42,954 nucleotides of DNA, from IMG/VR virus record IMGVR_UViG_3300000115_000051, positions 1 to 42,954 of that record; one strand, written 5' to 3'. The notes under the pieces were generated by a model that saw nothing but the letters and a program-made list of their open reading frames with translations, was not told the origin of the DNA and searched no databases. Of this stretch, positions 1 to 42,954 are shown one piece after another. The position numbers were made by a program, and so were the translations under genes. How positions within the stretch are numbered: the first letter of the stretch is position 1; each line of letters starts with the position of its first letter. The DNA comes from a virus.

Positions 1-925
1 CAACTTCAACATCCGCCGCATCCGCCGCATCAGTATTGTCGATGATCTGCATGTGCCAAGGATTGACAGACTCCAAATCCTGTATAAATTTGGAATATTC
101 ATATTGATCATCAACACTATTGACAATCACCTTGACTGCCTTATTCTCAAGGCTGGACAAATCGACACTACTAGATCCTTCATAGACGATCTTATGGAAC
201 ATCTTGTGTGGATTGGGAATGAACTCAAGATCGTGTGTGTCGGTGTCAAGAACATGAAACCCACGATCCTCGCCATGATCAATCCATGTCTGCTCGAATG
301 GCGAACCAAGATACCAGATGTTGTCCGAGTGTGAGCGTTTGTGGAAGTGACCACTTAACGTCATATCAAACTTGCTGAATACCTTCCGACTCATCCCCTC
401 TGTATTGACAAGACCCTTTGCCATCTCAAAACCTTCGAGGTTTAGATGACCAAGACAAATCTTAGCAGAAGTATTTTCGATCTTCTCCATCGTCATTTCA
501 TGGTTTGCTTCATTGATCCAAGGAACAAACAGAAGTGGATGTTCTACACCCGGATAGAAAATTTCTTCTGGGTTACTGTACCATTGAAAAGCCCCATCAT
601 ACCATTGGGTTGGTGTCTCAAACAAACAACTCATAGAGTTGATTTCATTGGTGTTCTTATAGAACGTGTCGTGATTGCCTATAATCACCTTCAAATCGAA
701 CTCAGATGAAAGAGAATTCATCAGTGACCTGAACCCTTTTAGCGTTTTATAATTTATCCATTTTCGACGGTCTGTGATGTCTCCTAAGTGTATGATATTG
801 CTGATGTTATTCTCTCTCAAATAAGGGATAAAAACGTCATACCAGAATTTGTACTGATATTTTGCAAAAGTGTCACTATCCCCCCTGACCCCTGCATGTG
901 TGTCAGTTACAAGTGCAATTTTCAT
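1..925 (-). CDS. 47: gp47-like recombination endonuclease subunit (SbcD/Mre11 family), partial
   Basis: The frame starts at ATG 925 and runs off the left edge, giving 308 residues with no stop, so the C-terminus is missing. It is a calcineurin-like metallophosphoesterase: D8 and H10 in the opening TDTHAG, D49 in GDITDRR, GNHD at 83-86, GH at 159-160 and GHFHKR from 192 are the expected metal ligands of the Mre11/SbcD/T4 gp47 family. In T4, gp47 pairs with the ATPase gp46 to resect DNA ends for recombination-dependent replication; gene 46 would be expected just beyond the left edge. The start codon overlaps the gp55 stop in an ATGA, so translation is probably coupled. It is the last visible gene of the uvsY-uvsW-55-47 operon. 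Confidence 0.93.
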   Translation of the reverse strand, partial: MKIALVTDTHAGVRGDSDTFAKYQYKFWYDVFIPYLRENNISNIIHLGDITDRRKWINYKTLKGFRSLMNSLSSEFDLKVIIGNHDTFYKNTNEINSMSCLFETPTQWYDGAFQWYSNPEEIFYPGVEHPLLFVPWINEANHEMTMEKIENTSAKICLGHLNLEGFEMAKGLVNTEGMSRKVFSKFDMTLSGHFHKRSHSDNIWYLGSPFEQTWIDHGEDRGFHVLDTDTHDLEFIPNPHKMFHKIVYEGSSSVDLSSLENKAVKVIVNSVDDQYEYSKFIQDLESVNPWHMQIIDNTDAADAADVEV

Positions 926-1506
926 ACTTTTTCTCCATCCTCTATGAACTTGAGTCCTTTTTTAGCTTTAGCCTTCTTTGGCTTCTTCTGTTGACTCTTG
1001 ATCGCCTTCTTCTTTTCCATCGACTCTTCATATGCCCCGATGAAATCTGTCATGTTCTCGTATAGCTTAGAAAAACCAAGGCTGGACATATTTGAGAATT
1101 CATCATTGGAAACACTGTCAAGAATCTGATCATTTTCAAGCGACTTATATCTCACATATAACTGCTTCTTTTCCTTTTGGATGCGTCGAAGAAACGCATA
1201 GTAGATGATCTGGGTGAAATACGAAAAGGGATTCTTTGATTTCTCGGGATCAAAATTTCTGATGTACTGGATACAATTCTCGATTCCATCGGAGATCATA
1301 TCGTCTCTAAATGCATAGTTGATGAAATTGGATTTGTATGAAAGATGACTAGCAATCTTCCAAAAGATGGTTCCAATTTCATCCGGTATTTGGGGTACAG
1401 GATCTCCATTCTCTTCAGCATTAAGCAAAAGTTCACGATACTCAATCATGTGTTCTAAGAATTCTTTATTGTCAACGTAATGTTCGGGTCTTTTCTTGTT
1501 TACCAT
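922..1506 (-). CDS. 55: gp55 late-transcription sigma factor
   Basis: This 194-residue protein matches the T4 gp55 family, whose T4 member has about 185 residues. The stretch FINYAFRDDMISDGIENC, the following NFDPEKSKNPFSYFTQIIYY and the basic FLRRIQKEKKQ form the family signature, corresponding to the sigma region-2-like part that binds RNA polymerase and recognises the late promoter. The C-terminus is lysine-rich. gp55 redirects host RNA polymerase to TATAAATA promoters, several of which are found before structural genes in this window. The ATG lies one base after the uvsW stop with an AGGGAT Shine-Dalgarno inside the end of uvsW, and its TGA overlaps the gene 47 start. Confidence 0.95.
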   Translation of the reverse strand: MVNKKRPEHYVDNKEFLEHMIEYRELLLNAEENGDPVPQIPDEIGTIFWKIASHLSYKSNFINYAFRDDMISDGIENCIQYIRNFDPEKSKNPFSYFTQIIYYAFLRRIQKEKKQLYVRYKSLENDQILDSVSNDEFSNMSSLGFSKLYENMTDFIGAYEESMEKKKAIKSQQKKPKKAKAKKGLKFIEDGEKV

Positions 1507-1507
1507 A

Positions 1508-2959
1508 TCATCCCTTCAATTCTACATTGTATGTTTTGACCTTAAACTTTTCCGACTTGTATATTGCGTAACGCTCTTGGTAGTGCTTCAAAGAAAAGTT
1601 CTTGGTCTTTCTTCCATTACTCAAATCATCGACTATATCGTATAACGTAGCCTCCTCATCATCTACTCGTCGCAATGCACGACCAATGCTTTGCAATGTT
1701 CTCACTCTGGATTTTCCGGGGTGAGTAAATACTACGTTGTGCAATCGTTTGATGTTGATACCCTGTGAGTATACACCAGATGATGCAATAATGATAGCAT
1801 TTTCTTCATTTTCTACTGTTTCACGAACACTTTCCCTTTCATCCAACCCTACTCCACCATGAACAAAAAAGCACTTTCTATCTTCATCCTTGGAATCTTT
1901 GATCTGACGGTACAATGGAACACCATGCTTTTCGACATAGTTAAACAACACGAGTGTGTTACCCTCTAAGCTAAGGACCAGATTTTTGATGAAGTTGTTG
2001 CGTGATTCGTTTGATATGAGGTAGTCAATCTCGTCTTGATACTTCAGACCAGACGAAACATTCTGCTGATGCTTCAAGACGATTGCCTTGACCGTGAAGT
2101 CTGCCAACACTTTCTTTTCAATCAGATCCTTGGTCTGTGTCACCTTTCGGACACCACCCAAAAGCCCTTCAATCACAAGTTTGTTAGTCAACGTTCCATC
2201 TAACGTTCCGGTAGTACCAAATCGGTATGGGGTATCAGTCATCTTGGTCATGATGTTAGTCAACGACTTTGCTTTGACACCATGACACTCATCCACGACA
2301 ACAGTTCCAAACTGCTGAAAGAACTTCTTGGGCATCTTGTAAAGTGATTGCCATGTCGAAACCACAATCGGTTTATCTGTTTCTTTTTGACGACCCGACA
2401 TAATCTCATGTATGTTTTGTTTGGAGTCGAACCCATAGTCGGCAAAGTCTTTTCTCATCTGAGCAACTAATGACGTTGAGGGTACAATGATCAAATGCTT
2501 ACGATCATGCTGTTGCATATACCATCGCATCAAAAGGTAGATGATGAAACTCTTACCCGAACCCGTTGGTGACAACAACAGCATTCGTCTCTTGCGAACA
2601 GCAGAAACAAAGGCTTCTAGTTGATAGTCTCTTGGTTCAAAGGGAACACCTAATGTCGATATGAATTCTTTGGCTTCGTTGACCGAGAAGTTTTCTTCTG
2701 CCTCTTGTTCAGAAGTCAAGATGTATTGACGTTCTTTGCAGAAAGTGCGAATGTGATCAATTAACCCAACGTAGATTGTTTGGTCTTTGTAGTTCAGGAG
2801 TCGAATCTTCCCATCCCATGCACCCATCTTGTATGATGGATGAAACTTTGCAGAGGGAACATCAAACGTGAAATAGTCGGACATCTCACGAATGATATAT
2901 GGCTCAGAACTAACCCATAAGTATACGTCATCTTTTTTACTAACGACCACTGATTCCAT
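1508..2959 (-). CDS. uvsW: UvsW-like recombination DNA helicase (SF2)
   Basis: This is a superfamily 2 helicase of about 483 residues from the chosen start. It has a UvsW-type N-terminal DNA-binding region (with the segment FHPSYKMGAWDGKIRLL), then Walker A SPTGSGKS near residues 131-138, the DECHG Walker B box, motif III-like GTTGTLDGT, and motif VI QSIGRALRR near the C-terminus. In T4, UvsW drives branch migration and unwinds R-loops and stalled forks, switching origin-dependent to recombination-dependent replication. I chose ATG 2959, just past the uvsY stop; the frame is open up to a TTG at 2995, but that would overlap uvsY by 35 bases. The gene sits in the uvsY-uvsW-55-47 operon. Confidence 0.94.
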   Translation of the reverse strand: MESVVVSKKDDVYLWVSSEPYIIREMSDYFTFDVPSAKFHPSYKMGAWDGKIRLLNYKDQTIYVGLIDHIRTFCKERQYILTSEQEAEENFSVNEAKEFISTLGVPFEPRDYQLEAFVSAVRKRRMLLLSPTGSGKSFIIYLLMRWYMQQHDRKHLIIVPSTSLVAQMRKDFADYGFDSKQNIHEIMSGRQKETDKPIVVSTWQSLYKMPKKFFQQFGTVVVDECHGVKAKSLTNIMTKMTDTPYRFGTTGTLDGTLTNKLVIEGLLGGVRKVTQTKDLIEKKVLADFTVKAIVLKHQQNVSSGLKYQDEIDYLISNESRNNFIKNLVLSLEGNTLVLFNYVEKHGVPLYRQIKDSKDEDRKCFFVHGGVGLDERESVRETVENEENAIIIASSGVYSQGINIKRLHNVVFTHPGKSRVRTLQSIGRALRRVDDEEATLYDIVDDLSNGRKTKNFSLKHYQERYAIYKSEKFKVKTYNVELKG

Positions 2960-2960
2960 A

Positions 2961-3419
2961 TCAGATAGAACCACCCAAGAATTTTCGCCATTCAATAGCG
3001 TTCTTGATGTGCTGTGATCTCCACTTGATGTTGTCCATGATGGAAACGAGAAGTTGAACCTTTTCGTTCTGTTCGGAAATCTGAATCAAATGATTCACCA
3101 CAATCCGATCTCCGTCCACATACTTCGGAACATCTGATTTGAGAATGCGGACATCCAAAGGTTGCCAACCACGCTCATTCAAATCCTCTTGACTCATACG
3201 TCCACTATAATAGTCCACCTTATCACGATGAAGAATCTTGTGGGTTTCTCGCATCTTTTGCAACTGCCGCCTTTCGTCAGTCAACAGTCGAACGTATTTG
3301 GAATGTAGGTTTGGGATCTTTAGACTCTCTTCATCAAGAGCAACATCGTCAATTTTGCTGTCTTCGCTCCACATCTGGTAGATGGCTTCAACTTCAGTCA
3401 TTTCAATAAGATGGTTCAT
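2961..3419 (-). CDS. uvsY: UvsY-like recombination mediator
   Basis: This 152-residue protein has the layout of T4 UvsY (137 residues): an N-terminal acidic segment with ID and ESLKIPNLHSKY, a central helix with basic residues, the marker DYYSGR in the middle, and a C-terminal helical region ending in IKNAIEWRKF. UvsY loads the UvsX recombinase onto gp32-coated single-stranded DNA. The ATG at 3419 has a GGAG about 13 bases upstream; an alternative ATG at 3401 would remove six residues. It is the first gene behind the strong promoter at 3486-3513, and uvsW begins right after its stop. Identification rests on the marker motifs, the size and the neighbours uvsW and 55. Confidence 0.88.
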   Translation of the reverse strand: MNHLIEMTEVEAIYQMWSEDSKIDDVALDEESLKIPNLHSKYVRLLTDERRQLQKMRETHKILHRDKVDYYSGRMSQEDLNERGWQPLDVRILKSDVPKYVDGDRIVVNHLIQISEQNEKVQLLVSIMDNIKWRSQHIKNAIEWRKFLGGSI

Positions 3420-3485
3420 AGTTAAATAAAATCTCCACGGTTATTCAAGATGTGACAACCAGATACAGTTCTGGCATTACCCTAT

Positions 3486-3513
3486 ATTATAGCTCCCCAG
3501 AGGGTTTTGTCAA
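3486..3513 (-). promoter_or_regulatory. Sigma-70-type promoter of the uvsY-uvsW-55-47 operon
   Basis: Read on the minus strand this is TTGACA (3513-3508), a 16-bp spacer, then TATAAT (3491-3486). Both hexamers match the bacterial housekeeping consensus exactly, with near-optimal spacing. It would start transcription near 3479, about 60 bases before uvsY. Only the first bases of the -35 side approach the end of the preceding gene (stop at 3517-3519). It fits early transcription of recombination genes by unmodified host polymerase. No start site has been measured. Confidence 0.8.
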
Positions 3514-3516
3514 GCC

Positions 3517-4029
3517 CTAAGAGGAAACTTTTTCGTAAGAATACGAAAGATACCTAAAACTTGCCGTTGCTTTAATACCATCAACATCAGCAGAGGAAGA
3601 ATCGAAGGAAACTTCACCAAGGCTGGTTGGAAAAAGGTCTTTAAATAAGATCCTATAATTAGGTTGCATATTAGAGTTCAATATACTGAGTGTGGCATCT
3701 GAATGTATTTGATTTGCTTTTTGGCTCTTATATTCATTATAATCATTTGGAAACCCAATACCCGTAATCCAATCAAAAAGTTCTCTCCAGTTATTCAAAT
3801 CCTCATCCACAATGAAGGTAATTTCCAGTGGATCAAATGTGACATCGTTGCCGGGAAGCTGGGTTGGTTGTAGTGGTGTTGGGAAGTTGATTTCACCTAA
3901 AGACAAACCCGGAAGAGCAGCAGAGGTTAGATACCATGATGTATTCGGAAGATACTCGATCATGAACCGAAATCCAACAGGGGAGAGTAAATTGATGTTG
4001 CTTGGCTGGTTGAAAACTTTTTCTGGCAT
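3517..4029 (-). CDS. Tail-tube-fold structural protein (gp19/gp54-like; gene-3 position)
   Basis: This 170-residue protein carries the pattern I associate with a tail-tube-fold family in marine T4-like phages: NLLSPVGFRF near the start, an LPGLSLGEI segment, LEITFIVDEDLNNW, a helix around WITGIGFP, and FKDLFPTSLGEVSFD near the end. The same general pattern (LPG loop, VDED-like strand, central helix, C-terminal strands) appears in the gp19 gene of this window. Its position between major capsid and uvsY is where marine T4-like phages often carry the tail completion gene 3, so it could fill that role, but I cannot prove it. I chose ATG 4029 because AGGAGG lies six bases upstream; an in-frame ATG at 4044 would place that site inside the coding region. 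Confidence 0.68.
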   Translation of the reverse strand: MPEKVFNQPSNINLLSPVGFRFMIEYLPNTSWYLTSAALPGLSLGEINFPTPLQPTQLPGNDVTFDPLEITFIVDEDLNNWRELFDWITGIGFPNDYNEYKSQKANQIHSDATLSILNSNMQPNYRILFKDLFPTSLGEVSFDSSSADVDGIKATASFRYLSYSYEKVSS

Positions 4030-4059
4030 GACATACCTCCTCATCTATTTAGGAGATGT

Positions 4060-4101
4060 ACAAAAAGAAATTGGGGAGCATCCCGAAGGACACTCCCCAA
4101 T
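4060..4101 (-). terminator. Intrinsic terminator after the major capsid gene
   Basis: On the minus strand the sequence forms a 9-bp stem (ATTGGGGAG with CTCCCCAAT), continued by two G-U wobble pairs and UCC/GGA, and closed by a C(UUCG)G tetraloop: a 14-pair hairpin. It is followed at once by TTCTTTTTG. This is a textbook rho-independent terminator, starting 28 bases after the gp23 stop codon. It would separate abundant capsid mRNA from the downstream tail-tube-like and uvsY genes. Confidence 0.92.
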
Positions 4102-4128
4102 AATCTTACGGTTCAGTTACGTTAAGTA

Positions 4129-5466
4129 TTAAATACCGAAGAGGTTGTTGATCACAACACCTCGGTAATACTTGTTGCTCTTATCCTGATCTCGCCCAGC
4201 CACACCCTGATCTGTAGCGAAGGGATTCACGCCAACGCCATAGCGAGTCTTGAATCCAATCTTGGGCTGGAAGGTGTTCTCACCAACCGCACGAACCATC
4301 TGGAGAGGAACGTATGGGCAGTAGAACATACCAGCATCAAACGGGCTAGTACCCTTATAACCAACAACGAGGAAGTCTGCATCCTCATGGGTATAGGGGT
4401 CAATGTAGACCTTGATGCCAGCACCCATTGTACCAGCGAATGTCGAACCCGTGTCGTCTACTGTGAGAGCGGCAGTCGGGTCAAGGACACCAGCGGTAGC
4501 AAAGGCAGAAGCAACATCCGAAGAGCAGATAATGAAGTTACCCTTTCCTCGACGAGTCTGCTTGGCAATCGTATTCGCCTCTGTCTCCACCTTGAAGACG
4601 AGGGACTTGAATCGCTCAACCATCCAGCGACCATCAAGCTGACCACCAAGAGGGGTGCCACCAGCATTCGCATGAGCGCCACGCGCATCAACAACACCAG
4701 AGAATGTCGAAGTTGCATAGACCGAACGAACGATGTCTCGGTTGATTTCAGCATTGATCTCAGTCGTAAGGATGTTGGCAAGCTCCGTCTCAGCATCAAG
4801 ACCATGAATAGCCTTGAGATCCTGAGCAAGCTCGACCGAGTATTCAGCCTTGAGCGCGCGAGTACGAGCCGTGACCGAAGTCTTGTCGATACTGAATGTC
4901 ATGCTTGGGATTGGATTTCCGGCAGCATCACCAAATGCTTCAGCAGTTGCCGTAAGCGCACCCCTTGTTCCAGCCAGAATATCCTTGTTTGAGGAGATAG
5001 CTCGGAGGAATGTGTTGGGACCATTTGCATCAGATGTAGAACCAATAGTTCCAGCACCAGCAGAAAATCCAGTATTTGCTTCACTAATGAAAGCGTTAGC
5101 ACCATTGGTATTATTATTAATATCCGTACCATACTGTGGTCGCAGAGCAAAAATAAGACCAGTCGGACCAGACATGGGCTGAACACCCATGATGTCAAAC
5201 GCGATCAGGTTCGGCGCAGTGCGTCGAACCAAACTGATAAGAACAGGATCAAAAGCAGACATGCTTCCAGTTCCCGATTCTGGAGCCGCCTCACCAAGAA
5301 GTGATGCCGATCCTGTACCCTGCATTGATGCCTGCTCACGGAGAGAAGTCTCCTGAGCCTCAAGCATATGAGCCGTAACAACCTTGCGATAATGCTCTTT
5401 GATTGGCGGAAGATCCGCGTGATCAATGACTGGTTGCCACTTGTTGATTAGTTCTTCGTTCAACAT
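4129..5466 (-). CDS. 23: gp23-like major capsid protein
   Basis: This 445-residue protein is the T4-type HK97-fold capsid subunit. Recognisable segments are NKWQPVIDHADLPPIKEHYR at the N-terminus, LISLVRRTAPNLIAFDIMGVQPMSGPTG, ALKAEYSVELAQDLKAIHGLDAE, and the C-terminal FQPKIGFKTRYG. In T4 the N-terminal delta domain is removed by gp21 after an (I/L)xE site; here LGE at residues 57-59, followed by AAPES, is a good candidate. The gene has an AAGGAG site seven bases before its ATG, a candidate late promoter and a perfect palindrome in its leader, and a strong terminator behind it, consistent with very high late expression. Scaffold gene 22 lies immediately upstream. Confidence 0.97.
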   Translation of the reverse strand: MLNEELINKWQPVIDHADLPPIKEHYRKVVTAHMLEAQETSLREQASMQGTGSASLLGEAAPESGTGSMSAFDPVLISLVRRTAPNLIAFDIMGVQPMSGPTGLIFALRPQYGTDINNNTNGANAFISEANTGFSAGAGTIGSTSDANGPNTFLRAISSNKDILAGTRGALTATAEAFGDAAGNPIPSMTFSIDKTSVTARTRALKAEYSVELAQDLKAIHGLDAETELANILTTEINAEINRDIVRSVYATSTFSGVVDARGAHANAGGTPLGGQLDGRWMVERFKSLVFKVETEANTIAKQTRRGKGNFIICSSDVASAFATAGVLDPTAALTVDDTGSTFAGTMGAGIKVYIDPYTHEDADFLVVGYKGTSPFDAGMFYCPYVPLQMVRAVGENTFQPKIGFKTRYGVGVNPFATDQGVAGRDQDKSNKYYRGVVINNLFGI

Positions 5467-5489
5467 TTGTGTTCTCCTTAAAAGTGTTT

Positions 5490-5511
5490 TGTCAAATTAC
5501 TTAATTTGACA
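5490..5511. repeat. Perfect 22-bp palindrome in the capsid gene leader
   Basis: TGTCAAATTA and TAATTTGACA are exact inverted copies around a 2-bp centre. The element lies between the gene 22 stop (5535) and the gene 23 Shine-Dalgarno (5474-5479). If transcription starts at the candidate late promoter 5524-5531, the hairpin begins about seven bases from the mRNA 5' end. No U-tract follows on either strand, so it is not an intrinsic terminator. A 5' stabilising hairpin or a protein-binding site are the likely alternatives. Confidence 0.75.
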
Positions 5512-5523
5512 GATCCTAACTCT

Positions 5524-5531
5524 TATTTGTG
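5524..5531 (-). promoter_or_regulatory. Candidate late promoter of gene 23 (CACAAATA)
   Basis: CACAAATA matches the T4 late octamer TATAAATA at six of eight positions. Initiation would be expected near 5518, giving a leader of about 50 bases that contains the palindrome and the AAGGAG site of the capsid gene. The position is right; the sequence match is only moderate. Confidence 0.45.
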
Positions 5532-5534
5532 TTA

Positions 5535-6746
5535 TTAGTTCTCGACAATTGTTCGATTTAATGTGTCAACATAAGCAGACATCTGTCGTGAAGTTGGTGC
5601 AGCCTCTTCCTGAAGACTTTCTTCAAGAATCTCAGCAGCCTCATCAATTACAACAGATTTGCTCGCAGTGCGTCCAGAAAAATAACTTTCCTTGACAACG
5701 TTCAAAGCATCCTTATACTGATCAGAATCTTCAAAGATGATTCCTTCAGAAAGTCCCTTCAGCTTCTCAGCTTCCATGACCGTCAATCCTTCAGAAACCT
5801 CAATGACAGCATCTTCCTTTTCGTACTGTTGAACTGTAGAAGAAAGCTCGATGTTAGTTTCAATGGATTCGTTCAACTTGCTTTCAAGTTCATCAACACG
5901 ATCAGCAAGGGAATCAACAACATCGACCTTTTCCTCTGGAATGTCAACATAATGATCCTCAAAGAGCTGCTTGAGTCCACCAATGAAATCCTCTGTGATC
6001 TCTGTCTTGATGCCATGCTCAATAGCAAGTTCATTGTCACTGACCCACTGCTCGACAACATAACTCAAGTAGTTATCAACCTTGTCAGTAAGAGTTTCGG
6101 TAAGATCTTTTGCCATCTCATCAAGTCTTGCATTGAACGTCTCTTCGACGGTTTCAATCTCAGAATTGATTTTGGAAACAACAGCAGCCTCAAAAACAGT
6201 CTTGACCTGAGTCTTAAACTCTTCCGAAAGATCCTCAGAATCCTGACCAAAGATAGCGACAAGATCCTCAGAGATGTCTAGGTCTTCAGCAGTAATTGGA
6301 TCACGCTGTGTGATAACAGGAGCGACAAGATCATCTTCTTCGTCATCACCAGCAGACTCACCAAGAAGTGTGTCCATCAGTTTGGCGTAAGAACCGGCGA
6401 GTTTGCTCGAATCCGTACCCTTGAGAGTCTCAAAGATGTGGCGAATCATTTCCTGCTTTGTCTCAGGAATAAAGGACTCTTCCATATCTTCTTCGTCATC
6501 GTCCTCTTCGTCGTCACCCTTTTTGGCTTTCTTCTTGGGCTTCTCGTCGTCATCTTCCATGTCGTCATCTTCCATGACTTCATCATCGGAATCAGAAGAA
6601 TCGTCATGATCCTTCTTCTTACCATTGCCCTTCTTGGCAGAAGTTTCGGAAAGCTCATCCTCAAGCTCTTGTGCAAGCTCATCGGCGAGTCTTTCGATTT
6701 CCTCGTCAAGAATTGTTTCGTCTAAGTTTTCTAGTTCGGTTGCCAT
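5535..6746 (-). CDS. 22: gp22-like prohead core scaffolding protein
   Basis: This 403-residue, very acidic, largely helical protein occupies the T4 gene 22 position between protease 21 and capsid 23. The first third has an extreme charge-rich stretch of alternating Asp/Glu runs and Lys clusters (about residues 40-90). The rest contains long predicted coiled-coil segments (for example DSLADRVDELESKLNESIE). In T4 the core protein guides capsid assembly and is then degraded by gp21. I chose ATG 6746 because AAGGAG lies nine bases upstream; the ATG at 6755 would sit directly on that site. A perfect late promoter lies upstream at 6797-6804. T4 gp22 is shorter (about 270 residues); the acidic insertion accounts for part of the difference. 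Confidence 0.9.
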   Translation of the reverse strand: MATELENLDETILDEEIERLADELAQELEDELSETSAKKGNGKKKDHDDSSDSDDEVMEDDDMEDDDEKPKKKAKKGDDEEDDDEEDMEESFIPETKQEMIRHIFETLKGTDSSKLAGSYAKLMDTLLGESAGDDEEDDLVAPVITQRDPITAEDLDISEDLVAIFGQDSEDLSEEFKTQVKTVFEAAVVSKINSEIETVEETFNARLDEMAKDLTETLTDKVDNYLSYVVEQWVSDNELAIEHGIKTEITEDFIGGLKQLFEDHYVDIPEEKVDVVDSLADRVDELESKLNESIETNIELSSTVQQYEKEDAVIEVSEGLTVMEAEKLKGLSEGIIFEDSDQYKDALNVVKESYFSGRTASKSVVIDEAAEILEESLQEEAAPTSRQMSAYVDTLNRTIVEN

Positions 6747-6796
6747 TATATCCATCTCCTTGAAAGAATGGAAAAATCTAAAAGTCTATTCTTTGT

Positions 6797-6804
6797 TATT
6801 TATA
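6797..6804 (-). promoter_or_regulatory. T4-type late promoter of gene 22 (TATAAATA)
   Basis: Exact match to the T4 late consensus octamer on the minus strand, located just before the end of gene 21 (stop at 6809-6811). Expected initiation near 6791 gives a leader of about 45 bases to gene 22, with its Shine-Dalgarno intact. Confidence 0.85.
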
Positions 6805-6808
6805 AATC

Positions 6809-7459
6809 CTACAATTTTGACAAATACTTAGTGAATAGTCTTAATTTCGTTTCTTCCAGTTGTTTTTGTTTTGTTTTAAGCAGCTCATCCTTTAGCTGCT
6901 GTATTTCCTTTTCACGAATAACACCATTATCCCAAACCCATTCTTTCCCTTCCATGATACCTTCAACGAAAGCCTCTGGAGCGGATGGATCAGCCACAAT
7001 ATCTGCGGCAGTTGCTAAATAAAAATCCTTCTGCACTACATTGGTTCCACCAATATTCTTGAGAGAACCCATACCACGAGAAGATACGCCCAACTTTGCA
7101 CCTTCTTCGATCAAATTCTTCACGATCTTACCATAGGGTGTATCCATGATCTTTGCTTTTCCGATGTAGTTGTTACCATCTTCTTTCAATTCTTTGATCA
7201 TATGAGACACACGCTCTAAATTCACGATAGGTCCATCTGGATGACCCAGCTCACCAAAAGCCCTATTCTGATCAACATAATCCGCAATATATTTATTCAC
7301 CTGATTCTTCAAAATTGCCTTGGGATATATTCGTCCATTGCGATTTTTCTGTTCAGCCTGCATAAACACACCTTTGATGTAATGACTCTTTGAACCATTA
7401 GCTTCTTCGGTGATGAATTCGACCATATTGTCGTCTATAACTTCTGATATGAGCTTCAT
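6809..7459 (-). CDS. 21: gp21-like prohead core protease
   Basis: This 216-residue protein matches the T4 gp21 serine protease family, similar in length to the T4 enzyme. The catalytic regions are visible: FGELGHPDG with His73, and GVSSRGMGSL with the nucleophile Ser near 126-127. AEQKNRNGRIYP near residues 35-46 is another conserved stretch. The enzyme matures the prohead by cutting scaffold, capsid and itself after (L/I)xE. It lies between the 67-like core protein and scaffold 22, the T4 order. The C-terminal tail is rich in Lys, Glu and Leu and is probably helical. Confidence 0.96.
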   Translation of the reverse strand: MKLISEVIDDNMVEFITEEANGSKSHYIKGVFMQAEQKNRNGRIYPKAILKNQVNKYIADYVDQNRAFGELGHPDGPIVNLERVSHMIKELKEDGNNYIGKAKIMDTPYGKIVKNLIEEGAKLGVSSRGMGSLKNIGGTNVVQKDFYLATAADIVADPSAPEAFVEGIMEGKEWVWDNGVIREKEIQQLKDELLKTKQKQLEETKLRLFTKYLSKL

Positions 7460-7460
7460 G

Positions 7461-7634
7461 TTAGCCTTCCTGTGGTGGCTCTATGTCATTTAGCCAACGG
7501 TTTGAAATTTCCAGTTTTTTAGTCTCTAAAGCGTCTGCTACCTTTGTCATAAGAACATCGTCAATTGCATCCTTGAATGCAGCAGGATCACCCTTATTAG
7601 CACTATGAACTGCCTTTTCAATTTTATCTTTCAT
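7461..7634 (-). CDS. Small prohead core protein, gp67/gp68-like
   Basis: This short gene encodes 57 residues, beginning MKDKIEKAVHSANKGDPAAF and ending in EPPQEG. An AAGGAG site lies seven bases before the ATG, and its TAA directly precedes the gp21 start. The composition is helical and charged (MTKVADALETKKLEIS). T4 has core genes 67 and 68 exactly here, between 20 and 21, and marine T4-like phages carry one short gene of this kind. The function as a prohead core component is inferred from position and general character, not from strong sequence similarity. Confidence 0.78.
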   Translation of the reverse strand: MKDKIEKAVHSANKGDPAAFKDAIDDVLMTKVADALETKKLEISNRWLNDIEPPQEG

Positions 7635-7651
7635 TATATCACTCCTTGGTG

Positions 7652-7663
7652 TATTTATTTATG
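7652..7663 (-). promoter_or_regulatory. Late promoter of the 67-like and 21 genes (CATAAATAAATA)
   Basis: On the minus strand CATAAATAAATA contains CATAAATA (seven of eight to the late octamer) and an overlapping AATAAATA. It lies at the very end of gene 20. Initiation from the first copy, near 7650, leaves a 16-base leader that still holds the complete AAGGAG site. Confidence 0.7.
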
Positions 7664-9370
7664 CTATTCAAAATCTTCATCGTTTACAGCAGCAGCTAGA
7701 GCTGCATTTGTACGATTTCTCAACAACCGAACCTTCTTTGCTACTGAATAGCTTTCTTCTTGTTCTTCTTCATCGTCATCATCTGGTTCAGGTGGAGAAG
7801 GGGGTTTTGGTTCAACCTCATTATCTTCATCAGAGTCTGGAAGATCATCATATTCCCCATCATTCTCCTCTGCTTTAATTTGCTTGTCAATCATACGAAT
7901 TTCAGCTTCAGTTTGACTCAGAATGTTTTTTCTAACCCACTCTGACGAGTAATACTTGCCAACATACTCTTCCATTGTCTGGGCAATTTCCATTCGCTCA
8001 CGCATAATTTCAATATTCTTGAGTTCTGCAAAGTGTGAATCTTGCTGGAATGAGTATTCAATATAAGGAAGCATTTGTTCCCAATCGGATTTGGAAAGAA
8101 TGCCTTTAAGTTGAAGCTGTTTTCCAAGAATGTCATCGAATAGCGTAGTAAAGCGACTGCGTAGTCGATTAACAAATTTACCAAACTTGACTTCATCACG
8201 ACTAATCTCTGTTGCTCGTCCCAAGCTGAAAGAACCTTCTGGTTCAAGTCTTGATACTGGAACACCCAAAGCCTTGTAAAGTTTCTTCTTGAAGTAGATG
8301 ATGTCTTCAATTTCACCTAAGTTAGTTCCACCGGGAAGAGTGGTGATTTCTGTTCCTCTTCCACCCTCTCTTCTTGGAAGCCAAAAGTCTTCTAACATTG
8401 ACATGTGTCTACGATCATCACGAACTTCTCCAGTTTCGGTGTCGTATACAGTTTTGTTTTTGAACTTGGACATAATACCAGCTAGGTATTGTTCTGCCTT
8501 AACCTTGGGAAGATTTCCAACATCCACATAAAAAACTCTTCTCTCTGGAGCGCGAGAAATTCGATAGATGACGGTTGCATCTTCAAGCATCTTGAGTTGA
8601 TTCATTGGTTTGATTGCTTTATGCAAGTACCCAAGAATCATCTTTTTTGATGGGTCAAGCAATCCAGAATGAATGTGTGCAATAGCATCAGAAGCAATTT
8701 TGATTCCCGAATCTGATTTTGGACTCCCAAAACCAGCACCTCTTGTCGCTAATGCTCCGGGGAAATAGATGTAGAAATCATTTGTGGGTGGTACAGTTGC
8801 AAGCCCACTTTCTTTTTGAGGAACTTCAGTTCTTTTGCCTTGCTTCTCACGAACTTTTTTAATCTGTCTTGGGTCAAGAGCCCGAAGCTCTTGAATACCA
8901 TCACTAGGATTTTCCTTGTCAATCATAATGTGGTAAAACAATCTACCATCAACATACCATCGCCTAAAAATGTCATAGGAATGGTCGTAAAATGAAAGAA
9001 GTCTCAACACCTCTTCAAACTCATCAGTGATCTTGTTTTTGATGCTCTTTGGCACAGCAAGGTTTGACAAAGAAATGGCAACAGGAGATTTTCCATGTTC
9101 TGTAATGACCGATTCATTGATGATGTCATCAACTGCAAGTTCAACTTCTGGGTTCAATGACATTTCACGATATCGAGTAATTAACTCAACTTCGTCTTTA
9201 ACTGTTCCCTCAAGATCAAGATAGGTTCCATATACACCCGCTGATGCAGGCTCCAATACATCTAAAGCTGCATCTTCGTTTTCAGGTAAAGAGAATGCCT
9301 GAAGATTTTCCTTTGGAATCTCCTCATCATCCTTACCTATAGTGAAACCTAAAAACGTTCTCTTTGCCAT
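7664..9370 (-). CDS. 20: gp20-like portal protein
   Basis: This 568-residue protein is the T4-type portal vertex subunit (T4: 524 residues). Typical segments are LITRYREMSLNPEVELAVDD, RWYVDGRLFYHIMID, the ELRALDPRQIKKVRE motif, RISRAPERRVFYVDVGNLPK, and VPVSRLEPEGSFSLGRATEI. It forms the dodecameric ring through which gp17 packages DNA and to which neck and tail attach. The C-terminus has a very acidic, Pro-rich tail (roughly residues 500-545). GAGAGG upstream of the ATG is the probable ribosome binding site. Gene 19 lies upstream and the small core gene downstream, as in T4. Confidence 0.97.
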   Translation of the reverse strand: MAKRTFLGFTIGKDDEEIPKENLQAFSLPENEDAALDVLEPASAGVYGTYLDLEGTVKDEVELITRYREMSLNPEVELAVDDIINESVITEHGKSPVAISLSNLAVPKSIKNKITDEFEEVLRLLSFYDHSYDIFRRWYVDGRLFYHIMIDKENPSDGIQELRALDPRQIKKVREKQGKRTEVPQKESGLATVPPTNDFYIYFPGALATRGAGFGSPKSDSGIKIASDAIAHIHSGLLDPSKKMILGYLHKAIKPMNQLKMLEDATVIYRISRAPERRVFYVDVGNLPKVKAEQYLAGIMSKFKNKTVYDTETGEVRDDRRHMSMLEDFWLPRREGGRGTEITTLPGGTNLGEIEDIIYFKKKLYKALGVPVSRLEPEGSFSLGRATEISRDEVKFGKFVNRLRSRFTTLFDDILGKQLQLKGILSKSDWEQMLPYIEYSFQQDSHFAELKNIEIMRERMEIAQTMEEYVGKYYSSEWVRKNILSQTEAEIRMIDKQIKAEENDGEYDDLPDSDEDNEVEPKPPSPPEPDDDDEEEQEESYSVAKKVRLLRNRTNAALAAAVNDEDFE

Positions 9371-9387
9371 AATTTATAACCTCTCTA

Positions 9388-9415
9388 TTGAAGACGGTAA
9401 TATATAGGTCTTCAA
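9388..9415. repeat. Inverted repeat between genes 19 and 20
   Basis: TTGAAGAC and GTCTTCAA form an 8-bp perfect inverted repeat around a 12-base AT-rich loop. The loop reads CTATATATTACC on the minus strand, a weak (six of eight) resemblance to the late octamer. There is no T-tract, so terminator function is unlikely; an mRNA hairpin in the gene 20 leader or an operator-like site is possible. Confidence 0.5.
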
Positions 9416-9424
9416 CCCGATAGG

Positions 9425-9970
9425 TTATTCTGCTCCAGTCTGGACCTGAGCATCGTCGATTGTCCAATAATCAAGTTGCCATGTTACTTCAAACTCTTCA
9501 ATGGTGTCATTACTGTCCCAAGCAAGCTCAATCTGACCAAGTGACGAAGGCCAGCAATTGACAATTTTCACTTCCTTGGCAAGAGAACCATCTTTCTTGA
9601 ATTGTCTCACTGTAGCATCAGCTTGATAATCCGTATTGGGTACGGATTGAATGTTGGAAGAATGACCATTAATCAGATTCATCCAATTGACCATCCCTGA
9701 GTGAACAGAGAAATCTTCATCGTTGATGACGGTTGTTGACCATTCAGCAAATGTTCTGTTGCCAGCCAGCTTAATGTTTCGACCGAAGTATGGAACCTCT
9801 ACAGCCGCAATCTCACCACCGGGAAGGTTTGAAGCCTTACACATGAAGGTCATTTTCTGACTAACTTCTCTGGAAATCGCATCTGGAAAAGGGATCGTCA
9901 CCTCAAAGAGATTCGGTCTTGCACCTTGACCAACAAGTTGCGCTCTAAAATCGTTAACGTTGAAAGGCAT
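9425..9970 (-). CDS. 19: gp19-like tail tube protein
   Basis: This 181-residue protein is the T4-type tail tube subunit (T4: 163). It starts MPFNVNDFRAQL, has the conserved loop ASNLPGGEI, the strand VPYFGRNIKLAGNRTF, then ATVRQFKKDG and LGQIELAW before a terminal strand with FEVTWQLDYW. Tube hexamers stack to form the DNA conduit inside the sheath. AAAGGAG lies close upstream of the ATG, and the gene follows sheath gene 18 after 22 bases. The start MPFNVN(D/E)F is shared with the gp54-like gene on the plus strand (41014-41727), indicating common ancestry. Confidence 0.95.
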   Translation of the reverse strand: MPFNVNDFRAQLVGQGARPNLFEVTIPFPDAISREVSQKMTFMCKASNLPGGEIAAVEVPYFGRNIKLAGNRTFAEWSTTVINDEDFSVHSGMVNWMNLINGHSSNIQSVPNTDYQADATVRQFKKDGSLAKEVKIVNCWPSSLGQIELAWDSNDTIEEFEVTWQLDYWTIDDAQVQTGAE

Positions 9971-9992
9971 TAATTATCTCCTTTGGGTTTCT

Positions 9993-11765
9993 TTAAAACT
10001 TTCCTGCGATCTCTGTGAAGTCAACACCAGTTGAAACAGCCACAAAATTCAGTTGAATGAAGTTGATTGATCGTGTAGGCTTCAAATAAATGTCACCAAC
10101 AAACTCATTACGATCAATCACACTGCCTGTGTTGTTCGATTCATCACAAACAACTTTGAAGTCTGTGAGTCCTCTTCTACCCTTAACATCACGAAGGAAA
10201 GGTTCGACCATGTTCCTAAACTGAGCCCTTGTGAACTCATCATTGAACTCAAACAGTTGGAATTTAGCCGCTGTTGAGATCGCTTTCTCTAGGACAATAA
10301 AGAGTCTTCGGACATTGATTCGATCAAAAGCACTAGGCTTAGTCTGAAGTGTCTTGTCGCCGAAAAGAATTGTTCCCTGACCCGGAAAGGACACAACAGG
10401 ATTGATCTGCTTTCGATAGAGATCATCACGTTCAGCCTTAGATGGATTCCATGCTAGGCGAACGACGTTATTGATTTGACCTCGATCATATCCAGCAGGA
10501 CTAAACCATGCATCTCTTAACTGATCAGTTCTCGCACAAAGACCAGCAGTATCACCATTGAGAGGCACATACCTTGATGTATCATTGTACTTGTCAAACA
10601 TCAACTTCCAACCACTATCCATCACTGCATAACTGGTATTGAAGTTTCCGTATGCTTCAGTTCTATTGGCAACAACATTCGTCAGATTTGTAGAAGATGC
10701 TGCCGCATTTACAGACTTAAACTCTGGCGAGAAGAATGTCACAGAATCTTTTCTGCTTGTTCTCGAAACATTGACTGCCTTGGCAATCGTAGTTGCGCCT
10801 GTTCCCAACGAACCATCCCTTACACCACCAGAACCAGCAATGACAAGTCCAACATCAACACTATCCTTATCTGTAAACAGATCATAACCGCTTACATAAT
10901 TACCCTGTGATGGAGCAGCTCCAGAAGACCCACCACTAAGAGCCATAGATTTCTGACCGGCTACAGTATTTGCAAATATCTGACCAGAACCGTCATTTCC
11001 GTATGTAGTTGCTGTTTCTCCTGTTGGACTTCCAACACGAATCCACTGAGATTGTCGGTTGATGACATCTTTAAAGTAGATGTTATTACCTTGATCGTTG
11101 GTCGCATCCTTAGCCTTTGAAAGAGCAGGGAAAATTTCTAGATATGTGTTAACTGTTCCAGAGATATATCCCTTGTTGTCAATGACTGCAATGTGAACCT
11201 CATCAAGAGAACCGCCATCAGCAGCAACTCCAGCAGATGTTCCGGGGGGAGCATCAAAATAGACGTTCGACGCCCAGTTTACAAAGCCGCCACGGCGATT
11301 AGAGCCAGCATGATCACAAAGTTCAACAACTAGATCATTCCCGAGTTCTCCGGGGAATCGAGCATAGAATGTGTTGGCAAAAGAAGCACCTTCTCCATGA
11401 AAACTATCAAAATGAATGTCATTTTTAATAAGTTTGCCGGGATCACTAGCAACTCCCGAGGGAGCCCCACCAGACTGAGCGTTTCTTGCTCCAGTTCCGA
11501 CTGTTTCATCAACAACACGAACTGTCTGCAATGCATTAGTGTACGAAAGAAAGCTCGCAGCAGTAAAAAAGTCTACTGCGGTATTAGCATCTGGCTTGAA
11601 AAATGTGTCAACCAGTTGATTTTCCGAACCAATTAATGTGCGTTCGCCAACTGGACCCCACTGAAAACGCCCAACAAAAGCGCCTGTACTCGTGGATACT
11701 CCGGGGATAACGGTGGATAAATCGACTTCCGAAACGTTAACACCGGGGGAAATTTGAAATGGCAT
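9993..11765 (-). CDS. 18: gp18-like tail sheath protein
   Basis: This 590-residue protein is the contractile sheath subunit (T4: 659). Family landmarks are MPFQISPGVNVSEVDLSTVIP, STGAFVGRFQWGPV, the AWFSPAGYDRGQI segment, NPVVSFPGQGTILFGDKT, and the C-terminal INVRRLFIVLEKAI and LRDVKGRRGLTDFKVVCDE. These are the conserved core strands and arms that link neighbouring subunits. The middle region, with a Gly/Ser/Ala-rich stretch, is the variable surface domain. A perfect late promoter is found at 11834-11841 with a leader of about 60 bases, and gene 19 follows in the same transcript. Confidence 0.96.
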   Translation of the reverse strand: MPFQISPGVNVSEVDLSTVIPGVSTSTGAFVGRFQWGPVGERTLIGSENQLVDTFFKPDANTAVDFFTAASFLSYTNALQTVRVVDETVGTGARNAQSGGAPSGVASDPGKLIKNDIHFDSFHGEGASFANTFYARFPGELGNDLVVELCDHAGSNRRGGFVNWASNVYFDAPPGTSAGVAADGGSLDEVHIAVIDNKGYISGTVNTYLEIFPALSKAKDATNDQGNNIYFKDVINRQSQWIRVGSPTGETATTYGNDGSGQIFANTVAGQKSMALSGGSSGAAPSQGNYVSGYDLFTDKDSVDVGLVIAGSGGVRDGSLGTGATTIAKAVNVSRTSRKDSVTFFSPEFKSVNAAASSTNLTNVVANRTEAYGNFNTSYAVMDSGWKLMFDKYNDTSRYVPLNGDTAGLCARTDQLRDAWFSPAGYDRGQINNVVRLAWNPSKAERDDLYRKQINPVVSFPGQGTILFGDKTLQTKPSAFDRINVRRLFIVLEKAISTAAKFQLFEFNDEFTRAQFRNMVEPFLRDVKGRRGLTDFKVVCDESNNTGSVIDRNEFVGDIYLKPTRSINFIQLNFVAVSTGVDFTEIAGKF

Positions 11766-11796
11766 GATGATGTTCTCCCTTAACTTAATTTGATCA

Positions 11797-11818
11797 TATG
11801 GTAGACCAGCAAACCATA
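11797..11818. repeat. Small hairpin in the gene 18 leader
   Basis: TATGGT and ACCATA form a 6-bp inverted repeat with a 10-base loop between the late promoter and the Shine-Dalgarno of gene 18. With initiation predicted near 11828 the hairpin begins about ten bases from the mRNA 5' end, a placement like that of the capsid leader palindrome. The stem is short and could be chance. Confidence 0.35.
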
Positions 11819-11833
11819 GAGTTCATTCTCGTA

Positions 11834-11841
11834 TATTTATA
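11834..11841 (-). promoter_or_regulatory. T4-type late promoter of genes 18 and 19 (TATAAATA)
   Basis: Exact late octamer on the minus strand in the 88-bp gap between genes 17 and 18. Expected initiation near 11828. Confidence 0.88.
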
Positions 11842-11853
11842 CTAACCGGAATT

Positions 11854-13479
11854 TTAAGGAAGATCGACAATATTCCACACGGTTCCGTCATCTTCTACAA
11901 AAGACTCGTTGTCTTGAGCATCATTTATGAAACCAAAAGGCAGAACCTCTTCCTCTAATGCTTGCATTTTCTCTTCAAGCAGCCTTCGCCTAAGATCCAA
12001 ATCGGTGATGTCTTTAAAGTGTGGTTGTGATGTCAACCATGCAAACAATAGCATGGACATAACAAGATCGTCATGACAACCAACATCTGCTTCATATGAA
12101 TGGGCTTTAGATACGAAAGAGCTTAATTCTCTAATTGTTTCAAAATCATTGGTAATTAATTTTTGACTTTCAATTAAGTCTTTTAGCATAGAGCAACCAA
12201 CTTGTTTAACTTTTTTAGACATGGTAATACCCAGTTGAGTTGAACCTTTGCCGAATCCACCATCAAACACTTGCCCCGCTCTACCTTTTGATGTAATTAA
12301 AACTAAATTGTCATACTCCATATCATTATGCAACACATCAGCGACTTGTTGACCGATACCATTAGTTTCAACTAATACATATGCGTCATTATATTTTTGA
12401 CCACAGGACGCAACAACACTTGGATATAACAAAGGTGATATTGAAGAATTTCTATATTTGGCAACTTGCCTATATGGAAACTCTGTAGCGTCGAAAACAG
12501 AGAATGCGGAGTAATCTAAATTTTCCCCACGAGAAACATCAACACCAATAGCGTAAACACGACCCTCTTTTGGATGCTCATAAACATCAATACCACCCTT
12601 TTGTTCAATGGGTGCTTTGAATACTAAGTTTTTTAAACTACTAGCATTGACAAGCGTGTTAGTTCCACCAACAAACTCACCCTCAAACTCCTGAGCCCAC
12701 CGTTCCTTGCCAATATTTCTTATCGTCTCATCTTTCCAAGCATCATCTCTGCCCGGAACATCTCTCCAAGCCACTTCGACAGGAGCATAATTATTTTTAT
12801 TTTCTTTTGCATCCTCCCACATTTTATAAAAATGATTCAAACCGTTTGGTGTAGATACAACAACAATCTTGGTAGACTTTCCCGAAGAGATTGTAGGATA
12901 TACAGATGCCATGAACTCATCGGCAATGTTAGGTGGAACGAATGCAAACTCGTCCAGTAGGATCATGTTATATGAACCACCACGAATGGCAGAACTGGAT
13001 GTGGATGATGCGATGATCTTTGAACCGTTCTCTAGTTCAATGTTACCTTTGTTCCAGATCAGCACACCCTGCTGCAAAAACTTAGGGAGATTCTCGTATG
13101 CCAGTTGCAGACGACTCAAAATGTCACGGGCAAGTGAACCTTTATTGGCAAGGATAGCAATATTAACGTCTTCATTAAAAAGAACGTACCACAAGAAGTA
13201 TGAAACAACGGTCGTAGACTTGCCGACCTGTCGGGGAGTACAAAAAATTGAAAATCGGTTATCGTGAATTGTGTTAACCATTTTCTGCTGAAAATCATAA
13301 AGGTCAAATGGGATAATGCCAAGATCAACATGAACAATTTTAATATAATTTTCAATAAAATACACATGATCATTAGAGCATTTTAAATACTCGTCCAACT
13401 CTTCTTGTGTAAAATTATGTGCGACACCAGCAGACTTTAATAGTGGATTGCCGTGATATGAGGTTAATTCTTCACTCAT
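11854..13479 (-). CDS. 17: gp17-like terminase large subunit
   Basis: This 541-residue protein is the packaging motor. The ATPase domain has Walker A RQVGKST at 83-89 and Walker B MILLDEFAF with D176 and E177, followed by the VVSTPNG coupling motif near 207-213. The C-terminal RNase H-like nuclease shows acidic residues in GVDVSRGENLDYSAF (D314), VLVETNGIG and HDDLVMSMLL. It translocates DNA into the prohead through gp20 and cuts concatemers. Its ATG overlaps the end of gene 16 by eight bases, so the two subunits are probably translationally coupled. The gene is intact, with no intron or homing endonuclease. Confidence 0.97.
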   Translation of the reverse strand: MSEELTSYHGNPLLKSAGVAHNFTQEELDEYLKCSNDHVYFIENYIKIVHVDLGIIPFDLYDFQQKMVNTIHDNRFSIFCTPRQVGKSTTVVSYFLWYVLFNEDVNIAILANKGSLARDILSRLQLAYENLPKFLQQGVLIWNKGNIELENGSKIIASSTSSSAIRGGSYNMILLDEFAFVPPNIADEFMASVYPTISSGKSTKIVVVSTPNGLNHFYKMWEDAKENKNNYAPVEVAWRDVPGRDDAWKDETIRNIGKERWAQEFEGEFVGGTNTLVNASSLKNLVFKAPIEQKGGIDVYEHPKEGRVYAIGVDVSRGENLDYSAFSVFDATEFPYRQVAKYRNSSISPLLYPSVVASCGQKYNDAYVLVETNGIGQQVADVLHNDMEYDNLVLITSKGRAGQVFDGGFGKGSTQLGITMSKKVKQVGCSMLKDLIESQKLITNDFETIRELSSFVSKAHSYEADVGCHDDLVMSMLLFAWLTSQPHFKDITDLDLRRRLLEEKMQALEEEVLPFGFINDAQDNESFVEDDGTVWNIVDLP

Positions 13480-13891
13480 CTTTTTCGGTTATATCCTTAA
13501 TTTTTTGGCTAACATGACCTTGACCACGCAAAAACTTCTGAAGCTCTGCGGTTGATCCCATGAAGATAGCGTTCTGAGTTACCTTCTTAGTGGAATCTTC
13601 ATCCTTGATCTTTTTCATATCTTTCTGAAGATCAATCAAATCTTTGTTTGTTTCAGCAAGCTGACGCATAATCTGACCCACTACTTCATATGCTCTTGGA
13701 TGATCAGATCCCTCTGCCAACTCAACAATACCCTGAAGAGCAACACTTCCTGTTTCAATTATGTCTTGAAGATTATTGCGAACGTACTCGTAGTCCTCGT
13801 CTTGGTGTTCGTGTCTTGGCTTAACAGGTTCAATTTCAGAAGAGTCACTTTTGTCGTTAATAATCAAATCAATGTCTTTCTCATTATTCAT
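13472..13891 (-). CDS. 16: gp16-like terminase small subunit
   Basis: This 139-residue protein fits the T4 gp16 family (T4: 164). It has an acidic N-terminal part, then a central helical pair containing LQGIVELAEGSDHPRAYEVVGQ and LAETNKDLIDLQKDMKKI, which corresponds to the oligomerisation coiled coil, and a C-terminal AIFMGSTAELQKFLR segment. gp16 rings regulate gp17 ATPase and pac-site recognition. The ATG overlaps the gp15 stop as ATGA, and the stop overlaps the gp17 start. Confidence 0.92.
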   Translation of the reverse strand: MNNEKDIDLIINDKSDSSEIEPVKPRHEHQDEDYEYVRNNLQDIIETGSVALQGIVELAEGSDHPRAYEVVGQIMRQLAETNKDLIDLQKDMKKIKDEDSTKKVTQNAIFMGSTAELQKFLRGQGHVSQKIKDITEKDE

Positions 13892-14727
13892 GTAAAGCTA
13901 TATCCATTACTAGAGTGGAAATCATATATGTCAATCGCAATTCCGTAATCACTATTAGACGAGATAAGACCAGAATCAATACTGATCGTGGAGTTGGTTG
14001 TAGGATCACCGTTAGCAAAGAGTCCCGGTGTGATTCTCATTTGCTCAAAGTTATTTGCAACAGCAGTATTCATTGTGGGATGAAGATTGAGGAAGATCGT
14101 CTTGATGATTCCTCCACCATTAGAAACAGGACCAAACAAATTAGTTTTCATCGTGAAATCTAGAGTCCAGTTGATGAATCTTTTGCTTGCAAAATCACCT
14201 TCGTAATTGTCTTCCATAGTGACAGCATTTAGCACAATGGGGAGGTCCACATTCAAGTTCAAATCAGTGTGACCACCTAAGCTGAGTGTAAACTCTGGAG
14301 TAAAATAGGGGAGGATCTGTTCTATGATGTGGGTTCCGTCTTCAATGTTGCTGATGTAGATATTTAACTGAAATGATATGTCATATGGAACAGGACTATA
14401 GGCAGAGGCAACTTGAACAGAGTTTGCTGTCGAGCGTCTGCCATGATATCTCTGCATGGTATTCAGCTTTCTCTCGGCTGAATATGTCATGGAGGTCATT
14501 TCAAAAGACATTCTCGGAAAGGACATAGAGACGGGTCGATCTAAATTCGCATCTTGAGTTAACCGCTCAATATATCGCTGCTTTGGAGCATATGCCAAAG
14601 GTACTGCTATGGTATTAGAGTCTTCGCCTGCCGCTCTTGGTCGATTGATTTTAATATTGTTAAAGAGGGTGCCAAAAGCAACTACGCAATCCCTAACAAC
14701 TCCATGTGAAAACGTCGTACCGAGCAT
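13888..14727 (-). CDS. 15: gp15-like tail sheath stabiliser / tail terminator
   Basis: This 279-residue protein matches T4 gp15 (272). It opens with VVAFGTLFNNIKINR and has VPLAYAPKQRYIERLTQDANL, FPRMSFEMTSMTYSAERKLN, and a C-terminal DLPIVLNAVTMEDNYEGDF. gp15 caps the sheath and tube and docks the tail to the neck. It lies four bases after gene 14 and overlaps gene 16 by ATGA. A perfect late octamer lies 174 bases upstream inside gene 14, which might give genes 15-17 their own transcript. Confidence 0.95.
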   Translation of the reverse strand: MLGTTFSHGVVRDCVVAFGTLFNNIKINRPRAAGEDSNTIAVPLAYAPKQRYIERLTQDANLDRPVSMSFPRMSFEMTSMTYSAERKLNTMQRYHGRRSTANSVQVASAYSPVPYDISFQLNIYISNIEDGTHIIEQILPYFTPEFTLSLGGHTDLNLNVDLPIVLNAVTMEDNYEGDFASKRFINWTLDFTMKTNLFGPVSNGGGIIKTIFLNLHPTMNTAVANNFEQMRITPGLFANGDPTTNSTISIDSGLISSNSDYGIAIDIYDFHSSNGYSFT

Positions 14728-14730
14728 GAT

Positions 14731-15381
14731 TTAGTAACTCCCAAAAGGATTATTCTCGCTGAAGTCCAATATAGAGTCAGCCGCACTTTCAATATCAAAG
14801 TTGTCTTCCCTATCATTAGACGTTGTGATGAAATCATTCGCGAACGCTTGTCCTCTAGGTCCAGTGGTTAATGCGATCTGATCAATTTCATCTATGCCTG
14901 TATTTATAGACTGTTGATTATACGCGAATAATTCGCATCTGATGTCATAAACAGGCAAAGTCCCAACGGGATAGAACATGCTCTCATGCTCAACAAATTG
15001 GATTTGGAATATCTTTTTGTTTAAGGGGAGATACAGTAAATCACCTTCTCTTGGTCTTGTGTATCCAGATTCCAATTGGGTGAATCTTCGTGTTGCCATT
15101 GTGAATGTTATTTGATCTTCGATTTGCAAACCAAACTTGGAAAGAAAATCTCCTTGACCCTCAAATCCTTCAACGTTTTTAATGTAAACCTCAATCTCTC
15201 GATTGTAACTATAACTCTCGTTAACATCTTCATTTAAAACACTATCTGCGTTGGACGAGGATATTCGAGGAATCCAAACAACATCAATGCCATAAAACTT
15301 GATGCTCTCGATAACAAGATCTTGAACAAGATTCTGTTCGGGCGAACTTCCGTAATTATTGATGTATGGATTCGTAGGCAT
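14731..15381 (-). CDS. 14: gp14-like neck protein
   Basis: This 216-residue protein matches the T4 gp14 family (T4: 256). It begins MPTNPYINNYGSSPEQNL with LVIESIKFYGIDVVWIPR, then YIKNVEGFEGQGDFLSKFG, and a basic patch near TRPREGDLLYLPL followed by FQIQFVEHES, all typical of family members. It joins gp13 in the neck ring that closes the packaged head and receives the tail. It starts three bases after the gene 13 stop. Its coding sequence contains a perfect late octamer at 14901-14908 (codons for Ser-Ile-Asn-Thr). Confidence 0.94.
   Translation of the reverse strand: MPTNPYINNYGSSPEQNLVQDLVIESIKFYGIDVVWIPRISSSNADSVLNEDVNESYSYNREIEVYIKNVEGFEGQGDFLSKFGLQIEDQITFTMATRRFTQLESGYTRPREGDLLYLPLNKKIFQIQFVEHESMFYPVGTLPVYDIRCELFAYNQQSINTGIDEIDQIALTTGPRGQAFANDFITTSNDREDNFDIESAADSILDFSENNPFGSY
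14901..14908 (-). promoter_or_regulatory. Intragenic late-promoter octamer upstream of gene 15
   Basis: Exact TATAAATA on the minus strand inside gene 14. Expected initiation near 14895 would give a leader of about 168 bases to gene 15 and produce a 15-16-17 transcript. An AT-rich octamer can arise by chance in coding DNA, so activity is uncertain. Confidence 0.45.
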
Positions 15382-15384
15382 AAC

Positions 15385-16137
15385 TTACGCTACAAAGAAG
15401 TCTACAGGGAGTTCATAAGATAGACTCATTTGCTCTTTCATTGTTTGTATCTCTGCCTTTGCGTCTTCAAGTATTGCTCTTCCGTTTAAGGTCACACCAC
15501 CGGGCAACTGAACACCTTCAAATTTGCTGAGATTTATTCCCCATTGTTCTTTAACAAGAGCAGTGGCATAATCTCTTATGAAGGAGTTGCCCCAAAGTTC
15601 TGTTGTGTCTCCAACTTTCTGATACGTTCGGAAAGTGATATACTCACCTTCCTTAATGTCCGCAGACCAATCAAAGTCAATGTAAATTTTGTTAGTTATG
15701 CGATTAAATCTAATAGCACTCATCCCACTAATCAGATCATCAACCATGCTAAGATGTGAGAGTCTTTGGTAATAATTAGACATTTCACGAACACCGCGCG
15801 TACTGTATGTTGCAATATCATTGAATGCCATTTGATATCGAACCGAGAACATGTTTGTCGATTGACCAGAAGTCTTTAACATGTGGCGAATGCCAATAAT
15901 GGAATTGTTTAGATTTTCAGGCAGTGTTAAGTATTTGTTCGTCATATCCGTAGACGTGATTGCATGGGCATACATGAGTTCTTCGGTTCCATCAAAATGA
16001 TACTCTTGCCAAAAACGCAAAGCATCATCAATCCGATCTTCCATCTGTTCTTCATCAATGTTAATCTCAATAACAGGATGACCCAATCGCCTCTTCACAT
16101 AGTCCTTTAATTCTTCTCTTGTAGTAGGTACTGCCAT
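15385..16137 (-). CDS. 13: gp13-like neck protein
   Basis: This 250-residue protein matches T4 gp13 (309). Typical segments are TREELKDYVKRRLGHPVIEINID, the DALRFWQEYHFDGTEE motif, TLPENLNNSIIGI, and IYIDFDWSADIKEGEYI, with LVKEQWGINLSKFEGVQLPGG near the C-terminus. It forms the head-completion ring under the portal. The ATG shares a base with the preceding stop (TAATG). Gene 14 follows after three bases. Confidence 0.96.
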   Translation of the reverse strand: MAVPTTREELKDYVKRRLGHPVIEINIDEEQMEDRIDDALRFWQEYHFDGTEELMYAHAITSTDMTNKYLTLPENLNNSIIGIRHMLKTSGQSTNMFSVRYQMAFNDIATYSTRGVREMSNYYQRLSHLSMVDDLISGMSAIRFNRITNKIYIDFDWSADIKEGEYITFRTYQKVGDTTELWGNSFIRDYATALVKEQWGINLSKFEGVQLPGGVTLNGRAILEDAKAEIQTMKEQMSLSYELPVDFFVA

Positions 16138-16484
16138 TACTTAGCTACCCCCGCAGTAACAGTAGCAATTCCCTCAATAACTCTTGTTCTATGAGAAGTT
16201 GATGAATTTAACACAATAACGTCATAGACATAATTGCCGGGAGTCATTGTATTGGTGTTCGCTGCATTTAGGTGTATATTAATAATTCCTGCACTTGCAT
16301 CTTGAATCCACACATTAAAAGTGGCAGAAGTATTGGAATGGTAATAACCCCTTTTAATCGCCGCATTTGCAGTATGATTGGTTAAATTCAAAACAGTTGT
16401 GGTGGAACCATTTGCATACGCAACAACGTTTGCCACATAATCAGCACCAACATCAACTGTAATATTTTGTGTTCGGCTTGCCAT
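16137..16484 (-). CDS. Small beta-rich structural protein of unknown role
   Basis: This 115-residue protein is almost entirely short beta strands with Thr, Asn, Ala and Val and no cysteines. The pattern MTPGNYVYDVIVLNSSTSHRTRVIEGIATV resembles the C-terminal strands of Ig-like N-terminal domains in phage baseplate upper or fibre proteins (BppU-like). There is no signal peptide or membrane segment. AAGGAC lies about eight bases before the ATG, and its stop overlaps the gene 13 start as TAATG. The location among neck and large structural genes suggests a minor virion or chaperone-like role. I do not recognise a named family with certainty. Confidence 0.6.
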   Translation of the reverse strand: MASRTQNITVDVGADYVANVVAYANGSTTTVLNLTNHTANAAIKRGYYHSNTSATFNVWIQDASAGIINIHLNAANTNTMTPGNYVYDVIVLNSSTSHRTRVIEGIATVTAGVAK

Positions 16485-16496
16485 CAGAAAATGTCC

Positions 16497-16730
16497 TTAC
16501 TTTTGTAAAACGGCTTTAAGCAAATCTTTGATTTCAGAGAGTTCGTTCTGAATAGTATCAACTTGTCCCTTAATGGTATTTAGTTCCTCTCGATCACTTT
16601 TTTGCTCTTGTTGCTTCTTGATCATGATCTTTCTTGCAGCCAAACCACGCGAGTCAATTGAAAGCAATGCTCCTGTTTTTTTGTCTTTGACTAGTTTCGG
16701 GTCATCTGTTTTAACTAATTCGTCTACCAT
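16497..16730 (-). CDS. Small coiled-coil protein, conserved position
   Basis: This protein has 77 residues from ATG 16730, which stands one base after the stop of the 1146-aa gene. The frame is open to a TTG at 16745, but the ATG gives the cleaner junction. The C-terminal half (EELNTIKGQVDTIQNELSEIKDLL) shows heptad spacing of hydrophobics, a coiled coil of about 35 residues. The first half has basic clusters (KLVKDKKTG, ARKIMIKKQQ). A trimerisation or assembly-partner role for neighbouring fibre-like proteins is possible. I do not recognise a named function. Confidence 0.6.
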   Translation of the reverse strand: MVDELVKTDDPKLVKDKKTGALLSIDSRGLAARKIMIKKQQEQKSDREELNTIKGQVDTIQNELSEIKDLLKAVLQK

Positions 16731-16731
16731 A

Positions 16732-19700
16732 TTATGTGAGTGCAATTACTCTAATATCCTTCAACGAAGGAATTTTGACTTTGCTGCTTGAGTAGCCAAC
16801 GACTTTAATCTGAAACGTGTTGAAGTCTGAGTATGATGAACCTACCGAATCTGTATAAGTAATCTGATCATCACCACCAGTGTCGAATTCAAATTCTCTA
16901 AAGTCATTAAACTTATGATCAATAGAAGGATTGGTTTGACGCATTTGCTGGAAGGATTTTTGATCCAAAGATTCGCTGTCAGTTGCAGAAAGGACTCTAA
17001 AATAAACATGCAATGACGTGTCTTTTGGCATCTTCGCAGTTATAAAGGATCTTAGATCTGTTGCATCCATTCCAGAAGAAAGGCTGATTTTTTTACTAAT
17101 GTATCTGAATGTCGCATTGCCACCTGTTTCTCCACCCTCTTCACCCAAAATCCTTATGACAGCACCAGAACCATTAACAGTAGATTCGGTGACAATAGCA
17201 GCATCAGAAAATCCAGCACCAGCAGTTACGACTGTCAGCTTAGTAATAACACCACCATCACCAATAGCAGCGACTTTTATACTCGCAGAAGATGCGCGGG
17301 TCGCAGAAACACTAAATGTGTCATCGACTTGATATCCAGATCCCCCACCAATAATTTCAATCATCTCTTCAGAAATTCTACCATCATTAATCGAAAAGTC
17401 ATTGAATAGGCATTGCCAATCTTCAGTATTAATCACAGGAGAAATTGCCGAGGTCGAGCTTGGTCTAGTGAGCTTGGTTGTGATCTTAAAATCTCCCAAG
17501 CTCAAATTGGAACGGAGATGCATGGGATTTGGCATTGTTGTGTCACGATTTGCAGAAAAATTATTAATCGGAGCCATAGTAGATGAACCGGAATAAACAG
17601 CCTGATATTGACTATATTCAATTGTTGCATTCTTTGGGGAAGGGGTGAACTGACCAGAACCATAATTTGGACTGAAGTACACCGACGAGTAATCTATTGC
17701 TGTAGGAAGATTCTGTCCAACTGAAATATCAGCCTGACCCGAGGTAGAAGTGAATTCACATCGGTTAATTCTGAACATCATGTCCGTATTTTCATCTTCT
17801 TCCCATGTTTGAGATCCGCTCTGTGACTTAAACAATCGCCCGCCATGATTTCTTCGACCACTAGCAGAAGTTGTAACCATTTGATCACTAACCTTTCCCG
17901 CAAGAGATCCGTCAGTAACTAGAGCTTTTGTGACATCATTAACCCAAACTTTGTATGCGCTGTCATTTGCCATTAACACAAACGCATACCTTTTATTTGG
18001 TTCGATATAAACAGGAACCGGGAATTGAAATTTGGTGAAAGCAGGATTATCATCAAACGAAGGAAGTATATTAGTTCCATCAGAAATGTTAATATCAAAA
18101 TTGTCAACTTCGGTTCTAGCCGGAATGCCAAAGGCATCTACGAGATAGTCTCTGCTTGGTGTCCCCGCCCCAGCAGTGCATGGTCGAATTTCCATCGTAA
18201 CATTACATGGACTGTTTCTATGCGAGCTTCGGCTAGGTTTTGCCGAAAAACAAACATCAATGCTTGAGATGAAAATCCCAAGACTTTGATTTGTTTCGGG
18301 AACCAAAAACGTTTGAGCCAAAGGATCAAAGTAACCGCAACGAGATGCGATCAAACTATTAAGTTGTGTCTCATTAACTGAAATTCCTTCTCTTTCATAA
18401 ATCGAAGCAACATCTTCCTTGGATATAGCAAGTTGAGGATTCAAACTTCTCCCAGCAAACCATCCTGTAGGTAGGTCAGGTGTAGACAAAGTTATTTTTG
18501 GAGGCGATATAGAACCTAATAATGGGTCAGCAATTGCTTTCCCCGACCGAATAGATCCGCCCAGATCATCAATTCCAATTGATGTGATGGTTCCAGTATC
18601 AGAAACGGTCGCGGTGCCCGTCGCTCCACGAACATCTCCACCAAAAAAGATAACTTCTGGGTAATATCCACCAGCAGCATTAATTGGAACTGGAATGGGT
18701 TGTGTTATTGGCGGTAATGGTGTTTGTGGTGGTGTTGGTGTTTGTGGTGGTTTTGGTGTTGGTGTTGGTGTTTGTGGTGGTTTTGGTGTTGATGGAGGTG
18801 TTGATGGAGGTGTTGGTGTTGATGGAGGCACTACTACTGGAGGAGTAACGTCAACAGGTGGTGTTGGTGTTGGTGTTGGTGGTTGAGGAAGGGAGGGTGG
18901 AGTTCCGCCATGATTATGATCATCGTCACATTGAATATATCCTATAAGTTCTCTGTCACGTTCTCTTGTGTAATAAACCACATGCTGAACATGATTGAGA
19001 TGGTTCGATGGCGTTGACGATTGTAGAGAGGCGTATCGAGGGTCTGCAAAAACTCCGGTAGATTCTAAATCTCCTGTTCTTGCGCCAATAAAAGCCCTTT
19101 GGGCTTGTTCATTTCCTGCTGCCGCGTCAAAGCCCACAAGATCTGTTCCAGCAGATTCTTGAAAAAATGGACCAACTGCTTCTCCTCGAAACCCCCTAGC
19201 GAAGTCATAGAACTGTGTTGGCAAAGGAAGTTGGTTTCCTAATACATGGTTGTCGGGGGCTCCATATGCACCAGCCCAATATGTGGGATGATTTTCCTGT
19301 AAAAGTTGTCTTGCGATGGGGTCGTTTAAAACTCTTACAATATTAGTCTCAACAAGACGGATATTGCCTCCAACATGACTAGGTTCAAGTCCACCGTACT
19401 CATGCCTAACCCACCCTTCGTTCTCAGGAAACGCAATACCGGATACTGCCACGGTTCCGAGCTGCATAGCCTGATTGTAAGTAAAAGGAGATGCATTAAA
19501 CTTGCCTGTGCGGCTGGCATCGGCGTCACCAAGAACATCAATAAAAGCCAAAACACTCTGTCTTGGAATCGCAGGAGAATATACCGCTCGCTGTCCAGTA
19601 GAATCGCAGTCTCCTAATATGGTTCTATCAATAGTTCCAACGTCCGAGAGATCGCCCAATGGAGGAAGCTGATCATTAGTAGGCGGAACAGGATTACCTG

Positions 19701-20172
19701 TCGATGGAGGCACTGATACTAGACCCGGAGCGATGGGTGGTGGACCTTCGGGTGGTCTGGGTATACCGAATATGCCTGATAGTCCTCGCGTAAAATCAGC
19801 ATCATCACTATTGGGGTCAACTGGAACAATTGTATTAGTAATCGTGGTTACATTAGCAGGAGGAATATCAAAATAGCCAGAGGTGTTAGGGAGAAATCCA
19901 GTTATATTACCTATGGTCACTTGAGTGTAGTTTTGATCAGGTGCGCCCCCGATGAAGACGCCACCCATTTGCCTTCCCCCCGTTGTAGGACTCGTCGTCG
20001 TGAAGCCGGCTGGCAATTCTCCTCGCGATAATTGTGCAGCGATATAACTAGGAGTATTGAAGTAAGGATCGGTTGCAGGAAGATAACCCTCGACGTTATC
20101 AATCGTAACTGAGCGATATTGAACTGATGACCGGAATGGAGGAACGGTTCGGAACCCTTGTGGAAATGGCAT
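16732..20172 (-). CDS. Large virion protein: novel N-terminal module, Pro/Thr linker, DPLAQTF-type baseplate/fibre domain
   Basis: This protein has 1146 residues. Residues 19-41 and 82-104 form an internal repeat (VTIDNVEGYLPATDPYF versus VTIGNITGFLPNTSGYF). Residues about 180-410 form a module I do not recognise, with HPTYWAGAYGAPDNHVLG and AQRAFIGARTGDLES. A Pro/Thr linker follows at about 425-495. From about residue 610 comes the domain that in related phages forms the end of the DUF4815 structural protein: GYFDPLAQTFLVPE, LGIFISSIDVCFSAK, VTMEIRPCTAG, FPVPVYIEPNKRYAFVLMAN. A GGSGY-type beta insert is present near residue 960. The ATG has AGGGAG upstream and lies six bases after the stop of the 2068-aa gene. 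A baseplate-peripheral or fibre role is inferred. Confidence 0.75.
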   Translation of the reverse strand: MPFPQGFRTVPPFRSSVQYRSVTIDNVEGYLPATDPYFNTPSYIAAQLSRGELPAGFTTTSPTTGGRQMGGVFIGGAPDQNYTQVTIGNITGFLPNTSGYFDIPPANVTTITNTIVPVDPNSDDADFTRGLSGIFGIPRPPEGPPPIAPGLVSVPPSTGNPVPPTNDQLPPLGDLSDVGTIDRTILGDCDSTGQRAVYSPAIPRQSVLAFIDVLGDADASRTGKFNASPFTYNQAMQLGTVAVSGIAFPENEGWVRHEYGGLEPSHVGGNIRLVETNIVRVLNDPIARQLLQENHPTYWAGAYGAPDNHVLGNQLPLPTQFYDFARGFRGEAVGPFFQESAGTDLVGFDAAAGNEQAQRAFIGARTGDLESTGVFADPRYASLQSSTPSNHLNHVQHVVYYTRERDRELIGYIQCDDDHNHGGTPPSLPQPPTPTPTPPVDVTPPVVVPPSTPTPPSTPPSTPKPPQTPTPTPKPPQTPTPPQTPLPPITQPIPVPINAAGGYYPEVIFFGGDVRGATGTATVSDTGTITSIGIDDLGGSIRSGKAIADPLLGSISPPKITLSTPDLPTGWFAGRSLNPQLAISKEDVASIYEREGISVNETQLNSLIASRCGYFDPLAQTFLVPETNQSLGIFISSIDVCFSAKPSRSSHRNSPCNVTMEIRPCTAGAGTPSRDYLVDAFGIPARTEVDNFDINISDGTNILPSFDDNPAFTKFQFPVPVYIEPNKRYAFVLMANDSAYKVWVNDVTKALVTDGSLAGKVSDQMVTTSASGRRNHGGRLFKSQSGSQTWEEDENTDMMFRINRCEFTSTSGQADISVGQNLPTAIDYSSVYFSPNYGSGQFTPSPKNATIEYSQYQAVYSGSSTMAPINNFSANRDTTMPNPMHLRSNLSLGDFKITTKLTRPSSTSAISPVINTEDWQCLFNDFSINDGRISEEMIEIIGGGSGYQVDDTFSVSATRASSASIKVAAIGDGGVITKLTVVTAGAGFSDAAIVTESTVNGSGAVIRILGEEGGETGGNATFRYISKKISLSSGMDATDLRSFITAKMPKDTSLHVYFRVLSATDSESLDQKSFQQMRQTNPSIDHKFNDFREFEFDTGGDDQITYTDSVGSSYSDFNTFQIKVVGYSSSKVKIPSLKDIRVIALT
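18690..18890. repeat. Low-complexity tract coding the Pro/Thr linker
   Basis: Degenerate GGTGTTGGTGTT, TGTGGTGGTTTTGGTGTT and GATGGAGGTGTT units repeat through this tract. In the coding frame they give runs such as PTPTPTPP, PSTPPSTPKPPQTPTPTPKP and PPQTPLPP, a flexible or extended linker between the N-terminal module and the DPLAQTF domain. Such tracts are prone to length change by slippage. Confidence 0.8.
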
Positions 20173-20178
20173 ACTAAT

Positions 20179-23100
20179 TTAATCTCCCTGCGGAAAAACA
20201 TCTATACGATTGATCGTACCATACCGAGCATCACCCGGAGCGTAGGTTGTTGTGGTTCCGCCGTTACCAATAGTTACACCCTGAACAACAGCGGGCTTAC
20301 CGTCTGAAATGTTACCAGATCCAGTTCTTGCATTAACATAATTATACTCTTCAAGACCTTCTCTTGTGGTTTCGTATGCGCTTGTTGGATCGACAATTTC
20401 TCTCAAACTTGACAGATATCCAGACGAATCATATGTCTTAAATCCTCGACAATTATAGTATCCGGCAGCATATGTTGTCGCAAGATAATTTGCACCATCA
20501 TTTCTATCAGAAATTTCAATCAATTTTCTTCCATACGAAAATGAAGTTTTTGAATTCTTTGGAATATGTAGGATACCAATTTTATCACCATACTTGTTTG
20601 TCTTATGGAAATGTTTTCCTATTTCTCTAATTTCAGGATTTCTCCGAACGTTGCTTGCTTCCATTGCGATTGTGTAAATACTAGTGCCATCAACCGCAGT
20701 ATCAAGAGTTGAATCACTTCTGAATGTAGCAGTTCTAGTCGTCTGATTGTAGTTGTTCACAATCGCTTCTTGACCAGCACCAGCACCATCAACAATTGTG
20801 ATTTTTGTTACATTAGGAAGATCTCTAAAGATTGAACTGTCATAGTCTGAGGAGGCAACGCCCAAGTGGAACGTTCCAAAGTTGTTCTGGGAATAGCGAT
20901 GCGCTTCAATAGACAATTGAATTTCTGTTGTCGAACCACCTGTAGCCTGACCAGAATAGTGTCCGTTATACAACCCTGTAACCTCGGTCCCTTCATGTAT
21001 TCCGCTCGGGTAAGTATATGTTGATTGGGAAATTAATTGACCTACTGCTCCAGAAGACATTCCCTTTATGAATCTTCTTGAATTTCCAAAAAATCCGTAA
21101 GCCTTAATATTGGCATCATTCCATAGTGACTTGTCATAATAACCATCAGCAAAGTTAGCAAAATCAATCTTTCCTGTTTGTGGATCAATTTCTGGAACAA
21201 TATACATTTCTCTAGCATTAGAACGGAATGTAAATCTTCCCCCGTCCACCGTTCTATCCTGCGTTCCTCCGTGCGCGTAGTCACGAATTGTTATAAGAGT
21301 CGCATTAGCTGTGAGAGAATTCTCCAGATTATAAACTTGAACTGTTTCATATGTTTGTGTATTTCCAGATTGTTCACAAACAAATGGCAATTGATTATTT
21401 TGGCTGTTTGGATGGAGATCTCTTCCGCCTTGCCACATCATTGCTCTATTCGCTGGCATGAAATGGTGTTCAGCATAGACGCCATCAAATTTGAGATCGG
21501 CTCTAGATTTTGGCTTGAGTCCACGAGCATCAATAATGATGTCTCGCTCCCTAATCTGAGGAATGATCAATCCAGAACTAATTGCACCAACAGAATCTCT
21601 CGTTCCTTCAGAATCTTCAGATCCAGCCTTGACACGATCCAAAGCATCATCAATGTTGAGAGAAGAACCTGTAACAGAAAGAGCAACCTGTCTCGTCAGA
21701 TCGTCTAAAGATTCTGTTCCCCGCCATGTTTCAGAGGATCGACCAAAGTCAGCATCCGCTCCACCTTGAATCAAAGCCGCAAAATCGGACAGGGCGCTTA
21801 GTTTGTTGAAATTGGCACCCACAACAGAGGAGTCTACACGAAGACTGTCAAGAACACCATCGTCTGAACTAATAGAAAATGATACATCTGTTAATTCAAA
21901 CCAATGATCGGTTTCTGGGAAAATATCAAGTGTTCCAATGTAATTTTTGTTGTCGAATGGATTGAGACTTTCTTGAGATGTAGCACTAGACTGTTGATCA
22001 TAAGGAACCTCTTCATAATCCAACATACCAATAGTTGGTTTGCCTGCGATTTTACCATAAAATCGCATGTTGCTAATGTTGCTCGCTCTCCAATCAAGAC
22101 CATCAAACTCTTCGACAGTCCCATACGATGGCTTGAGTTGGCTATCCCCAATTTGGAAAGTAAACGTGTCTGTTGTTGGGTTGCGAACACCTTCGTTTTG
22201 AAGATCAGCGAAACCAAGAGTCTCAAAGTTATCAACAAAGATTCCATTCTGAAATCTAGTATTTCCATCACTGTCGGCAACCAGAGTATCAGCAGTTCTT
22301 CTCTCCAGAGCATTTAACGAAACATAATATTCAAGATTTTTAACTCTCTGTGCAAGTCTAGAAAGATCTTTCATTGTTTGACGAACAACAGTTTTATCTT
22401 CAAGCCTAACATTTACGGTATCGAAAGTATATGCCGGAACATGGACATTAAACAATGCCATCTGATTATCAGACAATCTTTCAACATTCGGCAAAGGTCT
22501 AGCTGATGGTGTTCCTGTACTAACAAAATATTCACCATTAGTGTCAACGGCTATCGTATCTACTCTCGGGAGATAGTATTCAATCTTGTGGGATGTCTGA
22601 ATACTTGCCATATCACTTGATCTACCAAAAGCAATTCCATTTGCTGTGGGTATAGGCGCGAAGTAGCCATCGAGTCTTGGGCTTGCATTTGATCTATATG
22701 ATCTAAAGTCTGCAAAATTTACTAATGGAAACTGGACACCTCTAGCGTTGGTATATTTTGGAATGTCCTCGAATGGCAAATCTGCTTCAACCACACTAGA
22801 AATTTTTCCAACTTTGCTTACAGCAGAAGAACCAGTATTTTCGATATCTGTTCCTACTCCAAACTTACCTATTGTCCCGACTAACGAAACCTTAGCCAGT
22901 CCACTTGTATTGGCAACATCAGAAATATATCCAGACGCGATAGTTGAATTGCCATTATCATCAACAGTAACAGTAGTTGCTGCAACAAAATCCCCCACTT
23001 CAAAATTAATCGTAGCGGGTGAAGAAAGAGTCAGATCGGTTGTTGTTTGATAAGAGTCGGCAGCAAAGAAACTCGCATCAGTGGAAATAGGTCGCGAAGC

Positions 23101-26100
23101 TGCATCAGGTGCCGCCGCAGTCTTTCGGAAGAAGTCAACAAAAATCATAAGATTCGCTGTTGGCGTCTTAAATGCAGAACCCCTTAGAAGAAGTTTAGCA
23201 TGACCATAATTGGAATCGGATTGACCTGTATCTAAGGTATAACAATTAGTCACATCGGTCAGACCAGATTGAGAGATCTTGTCTGTGCTTACTGGAGTAT
23301 ATCCCTCAAGCACTTTATGAACCTTGAATACATCAGGAATATTAAGTTCAACCTTAGTGGGCATTGATGCATATAAAGTATTGGCAACAAAAATGTGACC
23401 ATTGCCTAATTGTGTTGCATCATCAACCCCTGCACCACCAAGTTCAACATGAGTCAGATTTGCCTTAACCAATGTTTTGTATGCAGGCTTAACCTCAAGA
23501 GCCTTATAAGGATACAACAATTCATATGTATTACCATTGGTAAATGAGCGAATATCAGTTGAGAATCCTCCAGCTAACGTGACCCTTATCTGTGGAGTTG
23601 AGCCCGGAACCATCTCAACCTTTTGAATGCCATCGACTTTGCCAATAGCCTCAATTCTACTAATAATTTGACCTGTGTTGTCGTATTCGACTAATATAAT
23701 ATTGTCACGAAGTTCTGTCTGAGAACCAGAAGAAATTAGATCTGATGCCGATCCCGAATATAATCCGTCAACAGTCAGATTATACGGATAAGGAATAGCA
23801 TGAGATTTGGTGGCGTCAGTTATTCCCGAGTTAAAGAATTCACTGTGGGGAAGATTAAATAGTAATGTTGTGCCTGTTGAACCACAGAGAGTTCTTGAAT
23901 GACCAGTGAAAAATACTTCTGTATTTGACGTAAAGCCTGTGTCCAAGGCACCATGAGCAGCAACCCTTCTTGGAACAACTGATTCATTTTCTGGTTTCAA
24001 CAACATTAAGAAGTTTTCATCAACACCATTTGGATTAAATTTTATATGCCTTGAAAGAGGACGGACACCTACATCCGATCTTACAATTCCATCAGAAAGA
24101 GTTGACCCTGTTAATTGAGGATTATCAGTGTAAAGACCTGCGGCAATTTGAAATGCCGGATGAATAGGAGCATCTGTTACATTGTCAAAGAATGGAACCC
24201 CTTTAGTGTCTTTGTTTAAAGTTGACCCAATAGAAAAAACATCCTTCGGAGACATGGTAACTCTGTAAGACTGTCCCTTAGTGATTTGACTGGAAATATC
24301 CGTATTCAGAAGTGCAGTCGCTCTTCTTGATGCTTCGGGAGTTGTTGGTCCAAAATCCTCTGAAGTTGTAAGGAAGGCGTTTTGTAAAAGACCAGTTCCG
24401 TGGAATGCCTTAATGGCATGAGTTTCAATAACACTACCACTCTCACTCAAAATTTGAATTTGACCGCCAACAAATCCACCATTTAGAGATGGTGATTTAT
24501 TGATATCAAGGTTGACTGACCTAGTATACGAAAGATTCGCTGTTGTGCGGTTAACATTGAACGGACCTTCAACCGTCTCTCCTGCTACGATGAGGTTAGT
24601 GCCCACCCCACTATTTTCAACAATCATCATTGTAGAATTACTTGACATCAGTGTTTGATCTCGGTTCCAAGTACTATTTGCGCTAGCTAGCTTGACTCGA
24701 TCATGCAGGTGTCTTGGAGAACCCGAATGAAATGCGTCATCTCTTTCGGTGTCATGTGAAGCAGCATTTCCAATCCACCCAGAGTATGGATCAGTATCAA
24801 ATTTGATTGCCACTGTATCGTTATTGATTGCAACTGCATTCGCAGCAATCACATAGTTTGCTGTTGTAAATTTGCCAGAATGTTCGGTTGATTTGTAATC
24901 ACTGAAATAGGCTCTATATGAGACAGGATCAAATGCGCTCTGTAGATAGGGATACTCTGGAATATCATTATCAAGAACAAAGTGTGATATTTTCGCAGTA
25001 CCAATCTCAAATGCTGTGTAGGCATTTTGGGTTTTAACGTTTCCACCAAAGGGATTCGTTACACCACTCATATCTGGAATGTGGTGGGTGAAAAAGGAAA
25101 CTTCTTGTCCCACAACGCTGTTTGCAATAACGCTGCCATTATCGTCGGCAAGAGTTCCTACATGAAAAATACCATTTGCAGTTTCAAAGTCTGTACGAAA
25201 TCCTGCATCACCGTAAACCTTTCCTGCGTTGGGAAAATACTGATAATCTTGAACAACAACAAAGTTGTCGCCAAAATTATTATCAAACGATCTAGACAAG
25301 GTTCTTGTGCTTCGACCCTTATCTAGTGTGATCGGATTTGATCCTGTCGCATCGTGGCGATAGCCTTTGACGTAAGAAATGCCATCTTTAATTTTAGCTT
25401 GAATTGTTGGCTCATACAATGATGTAATATTTTCAACAGTCGCGGTGTATTTCTTTGAAACATAATCACCACTCTCTTCATAGGTTCTCTTTGCGAGCAT
25501 TTCTTTGACATCGCCATAAACAGTATTTTTTGCTGTCCAAACAAGACGACCGTCTAACACTCTTGCAATTTGAAAAAAGTTGTCGGGCAGGTTTTTTACA
25601 GATTCAGAGACAGTCACAAGTGATAACTGATAAGAAAGTCGATCAGCACCGGGAGCCCCACGGTTATTGTTATTCGATGGTTCGTTTAATGTTAAATCTC
25701 TTCTTGATGATGTGATAGACTCTCTTACGCTATAACCAATTTTCAAATCTGATGTCGTGGCTTTATCGTTAAGCATAACAGCATTGGGTTCTGCCGTTAA
25801 GAACTGTCCTTTATAGTAGTAAAGACCTCTAGCAACAATGACTCTTGAAGCGAATCCCGTAAAAGTAGAGTCTACGACATCAACTGTTGTGAATGTAAGA
25901 AGTGGTCTTTCTCCGATTTCAGGATCAAAAAGAACAAGAGGTTCATTTGCTTTGAATCCAATATCTTCACCAAATATATATTTAATATAAACGATATTAT
26001 CACCTGCCGGTGTCGTTTTTGTTTTTGTAGATTGAACAACAGCCAAAACCTGTGGGTTTGTTGGGTCATCATTTTGACGACGAATCCTCATTCTTCCACG

Positions 26101-26385
26101 AATTACACCAAAGAGAACCCTACGACCGTAAACATCAAAATCTTTGACTTTTATGAACGGGAGGGTCTTTGATGCTCCATCAAAATCAATTTCACCACCA
26201 AGAATCTTTGCACCGTCATCAAATAAATGATCGCCCATTTTGGTAATTTGATTTTGCAAAGTTGACTGGATAACGTTAAGTTCTCTCGCCTGAACTGCTC
26301 TTCCGGGCTGGAACAATAGCTTCAGATAATTTTTGTTCTCCAGAAAATCATCATAGTATGGGGATCTGTTTAAATTGATGGGCAT
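20179..26385 (-). CDS. DUF4815-type very large virion structural protein (2068 aa)
   Basis: The N-terminus MPINLNRSPYYDDF, FLENKNYLKLLFQPGRAVQARELN and MGDHLFDDGAKILGGEI marks the DUF4815 family found in marine T4-like and other large phages. Near residue 1300 comes RLSDNQMALFNVHVPAYTFDT with a helical segment LSRLAQRVKNLEYYVSLNALE. Near 1615 comes IIIDARGLKPKSRADLKFDG, and later GILHIPKNSKTSFSYGRKL. In relatives this chain continues directly into a DPLAQTF domain; here that domain is in the next gene. A peripheral baseplate or fibre-anchoring role is likely from the cluster, possibly replacing T4 gp10 and gp11 functions, which are not otherwise seen. Its ATG lies 12 bases after gp8. Confidence 0.8.
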   Translation of the reverse strand: MPINLNRSPYYDDFLENKNYLKLLFQPGRAVQARELNVIQSTLQNQITKMGDHLFDDGAKILGGEIDFDGASKTLPFIKVKDFDVYGRRVLFGVIRGRMRIRRQNDDPTNPQVLAVVQSTKTKTTPAGDNIVYIKYIFGEDIGFKANEPLVLFDPEIGERPLLTFTTVDVVDSTFTGFASRVIVARGLYYYKGQFLTAEPNAVMLNDKATTSDLKIGYSVRESITSSRRDLTLNEPSNNNNRGAPGADRLSYQLSLVTVSESVKNLPDNFFQIARVLDGRLVWTAKNTVYGDVKEMLAKRTYEESGDYVSKKYTATVENITSLYEPTIQAKIKDGISYVKGYRHDATGSNPITLDKGRSTRTLSRSFDNNFGDNFVVVQDYQYFPNAGKVYGDAGFRTDFETANGIFHVGTLADDNGSVIANSVVGQEVSFFTHHIPDMSGVTNPFGGNVKTQNAYTAFEIGTAKISHFVLDNDIPEYPYLQSAFDPVSYRAYFSDYKSTEHSGKFTTANYVIAANAVAINNDTVAIKFDTDPYSGWIGNAASHDTERDDAFHSGSPRHLHDRVKLASANSTWNRDQTLMSSNSTMMIVENSGVGTNLIVAGETVEGPFNVNRTTANLSYTRSVNLDINKSPSLNGGFVGGQIQILSESGSVIETHAIKAFHGTGLLQNAFLTTSEDFGPTTPEASRRATALLNTDISSQITKGQSYRVTMSPKDVFSIGSTLNKDTKGVPFFDNVTDAPIHPAFQIAAGLYTDNPQLTGSTLSDGIVRSDVGVRPLSRHIKFNPNGVDENFLMLLKPENESVVPRRVAAHGALDTGFTSNTEVFFTGHSRTLCGSTGTTLLFNLPHSEFFNSGITDATKSHAIPYPYNLTVDGLYSGSASDLISSGSQTELRDNIILVEYDNTGQIISRIEAIGKVDGIQKVEMVPGSTPQIRVTLAGGFSTDIRSFTNGNTYELLYPYKALEVKPAYKTLVKANLTHVELGGAGVDDATQLGNGHIFVANTLYASMPTKVELNIPDVFKVHKVLEGYTPVSTDKISQSGLTDVTNCYTLDTGQSDSNYGHAKLLLRGSAFKTPTANLMIFVDFFRKTAAAPDAASRPISTDASFFAADSYQTTTDLTLSSPATINFEVGDFVAATTVTVDDNGNSTIASGYISDVANTSGLAKVSLVGTIGKFGVGTDIENTGSSAVSKVGKISSVVEADLPFEDIPKYTNARGVQFPLVNFADFRSYRSNASPRLDGYFAPIPTANGIAFGRSSDMASIQTSHKIEYYLPRVDTIAVDTNGEYFVSTGTPSARPLPNVERLSDNQMALFNVHVPAYTFDTVNVRLEDKTVVRQTMKDLSRLAQRVKNLEYYVSLNALERRTADTLVADSDGNTRFQNGIFVDNFETLGFADLQNEGVRNPTTDTFTFQIGDSQLKPSYGTVEEFDGLDWRASNISNMRFYGKIAGKPTIGMLDYEEVPYDQQSSATSQESLNPFDNKNYIGTLDIFPETDHWFELTDVSFSISSDDGVLDSLRVDSSVVGANFNKLSALSDFAALIQGGADADFGRSSETWRGTESLDDLTRQVALSVTGSSLNIDDALDRVKAGSEDSEGTRDSVGAISSGLIIPQIRERDIIIDARGLKPKSRADLKFDGVYAEHHFMPANRAMMWQGGRDLHPNSQNNQLPFVCEQSGNTQTYETVQVYNLENSLTANATLITIRDYAHGGTQDRTVDGGRFTFRSNAREMYIVPEIDPQTGKIDFANFADGYYDKSLWNDANIKAYGFFGNSRRFIKGMSSGAVGQLISQSTYTYPSGIHEGTEVTGLYNGHYSGQATGGSTTEIQLSIEAHRYSQNNFGTFHLGVASSDYDSSIFRDLPNVTKITIVDGAGAGQEAIVNNYNQTTRTATFRSDSTLDTAVDGTSIYTIAMEASNVRRNPEIREIGKHFHKTNKYGDKIGILHIPKNSKTSFSYGRKLIEISDRNDGANYLATTYAAGYYNCRGFKTYDSSGYLSSLREIVDPTSAYETTREGLEEYNYVNARTGSGNISDGKPAVVQGVTIGNGGTTTTYAPGDARYGTINRIDVFPQGD

Positions 26386-26397
26386 TTATGGCTTCCT

Positions 26398-28134
26398 CTA
26401 AATTTCAAACACGAACTTAAAGTTTTCTCTCTGACCGTCTCGTCTAGAGATTTGTGATATGTTTTCATGATAAAGTATTTCTCCAATATATTTAGTCACT
26501 CCAGCATAAGAAATTGCTGATACTGGAGAAAAACCTGAACCTTGGGGGTATTCATATTTATACAGACCCGTATGCGATATCTGAAGAAAATCTGATCCAA
26601 TGTAGATTTGATCACCCTCTGAGAATTCTCCATGAACATCGGTGACTGTAAGGAATTCTGATTTTCCTAGAGCTGTTGTATCAGGAACAGCAACAGTAGA
26701 CGTATCAGTAATAGCAGTATGTCTTTGCGACTCGCCACCCTTACTGAAGATTCTGGCTGTCCCACCTGTATTTGCATTTGTGATAATTTTTCCTTCGGAG
26801 AAATTAGCCATTACGGCTCCCGATCTAATAGAATCTCCGATAAAAAACGTTAATCTTTGATCAAAAGTTTGCCCGACACCATGATTAAAGTCTGGAGTCA
26901 TTAACAATCCAGCCTGTCGAATCTTTCCACTCGGTCCAATGAAGGAACCCTGTTCCTCATTTTTTCTATTTGCAAAGGTCGTCTCTGAAGACACCACAAA
27001 ATACTTGGCATCAAGCTCAGAAACAGGGTAATACCCATGACCACCAAACGGTGTTGTGTTGACACTAAGTTTTGCAGAAGTTCCATGAGGAGAAGTAGCA
27101 TACCGTCCATTTACAAAAGCAGTCAATGACGCATTTGTGTAACCTCGACCAGAGTTAATGGTAATCACTTTTCTAATTCTGCCTGATGTGCTTACATCGC
27201 CAATTCCTTTAAATCCTTTTCCGTGACCATTAATAATATCAATCTTAGGTCCAATCATAAACGTGTCGCCATTGGCAATGTTATTGATTGCAGTTTCGAG
27301 AACAACGGTATTAGTTCCTGCATCATAATCAGAAATTGTTTTCATCACACCTGTAGAGATACCAGAGGTCATGTAGATTCCACAGTTGTTGTAAAAGTCG
27401 TCTGCCGCAGAAAGTCCCGAATCTGCCTGCAATCGAATAACATTACATGCAGAGGTTTCGCTGACAGTTGTAAAGATTGTGGCATTAGTTAAGGCAACAC
27501 CGACAGTACCATTAGAGAAGTTACTACCCCTGTAATTAATCCCGGTGCCATATGCAACATTTGCTGTTGATGTGACATTTAAAATTGTCCCATCAACAGC
27601 AACACTAGCAACCAATGGGTTACTATAAACTGGAATAACATCATCTGTTGCAAATCTTCTAAATGCATCATCCGTAATAGAGTACATGTATTTCCACACA
27701 TATCCATCAGATGAACGAATGACACCCGTATTTTTGAGAACTGGTTTTTCTAGAGATTGGTGGTCTGCATTATTGTCAAGACACTTATAAACGTCTCGAT
27801 CATATCGACCAGCAAGAACGTAGTATCCTGTTCCTGTTCCGAGATTTGTATTAGTGACATCGTACTTTTCGTAAACAGTTCCCGATTGCCAATTTATTCG
27901 TTTAATTGCTGGAGAAACATCACCACTATTAAGACGAAGAATGCCAGACATGCTGTTCCAGATGCTTCGCTTGTAATCCATTGTATCTTCTGGTGCGGGT
28001 GGTTCTGCATCATTTGCCCAAGGACCATCACCTGTGCCGAGATACAAACACAAAGCACTTGTATCGACAGCATTAAGCAATCCGATAAGTGTAAATCGTT
28101 TTAGATTTGTTGTGACTATTGTATTCGCAGGCAA
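26398..28134 (-). CDS. 8: gp8-like baseplate wedge protein (TTG start)
   Basis: This 578-residue protein matches gp8 of marine T4-like phages (T4: 334). The N-terminal half has LYLGTGDGPWANDAEPPAP, YKRSIWNSMSGIL, YYVLAGRYDRDVYKCLDNN, and SSDGYVWKYMYSITDDAFRRF. The C-terminal half has repeated beta segments and GQTFDQRLTFFIGD, LQISHTGLYKYEYP and GEILYHENISQISRRDGQ, the last two being typical endings. gp8 binds gp6 and gp7 in the wedge. The start is TTG at 28134: AGGAG lies seven to eight bases upstream and the first in-frame ATG is 51 codons later, inside conserved sequence. A perfect late promoter lies at 28157-28164. Confidence 0.9.
   Translation of the reverse strand: MPANTIVTTNLKRFTLIGLLNAVDTSALCLYLGTGDGPWANDAEPPAPEDTMDYKRSIWNSMSGILRLNSGDVSPAIKRINWQSGTVYEKYDVTNTNLGTGTGYYVLAGRYDRDVYKCLDNNADHQSLEKPVLKNTGVIRSSDGYVWKYMYSITDDAFRRFATDDVIPVYSNPLVASVAVDGTILNVTSTANVAYGTGINYRGSNFSNGTVGVALTNATIFTTVSETSACNVIRLQADSGLSAADDFYNNCGIYMTSGISTGVMKTISDYDAGTNTVVLETAINNIANGDTFMIGPKIDIINGHGKGFKGIGDVSTSGRIRKVITINSGRGYTNASLTAFVNGRYATSPHGTSAKLSVNTTPFGGHGYYPVSELDAKYFVVSSETTFANRKNEEQGSFIGPSGKIRQAGLLMTPDFNHGVGQTFDQRLTFFIGDSIRSGAVMANFSEGKIITNANTGGTARIFSKGGESQRHTAITDTSTVAVPDTTALGKSEFLTVTDVHGEFSEGDQIYIGSDFLQISHTGLYKYEYPQGSGFSPVSAISYAGVTKYIGEILYHENISQISRRDGQRENFKFVFEI
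26555..26562 (-). promoter_or_regulatory. Intragenic late-promoter octamer upstream of the DUF4815 gene
   Basis: Exact TATAAATA on the minus strand within the codons for Leu-Tyr-Lys-Tyr of gp8. Expected initiation near 26549 would give a leader of about 165 bases to the 2068-aa gene. Distance and orientation resemble the octamer inside gene 14. Chance occurrence cannot be excluded. Confidence 0.45.
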
Positions 28135-28156
28135 AGTTAATCTCCTAGTTATATCT

Positions 28157-28164
28157 TATTTATA
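28157..28164 (-). promoter_or_regulatory. T4-type late promoter of gene 8 (TATAAATA)
   Basis: Exact late octamer on the minus strand in the 39-bp gap between genes 7 and 8. Expected initiation near 28151 leaves a 17-base leader holding the AGGAG site (28142-28146) and the TTG start. Confidence 0.85.
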
Positions 28165-28173
28165 TTCATTTTA

Positions 28174-31100
28174 TTAGTAGTTAGAATAATAAGTGTTTGA
28201 ATCAAATGGATTGTATCCAATCTTGGGCGGATTAAATCGGAATGGATGGTGAACTCCGGCAGAGGAGAACTCTGTAGCAACACCAGCACTAGCACCATCC
28301 TTCCAGACTAATCTATCCTGTATTCCATATTTATGAGCCAAATATCCTTCCATTGTCGCAATTTCATTATTACTCATCTTCTTGTTGAAAACTAAGATTT
28401 CAGCAATATCTCCATCCCAAATATTTGAGTGATGCAGAAAATCATGATTAACAGCACCCGGATTCGTGTTGTGAATTTGATTATTTGAGGGTGCTGTACC
28501 ACCAATTGATGTAACATAATTGTTTTGCTCATACCAAACCATTCCATCATTTAATGTGTTGTTTGTGTTGGCATCGAAACCGCCCCATGTAGCCATTTGA
28601 TTTAGCACAGTTCCGCCCGCACTTCCATACCTTCTTCCATTATAGAAGAATGTGATGATATCAGAGTTTGCCGACTGTGCGCTAGGATACCCCGGAAAAT
28701 CAAAGGATGAATTTCCAGTATATGGAGAAAGGTAAGTATTTCCTGCAAATTCACTTGTCGTATAAATGTTAAACTGATTTGCAAGTAGACCCTCATAATA
28801 TCCTGCTTGATAGTATCCATAGTAAATACTGTTTGCTCGGACTAGGGTTTGTAATACACCTTCCCCGTTTACATCATCATTATCTTGTTGTCTTATGCGA
28901 AGATCCATACTTCCAGCGGAATGATTTGGGTCAAGGTCAACGAAGGAGCGATTCTCAGAAGAAACTCCAGAATATCCAGAGTTTAATATAGTTGCATCGG
29001 ATCTCATGATAGGGTGATCGAGCCTCGATTCTCTTCCATAAAAAATGTTATTCATAGGAAGATTGAGCTTTGCCACTGATATCATGGTCCACTGATTTGC
29101 CACTGGTCTTGGAAGTATTGGGACAGCGAGCGATCCGCCAATATTGACACCATTCGCATCATACAACATTCGCGATTGCAAAGTGGTTGTTGCCATTGAC
29201 CTCTTGTATCCAGCACGATCAGCATGAAACATTCCTAATGAATTTGCAGTTCCTCCACCAAGTGTGGAGAAGGCATACACATTGTTGTAATTCTGATTGA
29301 ACATCATATAATTATTGCCATCGAAGGCGGCGGCACCAGTGGAATATAGATGGTTTCCAACCATATCAGAGTTTGCTGTTGATTTGACCGTGTTTGACCT
29401 AAATCTAACTACAGGATAACCATTGATGCCATTGGCAACATATTGTGGGTATAGATAAATTCCATGCGTGTTCGCATAAACGTGATGTTCGTTTGGACTT
29501 AAATCATACCAAGAATGAACATTTGCATAAGTAGTCGCATATGGTCTTTTATATGGCGATGGAGTATAAGGTATATTCCCATCTGCGAGCGAAGCAATAT
29601 TAAAAACACCATGCACCGGAGGATTGTATTCCTCAATCATCCAGCCATCGTAAGAGTAAACATTGTTTCCCGTAGCAAGAGTCAATGGACGATCACTGTG
29701 ATCTTCAAATCTGGAAATGGCGTCAAATCTTGTAAGCGGGCTTGTAGATAAATCTACGACCGCAGATTTTCTTTCCCAAACATTATTTTGTTCAAAAGCA
29801 GGAAACCTCAAAGTTTTTGTTGGGGTAGCCATTGACCCCGAAGTGTTTGCTCCAGTCAGACTAAAGGTGATTCCTGCCGTTGTTCCAGATGCCGGTGTCA
29901 CATTATTAGTTCTGGCGTAGACACTCACCAGCCATTTTTTGTAGGGCTCAAGAACGACTTGATGTCTTTCCTCTTCTAGATCAACATTTTTGTATCGACC
30001 GAGAGAGAAATTTCCGCCACTTGGATGTCCAACAGACCCAGATCCCGAGTTTGCCAATAGTGTTGGATGCCAATAATTACCACCCGAAGTTGAAGCAATA
30101 CTGTTGTTTGCCTGCGTCCATTCGGTATAGAAATTTCCGCCGGTTGGAGAATCACCTCGCACCAAACGATGAACCAAACCAGCACTAATCTGATTAACCT
30201 TATTCGCAGTATCACTACCAGTTTGGGGGGCGGCGATGGCTTGATCTTCATACCTAAAGCTGCGTTCAGATATATAATCCTTTTGGTTTTCGTATTCAGA
30301 AATGCCATAAGGCCAGTAATTGATTACTCCACTTTTACCATAAGAATGTTCGACGGGTTCAGGAACAGGCAACTCTGGATGAGATTTTTTTCGATCCAGA
30401 TTTGCTGGAACAATAGAATCACCCTTCCACCATCCAGCAAGAGAATCTGAGGTGTCGAAATGTGGTGTCCACAAGTTTTCTATATTTGTATTGGAGTATA
30501 TTGAATTGTTTGCTGGTGATTGGTGAATACTCAACTTTGTGTTCGCCGGAGATCTTGGTGATGTCTTACTTGCGAGCATCTTTAGACCAGCAGGATTAAC
30601 ACTGTCTTTCACAATTGTGTAGTAGTTGGTCGAGTCTTGTTCACTAACAATCTCATAGGAATATTCGTTCAGATTATGACCACGGAGTTTTGCTCCGGGT
30701 GTTGACAAAAGACTTCTTTGAGAAACATAACGACCTTCACTGAAATGCATTGGTTCAACAACTTCAACCTTGACTGAATCAATTACTGTTCGCGCCAACG
30801 AGTTAACTGAAGGTTTTAGTGTTTGATTAACACGAATGAATGGACTGAAAAATGATGTGAAGTAAGGAAGTCTTGCATTTCCTGCGAGCGCGTGTGAAAT
30901 TCCTGATGTGGATTTTGTTGGATTGGTAACATTTCCTGTCGTCGGAAATCTTCCCGGCAAATCAAGTCGTCCACCCGAACCATAATTATTTGCTGCGGCT
31001 CGATATGGATTTGTTTGTGTAACAATACTTGTTCCCAAACTAGGATCATATGTGTCAATTTCAGACGCTAGTTGCCTTCCACTAAAGTATGCCGAATAAG

Positions 31101-33201
31101 TGAAGAATGAATCATCCAGCGGAACAGAATTTGCAACCAATGAAATTGCCTTTGTTTCGCCTGTCGAGATGTCCACATAGTTATTACTGATGTCGGTAAA
31201 GAACTGCACTCCATTTGAAGCATATGTGATGACTCCAGCAGAAAATAAAGATCCAGAGTTTGCACTCTCCTCATATCCAGACTTTCCATCAAGACCCTTT
31301 GCACGAACCGACATCTTGTAGATGTTTCTTTCGTCGAATGGTATTTTTTGATTCCAGACCAAGAATCTTTCTGTTTGATTTTTTTCTCTGTAATATCTAT
31401 TCTCTTCATGATCATCATTAAATGAGAGTGTGTCGCCAACAACCAGAATCTTTCCTGCTGCGTCAACCGTGTCCGTTCCGGGTCCGCCAATCAGACGCAT
31501 CTGACCAGCACCATTAGCAGTATACCAAGGACCAATATCTGAAACTGCTACTTCTGGGGTAAACTCGACTCCGGGGTTGTCAAATCTGATCCATGCGATC
31601 TGATAAGTGTCTCCTATCGCATTGCGATATTTGGGATTCCGAAGCAGATTATTAGTTCTCCAAGCTCCTCCGATATCATAGCGAATCCTATCAATTATTT
31701 GATGAGTTTCTAATTCTGCATGTTTCCACGCTGGACGATCTGCTAAATCATAACGATAAACGTGCCACTTTCCCATTTTCATTCTTGTGGGATCTGTGTT
31801 ATATCTTTTCATATACACAGATGCTCTTCGACTTCCAAAATTGACCGAGTTATTAGCCCAGAATAATTGAATTTGTGGTGAAGTATCTTCCTCGTCATAT
31901 ACAGCATCCACGGTTTGTCTCATACACAGAGATACAGTGCTATACTCTGTAGAAAACCCTAGACCCCTATCTTCCAGATCAAGACTGTACGAGTATGGGT
32001 CAATATAAGTACCAGCACTGCTTTCTCGATCAACCAACTGCTCAAGAACATTTATAGAATCTGCCCCGCCGGTTGAAACTATTTTGTGACTCGAATGTTG
32101 CGGAACAAAACCATGTGGTCTGGTATTTCCAACTTTCTGATTGGTAAAATCGAACAACAAACCAACATTAGAACTCGAAAAAGAATTTGCGGATTTAGGA
32201 AATAGATGATCTATGCCAACACTTGAAGAACTTTCGGATTGTCGAAGAATATTTCCGGGTTTGATGTTGTATGAAACGTTTGTTCCGAAGTTTCGATCAA
32301 TATAGTTGTCAAACGGCGAAAACATATTATCACTATCTGGATACGAATAATTATCATTCATAAGATTTGTAGTGGCAAGAGGCAGAACAACAGAATTAAA
32401 TGTTTTTTCTGAACCACGAGTATAAATTTTTTCGTGAAGCTGGAATTGACCATCCAAAGTGTTTTGATCAAGAACAAGAAATGCCTTCTTTGGCTGGTGT
32501 ATTCTAAGAAACTCTGGCTCCATCACATGCTCAATGTCTCGCGTAACATTGTTGGCGAGCATTCGTGGAATGTGACTATTCGCATGTCTACCCGGCTTAA
32601 AGCTCATCGTCTGATCTGTCGGAATTACATGAACCTCGTTGACCATTGCAGACGCGCCTGATGTAACACCAATGATCTCACGTTCTGCCATATCCTCAAG
32701 TCCTTCGATATAAGGAACCATGAGGTAAGACTCTCTTTGATATTCACCACCACTTGCAATAAGAATTTCGTCAATTGGCAATCGAATATCAATCTCTTCA
32801 TTAAATAATAGTCGAAAAAGATATTTGAAAGAATCTGCCGTACCAACAGACCGATAAAAATCTAGAATGTTCTTCTGGAAGTTTCTTCGATTAGCCGAAC
32901 TCTTAAATTTTTCAGGGAGAAATTTCCCATATTGTGCATTAAAGGAACGTGTGAAGTTATCAAGATCTGTCGTATCAATATCACCAAGATCAGGAATAAT
33001 TTTTGTTGCCGAATCTACACCATAGTAGTAGGTGGAAGAATCCGTGGCAGTCGTAATCAAAGAGTTGTTTGCCAAAAACTCATAATATTTCTCTATGAAA
33101 GTGACAAAGGTGGGATGTTCTGATTGGATGAACTCTGGAATATGATCCGACACCAATAGAGATGTCTGATGTGAATTTGCAGTTACGACAACGTTTCCCA
33201 T
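28174..33201 (-). CDS. 7: gp7-like baseplate wedge protein with lectin-like C-terminal modules
   Basis: This protein has 1675 residues, against 1032 in T4 gp7. Residues 1 to about 300 carry the wedge signature: LVSDHIPEFIQSEHPTFVTF, IEKYYEFL, FQKNILDFYRSVGTADSFKY, LFRLLFNEEIDIRLP and ILIASGGEYQRES. From about residue 530 come beta-sandwich modules of carbohydrate-binding type (NLLRNPKY..., WNQKIPFDERNIYKMSVRAK; later KWLVSVYARTNN and WERKSAVVDLS). The last part (about 1230-1640) is a laminin-G/concanavalin-like domain with YVANGINGYPVVRF and GDIAEILVFNKKMSNNEIAT, MEGYLAHKYG. It probably combines wedge architecture with glycan contact. GGGAG lies about 13 bases before its ATG; gene 6 precedes it by six bases. 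Confidence 0.85.
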   Translation of the reverse strand: MGNVVVTANSHQTSLLVSDHIPEFIQSEHPTFVTFIEKYYEFLANNSLITTATDSSTYYYGVDSATKIIPDLGDIDTTDLDNFTRSFNAQYGKFLPEKFKSSANRRNFQKNILDFYRSVGTADSFKYLFRLLFNEEIDIRLPIDEILIASGGEYQRESYLMVPYIEGLEDMAEREIIGVTSGASAMVNEVHVIPTDQTMSFKPGRHANSHIPRMLANNVTRDIEHVMEPEFLRIHQPKKAFLVLDQNTLDGQFQLHEKIYTRGSEKTFNSVVLPLATTNLMNDNYSYPDSDNMFSPFDNYIDRNFGTNVSYNIKPGNILRQSESSSSVGIDHLFPKSANSFSSSNVGLLFDFTNQKVGNTRPHGFVPQHSSHKIVSTGGADSINVLEQLVDRESSAGTYIDPYSYSLDLEDRGLGFSTEYSTVSLCMRQTVDAVYDEEDTSPQIQLFWANNSVNFGSRRASVYMKRYNTDPTRMKMGKWHVYRYDLADRPAWKHAELETHQIIDRIRYDIGGAWRTNNLLRNPKYRNAIGDTYQIAWIRFDNPGVEFTPEVAVSDIGPWYTANGAGQMRLIGGPGTDTVDAAGKILVVGDTLSFNDDHEENRYYREKNQTERFLVWNQKIPFDERNIYKMSVRAKGLDGKSGYEESANSGSLFSAGVITYASNGVQFFTDISNNYVDISTGETKAISLVANSVPLDDSFFTYSAYFSGRQLASEIDTYDPSLGTSIVTQTNPYRAAANNYGSGGRLDLPGRFPTTGNVTNPTKSTSGISHALAGNARLPYFTSFFSPFIRVNQTLKPSVNSLARTVIDSVKVEVVEPMHFSEGRYVSQRSLLSTPGAKLRGHNLNEYSYEIVSEQDSTNYYTIVKDSVNPAGLKMLASKTSPRSPANTKLSIHQSPANNSIYSNTNIENLWTPHFDTSDSLAGWWKGDSIVPANLDRKKSHPELPVPEPVEHSYGKSGVINYWPYGISEYENQKDYISERSFRYEDQAIAAPQTGSDTANKVNQISAGLVHRLVRGDSPTGGNFYTEWTQANNSIASTSGGNYWHPTLLANSGSGSVGHPSGGNFSLGRYKNVDLEEERHQVVLEPYKKWLVSVYARTNNVTPASGTTAGITFSLTGANTSGSMATPTKTLRFPAFEQNNVWERKSAVVDLSTSPLTRFDAISRFEDHSDRPLTLATGNNVYSYDGWMIEEYNPPVHGVFNIASLADGNIPYTPSPYKRPYATTYANVHSWYDLSPNEHHVYANTHGIYLYPQYVANGINGYPVVRFRSNTVKSTANSDMVGNHLYSTGAAAFDGNNYMMFNQNYNNVYAFSTLGGGTANSLGMFHADRAGYKRSMATTTLQSRMLYDANGVNIGGSLAVPILPRPVANQWTMISVAKLNLPMNNIFYGRESRLDHPIMRSDATILNSGYSGVSSENRSFVDLDPNHSAGSMDLRIRQQDNDDVNGEGVLQTLVRANSIYYGYYQAGYYEGLLANQFNIYTTSEFAGNTYLSPYTGNSSFDFPGYPSAQSANSDIITFFYNGRRYGSAGGTVLNQMATWGGFDANTNNTLNDGMVWYEQNNYVTSIGGTAPSNNQIHNTNPGAVNHDFLHHSNIWDGDIAEILVFNKKMSNNEIATMEGYLAHKYGIQDRLVWKDGASAGVATEFSSAGVHHPFRFNPPKIGYNPFDSNTYYSNY

Positions 33202-33207
33202 AATATA

Positions 33208-35034
33208 TTAATAGCTCCCTACTCTTTTACTCTCGATAATATCAGTTTCTTTGATCATTCTAATCACGCTGTTGGTAGTATCAATAGTTGTGATTATGGT
33301 TCTAGCTCCAGACAAATCTCTACTCTCTGGATTTGCATATAATCGAAGGGTGGATGCTAATCCTACAGTACCCGTGACAGTCAATTGAAGATCAACAATT
33401 CCTTCCGTGTAGCTTATTCTTCCAACAGCCGCTCTTGGAAATTGTGTTGTTCCCCTATTTTTAGAACCAATTCCTCGTCTGATAAATATAGTTCCGTCCA
33501 GATCAAACAATTCAACATTTGTAAATCCGGGTATATTAAAAAGATCAGATCTCAAAATACTTTGGTGTCCAGCATGAGGGTGATGAAAGGGATTTGAAAA
33601 ATCAATTCTGTAGTCGGCAAAAGTTCCGGCTCTAACAGCAAAAGATCTCATCATTGTGACTTCTGTTGTAGAGTTTTTAATTGATATTTCACTATTATCA
33701 ATTTCTCTCGTCAGTACAGAGTTTCGATAAATTTCGTCAAATTTATTGAGCGTTGTGGAGGAGTAGTTTGCAATTGCATTCTTGACAACAGTTACCACTT
33801 GATCTTCGGTTCTGACAGTTTGCCTTGGATCATACGTTACAGAACAATCAAGAAGAACTGTCAAATAATCTGGATCAACAATAACGGGTTGTACCCCGAT
33901 GACACTTCTTGTCTTAATTAATTCGTTCTGGATTCGATATTTTTCTGCCGCAGACATTCTTAAACCAGAAGTTGGTTTGGCTGCAATGTAAACTCGACCA
34001 TATTCCGGCGGATCTAGATCTGCTCCAGACCAAACACGAACAGCCTCAATTGAACCATAATCATTCAAAAGCCTCGCGCGATAATCGTCTCCAGTGACAA
34101 CACGTTTTTGCATCTGAAATTCACGAGGAGCATTTGCTCTAATATTTGCCGCAGTTTCTCTCTCTGATCCGGCAATTGATCGTGGGTAGCCAGACGAAAG
34201 TGTTGCTGTTATTCCAGTCACACCATTCACCGAATCAGCAAAGGTAAATATTTTGGCACCATTTCCATCTGAACCTAACATCGAAAGATTATACTGAAGT
34301 TCGACCTGATCTCCTGTTTCTGGAGATTTTCCTACGACGCCATCTCCAAAGTATACCTCATATTTTTCTTGACGACCCTCTTGAACAAAATACACCTTTG
34401 AAGTAGCGGTGATATCCGTGATGTCAGTTGCCTTTGAATATACCTCACCACCCAAAGCAACAACTAATGTGTCTAGATCAACATCAACAGAAGGAATTAA
34501 GAACTTTTCATTCTCGACACCTTCTGCCGTAAAGGTAGAAGATGTGAATAAACCCTCTCTAACTTCAATACCCGCACCTGCATATGTTCCTGAAGAAGGT
34601 TCAGTTTCCTCAATAATGTGGGTTTCTGTAGTTAAAAATGTGTACACACCAGAACCAATTGATGTAGTAAATTTAGTATTTTTTGGTAAGCGAATGCTTG
34701 AGCCTGTTCCAGTGATTGTTAAGTCTAGATTGACCGTGGAGCCCTTTCTTGATGATGGAGTGTATCCAAGCTGTTTGGCAATTGAAACGATAGAGGAGCG
34801 AAGAGTTGCGCTATCAATAAACATTTCACTTGCAAGCATGTTGATGTAAAAGGCATTGTAGTGTGTGTTGTAGGCAAGAACATCAAGAAGAATATTCATA
34901 CCAGAACCTTCAAAGTCGTAACCAGAAAACTCTGTCTGACCACTAAGATACGATTTAAGCGCGCCCTTAATTTTGTCAAAGTCAAGTTCTGTAATCTTGA
35001 GCTTATTTGTTGTTGTAGTATATGCTGATGACAT
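33208..35034 (-). CDS. 6: gp6-like baseplate wedge protein (J-like)
   Basis: This 608-residue protein matches T4 gp6 (660). The N-terminus has ELDFDKIKGALKSYLSGQTE, FSGYDFEGSGMNILLDVLAY, NTHYNAFYINMLASEMFIDS and SIVSIAKQLGYTP, the strongest signature of the gp6/baseplate J family. Later segments include YEVYFGDGVVGKSPETGDQV and QKRVVTGDDYRARLL, which line the iris that joins wedges round the hub. The ATG is directly adjacent to the gp25 stop (TAA then ATG). A CATAAATA sequence at 35178-35185 in gene 25 might provide extra late transcription. Confidence 0.96.
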   Translation of the reverse strand: MSSAYTTTTNKLKITELDFDKIKGALKSYLSGQTEFSGYDFEGSGMNILLDVLAYNTHYNAFYINMLASEMFIDSATLRSSIVSIAKQLGYTPSSRKGSTVNLDLTITGTGSSIRLPKNTKFTTSIGSGVYTFLTTETHIIEETEPSSGTYAGAGIEVREGLFTSSTFTAEGVENEKFLIPSVDVDLDTLVVALGGEVYSKATDITDITATSKVYFVQEGRQEKYEVYFGDGVVGKSPETGDQVELQYNLSMLGSDGNGAKIFTFADSVNGVTGITATLSSGYPRSIAGSERETAANIRANAPREFQMQKRVVTGDDYRARLLNDYGSIEAVRVWSGADLDPPEYGRVYIAAKPTSGLRMSAAEKYRIQNELIKTRSVIGVQPVIVDPDYLTVLLDCSVTYDPRQTVRTEDQVVTVVKNAIANYSSTTLNKFDEIYRNSVLTREIDNSEISIKNSTTEVTMMRSFAVRAGTFADYRIDFSNPFHHPHAGHQSILRSDLFNIPGFTNVELFDLDGTIFIRRGIGSKNRGTTQFPRAAVGRISYTEGIVDLQLTVTGTVGLASTLRLYANPESRDLSGARTIITTIDTTNSVIRMIKETDIIESKRVGSY

Positions 35035-35424
35035 TTATCTATATCTCTCCAAAAAGAAAACAGTTTGCCTTTCGACTTCTTCATTTACAATGAAAAACCT
35101 CAAAGAAATATTATAACCATTCTCATCCTCAACTGCTTGAACGTTAATTTCATTCAACTGGACTCTAGGTTCAAAGTTATTTATGACATTTTTTATGTCG
35201 GTTTCTAATCTTAATGTTGTTGCTACAGTCATTGGTTCAAATAAATGACGAGTTATATTTGACCCGACTTCAGGATGAAAAGGTTTATCAAAATGGTTCA
35301 TCAAAAGAAGATTTCTGACTGAACGCACAACAGCATCAGCATCCTTTTTTGTGGAAAGGTTTCCTGTATTTGGATGTGCAGTAAATGCTAAATCCAGATC
35401 GTTATATGTCTTTATAATAGGCAA
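35035..35424 (-). CDS. 25: gp25-like baseplate wedge protein (TTG start)
   Basis: This 129-residue protein matches the T4 gp25 / GPW family (T4: 132). It shows DLDLAFTAHPNTGNLSTKKD, AVVRSVRNLLLMNHFDKPFHPEVG, and ITRHLFEP, the classic EPR-neighbour pattern of GPW proteins, followed by INNFEPRVQL. gp25 nucleates sheath assembly at the baseplate and bridges gp6 to the sheath. It starts with TTG at 35424: GGAGG lies eight bases upstream and no ATG occurs before codon 43, deep in conserved sequence. Gene 6 follows without a gap. Confidence 0.95.
   Translation of the reverse strand: MPIIKTYNDLDLAFTAHPNTGNLSTKKDADAVVRSVRNLLLMNHFDKPFHPEVGSNITRHLFEPMTVATTLRLETDIKNVINNFEPRVQLNEINVQAVEDENGYNISLRFFIVNEEVERQTVFFLERYR
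35178..35185 (-). promoter_or_regulatory. Possible late promoter inside gene 25 (CATAAATA)
   Basis: Seven of eight matches to TATAAATA on the minus strand within gene 25. Initiation near 35172 would give a leader of about 138 bases to gene 6. It could be a chance feature of the codons for Val-Ile-Asn-Asn. Confidence 0.3.
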
Positions 35425-35445
35425 TTAAAAATCCTCCAATAGTAT

Positions 35446-36696
35446 TTAGGATCTTTGTCGAAGATCACTGACATTTGGTGAAACATCACTGGAATCGCTC
35501 AGAACAAGGGTGCCGCCCGCTGCAAAAGTCATATTCCCACCAGCCGCAAAGGTCACATCACTAGCTGAAACAACCAATTCTTCTCCAGCTCTTAAATTAA
35601 TACCTCCACCACTACTAACAGTAGCATCTCCACCACTACTAACAGTAGCATCTCCCTCACTACTAACAGTAGCATCTCCACCACTACTAACAGTAGCATC
35701 TCCCTCACTACTAACAGTAGCATCTCCACCAATACTAACAGTAGTGTCTCCACCAATACTAACAGTAGTGTCTCCATCACAATTCAAATCAACATTCCCG
35801 CCACAATTCAAATCAACATTCCCAACAACATTAACATTACACACACCTTCAATTTTTACGTTCTTATCCCGTATAGTAACAGAAAAATCGTCACCGACAA
35901 CCTTTGTTACCTTTGATCCATTAGGATGAATCTCATAAAATGTTCCTGTTCTATGTGTCTCTTTAATTCTTTCGGCATTAGGCGTATCGTCAACTTCACG
36001 AATATGACCGCTGTCAGATTCTTCAACTGTATTGTATGGATATAGTGCAGCATATGGTGTTTCTGGCTCTACAATTTCATCACCAGTAGTTGTGGTAATT
36101 GTCGAACGGTCAAGTCTATGGGTTTGTGTCATCGTCGCTTCCTCAATGCCACGAGCAAGCCTTGGTGTATTTATTTCATTGACCCGAATTTCACCATAAT
36201 CAGTGATGCTTGTTGGCGCGATAGTCCCATCTAAAGTAACAACTCTAAGTTTTTGTGGTTGGTCTTGAATAGGGGTTCCCGCACCAACTCGATCATCAAC
36301 TCCACCAACTTCACCAATCCTTTCGACAGGAAATGCTAAATTTATCAAATTTACTGGTTGCTGGGATTCATCAAATCCGTTAGTGTTTCCGGGGTTGGCA
36401 TATCCAGTGTTGATCGTACCCAACATAACAAGATCTTGACCGAGTTTACCATCTCGATAAAACCCCATGACTCTTGTTCCCGGTTTCAATGCAACCAATT
36501 TACCATGAGGATTGTTAAGCGGCAATAATGGATATGCCCAAGGAATGTGTTCAGTCGGAAGTTCGGTTTTCGACAACGTGTTGTGACCTATAACTCGGAC
36601 TTTACATCTTCCCGCACCAGTAGGATCAAGGTTGTCTTCAACAACACCTTCCCACCAAAAGAAATTTCCAATTTGACCAACTCCAGTTATGTCCAT
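35446..36696 (-). CDS. 5: gp5-like baseplate central spike (OB domain plus beta-helix needle, no lysozyme)
   Basis: This 416-residue protein starts with an OB-fold domain (FFWWEGVVEDNLDPTGAGRCKVRVIG, HIPWAYPLLP, GTRVMGFYRDGKLGQDLVMLG) as in gp5/VgrG proteins. It ends in a beta-helix of octapeptide repeats: NVDLNCGG, NVDLNCDG, DTTVSIGG, then several DATVSSGG or DATVSSEG units. T4 gp5 has a lysozyme domain between these parts; none is seen here, and the central region is only about 150 residues with no lysozyme motifs. The spike pierces the outer membrane on contraction. Cysteines repeat eight residues apart in the first needle turns. GAGG precedes the ATG, and the hub gene ends three bases before it. 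Confidence 0.93.
   Translation of the reverse strand: MDITGVGQIGNFFWWEGVVEDNLDPTGAGRCKVRVIGHNTLSKTELPTEHIPWAYPLLPLNNPHGKLVALKPGTRVMGFYRDGKLGQDLVMLGTINTGYANPGNTNGFDESQQPVNLINLAFPVERIGEVGGVDDRVGAGTPIQDQPQKLRVVTLDGTIAPTSITDYGEIRVNEINTPRLARGIEEATMTQTHRLDRSTITTTTGDEIVEPETPYAALYPYNTVEESDSGHIREVDDTPNAERIKETHRTGTFYEIHPNGSKVTKVVGDDFSVTIRDKNVKIEGVCNVNVVGNVDLNCGGNVDLNCDGDTTVSIGGDTTVSIGGDATVSSEGDATVSSGGDATVSSEGDATVSSGGDATVSSGGGINLRAGEELVVSASDVTFAAGGNMTFAAGGTLVLSDSSDVSPNVSDLRQRS
35604..35843. repeat. 24-bp tandem repeats encoding the gp5 needle
   Basis: At least seven units of 24 bp lie head to tail from 35604 to 35771 (for example CTCCACCACTACTAACAGTAGCAT on the plus strand in 20+4 bases); they differ at only a few positions. 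Three more diverged units follow to 35843. The units alternate CCACC and CCCTC variants (Gly-Gly versus Glu-Gly at the turn). The period equals eight codons, one strand of the beta-helix. Confidence 0.92.
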
Positions 36697-36699
36697 ACA

Positions 36700-38046
36700 T
36701 TACCTCTTTTCAGGGAGTGGATTTGTGTAAGAATCTTTGACCAATTGAAGAACTGTTGAGTATCCAGCAGACTTTGAAAGAATCTTGTGTTTGATTTTTG
36801 ATATGAGATATTTTCCAGACAAGATTCCATCAATTCTACCACCCTGATCCTCGTTTTGTTCTTGTATAGCCGGAATCGTGATGTTAACAACTTCACCAAC
36901 TCTTCTCTGTGAATCTCCGTTAATTAAAATTTCCAATCGAATCGCGTTCATTTGTCTTAGCTGAGAACGCCTTTCCAAATCTGTAAGTTCTCGCTCATCA
37001 GCAAGATTTGAAAAAGGGACGCCCAGAATGTCAAAAGAACCAAAATGTTTTGGAATGAATTTGATGAAACTACTATATCTTTCGCTATATCTAGGGTTAT
37101 TGCTTATTCCTGTAGATCCTTGACCACCCCGTCCCGAATTAAAATTGACATGCTTGTGTAATCTATAAAGTCTATCATAATTGAATTTTTGAGTAGTGAT
37201 TTTTCTCTTCATCAAATCATTACTAATTAACGTAGAACCATATACACCTTGCTCAATATTCTTTGCGATGTTTGGCATGTTCAAAACCTTATAACCTTTA
37301 ATTTTCCTTAACGAGATAGCATCTTTTTTATCGCCGGGAAGAGTGTCAAGAGAATACTTCATCACAGGTGTAATTGTATTCGGATCAACTAAACCTTCAA
37401 TTGAAGAGAACACATAAAGTCCATTAGACCTCTCAAAGAAAACGTAATTTGCACCCTGATATTTCTCTGCCCTTGCAACAGAAGTTAACATGTTAAGAGC
37501 TTCCAACGGACTCTTATTGTTAATTATTAAACTGCCCTTGTTTTTGGTAGGTTCAACATAAATCTTTGAGCCGCTAATATCTGAAAGTGGAGCAAAAAGA
37601 TCTTTTGCAATTAAATCATACCCTGTGTCTTTGTATACTCGATTCAATTTTACTTGATCGGCAACAAGTTTTTCGACAGAACAAAATTTCAAGGCGATGG
37701 ATCGTTCCTTGTCACTAATCATAGTCACATCAACGTTGTAAACTCTACCAACAAAATCAATCTTCTTCTTTTGGGGAGTTTCAAATACGAGTTCAATGAT
37801 CTCGTCGCCGACCAATTTCATCTCGTTGAACATATCAACTCGATCCAGAATCACAACTTCACCAGTAATAAACTGTGGATCATTACCCAAAAGACCCATG
37901 CTTTCGACATAGGTAATACTATTCCAACCTCTAGAGGTTAGATCAGATAATTGCTTTCCACTTGAACTGATGACATTGAACAATCTTACAAGAACATCGC
38001 CACCACCATAATTTGAATCATCAGATGCGTGTTCGGGCATTGTCAT
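36700..38046 (-). CDS. 27: gp27-like baseplate central hub protein
   Basis: This 448-residue protein lies directly before the gp5 spike gene and has the character of the gp27/gpD hub family. The N-terminal part has LFNVISSSGKQLSDLTSRGW, ITGEVVILDRVD and KKIDFVGRVYNVDVTM, suggesting the first tube-like barrel. VYKDTGYDLIAKDLF and NNKSPLEALNMLTSVARAE form the conserved middle helix region, and KYLISKIKHKILSKSAGYST is near the end, as in VgrG/gpD relatives. The trimer would join gp5 to the tail tube. The start overlaps gene 53 by 26 bases at ATG 38046; an ATG at 38040 is also possible. Identification relies on context and fold-type pattern. Confidence 0.85.
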   Translation of the reverse strand: MTMPEHASDDSNYGGGDVLVRLFNVISSSGKQLSDLTSRGWNSITYVESMGLLGNDPQFITGEVVILDRVDMFNEMKLVGDEIIELVFETPQKKKIDFVGRVYNVDVTMISDKERSIALKFCSVEKLVADQVKLNRVYKDTGYDLIAKDLFAPLSDISGSKIYVEPTKNKGSLIINNKSPLEALNMLTSVARAEKYQGANYVFFERSNGLYVFSSIEGLVDPNTITPVMKYSLDTLPGDKKDAISLRKIKGYKVLNMPNIAKNIEQGVYGSTLISNDLMKRKITTQKFNYDRLYRLHKHVNFNSGRGGQGSTGISNNPRYSERYSSFIKFIPKHFGSFDILGVPFSNLADERELTDLERRSQLRQMNAIRLEILINGDSQRRVGEVVNITIPAIQEQNEDQGGRIDGILSGKYLISKIKHKILSKSAGYSTVLQLVKDSYTNPLPEKR

Positions 38047-38653
38047 TTCTCGGATTAATTAAACTGTCAAATTCAACAATAAACTCTGGAACGAGATTCT
38101 TCTTCAATAAAACAATTTTTCGGTTATTTTCATTGATATTTGATTCATTCTGATATGCACTTATTCTCTCAGTAGATTCCGCACTCGTAAACGTCTTGGC
38201 GGCATACGAGAATGAAAAATCACTTGAGACTTGAAGCCCTTTCGGTATCAACACTTCCCCTTTTTTATATCCATATCCCGCTACTGGTGCAACCAGCTTC
38301 CTAGTTTCATAGTGAGAAGTTTCATTAAATGCATTATTCAGAGTTCCATATTTTTTAGCAATGAATTTTTCAAAAGAATCACCAGAAAGGGGAAATTGCC
38401 ATTGAGGATCACGAATACTATTCATCAAAAATATTACCCAATGATATTGGGCGTAACCATAATATTTGTACGAAACGATTTCCGCAGTCTCTTTATCTTT
38501 GACCTCGTACTCATACGAAACTGTTTGATCTTCTCTCGCTTGTAGGGAGGCTCTTACTCTTTTGAATATGTCTGTGACTACTTTATATTTCCCAGAACCA
38601 TCAAATGTTTCATATGGTACTGTTGGAAAGTAGCCGAAATAATCATTAGGCAT
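38021..38653 (-). CDS. 53: gp53-like baseplate wedge protein
   Basis: This 210-residue protein matches T4 gp53 (196). It starts MPNDYFGYFPTVPY and has the family core YEYEVKDKETAEIVSYKYYG, followed by YAQYHWVIFLMNSIRDPQWQ and FPLSGDSFEKFIAKKYG. This is a LysM-like fold that clamps neighbouring wedges. The C-terminal half is less typical. The ATG shares a base with the gp48 stop (TAATG), and the 3' end overlaps the hub gene. Confidence 0.94.
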   Translation of the reverse strand: MPNDYFGYFPTVPYETFDGSGKYKVVTDIFKRVRASLQAREDQTVSYEYEVKDKETAEIVSYKYYGYAQYHWVIFLMNSIRDPQWQFPLSGDSFEKFIAKKYGTLNNAFNETSHYETRKLVAPVAGYGYKKGEVLIPKGLQVSSDFSFSYAAKTFTSAESTERISAYQNESNINENNRKIVLLKKNLVPEFIVEFDSLINPRNDNARTRI

Positions 38654-39891
38654 TAATAGCCCCCCATAGAAGGATCTTCAGAGAAACTGTCTTTGGTGAG
38701 AAGTTCAGATTCTGTAAAGCTCAATGTTAGATCGGTTTGAAGTGGATATCCATCATAGTGTGTATGATTTGTCCCATCTCCACTATAGTTAACACTAACC
38801 TGTGTAAGACCACAAGGTTTAATTTTATGAGTTACAGCAGAGTTCCAATATTCAATTTCAAATAACTGTGGATATGTCCAATATCTAAGACCTTCTGCTC
38901 CCGGTAAAGTTCCCGGCGCAGAATAGTATTTAAACATCCTGACAATTTTAACAATTTCTCTTGCTTCTTCTGCATTTTTTGGTGCTAGTTTGAAGTCGAA
39001 AGAAAATGTTCTCGGTTGGACTCCCTTGAAAAACAATTCAAAATTAGGATTAAGTGCTTGTCCTGCCTGTTTATTGATAAGATCTCCAATCGCCTCATTT
39101 CCCAAAGCTGCGCCTGCTGCTCCGGCGACCCCCTCAACAAGTGCGCTTTTTGCAGCATCCATTGCCTTAGTTTCTGACATCAACTGCTTTACTTTTTCAG
39201 TACCACCTTCAGCAAAGTCTTTTACCGCACCACCCATCGTACCCAAATTCGAGCCTTCCCAACTGACCTGATACGTTTCAGAAGCTCCGGGTGGCATGTA
39301 TAAAATAATGTCTCCGACACTTTCAGTTTTCCCTAAAATTGTGTCTGAAAATTGTTCGGCTTCTTTACCGATGCTACCCAGAAAAGAACCAATCCCATTT
39401 AAAGCATCCTCTGCAATTGGAATCTCCCCAACAATAGAATTCTGTAGTTCTGTGAGATTTGTTCGGACTGAACTAAAAATTGAATCTTCGCCTGTATTTG
39501 GTGTGAAAAAATCATCTATTGCTCCACCAATGGTGCTATCACCAATACTTTGATTTAAAAGGTTTGTTGCGATAGCTCCAGCCGCCCCACCAAGAAGTCC
39601 TCCTCCAGCTAAAGCACCTGTCAATCCACCTAAAATTTCTCCACTAACACTTTCATCTGCTTGTTCAGAACTTTTTTCTGGTGAGCTAGTATTAAGTCTA
39701 AAACCTCTCACATCAATAATGTTAAATCGTACAAAATGTCTCTGCCCAAGACCAGTCACATCCAAAGGAAACACTGCTTGTGTTCCAGCAAAAGGGTCGC
39801 CTTCTAATGAGGCAAGAGGACCACGAGCAAATCCTTTGGTGATTCCACTTGTTGTGGAGTTGTAAATCTCTGTTATTTTACCGTCAGCCAT
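38653..39891 (-). CDS. 48: gp48-like baseplate tail tube cap protein
   Basis: This 412-residue protein (T4 gp48: 364) has the C-terminal pattern of the family: NPNFELFFKGVQPRTFSFDF, KLAPKNAEEAREIVKIVRMF, a strand FEIEYWN, then CGLTQVSVNYSGDGTNHTHY and LQTDLTLSFTESELLT. The middle contains Gly/Ala-rich stretches (about residues 85-115 and 250-270) that may be flexible or membrane-like insertions. gp48 caps the hub and, with gp54, starts tube assembly. It is the first gene of the leftward baseplate operon, with GGAAAA before the ATG and divergent late-promoter-like sequences upstream. Confidence 0.88.
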   Translation of the reverse strand: MADGKITEIYNSTTSGITKGFARGPLASLEGDPFAGTQAVFPLDVTGLGQRHFVRFNIIDVRGFRLNTSSPEKSSEQADESVSGEILGGLTGALAGGGLLGGAAGAIATNLLNQSIGDSTIGGAIDDFFTPNTGEDSIFSSVRTNLTELQNSIVGEIPIAEDALNGIGSFLGSIGKEAEQFSDTILGKTESVGDIILYMPPGASETYQVSWEGSNLGTMGGAVKDFAEGGTEKVKQLMSETKAMDAAKSALVEGVAGAAGAALGNEAIGDLINKQAGQALNPNFELFFKGVQPRTFSFDFKLAPKNAEEAREIVKIVRMFKYYSAPGTLPGAEGLRYWTYPQLFEIEYWNSAVTHKIKPCGLTQVSVNYSGDGTNHTHYDGYPLQTDLTLSFTESELLTKDSFSEDPSMGGY

Positions 39892-39903
39892 GCATTTTCC
39901 GAT

Positions 39904-39933
39904 CTAAATATAGGAGTATAAACTATATTTATT
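39904..39933. promoter_or_regulatory. Divergent late-promoter region between genes 48 and 4
   Basis: This 52-bp intergenic region holds late-like octamers in both directions. Leftward: AATAAATA at 39933-39926 (seven of eight), initiation near 39920, 29-base leader to gene 48. Rightward: CTAAATAT at 39904-39911 or TATAAACT at 39917-39924 (each about six of eight), with leaders of some 15-27 bases to gene 4. The two sets overlap, so they may compete. This is the only place in the window where transcription must diverge. Confidence 0.6.
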
Positions 39934-39943
39934 TAGGTGCGAA

Positions 39944-40387
39944 ATGGCATACAAAGGCAAATGGAAACCAAAAAACTACTCAAAATACTCAGGTAATTCA
40001 AAAAATATAACATACAGATCTTTGTGGGAAAGACAAGCCTTTAAATGGTGTGATGAGAATCCAGATATTGTTAAGTGGAGCAGCGAAGAAGTTGTGGTTC
40101 CATATAGATCCAAAACTGATGGTAAAGCGCATAAATATTATCCAGATCTAAAAATCACATACTCAAACGGAAAAACTGTCCTCGTAGAAATCAAACCAAA
40201 GAAACAAACAAAGCCCCCAAAGGTGAGGTCCAGAAAAACAAGTAGGTATTTGAAAGAGGTTTACACATATGGTGTCAACATATCAAAATGGGAATATGCG
40301 AACGAGTATGCAAAAGATAGAGGATGGACGTTTGAGATTTGGACAGAAGAAACCTTAAAATCCAAGGGAATGAAAATTCTAAAGTAG
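39944..40387 (+). CDS. 4: gp4-like head completion nuclease
   Basis: This 147-residue protein matches T4 gp4 (also called gp50/65; 150 residues). The family motif YRSLWERQAFKWCDENPDIVKW is followed by SSEEVVVPYRSKTDGKAHKY, YPDL, and LVEIKPKKQT. The spaced Glu (in WE), Asp (in YPD) and Glu-x-Lys (in EIK) fit the TnsA/PD-(D/E)xK nuclease-like fold. In T4, gp4 acts at head completion before tail joining. AGGTG is its ribosome binding site, and it leads the rightward operon. Confidence 0.93.
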   Translation: MAYKGKWKPKNYSKYSGNSKNITYRSLWERQAFKWCDENPDIVKWSSEEVVVPYRSKTDGKAHKYYPDLKITYSNGKTVLVEIKPKKQTKPPKVRSRKTSRYLKEVYTYGVNISKWEYANEYAKDRGWTFEIWTEETLKSKGMKILK

Positions 40388-40393
40388 GGATAA

Positions 40394-41014
40394 ATGCCAA
40401 ATAAAAACTTTAAAACGATTATCGAATCTAAAGTCAAAAGAGGTTCTATACCAGAATCTAACTATGAATCTAGGGAATGGTATAGACGAAAAGCAAAATT
40501 GGCAAAAGAGTACAAAGCAAGACCCGCCAAAAAAATTATTCAGATGGGGGCTCAAAACAAAAGACTCAAAACAACTCTCAAACAAAAGCAAATGCTTGGT
40601 AAGATGTATATGTTTCAATATGAGGCAAAGCCCATCGAACCATTCTATGATGCATTTCCTGTGGTGTTTCCCTTTGAATTGCGTGAAGATGGATTCCTTG
40701 GAATGAATCTTCATTATCTCCCATACAACTATCGAGCCTTTCTGATGGACAATCTATATTCATTAGTTAACAATGAAGAGGCAGATCAAACAACAAGACT
40801 TCAACTCGGCAATAATGGTTATAATATATTGAACAAGTCTGCTAAATATAGATACTTTAAACCGTGTATAAAACGATACCTATATGAAAATGTGCGTTCC
40901 CGATATATGGAAATACCTGCTGATGAATGGGAAATTGCTTTGTTCTTACCGTTAGAACGGTTTGTTGGAAAAACCAAAAGATCCGTCTGGTCAGAATCAA
41001 GGAAGAAGATATAA
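40394..41014 (+). CDS. Conserved T4-like morphogenesis protein of uncertain identity
   Basis: This 206-residue protein begins with a basic, helical N-terminal third (ESREWYRRKAKLAKEYKARPAKK), followed by a conserved-looking core: FYDAFPVVFPFELREDGFLG, MNLHYLPYNYRAFLMDNLYSL, then FKPCIKRYLYENVRSRYMEI and WEIALFLPLERFVG. I recognise this core as recurring in marine T4-like phages, where it is called a virion or assembly protein; I cannot place it confidently with a T4 gene. Adjacent gene 4 makes a head-completion role such as gp2 possible, while the following gp54-like gene would allow a baseplate role. AGGGAT precedes the ATG, and its stop overlaps the next start as TAATG. Confidence 0.65.
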   Translation: MPNKNFKTIIESKVKRGSIPESNYESREWYRRKAKLAKEYKARPAKKIIQMGAQNKRLKTTLKQKQMLGKMYMFQYEAKPIEPFYDAFPVVFPFELREDGFLGMNLHYLPYNYRAFLMDNLYSLVNNEEADQTTRLQLGNNGYNILNKSAKYRYFKPCIKRYLYENVRSRYMEIPADEWEIALFLPLERFVGKTKRSVWSESRKKI

Positions 41015-41727
41015 TGCCATTTAACGTCAACGAGTTCAAATCGAGAATTGGTGGAAGACTTGCTTCACCAGCAAATTTTAGAGTTTTGTTTTCTGGTGCA
41101 ATTTTGACTGGCGGGGCTGATAGAATGCTTGCGCTTCTTTGTAATGCAACACAACTACCGGGACGTTCTTTTTCAACAAATGAATACGCAACACATGGTC
41201 CAATCAGAAAATACCCATATCAAAGTGTGTATGACGACGTAACATTTTCATTCTATTGTGAAGAAAGTATGGGTGTGTCTGAACTATTCAATGAATGGCA
41301 AAATTATATATCAGACAACAACACAACAAACGACTTCAGCTATTATGAAGACTATGTGAGTGATATGATTATTGAACAATTTGATGCTTCTGGCAATTCA
41401 ACAAGATCAATTAAATTAATTGACGCATTTCCTATCATGGTGTCACCAATGGATCTAAGTTGGGCTTCTCAGAACGAATTCATGAACTTACAAGTCACTT
41501 TTGCATTTAAATATTGGAGAGAAGAGCCCTTACTAATCAAACCTTTTGGAAATTACTTACACGTCAACCCTCTATACCCAAATTTTGACATTTCGGGGGC
41601 GCTTTCGCAGTTTGGAGCTGCTGTTTTCTCTAGAGTGGATGGACAATTTTACGATAGAGCGAAGCAGTCTATTCGCTTTGGCAAAAATATAAATAATTCT
41701 TTGTCAGAAAGACAAAACCCTGCATGA
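41014..41727 (+). CDS. 54: gp54-like tail tube initiator (gp19-fold)
   Basis: This 237-residue protein starts MPFNVNEFKSRIGGRL, close to the gp19 start MPFNVNDFRAQL, and continues with LCNATQLPGRSFSTNEYATH, matching the gp19 LPGG loop and following strand, then KYPYQSVYDDVTFSFYCEES and LIDAFPIMVSPMDLSWASQN. This is the T4_gp19 tail tube family. A second, longer member beside hub genes is best explained as the tube initiator gp54, which sits on gp48. I chose ATG 41014, overlapping the previous stop as TAATG with GGAAGAAG upstream, over an earlier in-frame ATG at 40927. A perfect late promoter for gene 26 lies in its last codons. Confidence 0.75.
   Translation: MPFNVNEFKSRIGGRLASPANFRVLFSGAILTGGADRMLALLCNATQLPGRSFSTNEYATHGPIRKYPYQSVYDDVTFSFYCEESMGVSELFNEWQNYISDNNTTNDFSYYEDYVSDMIIEQFDASGNSTRSIKLIDAFPIMVSPMDLSWASQNEFMNLQVTFAFKYWREEPLLIKPFGNYLHVNPLYPNFDISGALSQFGAAVFSRVDGQFYDRAKQSIRFGKNINNSLSERQNPA
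41688..41695 (+). promoter_or_regulatory. T4-type late promoter of gene 26 (TATAAATA)
   Basis: Exact late octamer on the plus strand, inside the last codons of the gp54-like gene. Expected initiation near 41702 gives a leader of about 45 bases to gene 26, including its TTAGGAGC ribosome binding site. Confidence 0.72.
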
Positions 41728-41747
41728 TAATTAGGAGCAACTAAATT

Positions 41748-42467
41748 ATGGCTTTACCCAAACTTGATTTACCTTTATACGAACTTGAACTTCCATCGAA
41801 TGGGAAAACCGTTTCATATAGACCATTTTTAGTCAAAGAAGAGAAGATTCTTTTGATGGCTATGGAAAGTGAAAGTGAAAAAGAAATGGTTACTGGTGTT
41901 CGACAGATCATCAGTAATTGTGTTTCGGGAGAGAATTTTGATGTAGACAAAATTCCACTATTCGACATTGAGTATATTCTACTCCACCTAAGAGGCGTAT
42001 CAATGGGTGGAACAATTACAATGAAATATAAAAACAAAGCATGTACCAAAAATAAATGCCAACCAATTTCTGTTGAAGTTGATATCTTAGCGTCTAATAT
42101 TGAAAAAGATCCAGAACACAACGCAAAAATTGAATTAACAGATACCGTTGGTTTGATTTTGGGATATCCCGACATCAGGATGATCAGTCAATTGAATGGC
42201 TCGAACGAATCCATTGAAGCATCTATGGATGTCATTGCAAAGTGTATAGATCAGGTTTACGACGAGGAAAATGTTTATAGTAGAACAGACTTCACATTCA
42301 AAGAAATCAAAGAGTTTGTTGACAATTTAACAGCACCTCAGTTTGAAAAGGTTCAAGCATTTTTTAACACTACACCAAAGATCTGTCAAGATGTTGAGGT
42401 TTCTTGTGATAAATGTGAATTTAAAGAAACGATAAAATTGGAGGGGCTTTCTAGTTTTTTCGATTGA
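41748..42467 (+). CDS. 26: gp26-like baseplate hub subunit
   Basis: This 239-residue protein matches the T4 baseplate hub gp26 family (T4: 208). It starts LPKLDLPLYELELPSNGKTV, then SYRPFLVKEEKILLMAMESE, and IPLFDIEYILLHLRGVSMGG, the usual N-terminal pattern. CTKNKC (about 102-107) and CDKC near the C-terminus (VSCDKCEFKE) form a C-x4-C plus C-x2-C set that may bind zinc. LTDTVGLILGYPDIRMISQL is another conserved section. By analogy with tape-measure chaperone systems it may be needed to assemble the hub. The ATG follows TTAGGAGC, and its stop overlaps the next gene. Confidence 0.9.
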   Translation: MALPKLDLPLYELELPSNGKTVSYRPFLVKEEKILLMAMESESEKEMVTGVRQIISNCVSGENFDVDKIPLFDIEYILLHLRGVSMGGTITMKYKNKACTKNKCQPISVEVDILASNIEKDPEHNAKIELTDTVGLILGYPDIRMISQLNGSNESIEASMDVIAKCIDQVYDEENVYSRTDFTFKEIKEFVDNLTAPQFEKVQAFFNTTPKICQDVEVSCDKCEFKETIKLEGLSSFFD

Positions 42468-42646
42468 TTCTCTCTGACAGATCGTTAGAGGGAATATTCA
42501 AAATCAATTTTGGGTTAATGCAACATCACAATTACACTTTGAGTGATATTGAAAATATGATGCCTTGGGAAAGAGATCTGTATGTGACACTTGTTGCTGA
42601 TCATGTTCAAAAAGAAAATGAAAAGCTAAAAGAGGTAAACAGGTAA
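42464..42646 (+). CDS. 51: gp51-like small hub assembly protein
   Basis: This protein has 60 residues, from TTG 42464 which overlaps the gp26 stop in TTGA. The core IFKINFGLMQHHNYTLSDIENMMPWERDLYV is typical of the short partner that follows gp26 in T4-like phages and corresponds to part of T4 gp51, the hub assembly catalyst. The gp26/short-partner arrangement resembles the tape-measure chaperone pair of siphophages (gpG/gpGT). The TTG start is less certain than for genes 8 and 25: the first ATG lies at codon 19, but residues before it look conserved. The next gene starts one base after its stop. Confidence 0.72.
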   Translation: MILSDRSLEGIFKINFGLMQHHNYTLSDIENMMPWERDLYVTLVADHVQKENEKLKEVNR

Positions 42647-42647
42647 A

Positions 42648-42954
42648 ATGGCAAAAGAAGAAGATGTAAAGAGCTTGACTAAAGCTATAACTGCATTAAA
42701 ACAAACTGCTGCAACCACAGCAACCAATCTTGCTAAATCCGATTTGGCGATATCAGCTATTAATGGAGCCGTTGGAGACATGGCAAATATTCCATTATTC
42801 AAAAGTGGTGCGTCGGCTGCAAAGTTTTTGGGTGGCAAGGCATTGTCGGGTGCGGGAGCTTTAGCGGGAAAAATTAAGGGGAGAGGAAAAAGTGGGTCCA
42901 CTGATGATAAAAACAATGAATCCAAAAGTAAAGACGGTGGAGCCAAAAGAGATC
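42648..42954 (+). CDS. N-terminal part of a large hub or tape-measure-like gene
   Basis: An ATG one base after the gp51-like stop opens a frame that continues off the right edge (102 codons seen). The protein starts MAKEEDVKSLTKAITALKQT, is rich in Ala, Thr and Ser, has a Gly/Ala segment (FLGGKALSGAGALAGKIKG), then a charged Lys/Asp/Ser tract. Its place after the gp26 and gp51-like genes is where tape-measure or gp29-type hub genes are found in related phages. The visible part is too short and low in complexity to prove this. Confidence 0.5.
   Translation, partial: MAKEEDVKSLTKAITALKQTAATTATNLAKSDLAISAINGAVGDMANIPLFKSGASAAKFLGGKALSGAGALAGKIKGRGKSGSTDDKNNESKSKDGGAKRD

Follow-up and report, generated by a model that had tools for sequence, protein, structure and literature searches.

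Organization of the locus

The stretch of DNA analyzed here (the window) is a virus record of 42,954 bp, judged by gene content to be a T4-like myovirus, with its structural genes on the minus strand in T4-like order. Among isolates, its terminase is nearest to that of Methylophilales phage Melnitz (56%) and then to those of cyanophages such as S-PM2, while gp6 is nearest to its counterparts in Melnitz and then in the Pelagibacter phages Mosig and HTVC008M. Directly after the gene for the baseplate wedge protein gp8 (26398..28134; this gene and the features of P1, P2, and the small gene given below are on the minus strand) lie two genes, here called P1 and P2, followed by a small phrog_473 gene (16497..16745). 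In the relatives that carry P1 and P2 as one fused gene, gp8 is likewise the upstream neighbor, and in isolates a gene of similar size lies directly 3' of the fused gene; the neighbors of the locus match those of the fused phages. The usual single-chain form, in which a DUF4815 part continues into a part marked by the motif DPLAQTF, does not occur in the window, where the two parts are encoded by separate genes.

P1 (20179..26385) encodes the 2068-aa N-terminal part of a DUF4815, or VrlC-type, baseplate protein. The DUF4815 profile PF16075 matches P1 only, not P2, in three stretches between profile positions 3 and 568/570 (E 9e-46), with a score of 156.8 bits against a curated cut-off of 30. 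These stretches correspond to profile positions 3-61 (26179..26358), 65-242 (25294..25848), and 373-568 (21886..22587). P1 ends shortly past the segment equivalent to FRTG of fused relatives. Between its FDG strand and the FRTG-equivalent strand lies an extra segment of ~300 residues (~1647-1950; 20536..21447), which is common to P0003 of the sister lineage described below, absent from the Pelagibacter and Methylophilales phages, and without a match in a Pfam search.

P2 (16732..20172) encodes 1146 aa, comprising a new N-terminal half and the C-terminal part of the fused protein. It opens with a two-copy repeat (copy 1, residues ~16-40, ..VTIDNVEGYLPATDPYFNTP, 20053..20127; copy 2, residues ~81-104, ..VTIGNITGFLPNTSGYFDIP, 19861..19932), the score of which was reached by 0 of 2000 shuffles. 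A module of residues ~175-424 (18901..19650) follows, with cysteines close to its two ends (C189 and C415), and is joined by a Pro/Thr linker (residues ~425-494; 18691..18900) of ~70 residues, compared with ~20 in the relative L005, to a Gly-rich beta segment that is conserved, being common to the sister lineage and L005 (residues 496-600; 18373..18687). The DPLAQTF domain (residues 611-830; 17683..18342) occupies the place of the lectin-like domain of Herelleviridae VrlC proteins, and the C-terminal beta domain (residues 1020-1146; 16735..17115; pLDDT ~80) that of their terminal carbohydrate-binding-module fold. This layout had been anticipated from the sequence: the first part was said to end at 20179 and DPLAQTF to appear near residue 615 of a separate 1146-residue gene, and both the coordinates and the lengths are exact, with the motif occurring once, at residue 616. 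A 218-position profile of the domain matches P2 at residues 611-824 with 210 bits; a further copy within the 2068-aa P1, which would have told against that account, is not there, as the same profile, with filtering switched off, found nothing in P1 at E<=10. The first 600 residues of P2 do contain the repeat, unmatched module, and Pro/Thr linker that had been described, although the Gly-rich segment had been missed. A candidate resemblance between the C-terminal tail of P1 and the N-terminal repeats of P2, by which the break would have fallen within a repeat array, was rejected, as 1388 of 2000 shuffles scored as high.

At the junction, the P1 stop, two codons, and the P2 start follow one another in a single frame as TAA-ATT-AGT-ATG (20170..20181). 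A Shine-Dalgarno-like GGGAGA (20183..20188) stands upstream of the P2 ATG, inside the end of P1. Translation of P2 from this first ATG is likely, because repeat copy 1 precedes the next internal Met.

Comparison with fused and split relatives

According to the original prediction, related phages run the DUF4815 chain straight into DPLAQTF, and this is borne out: both parts lie in one open frame in 140 of the loci fetched (132 unique sequences), including those of all isolates examined, among them P-RSM4, ACG-2014d, MA01, Melnitz, HTVC008M, Mosig, and Rhizobium, Kuttervirus, and Vibrio phages. In these fused proteins, the median length of the joint that links the FRTG-type strand to DPLAQTF is ~40 aa (41 in 134 measured proteins; 37 by a slightly different measure). 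Against a profile built from 19 fused relatives only (2021 positions, DPLAQTF near 1514), P1 of the sister lineage covers positions 4-1471 and its P2 covers 1510-2019, without overlap. Window P1 matches at 4-390 and 845-1405 and window P2 at 1505-1677 and 1888-2019, again without overlap; what remains unmatched is variable inner sequence, and no part is present twice. Past position 1405, window P1 is tied by pairwise alignment to sister P1, itself aligned to 1471. The break falls in a linker of 34-39 profile positions. Similarly, P1 matches from position 5 and P2 at 1416-1582 of phrog_358, a family of fused proteins with 2056 positions. The proposed fission at the expected join is well supported, both by these in-turn, non-overlapping matches and by the 140 fused loci set against two split lineages.

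A sister lineage (L121-L123), assembled in three metagenomes, is split as well, with intact open frames of 2014 and 987 aa that lie in different reading frames. It shares 34% identity with the window in P1, and the terminase of its member G002 is 78% identical to that of the window. An N-terminal module is present on its P2 too, and can be aligned weakly to that of the window. The partial relatives L004, L005, and L006 contain P2 sequence, with the junction outside their span (L005 holds part of the module), and L007 spans only the first 400 residues of P1. L143 and L222, with 63-68% identity to each other, form a second split lineage, in which the break is at the same joint and new start codons are present; there, DPLAQ lies at P2 residue 8 or 9, and ~200 extra residues are found on the C-terminus of P1. 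A tree built from the shared parts groups the window with the sister and L143 with L222, as two separate pairs that each have 100% SH-aLRT.

By these comparisons, the split is a trait of a clade, with a parallel in a second lineage. A two-gene form with the N-terminal region is thus general in the immediate clade, as the original prediction had allowed might count against it, but not in the wider family. The locus is less novel than first stated, since its split characterizes a whole clade and has a second-lineage parallel, and since insertions at this joint are also seen in fused relatives.

One further candidate for this split was rejected, and two more loci were not counted. In the rejected case, Synechococcus phage DSL-LC02 (OR032571; L011:28-3933, L017:1-3882), VrlC is annotated as truncated because the record start cuts an open frame, and its N-terminal half is unannotated; the gene spans that start, with its frame open on both sides. 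L275 is broken elsewhere, in a frameshift-like manner. In L210 (L210:3386-11341), the break lies in the N-terminal part of the DUF4815 locus, where it separates an N-terminal frame of 691 aa from one of 1959 aa that has a start of its own, and is perhaps another fission.

Several observations concern the surroundings of the locus. At 1675 aa, the protein at the gp7 position (28174-33201) is large; its counterparts in Mosig, Melnitz, and HTVC008M have ~875-1017 aa. Toward the end of the protein, around residues 1563-1628, it matches phrog_10356 and phrog_11772, where a further cell-contact domain is possible. On the other side, phrog_473 and phrog_3304 genes (16137-16745) lie directly 3' of P2 in the window and L004-L006. 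Relatives at 85% in TerL (L018, L020, L043) have other, fiber-like genes upstream of the phrog_3304 gene. The sister lineage G002 carries a gene cluster of ~28 kb, partly fiber-like, between P2 and the phrog_3304 gene, which includes a 5169-aa open frame downstream of P2 (L115:2-15508); the window has no such frame there. The idea that the module substitutes for tail fibers, prompted by the lack of fiber-like genes in the window and L004-L006, was dropped, as the sister has both a module and this cluster.

Readings that dispense with an independent fission were weighed against these data. That the split is only apparent, owing to a sequencing error or to readthrough of the in-frame TAA into a 3217-residue fusion, draws on the shared frame of window P1 and P2, with just one TAA and two codons between them. 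It is nevertheless highly improbable: in both the sister lineage and L222 the two genes lie in different frames with a gap between them, the sister arrangement recurs in three assemblies, a Shine-Dalgarno-like site precedes P2, and TAA is the least leaky stop codon. Judging from the sequences, the two-gene arrangement is a gene fission and not a sequencing error. An unrelated tail fiber or adhesin might instead have acquired a DPLAQTF domain and replaced a lost C-terminal half of P1, as half of P2 is unrelated to the fused proteins and P2 is highly diverged from its fused homologs (22-31% identity). Yet the C-terminal half of P2 aligns end to end with the fused C-termini, and the gene order, the neighbors, and the in-turn match down to the last C-terminal residues call for no transfer. 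The two-subunit replacement by an unrelated protein, offered originally as an alternative to fission, is thus unsupported, and we consider it improbable. As to the number of events, the best tree requires two changes, with fused rows between both split pairs, and the two lineages carry their extra sequence on different sides of the cut. A single ancient fission, later reversed in several lineages, is nonetheless conceivable, if doubtful; when all four split rows were constrained to one clade, the AU test did not reject one origin (p-AU 0.27).

The P2 module and insertions at the joint

The module (P2 175-424) has no family match in Pfam or PHROGs, none by tblastn of phage genomes at E<=1, and only insignificant matches in the PDB; its AlphaFold model is unusable (mean pLDDT 29.1). 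The profile search suggested at the outset for residues 1-600 of P2 left the module matchless. Alignment of the module with sister P2 1-290 is weak, resting on two local blocks with scores reached by 9 of 500 and 17 of 2000 shuffles. In comparison with L005, the module (289-425) shows 62.8% identity, residues 480-600 show 72.7%, the DPLAQTF domain 80%, and the last domain 92%, against 98-99% in the neck proteins (gp13, 98.8%). pN/pS is 0.49 in the module and 0.04 in gp13, and dS climbs toward the module (0.69 versus 0.13 in gp13). The module is thus the fastest-diverging part among those tested, and its high dS suggests that recombination probably contributes besides selection.

Fast divergence suggests that the module is a host-contact element, as originally proposed. 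Such a role is plausible, yet the module matches no known family and lacks a confident model; nor is it new to the window, as the sister has a module there too. The leading competitor, a serious contender though the less favored one, casts the module as structural: a spacer, a trimerization element, or a docking element by which P2 is re-attached to P1. Something has to hold a newly split protein in place, and the sister keeps a module at this position; no lectin, enzyme, or fiber family is matched; and P2 of L143 and L222 lacks an N-terminal addition while their P1 has a C-terminal one, which would suit docking. However, conservation would be expected of a docking part, whereas no part of P2 is more divergent than the module, which is also very different in the window and the sister, and the long Pro/Thr tether suits display over docking.

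Extra sequence is not confined to split proteins. The joint reaches at least 65 residues in 11 of 134 fused relatives and at least 100 in five. Several of these long joints have Pro-rich runs, and the inserts of L164, L170, L199, and L231 carry two or more cysteines; the window and sister modules likewise have a Cys near each end. In a Pfam search, the inserts of L164 and L222 gave no match. Given the inserts in fused relatives, extra sequence enters the joint with or without fission; on this showing, and because the second split lineage has its extra sequence on P1, fission and module gain are separable, and a module can be gained without fission.

Proposed assembly and meaning of the split

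DUF4815/VrlC proteins of the Kyanoviridae and related phages (PF16075, phrog_358; AGE60391 of HTVC008M, QOI69064 of Mosig, QZI94892 of Melnitz) have the same domain order and neighbors as the window. They differ in being one chain, whereas the window has two genes, a ~600-residue N-terminal addition on P2, and an extra segment in P1. The DUF4815 baseplate protein of Staphylococcus phage phi812 (ORF65; PDB 9euf and related) resembles the window in its sequence matches to P1 (1.9e-15) and, weakly, to P2 (0.0044), and in the P2 fold match; it is a single chain of 1152 aa without the added module. Structure prediction, one of the checks originally proposed, gave a weak model of P2 (mean pLDDT 40.6), in which only the last domain is good (~80, mostly beta). 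In Foldseek the whole model matches phi812 baseplate entries at E 1.6e-10 over 582 columns, without a clear carbohydrate-binding-module match.

In the VrlC family, predicted models of Herelleviridae proteins show lectin-like and carbohydrate-binding-module folds in the C-terminal half (PMC11406892). Gp106 of Listeria phage A511 is described as forming pyramids that reorient toward the cell wall, with a proposed role in cell contact (PMC11406892). A511 Gp106, Deep-Blue Gp176, and Vp4 Gp120 resemble the window in family and in having their C-terminal folds at the corresponding place, but are single chains from phages of Gram-positive hosts, in contrast to the split form of the window. Among related phages, a one-to-two gene precedent exists in Vp4 Gp111, which corresponds to Deep-Blue Gp188 plus the Gp186 tail spike, so that one baseplate protein equals a structural and a host-binding gene (PMC11406892); this, however, is the central spike, a different protein.

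The following explanation is proposed, with a probability of about 0.68 for the whole. In the ancestor of a marine T4-like clade, an ancestral single-chain DUF4815/VrlC arm would have been cut at a flexible linker that separates its wedge-anchored part from its cell-facing part. By homology, P1 would be the base, seated on the gp8 wedge, and P2 the distal, cell-facing part, with its lectin-like DPLAQTF domain and its terminal carbohydrate-binding-module-like domain. The two would most likely join non-covalently, through an interface that is intrachain in relatives, and the arm may swing toward the cell upon attachment, as proposed for A511 Gp106. The freed N-terminus of P2 would display a variable module on its Pro/Thr tether at the joint, most likely as a further cell-contact element. 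Within this scheme, the fission, where it falls, its occurrence in both split lineages, and how far the module has diverged are observed, whereas the assembly of P1 with P2, the swinging motion, the lectin and carbohydrate roles of the conserved domains, and the role of the module are inferred.

In abundant marine and enteric myoviruses, the DUF4815 family supplies some of the largest baseplate proteins, most of them with a hypothetical annotation. Where such a protein is split naturally, the break marks a domain boundary as well as an interface; it divides a base that is conserved from a tip that varies, and singles out a joint at which sequence is added repeatedly. The two genes also provide separately expressible halves of a protein that otherwise, in T4-like and related phages, has ~1600-2500 residues. 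More speculatively, phages may have repeatedly cut the DUF4815 arm at this one linker, making the tip a separate, exchangeable adhesin subunit and the joint a general port that takes up new host-contact modules whether or not fission occurs.
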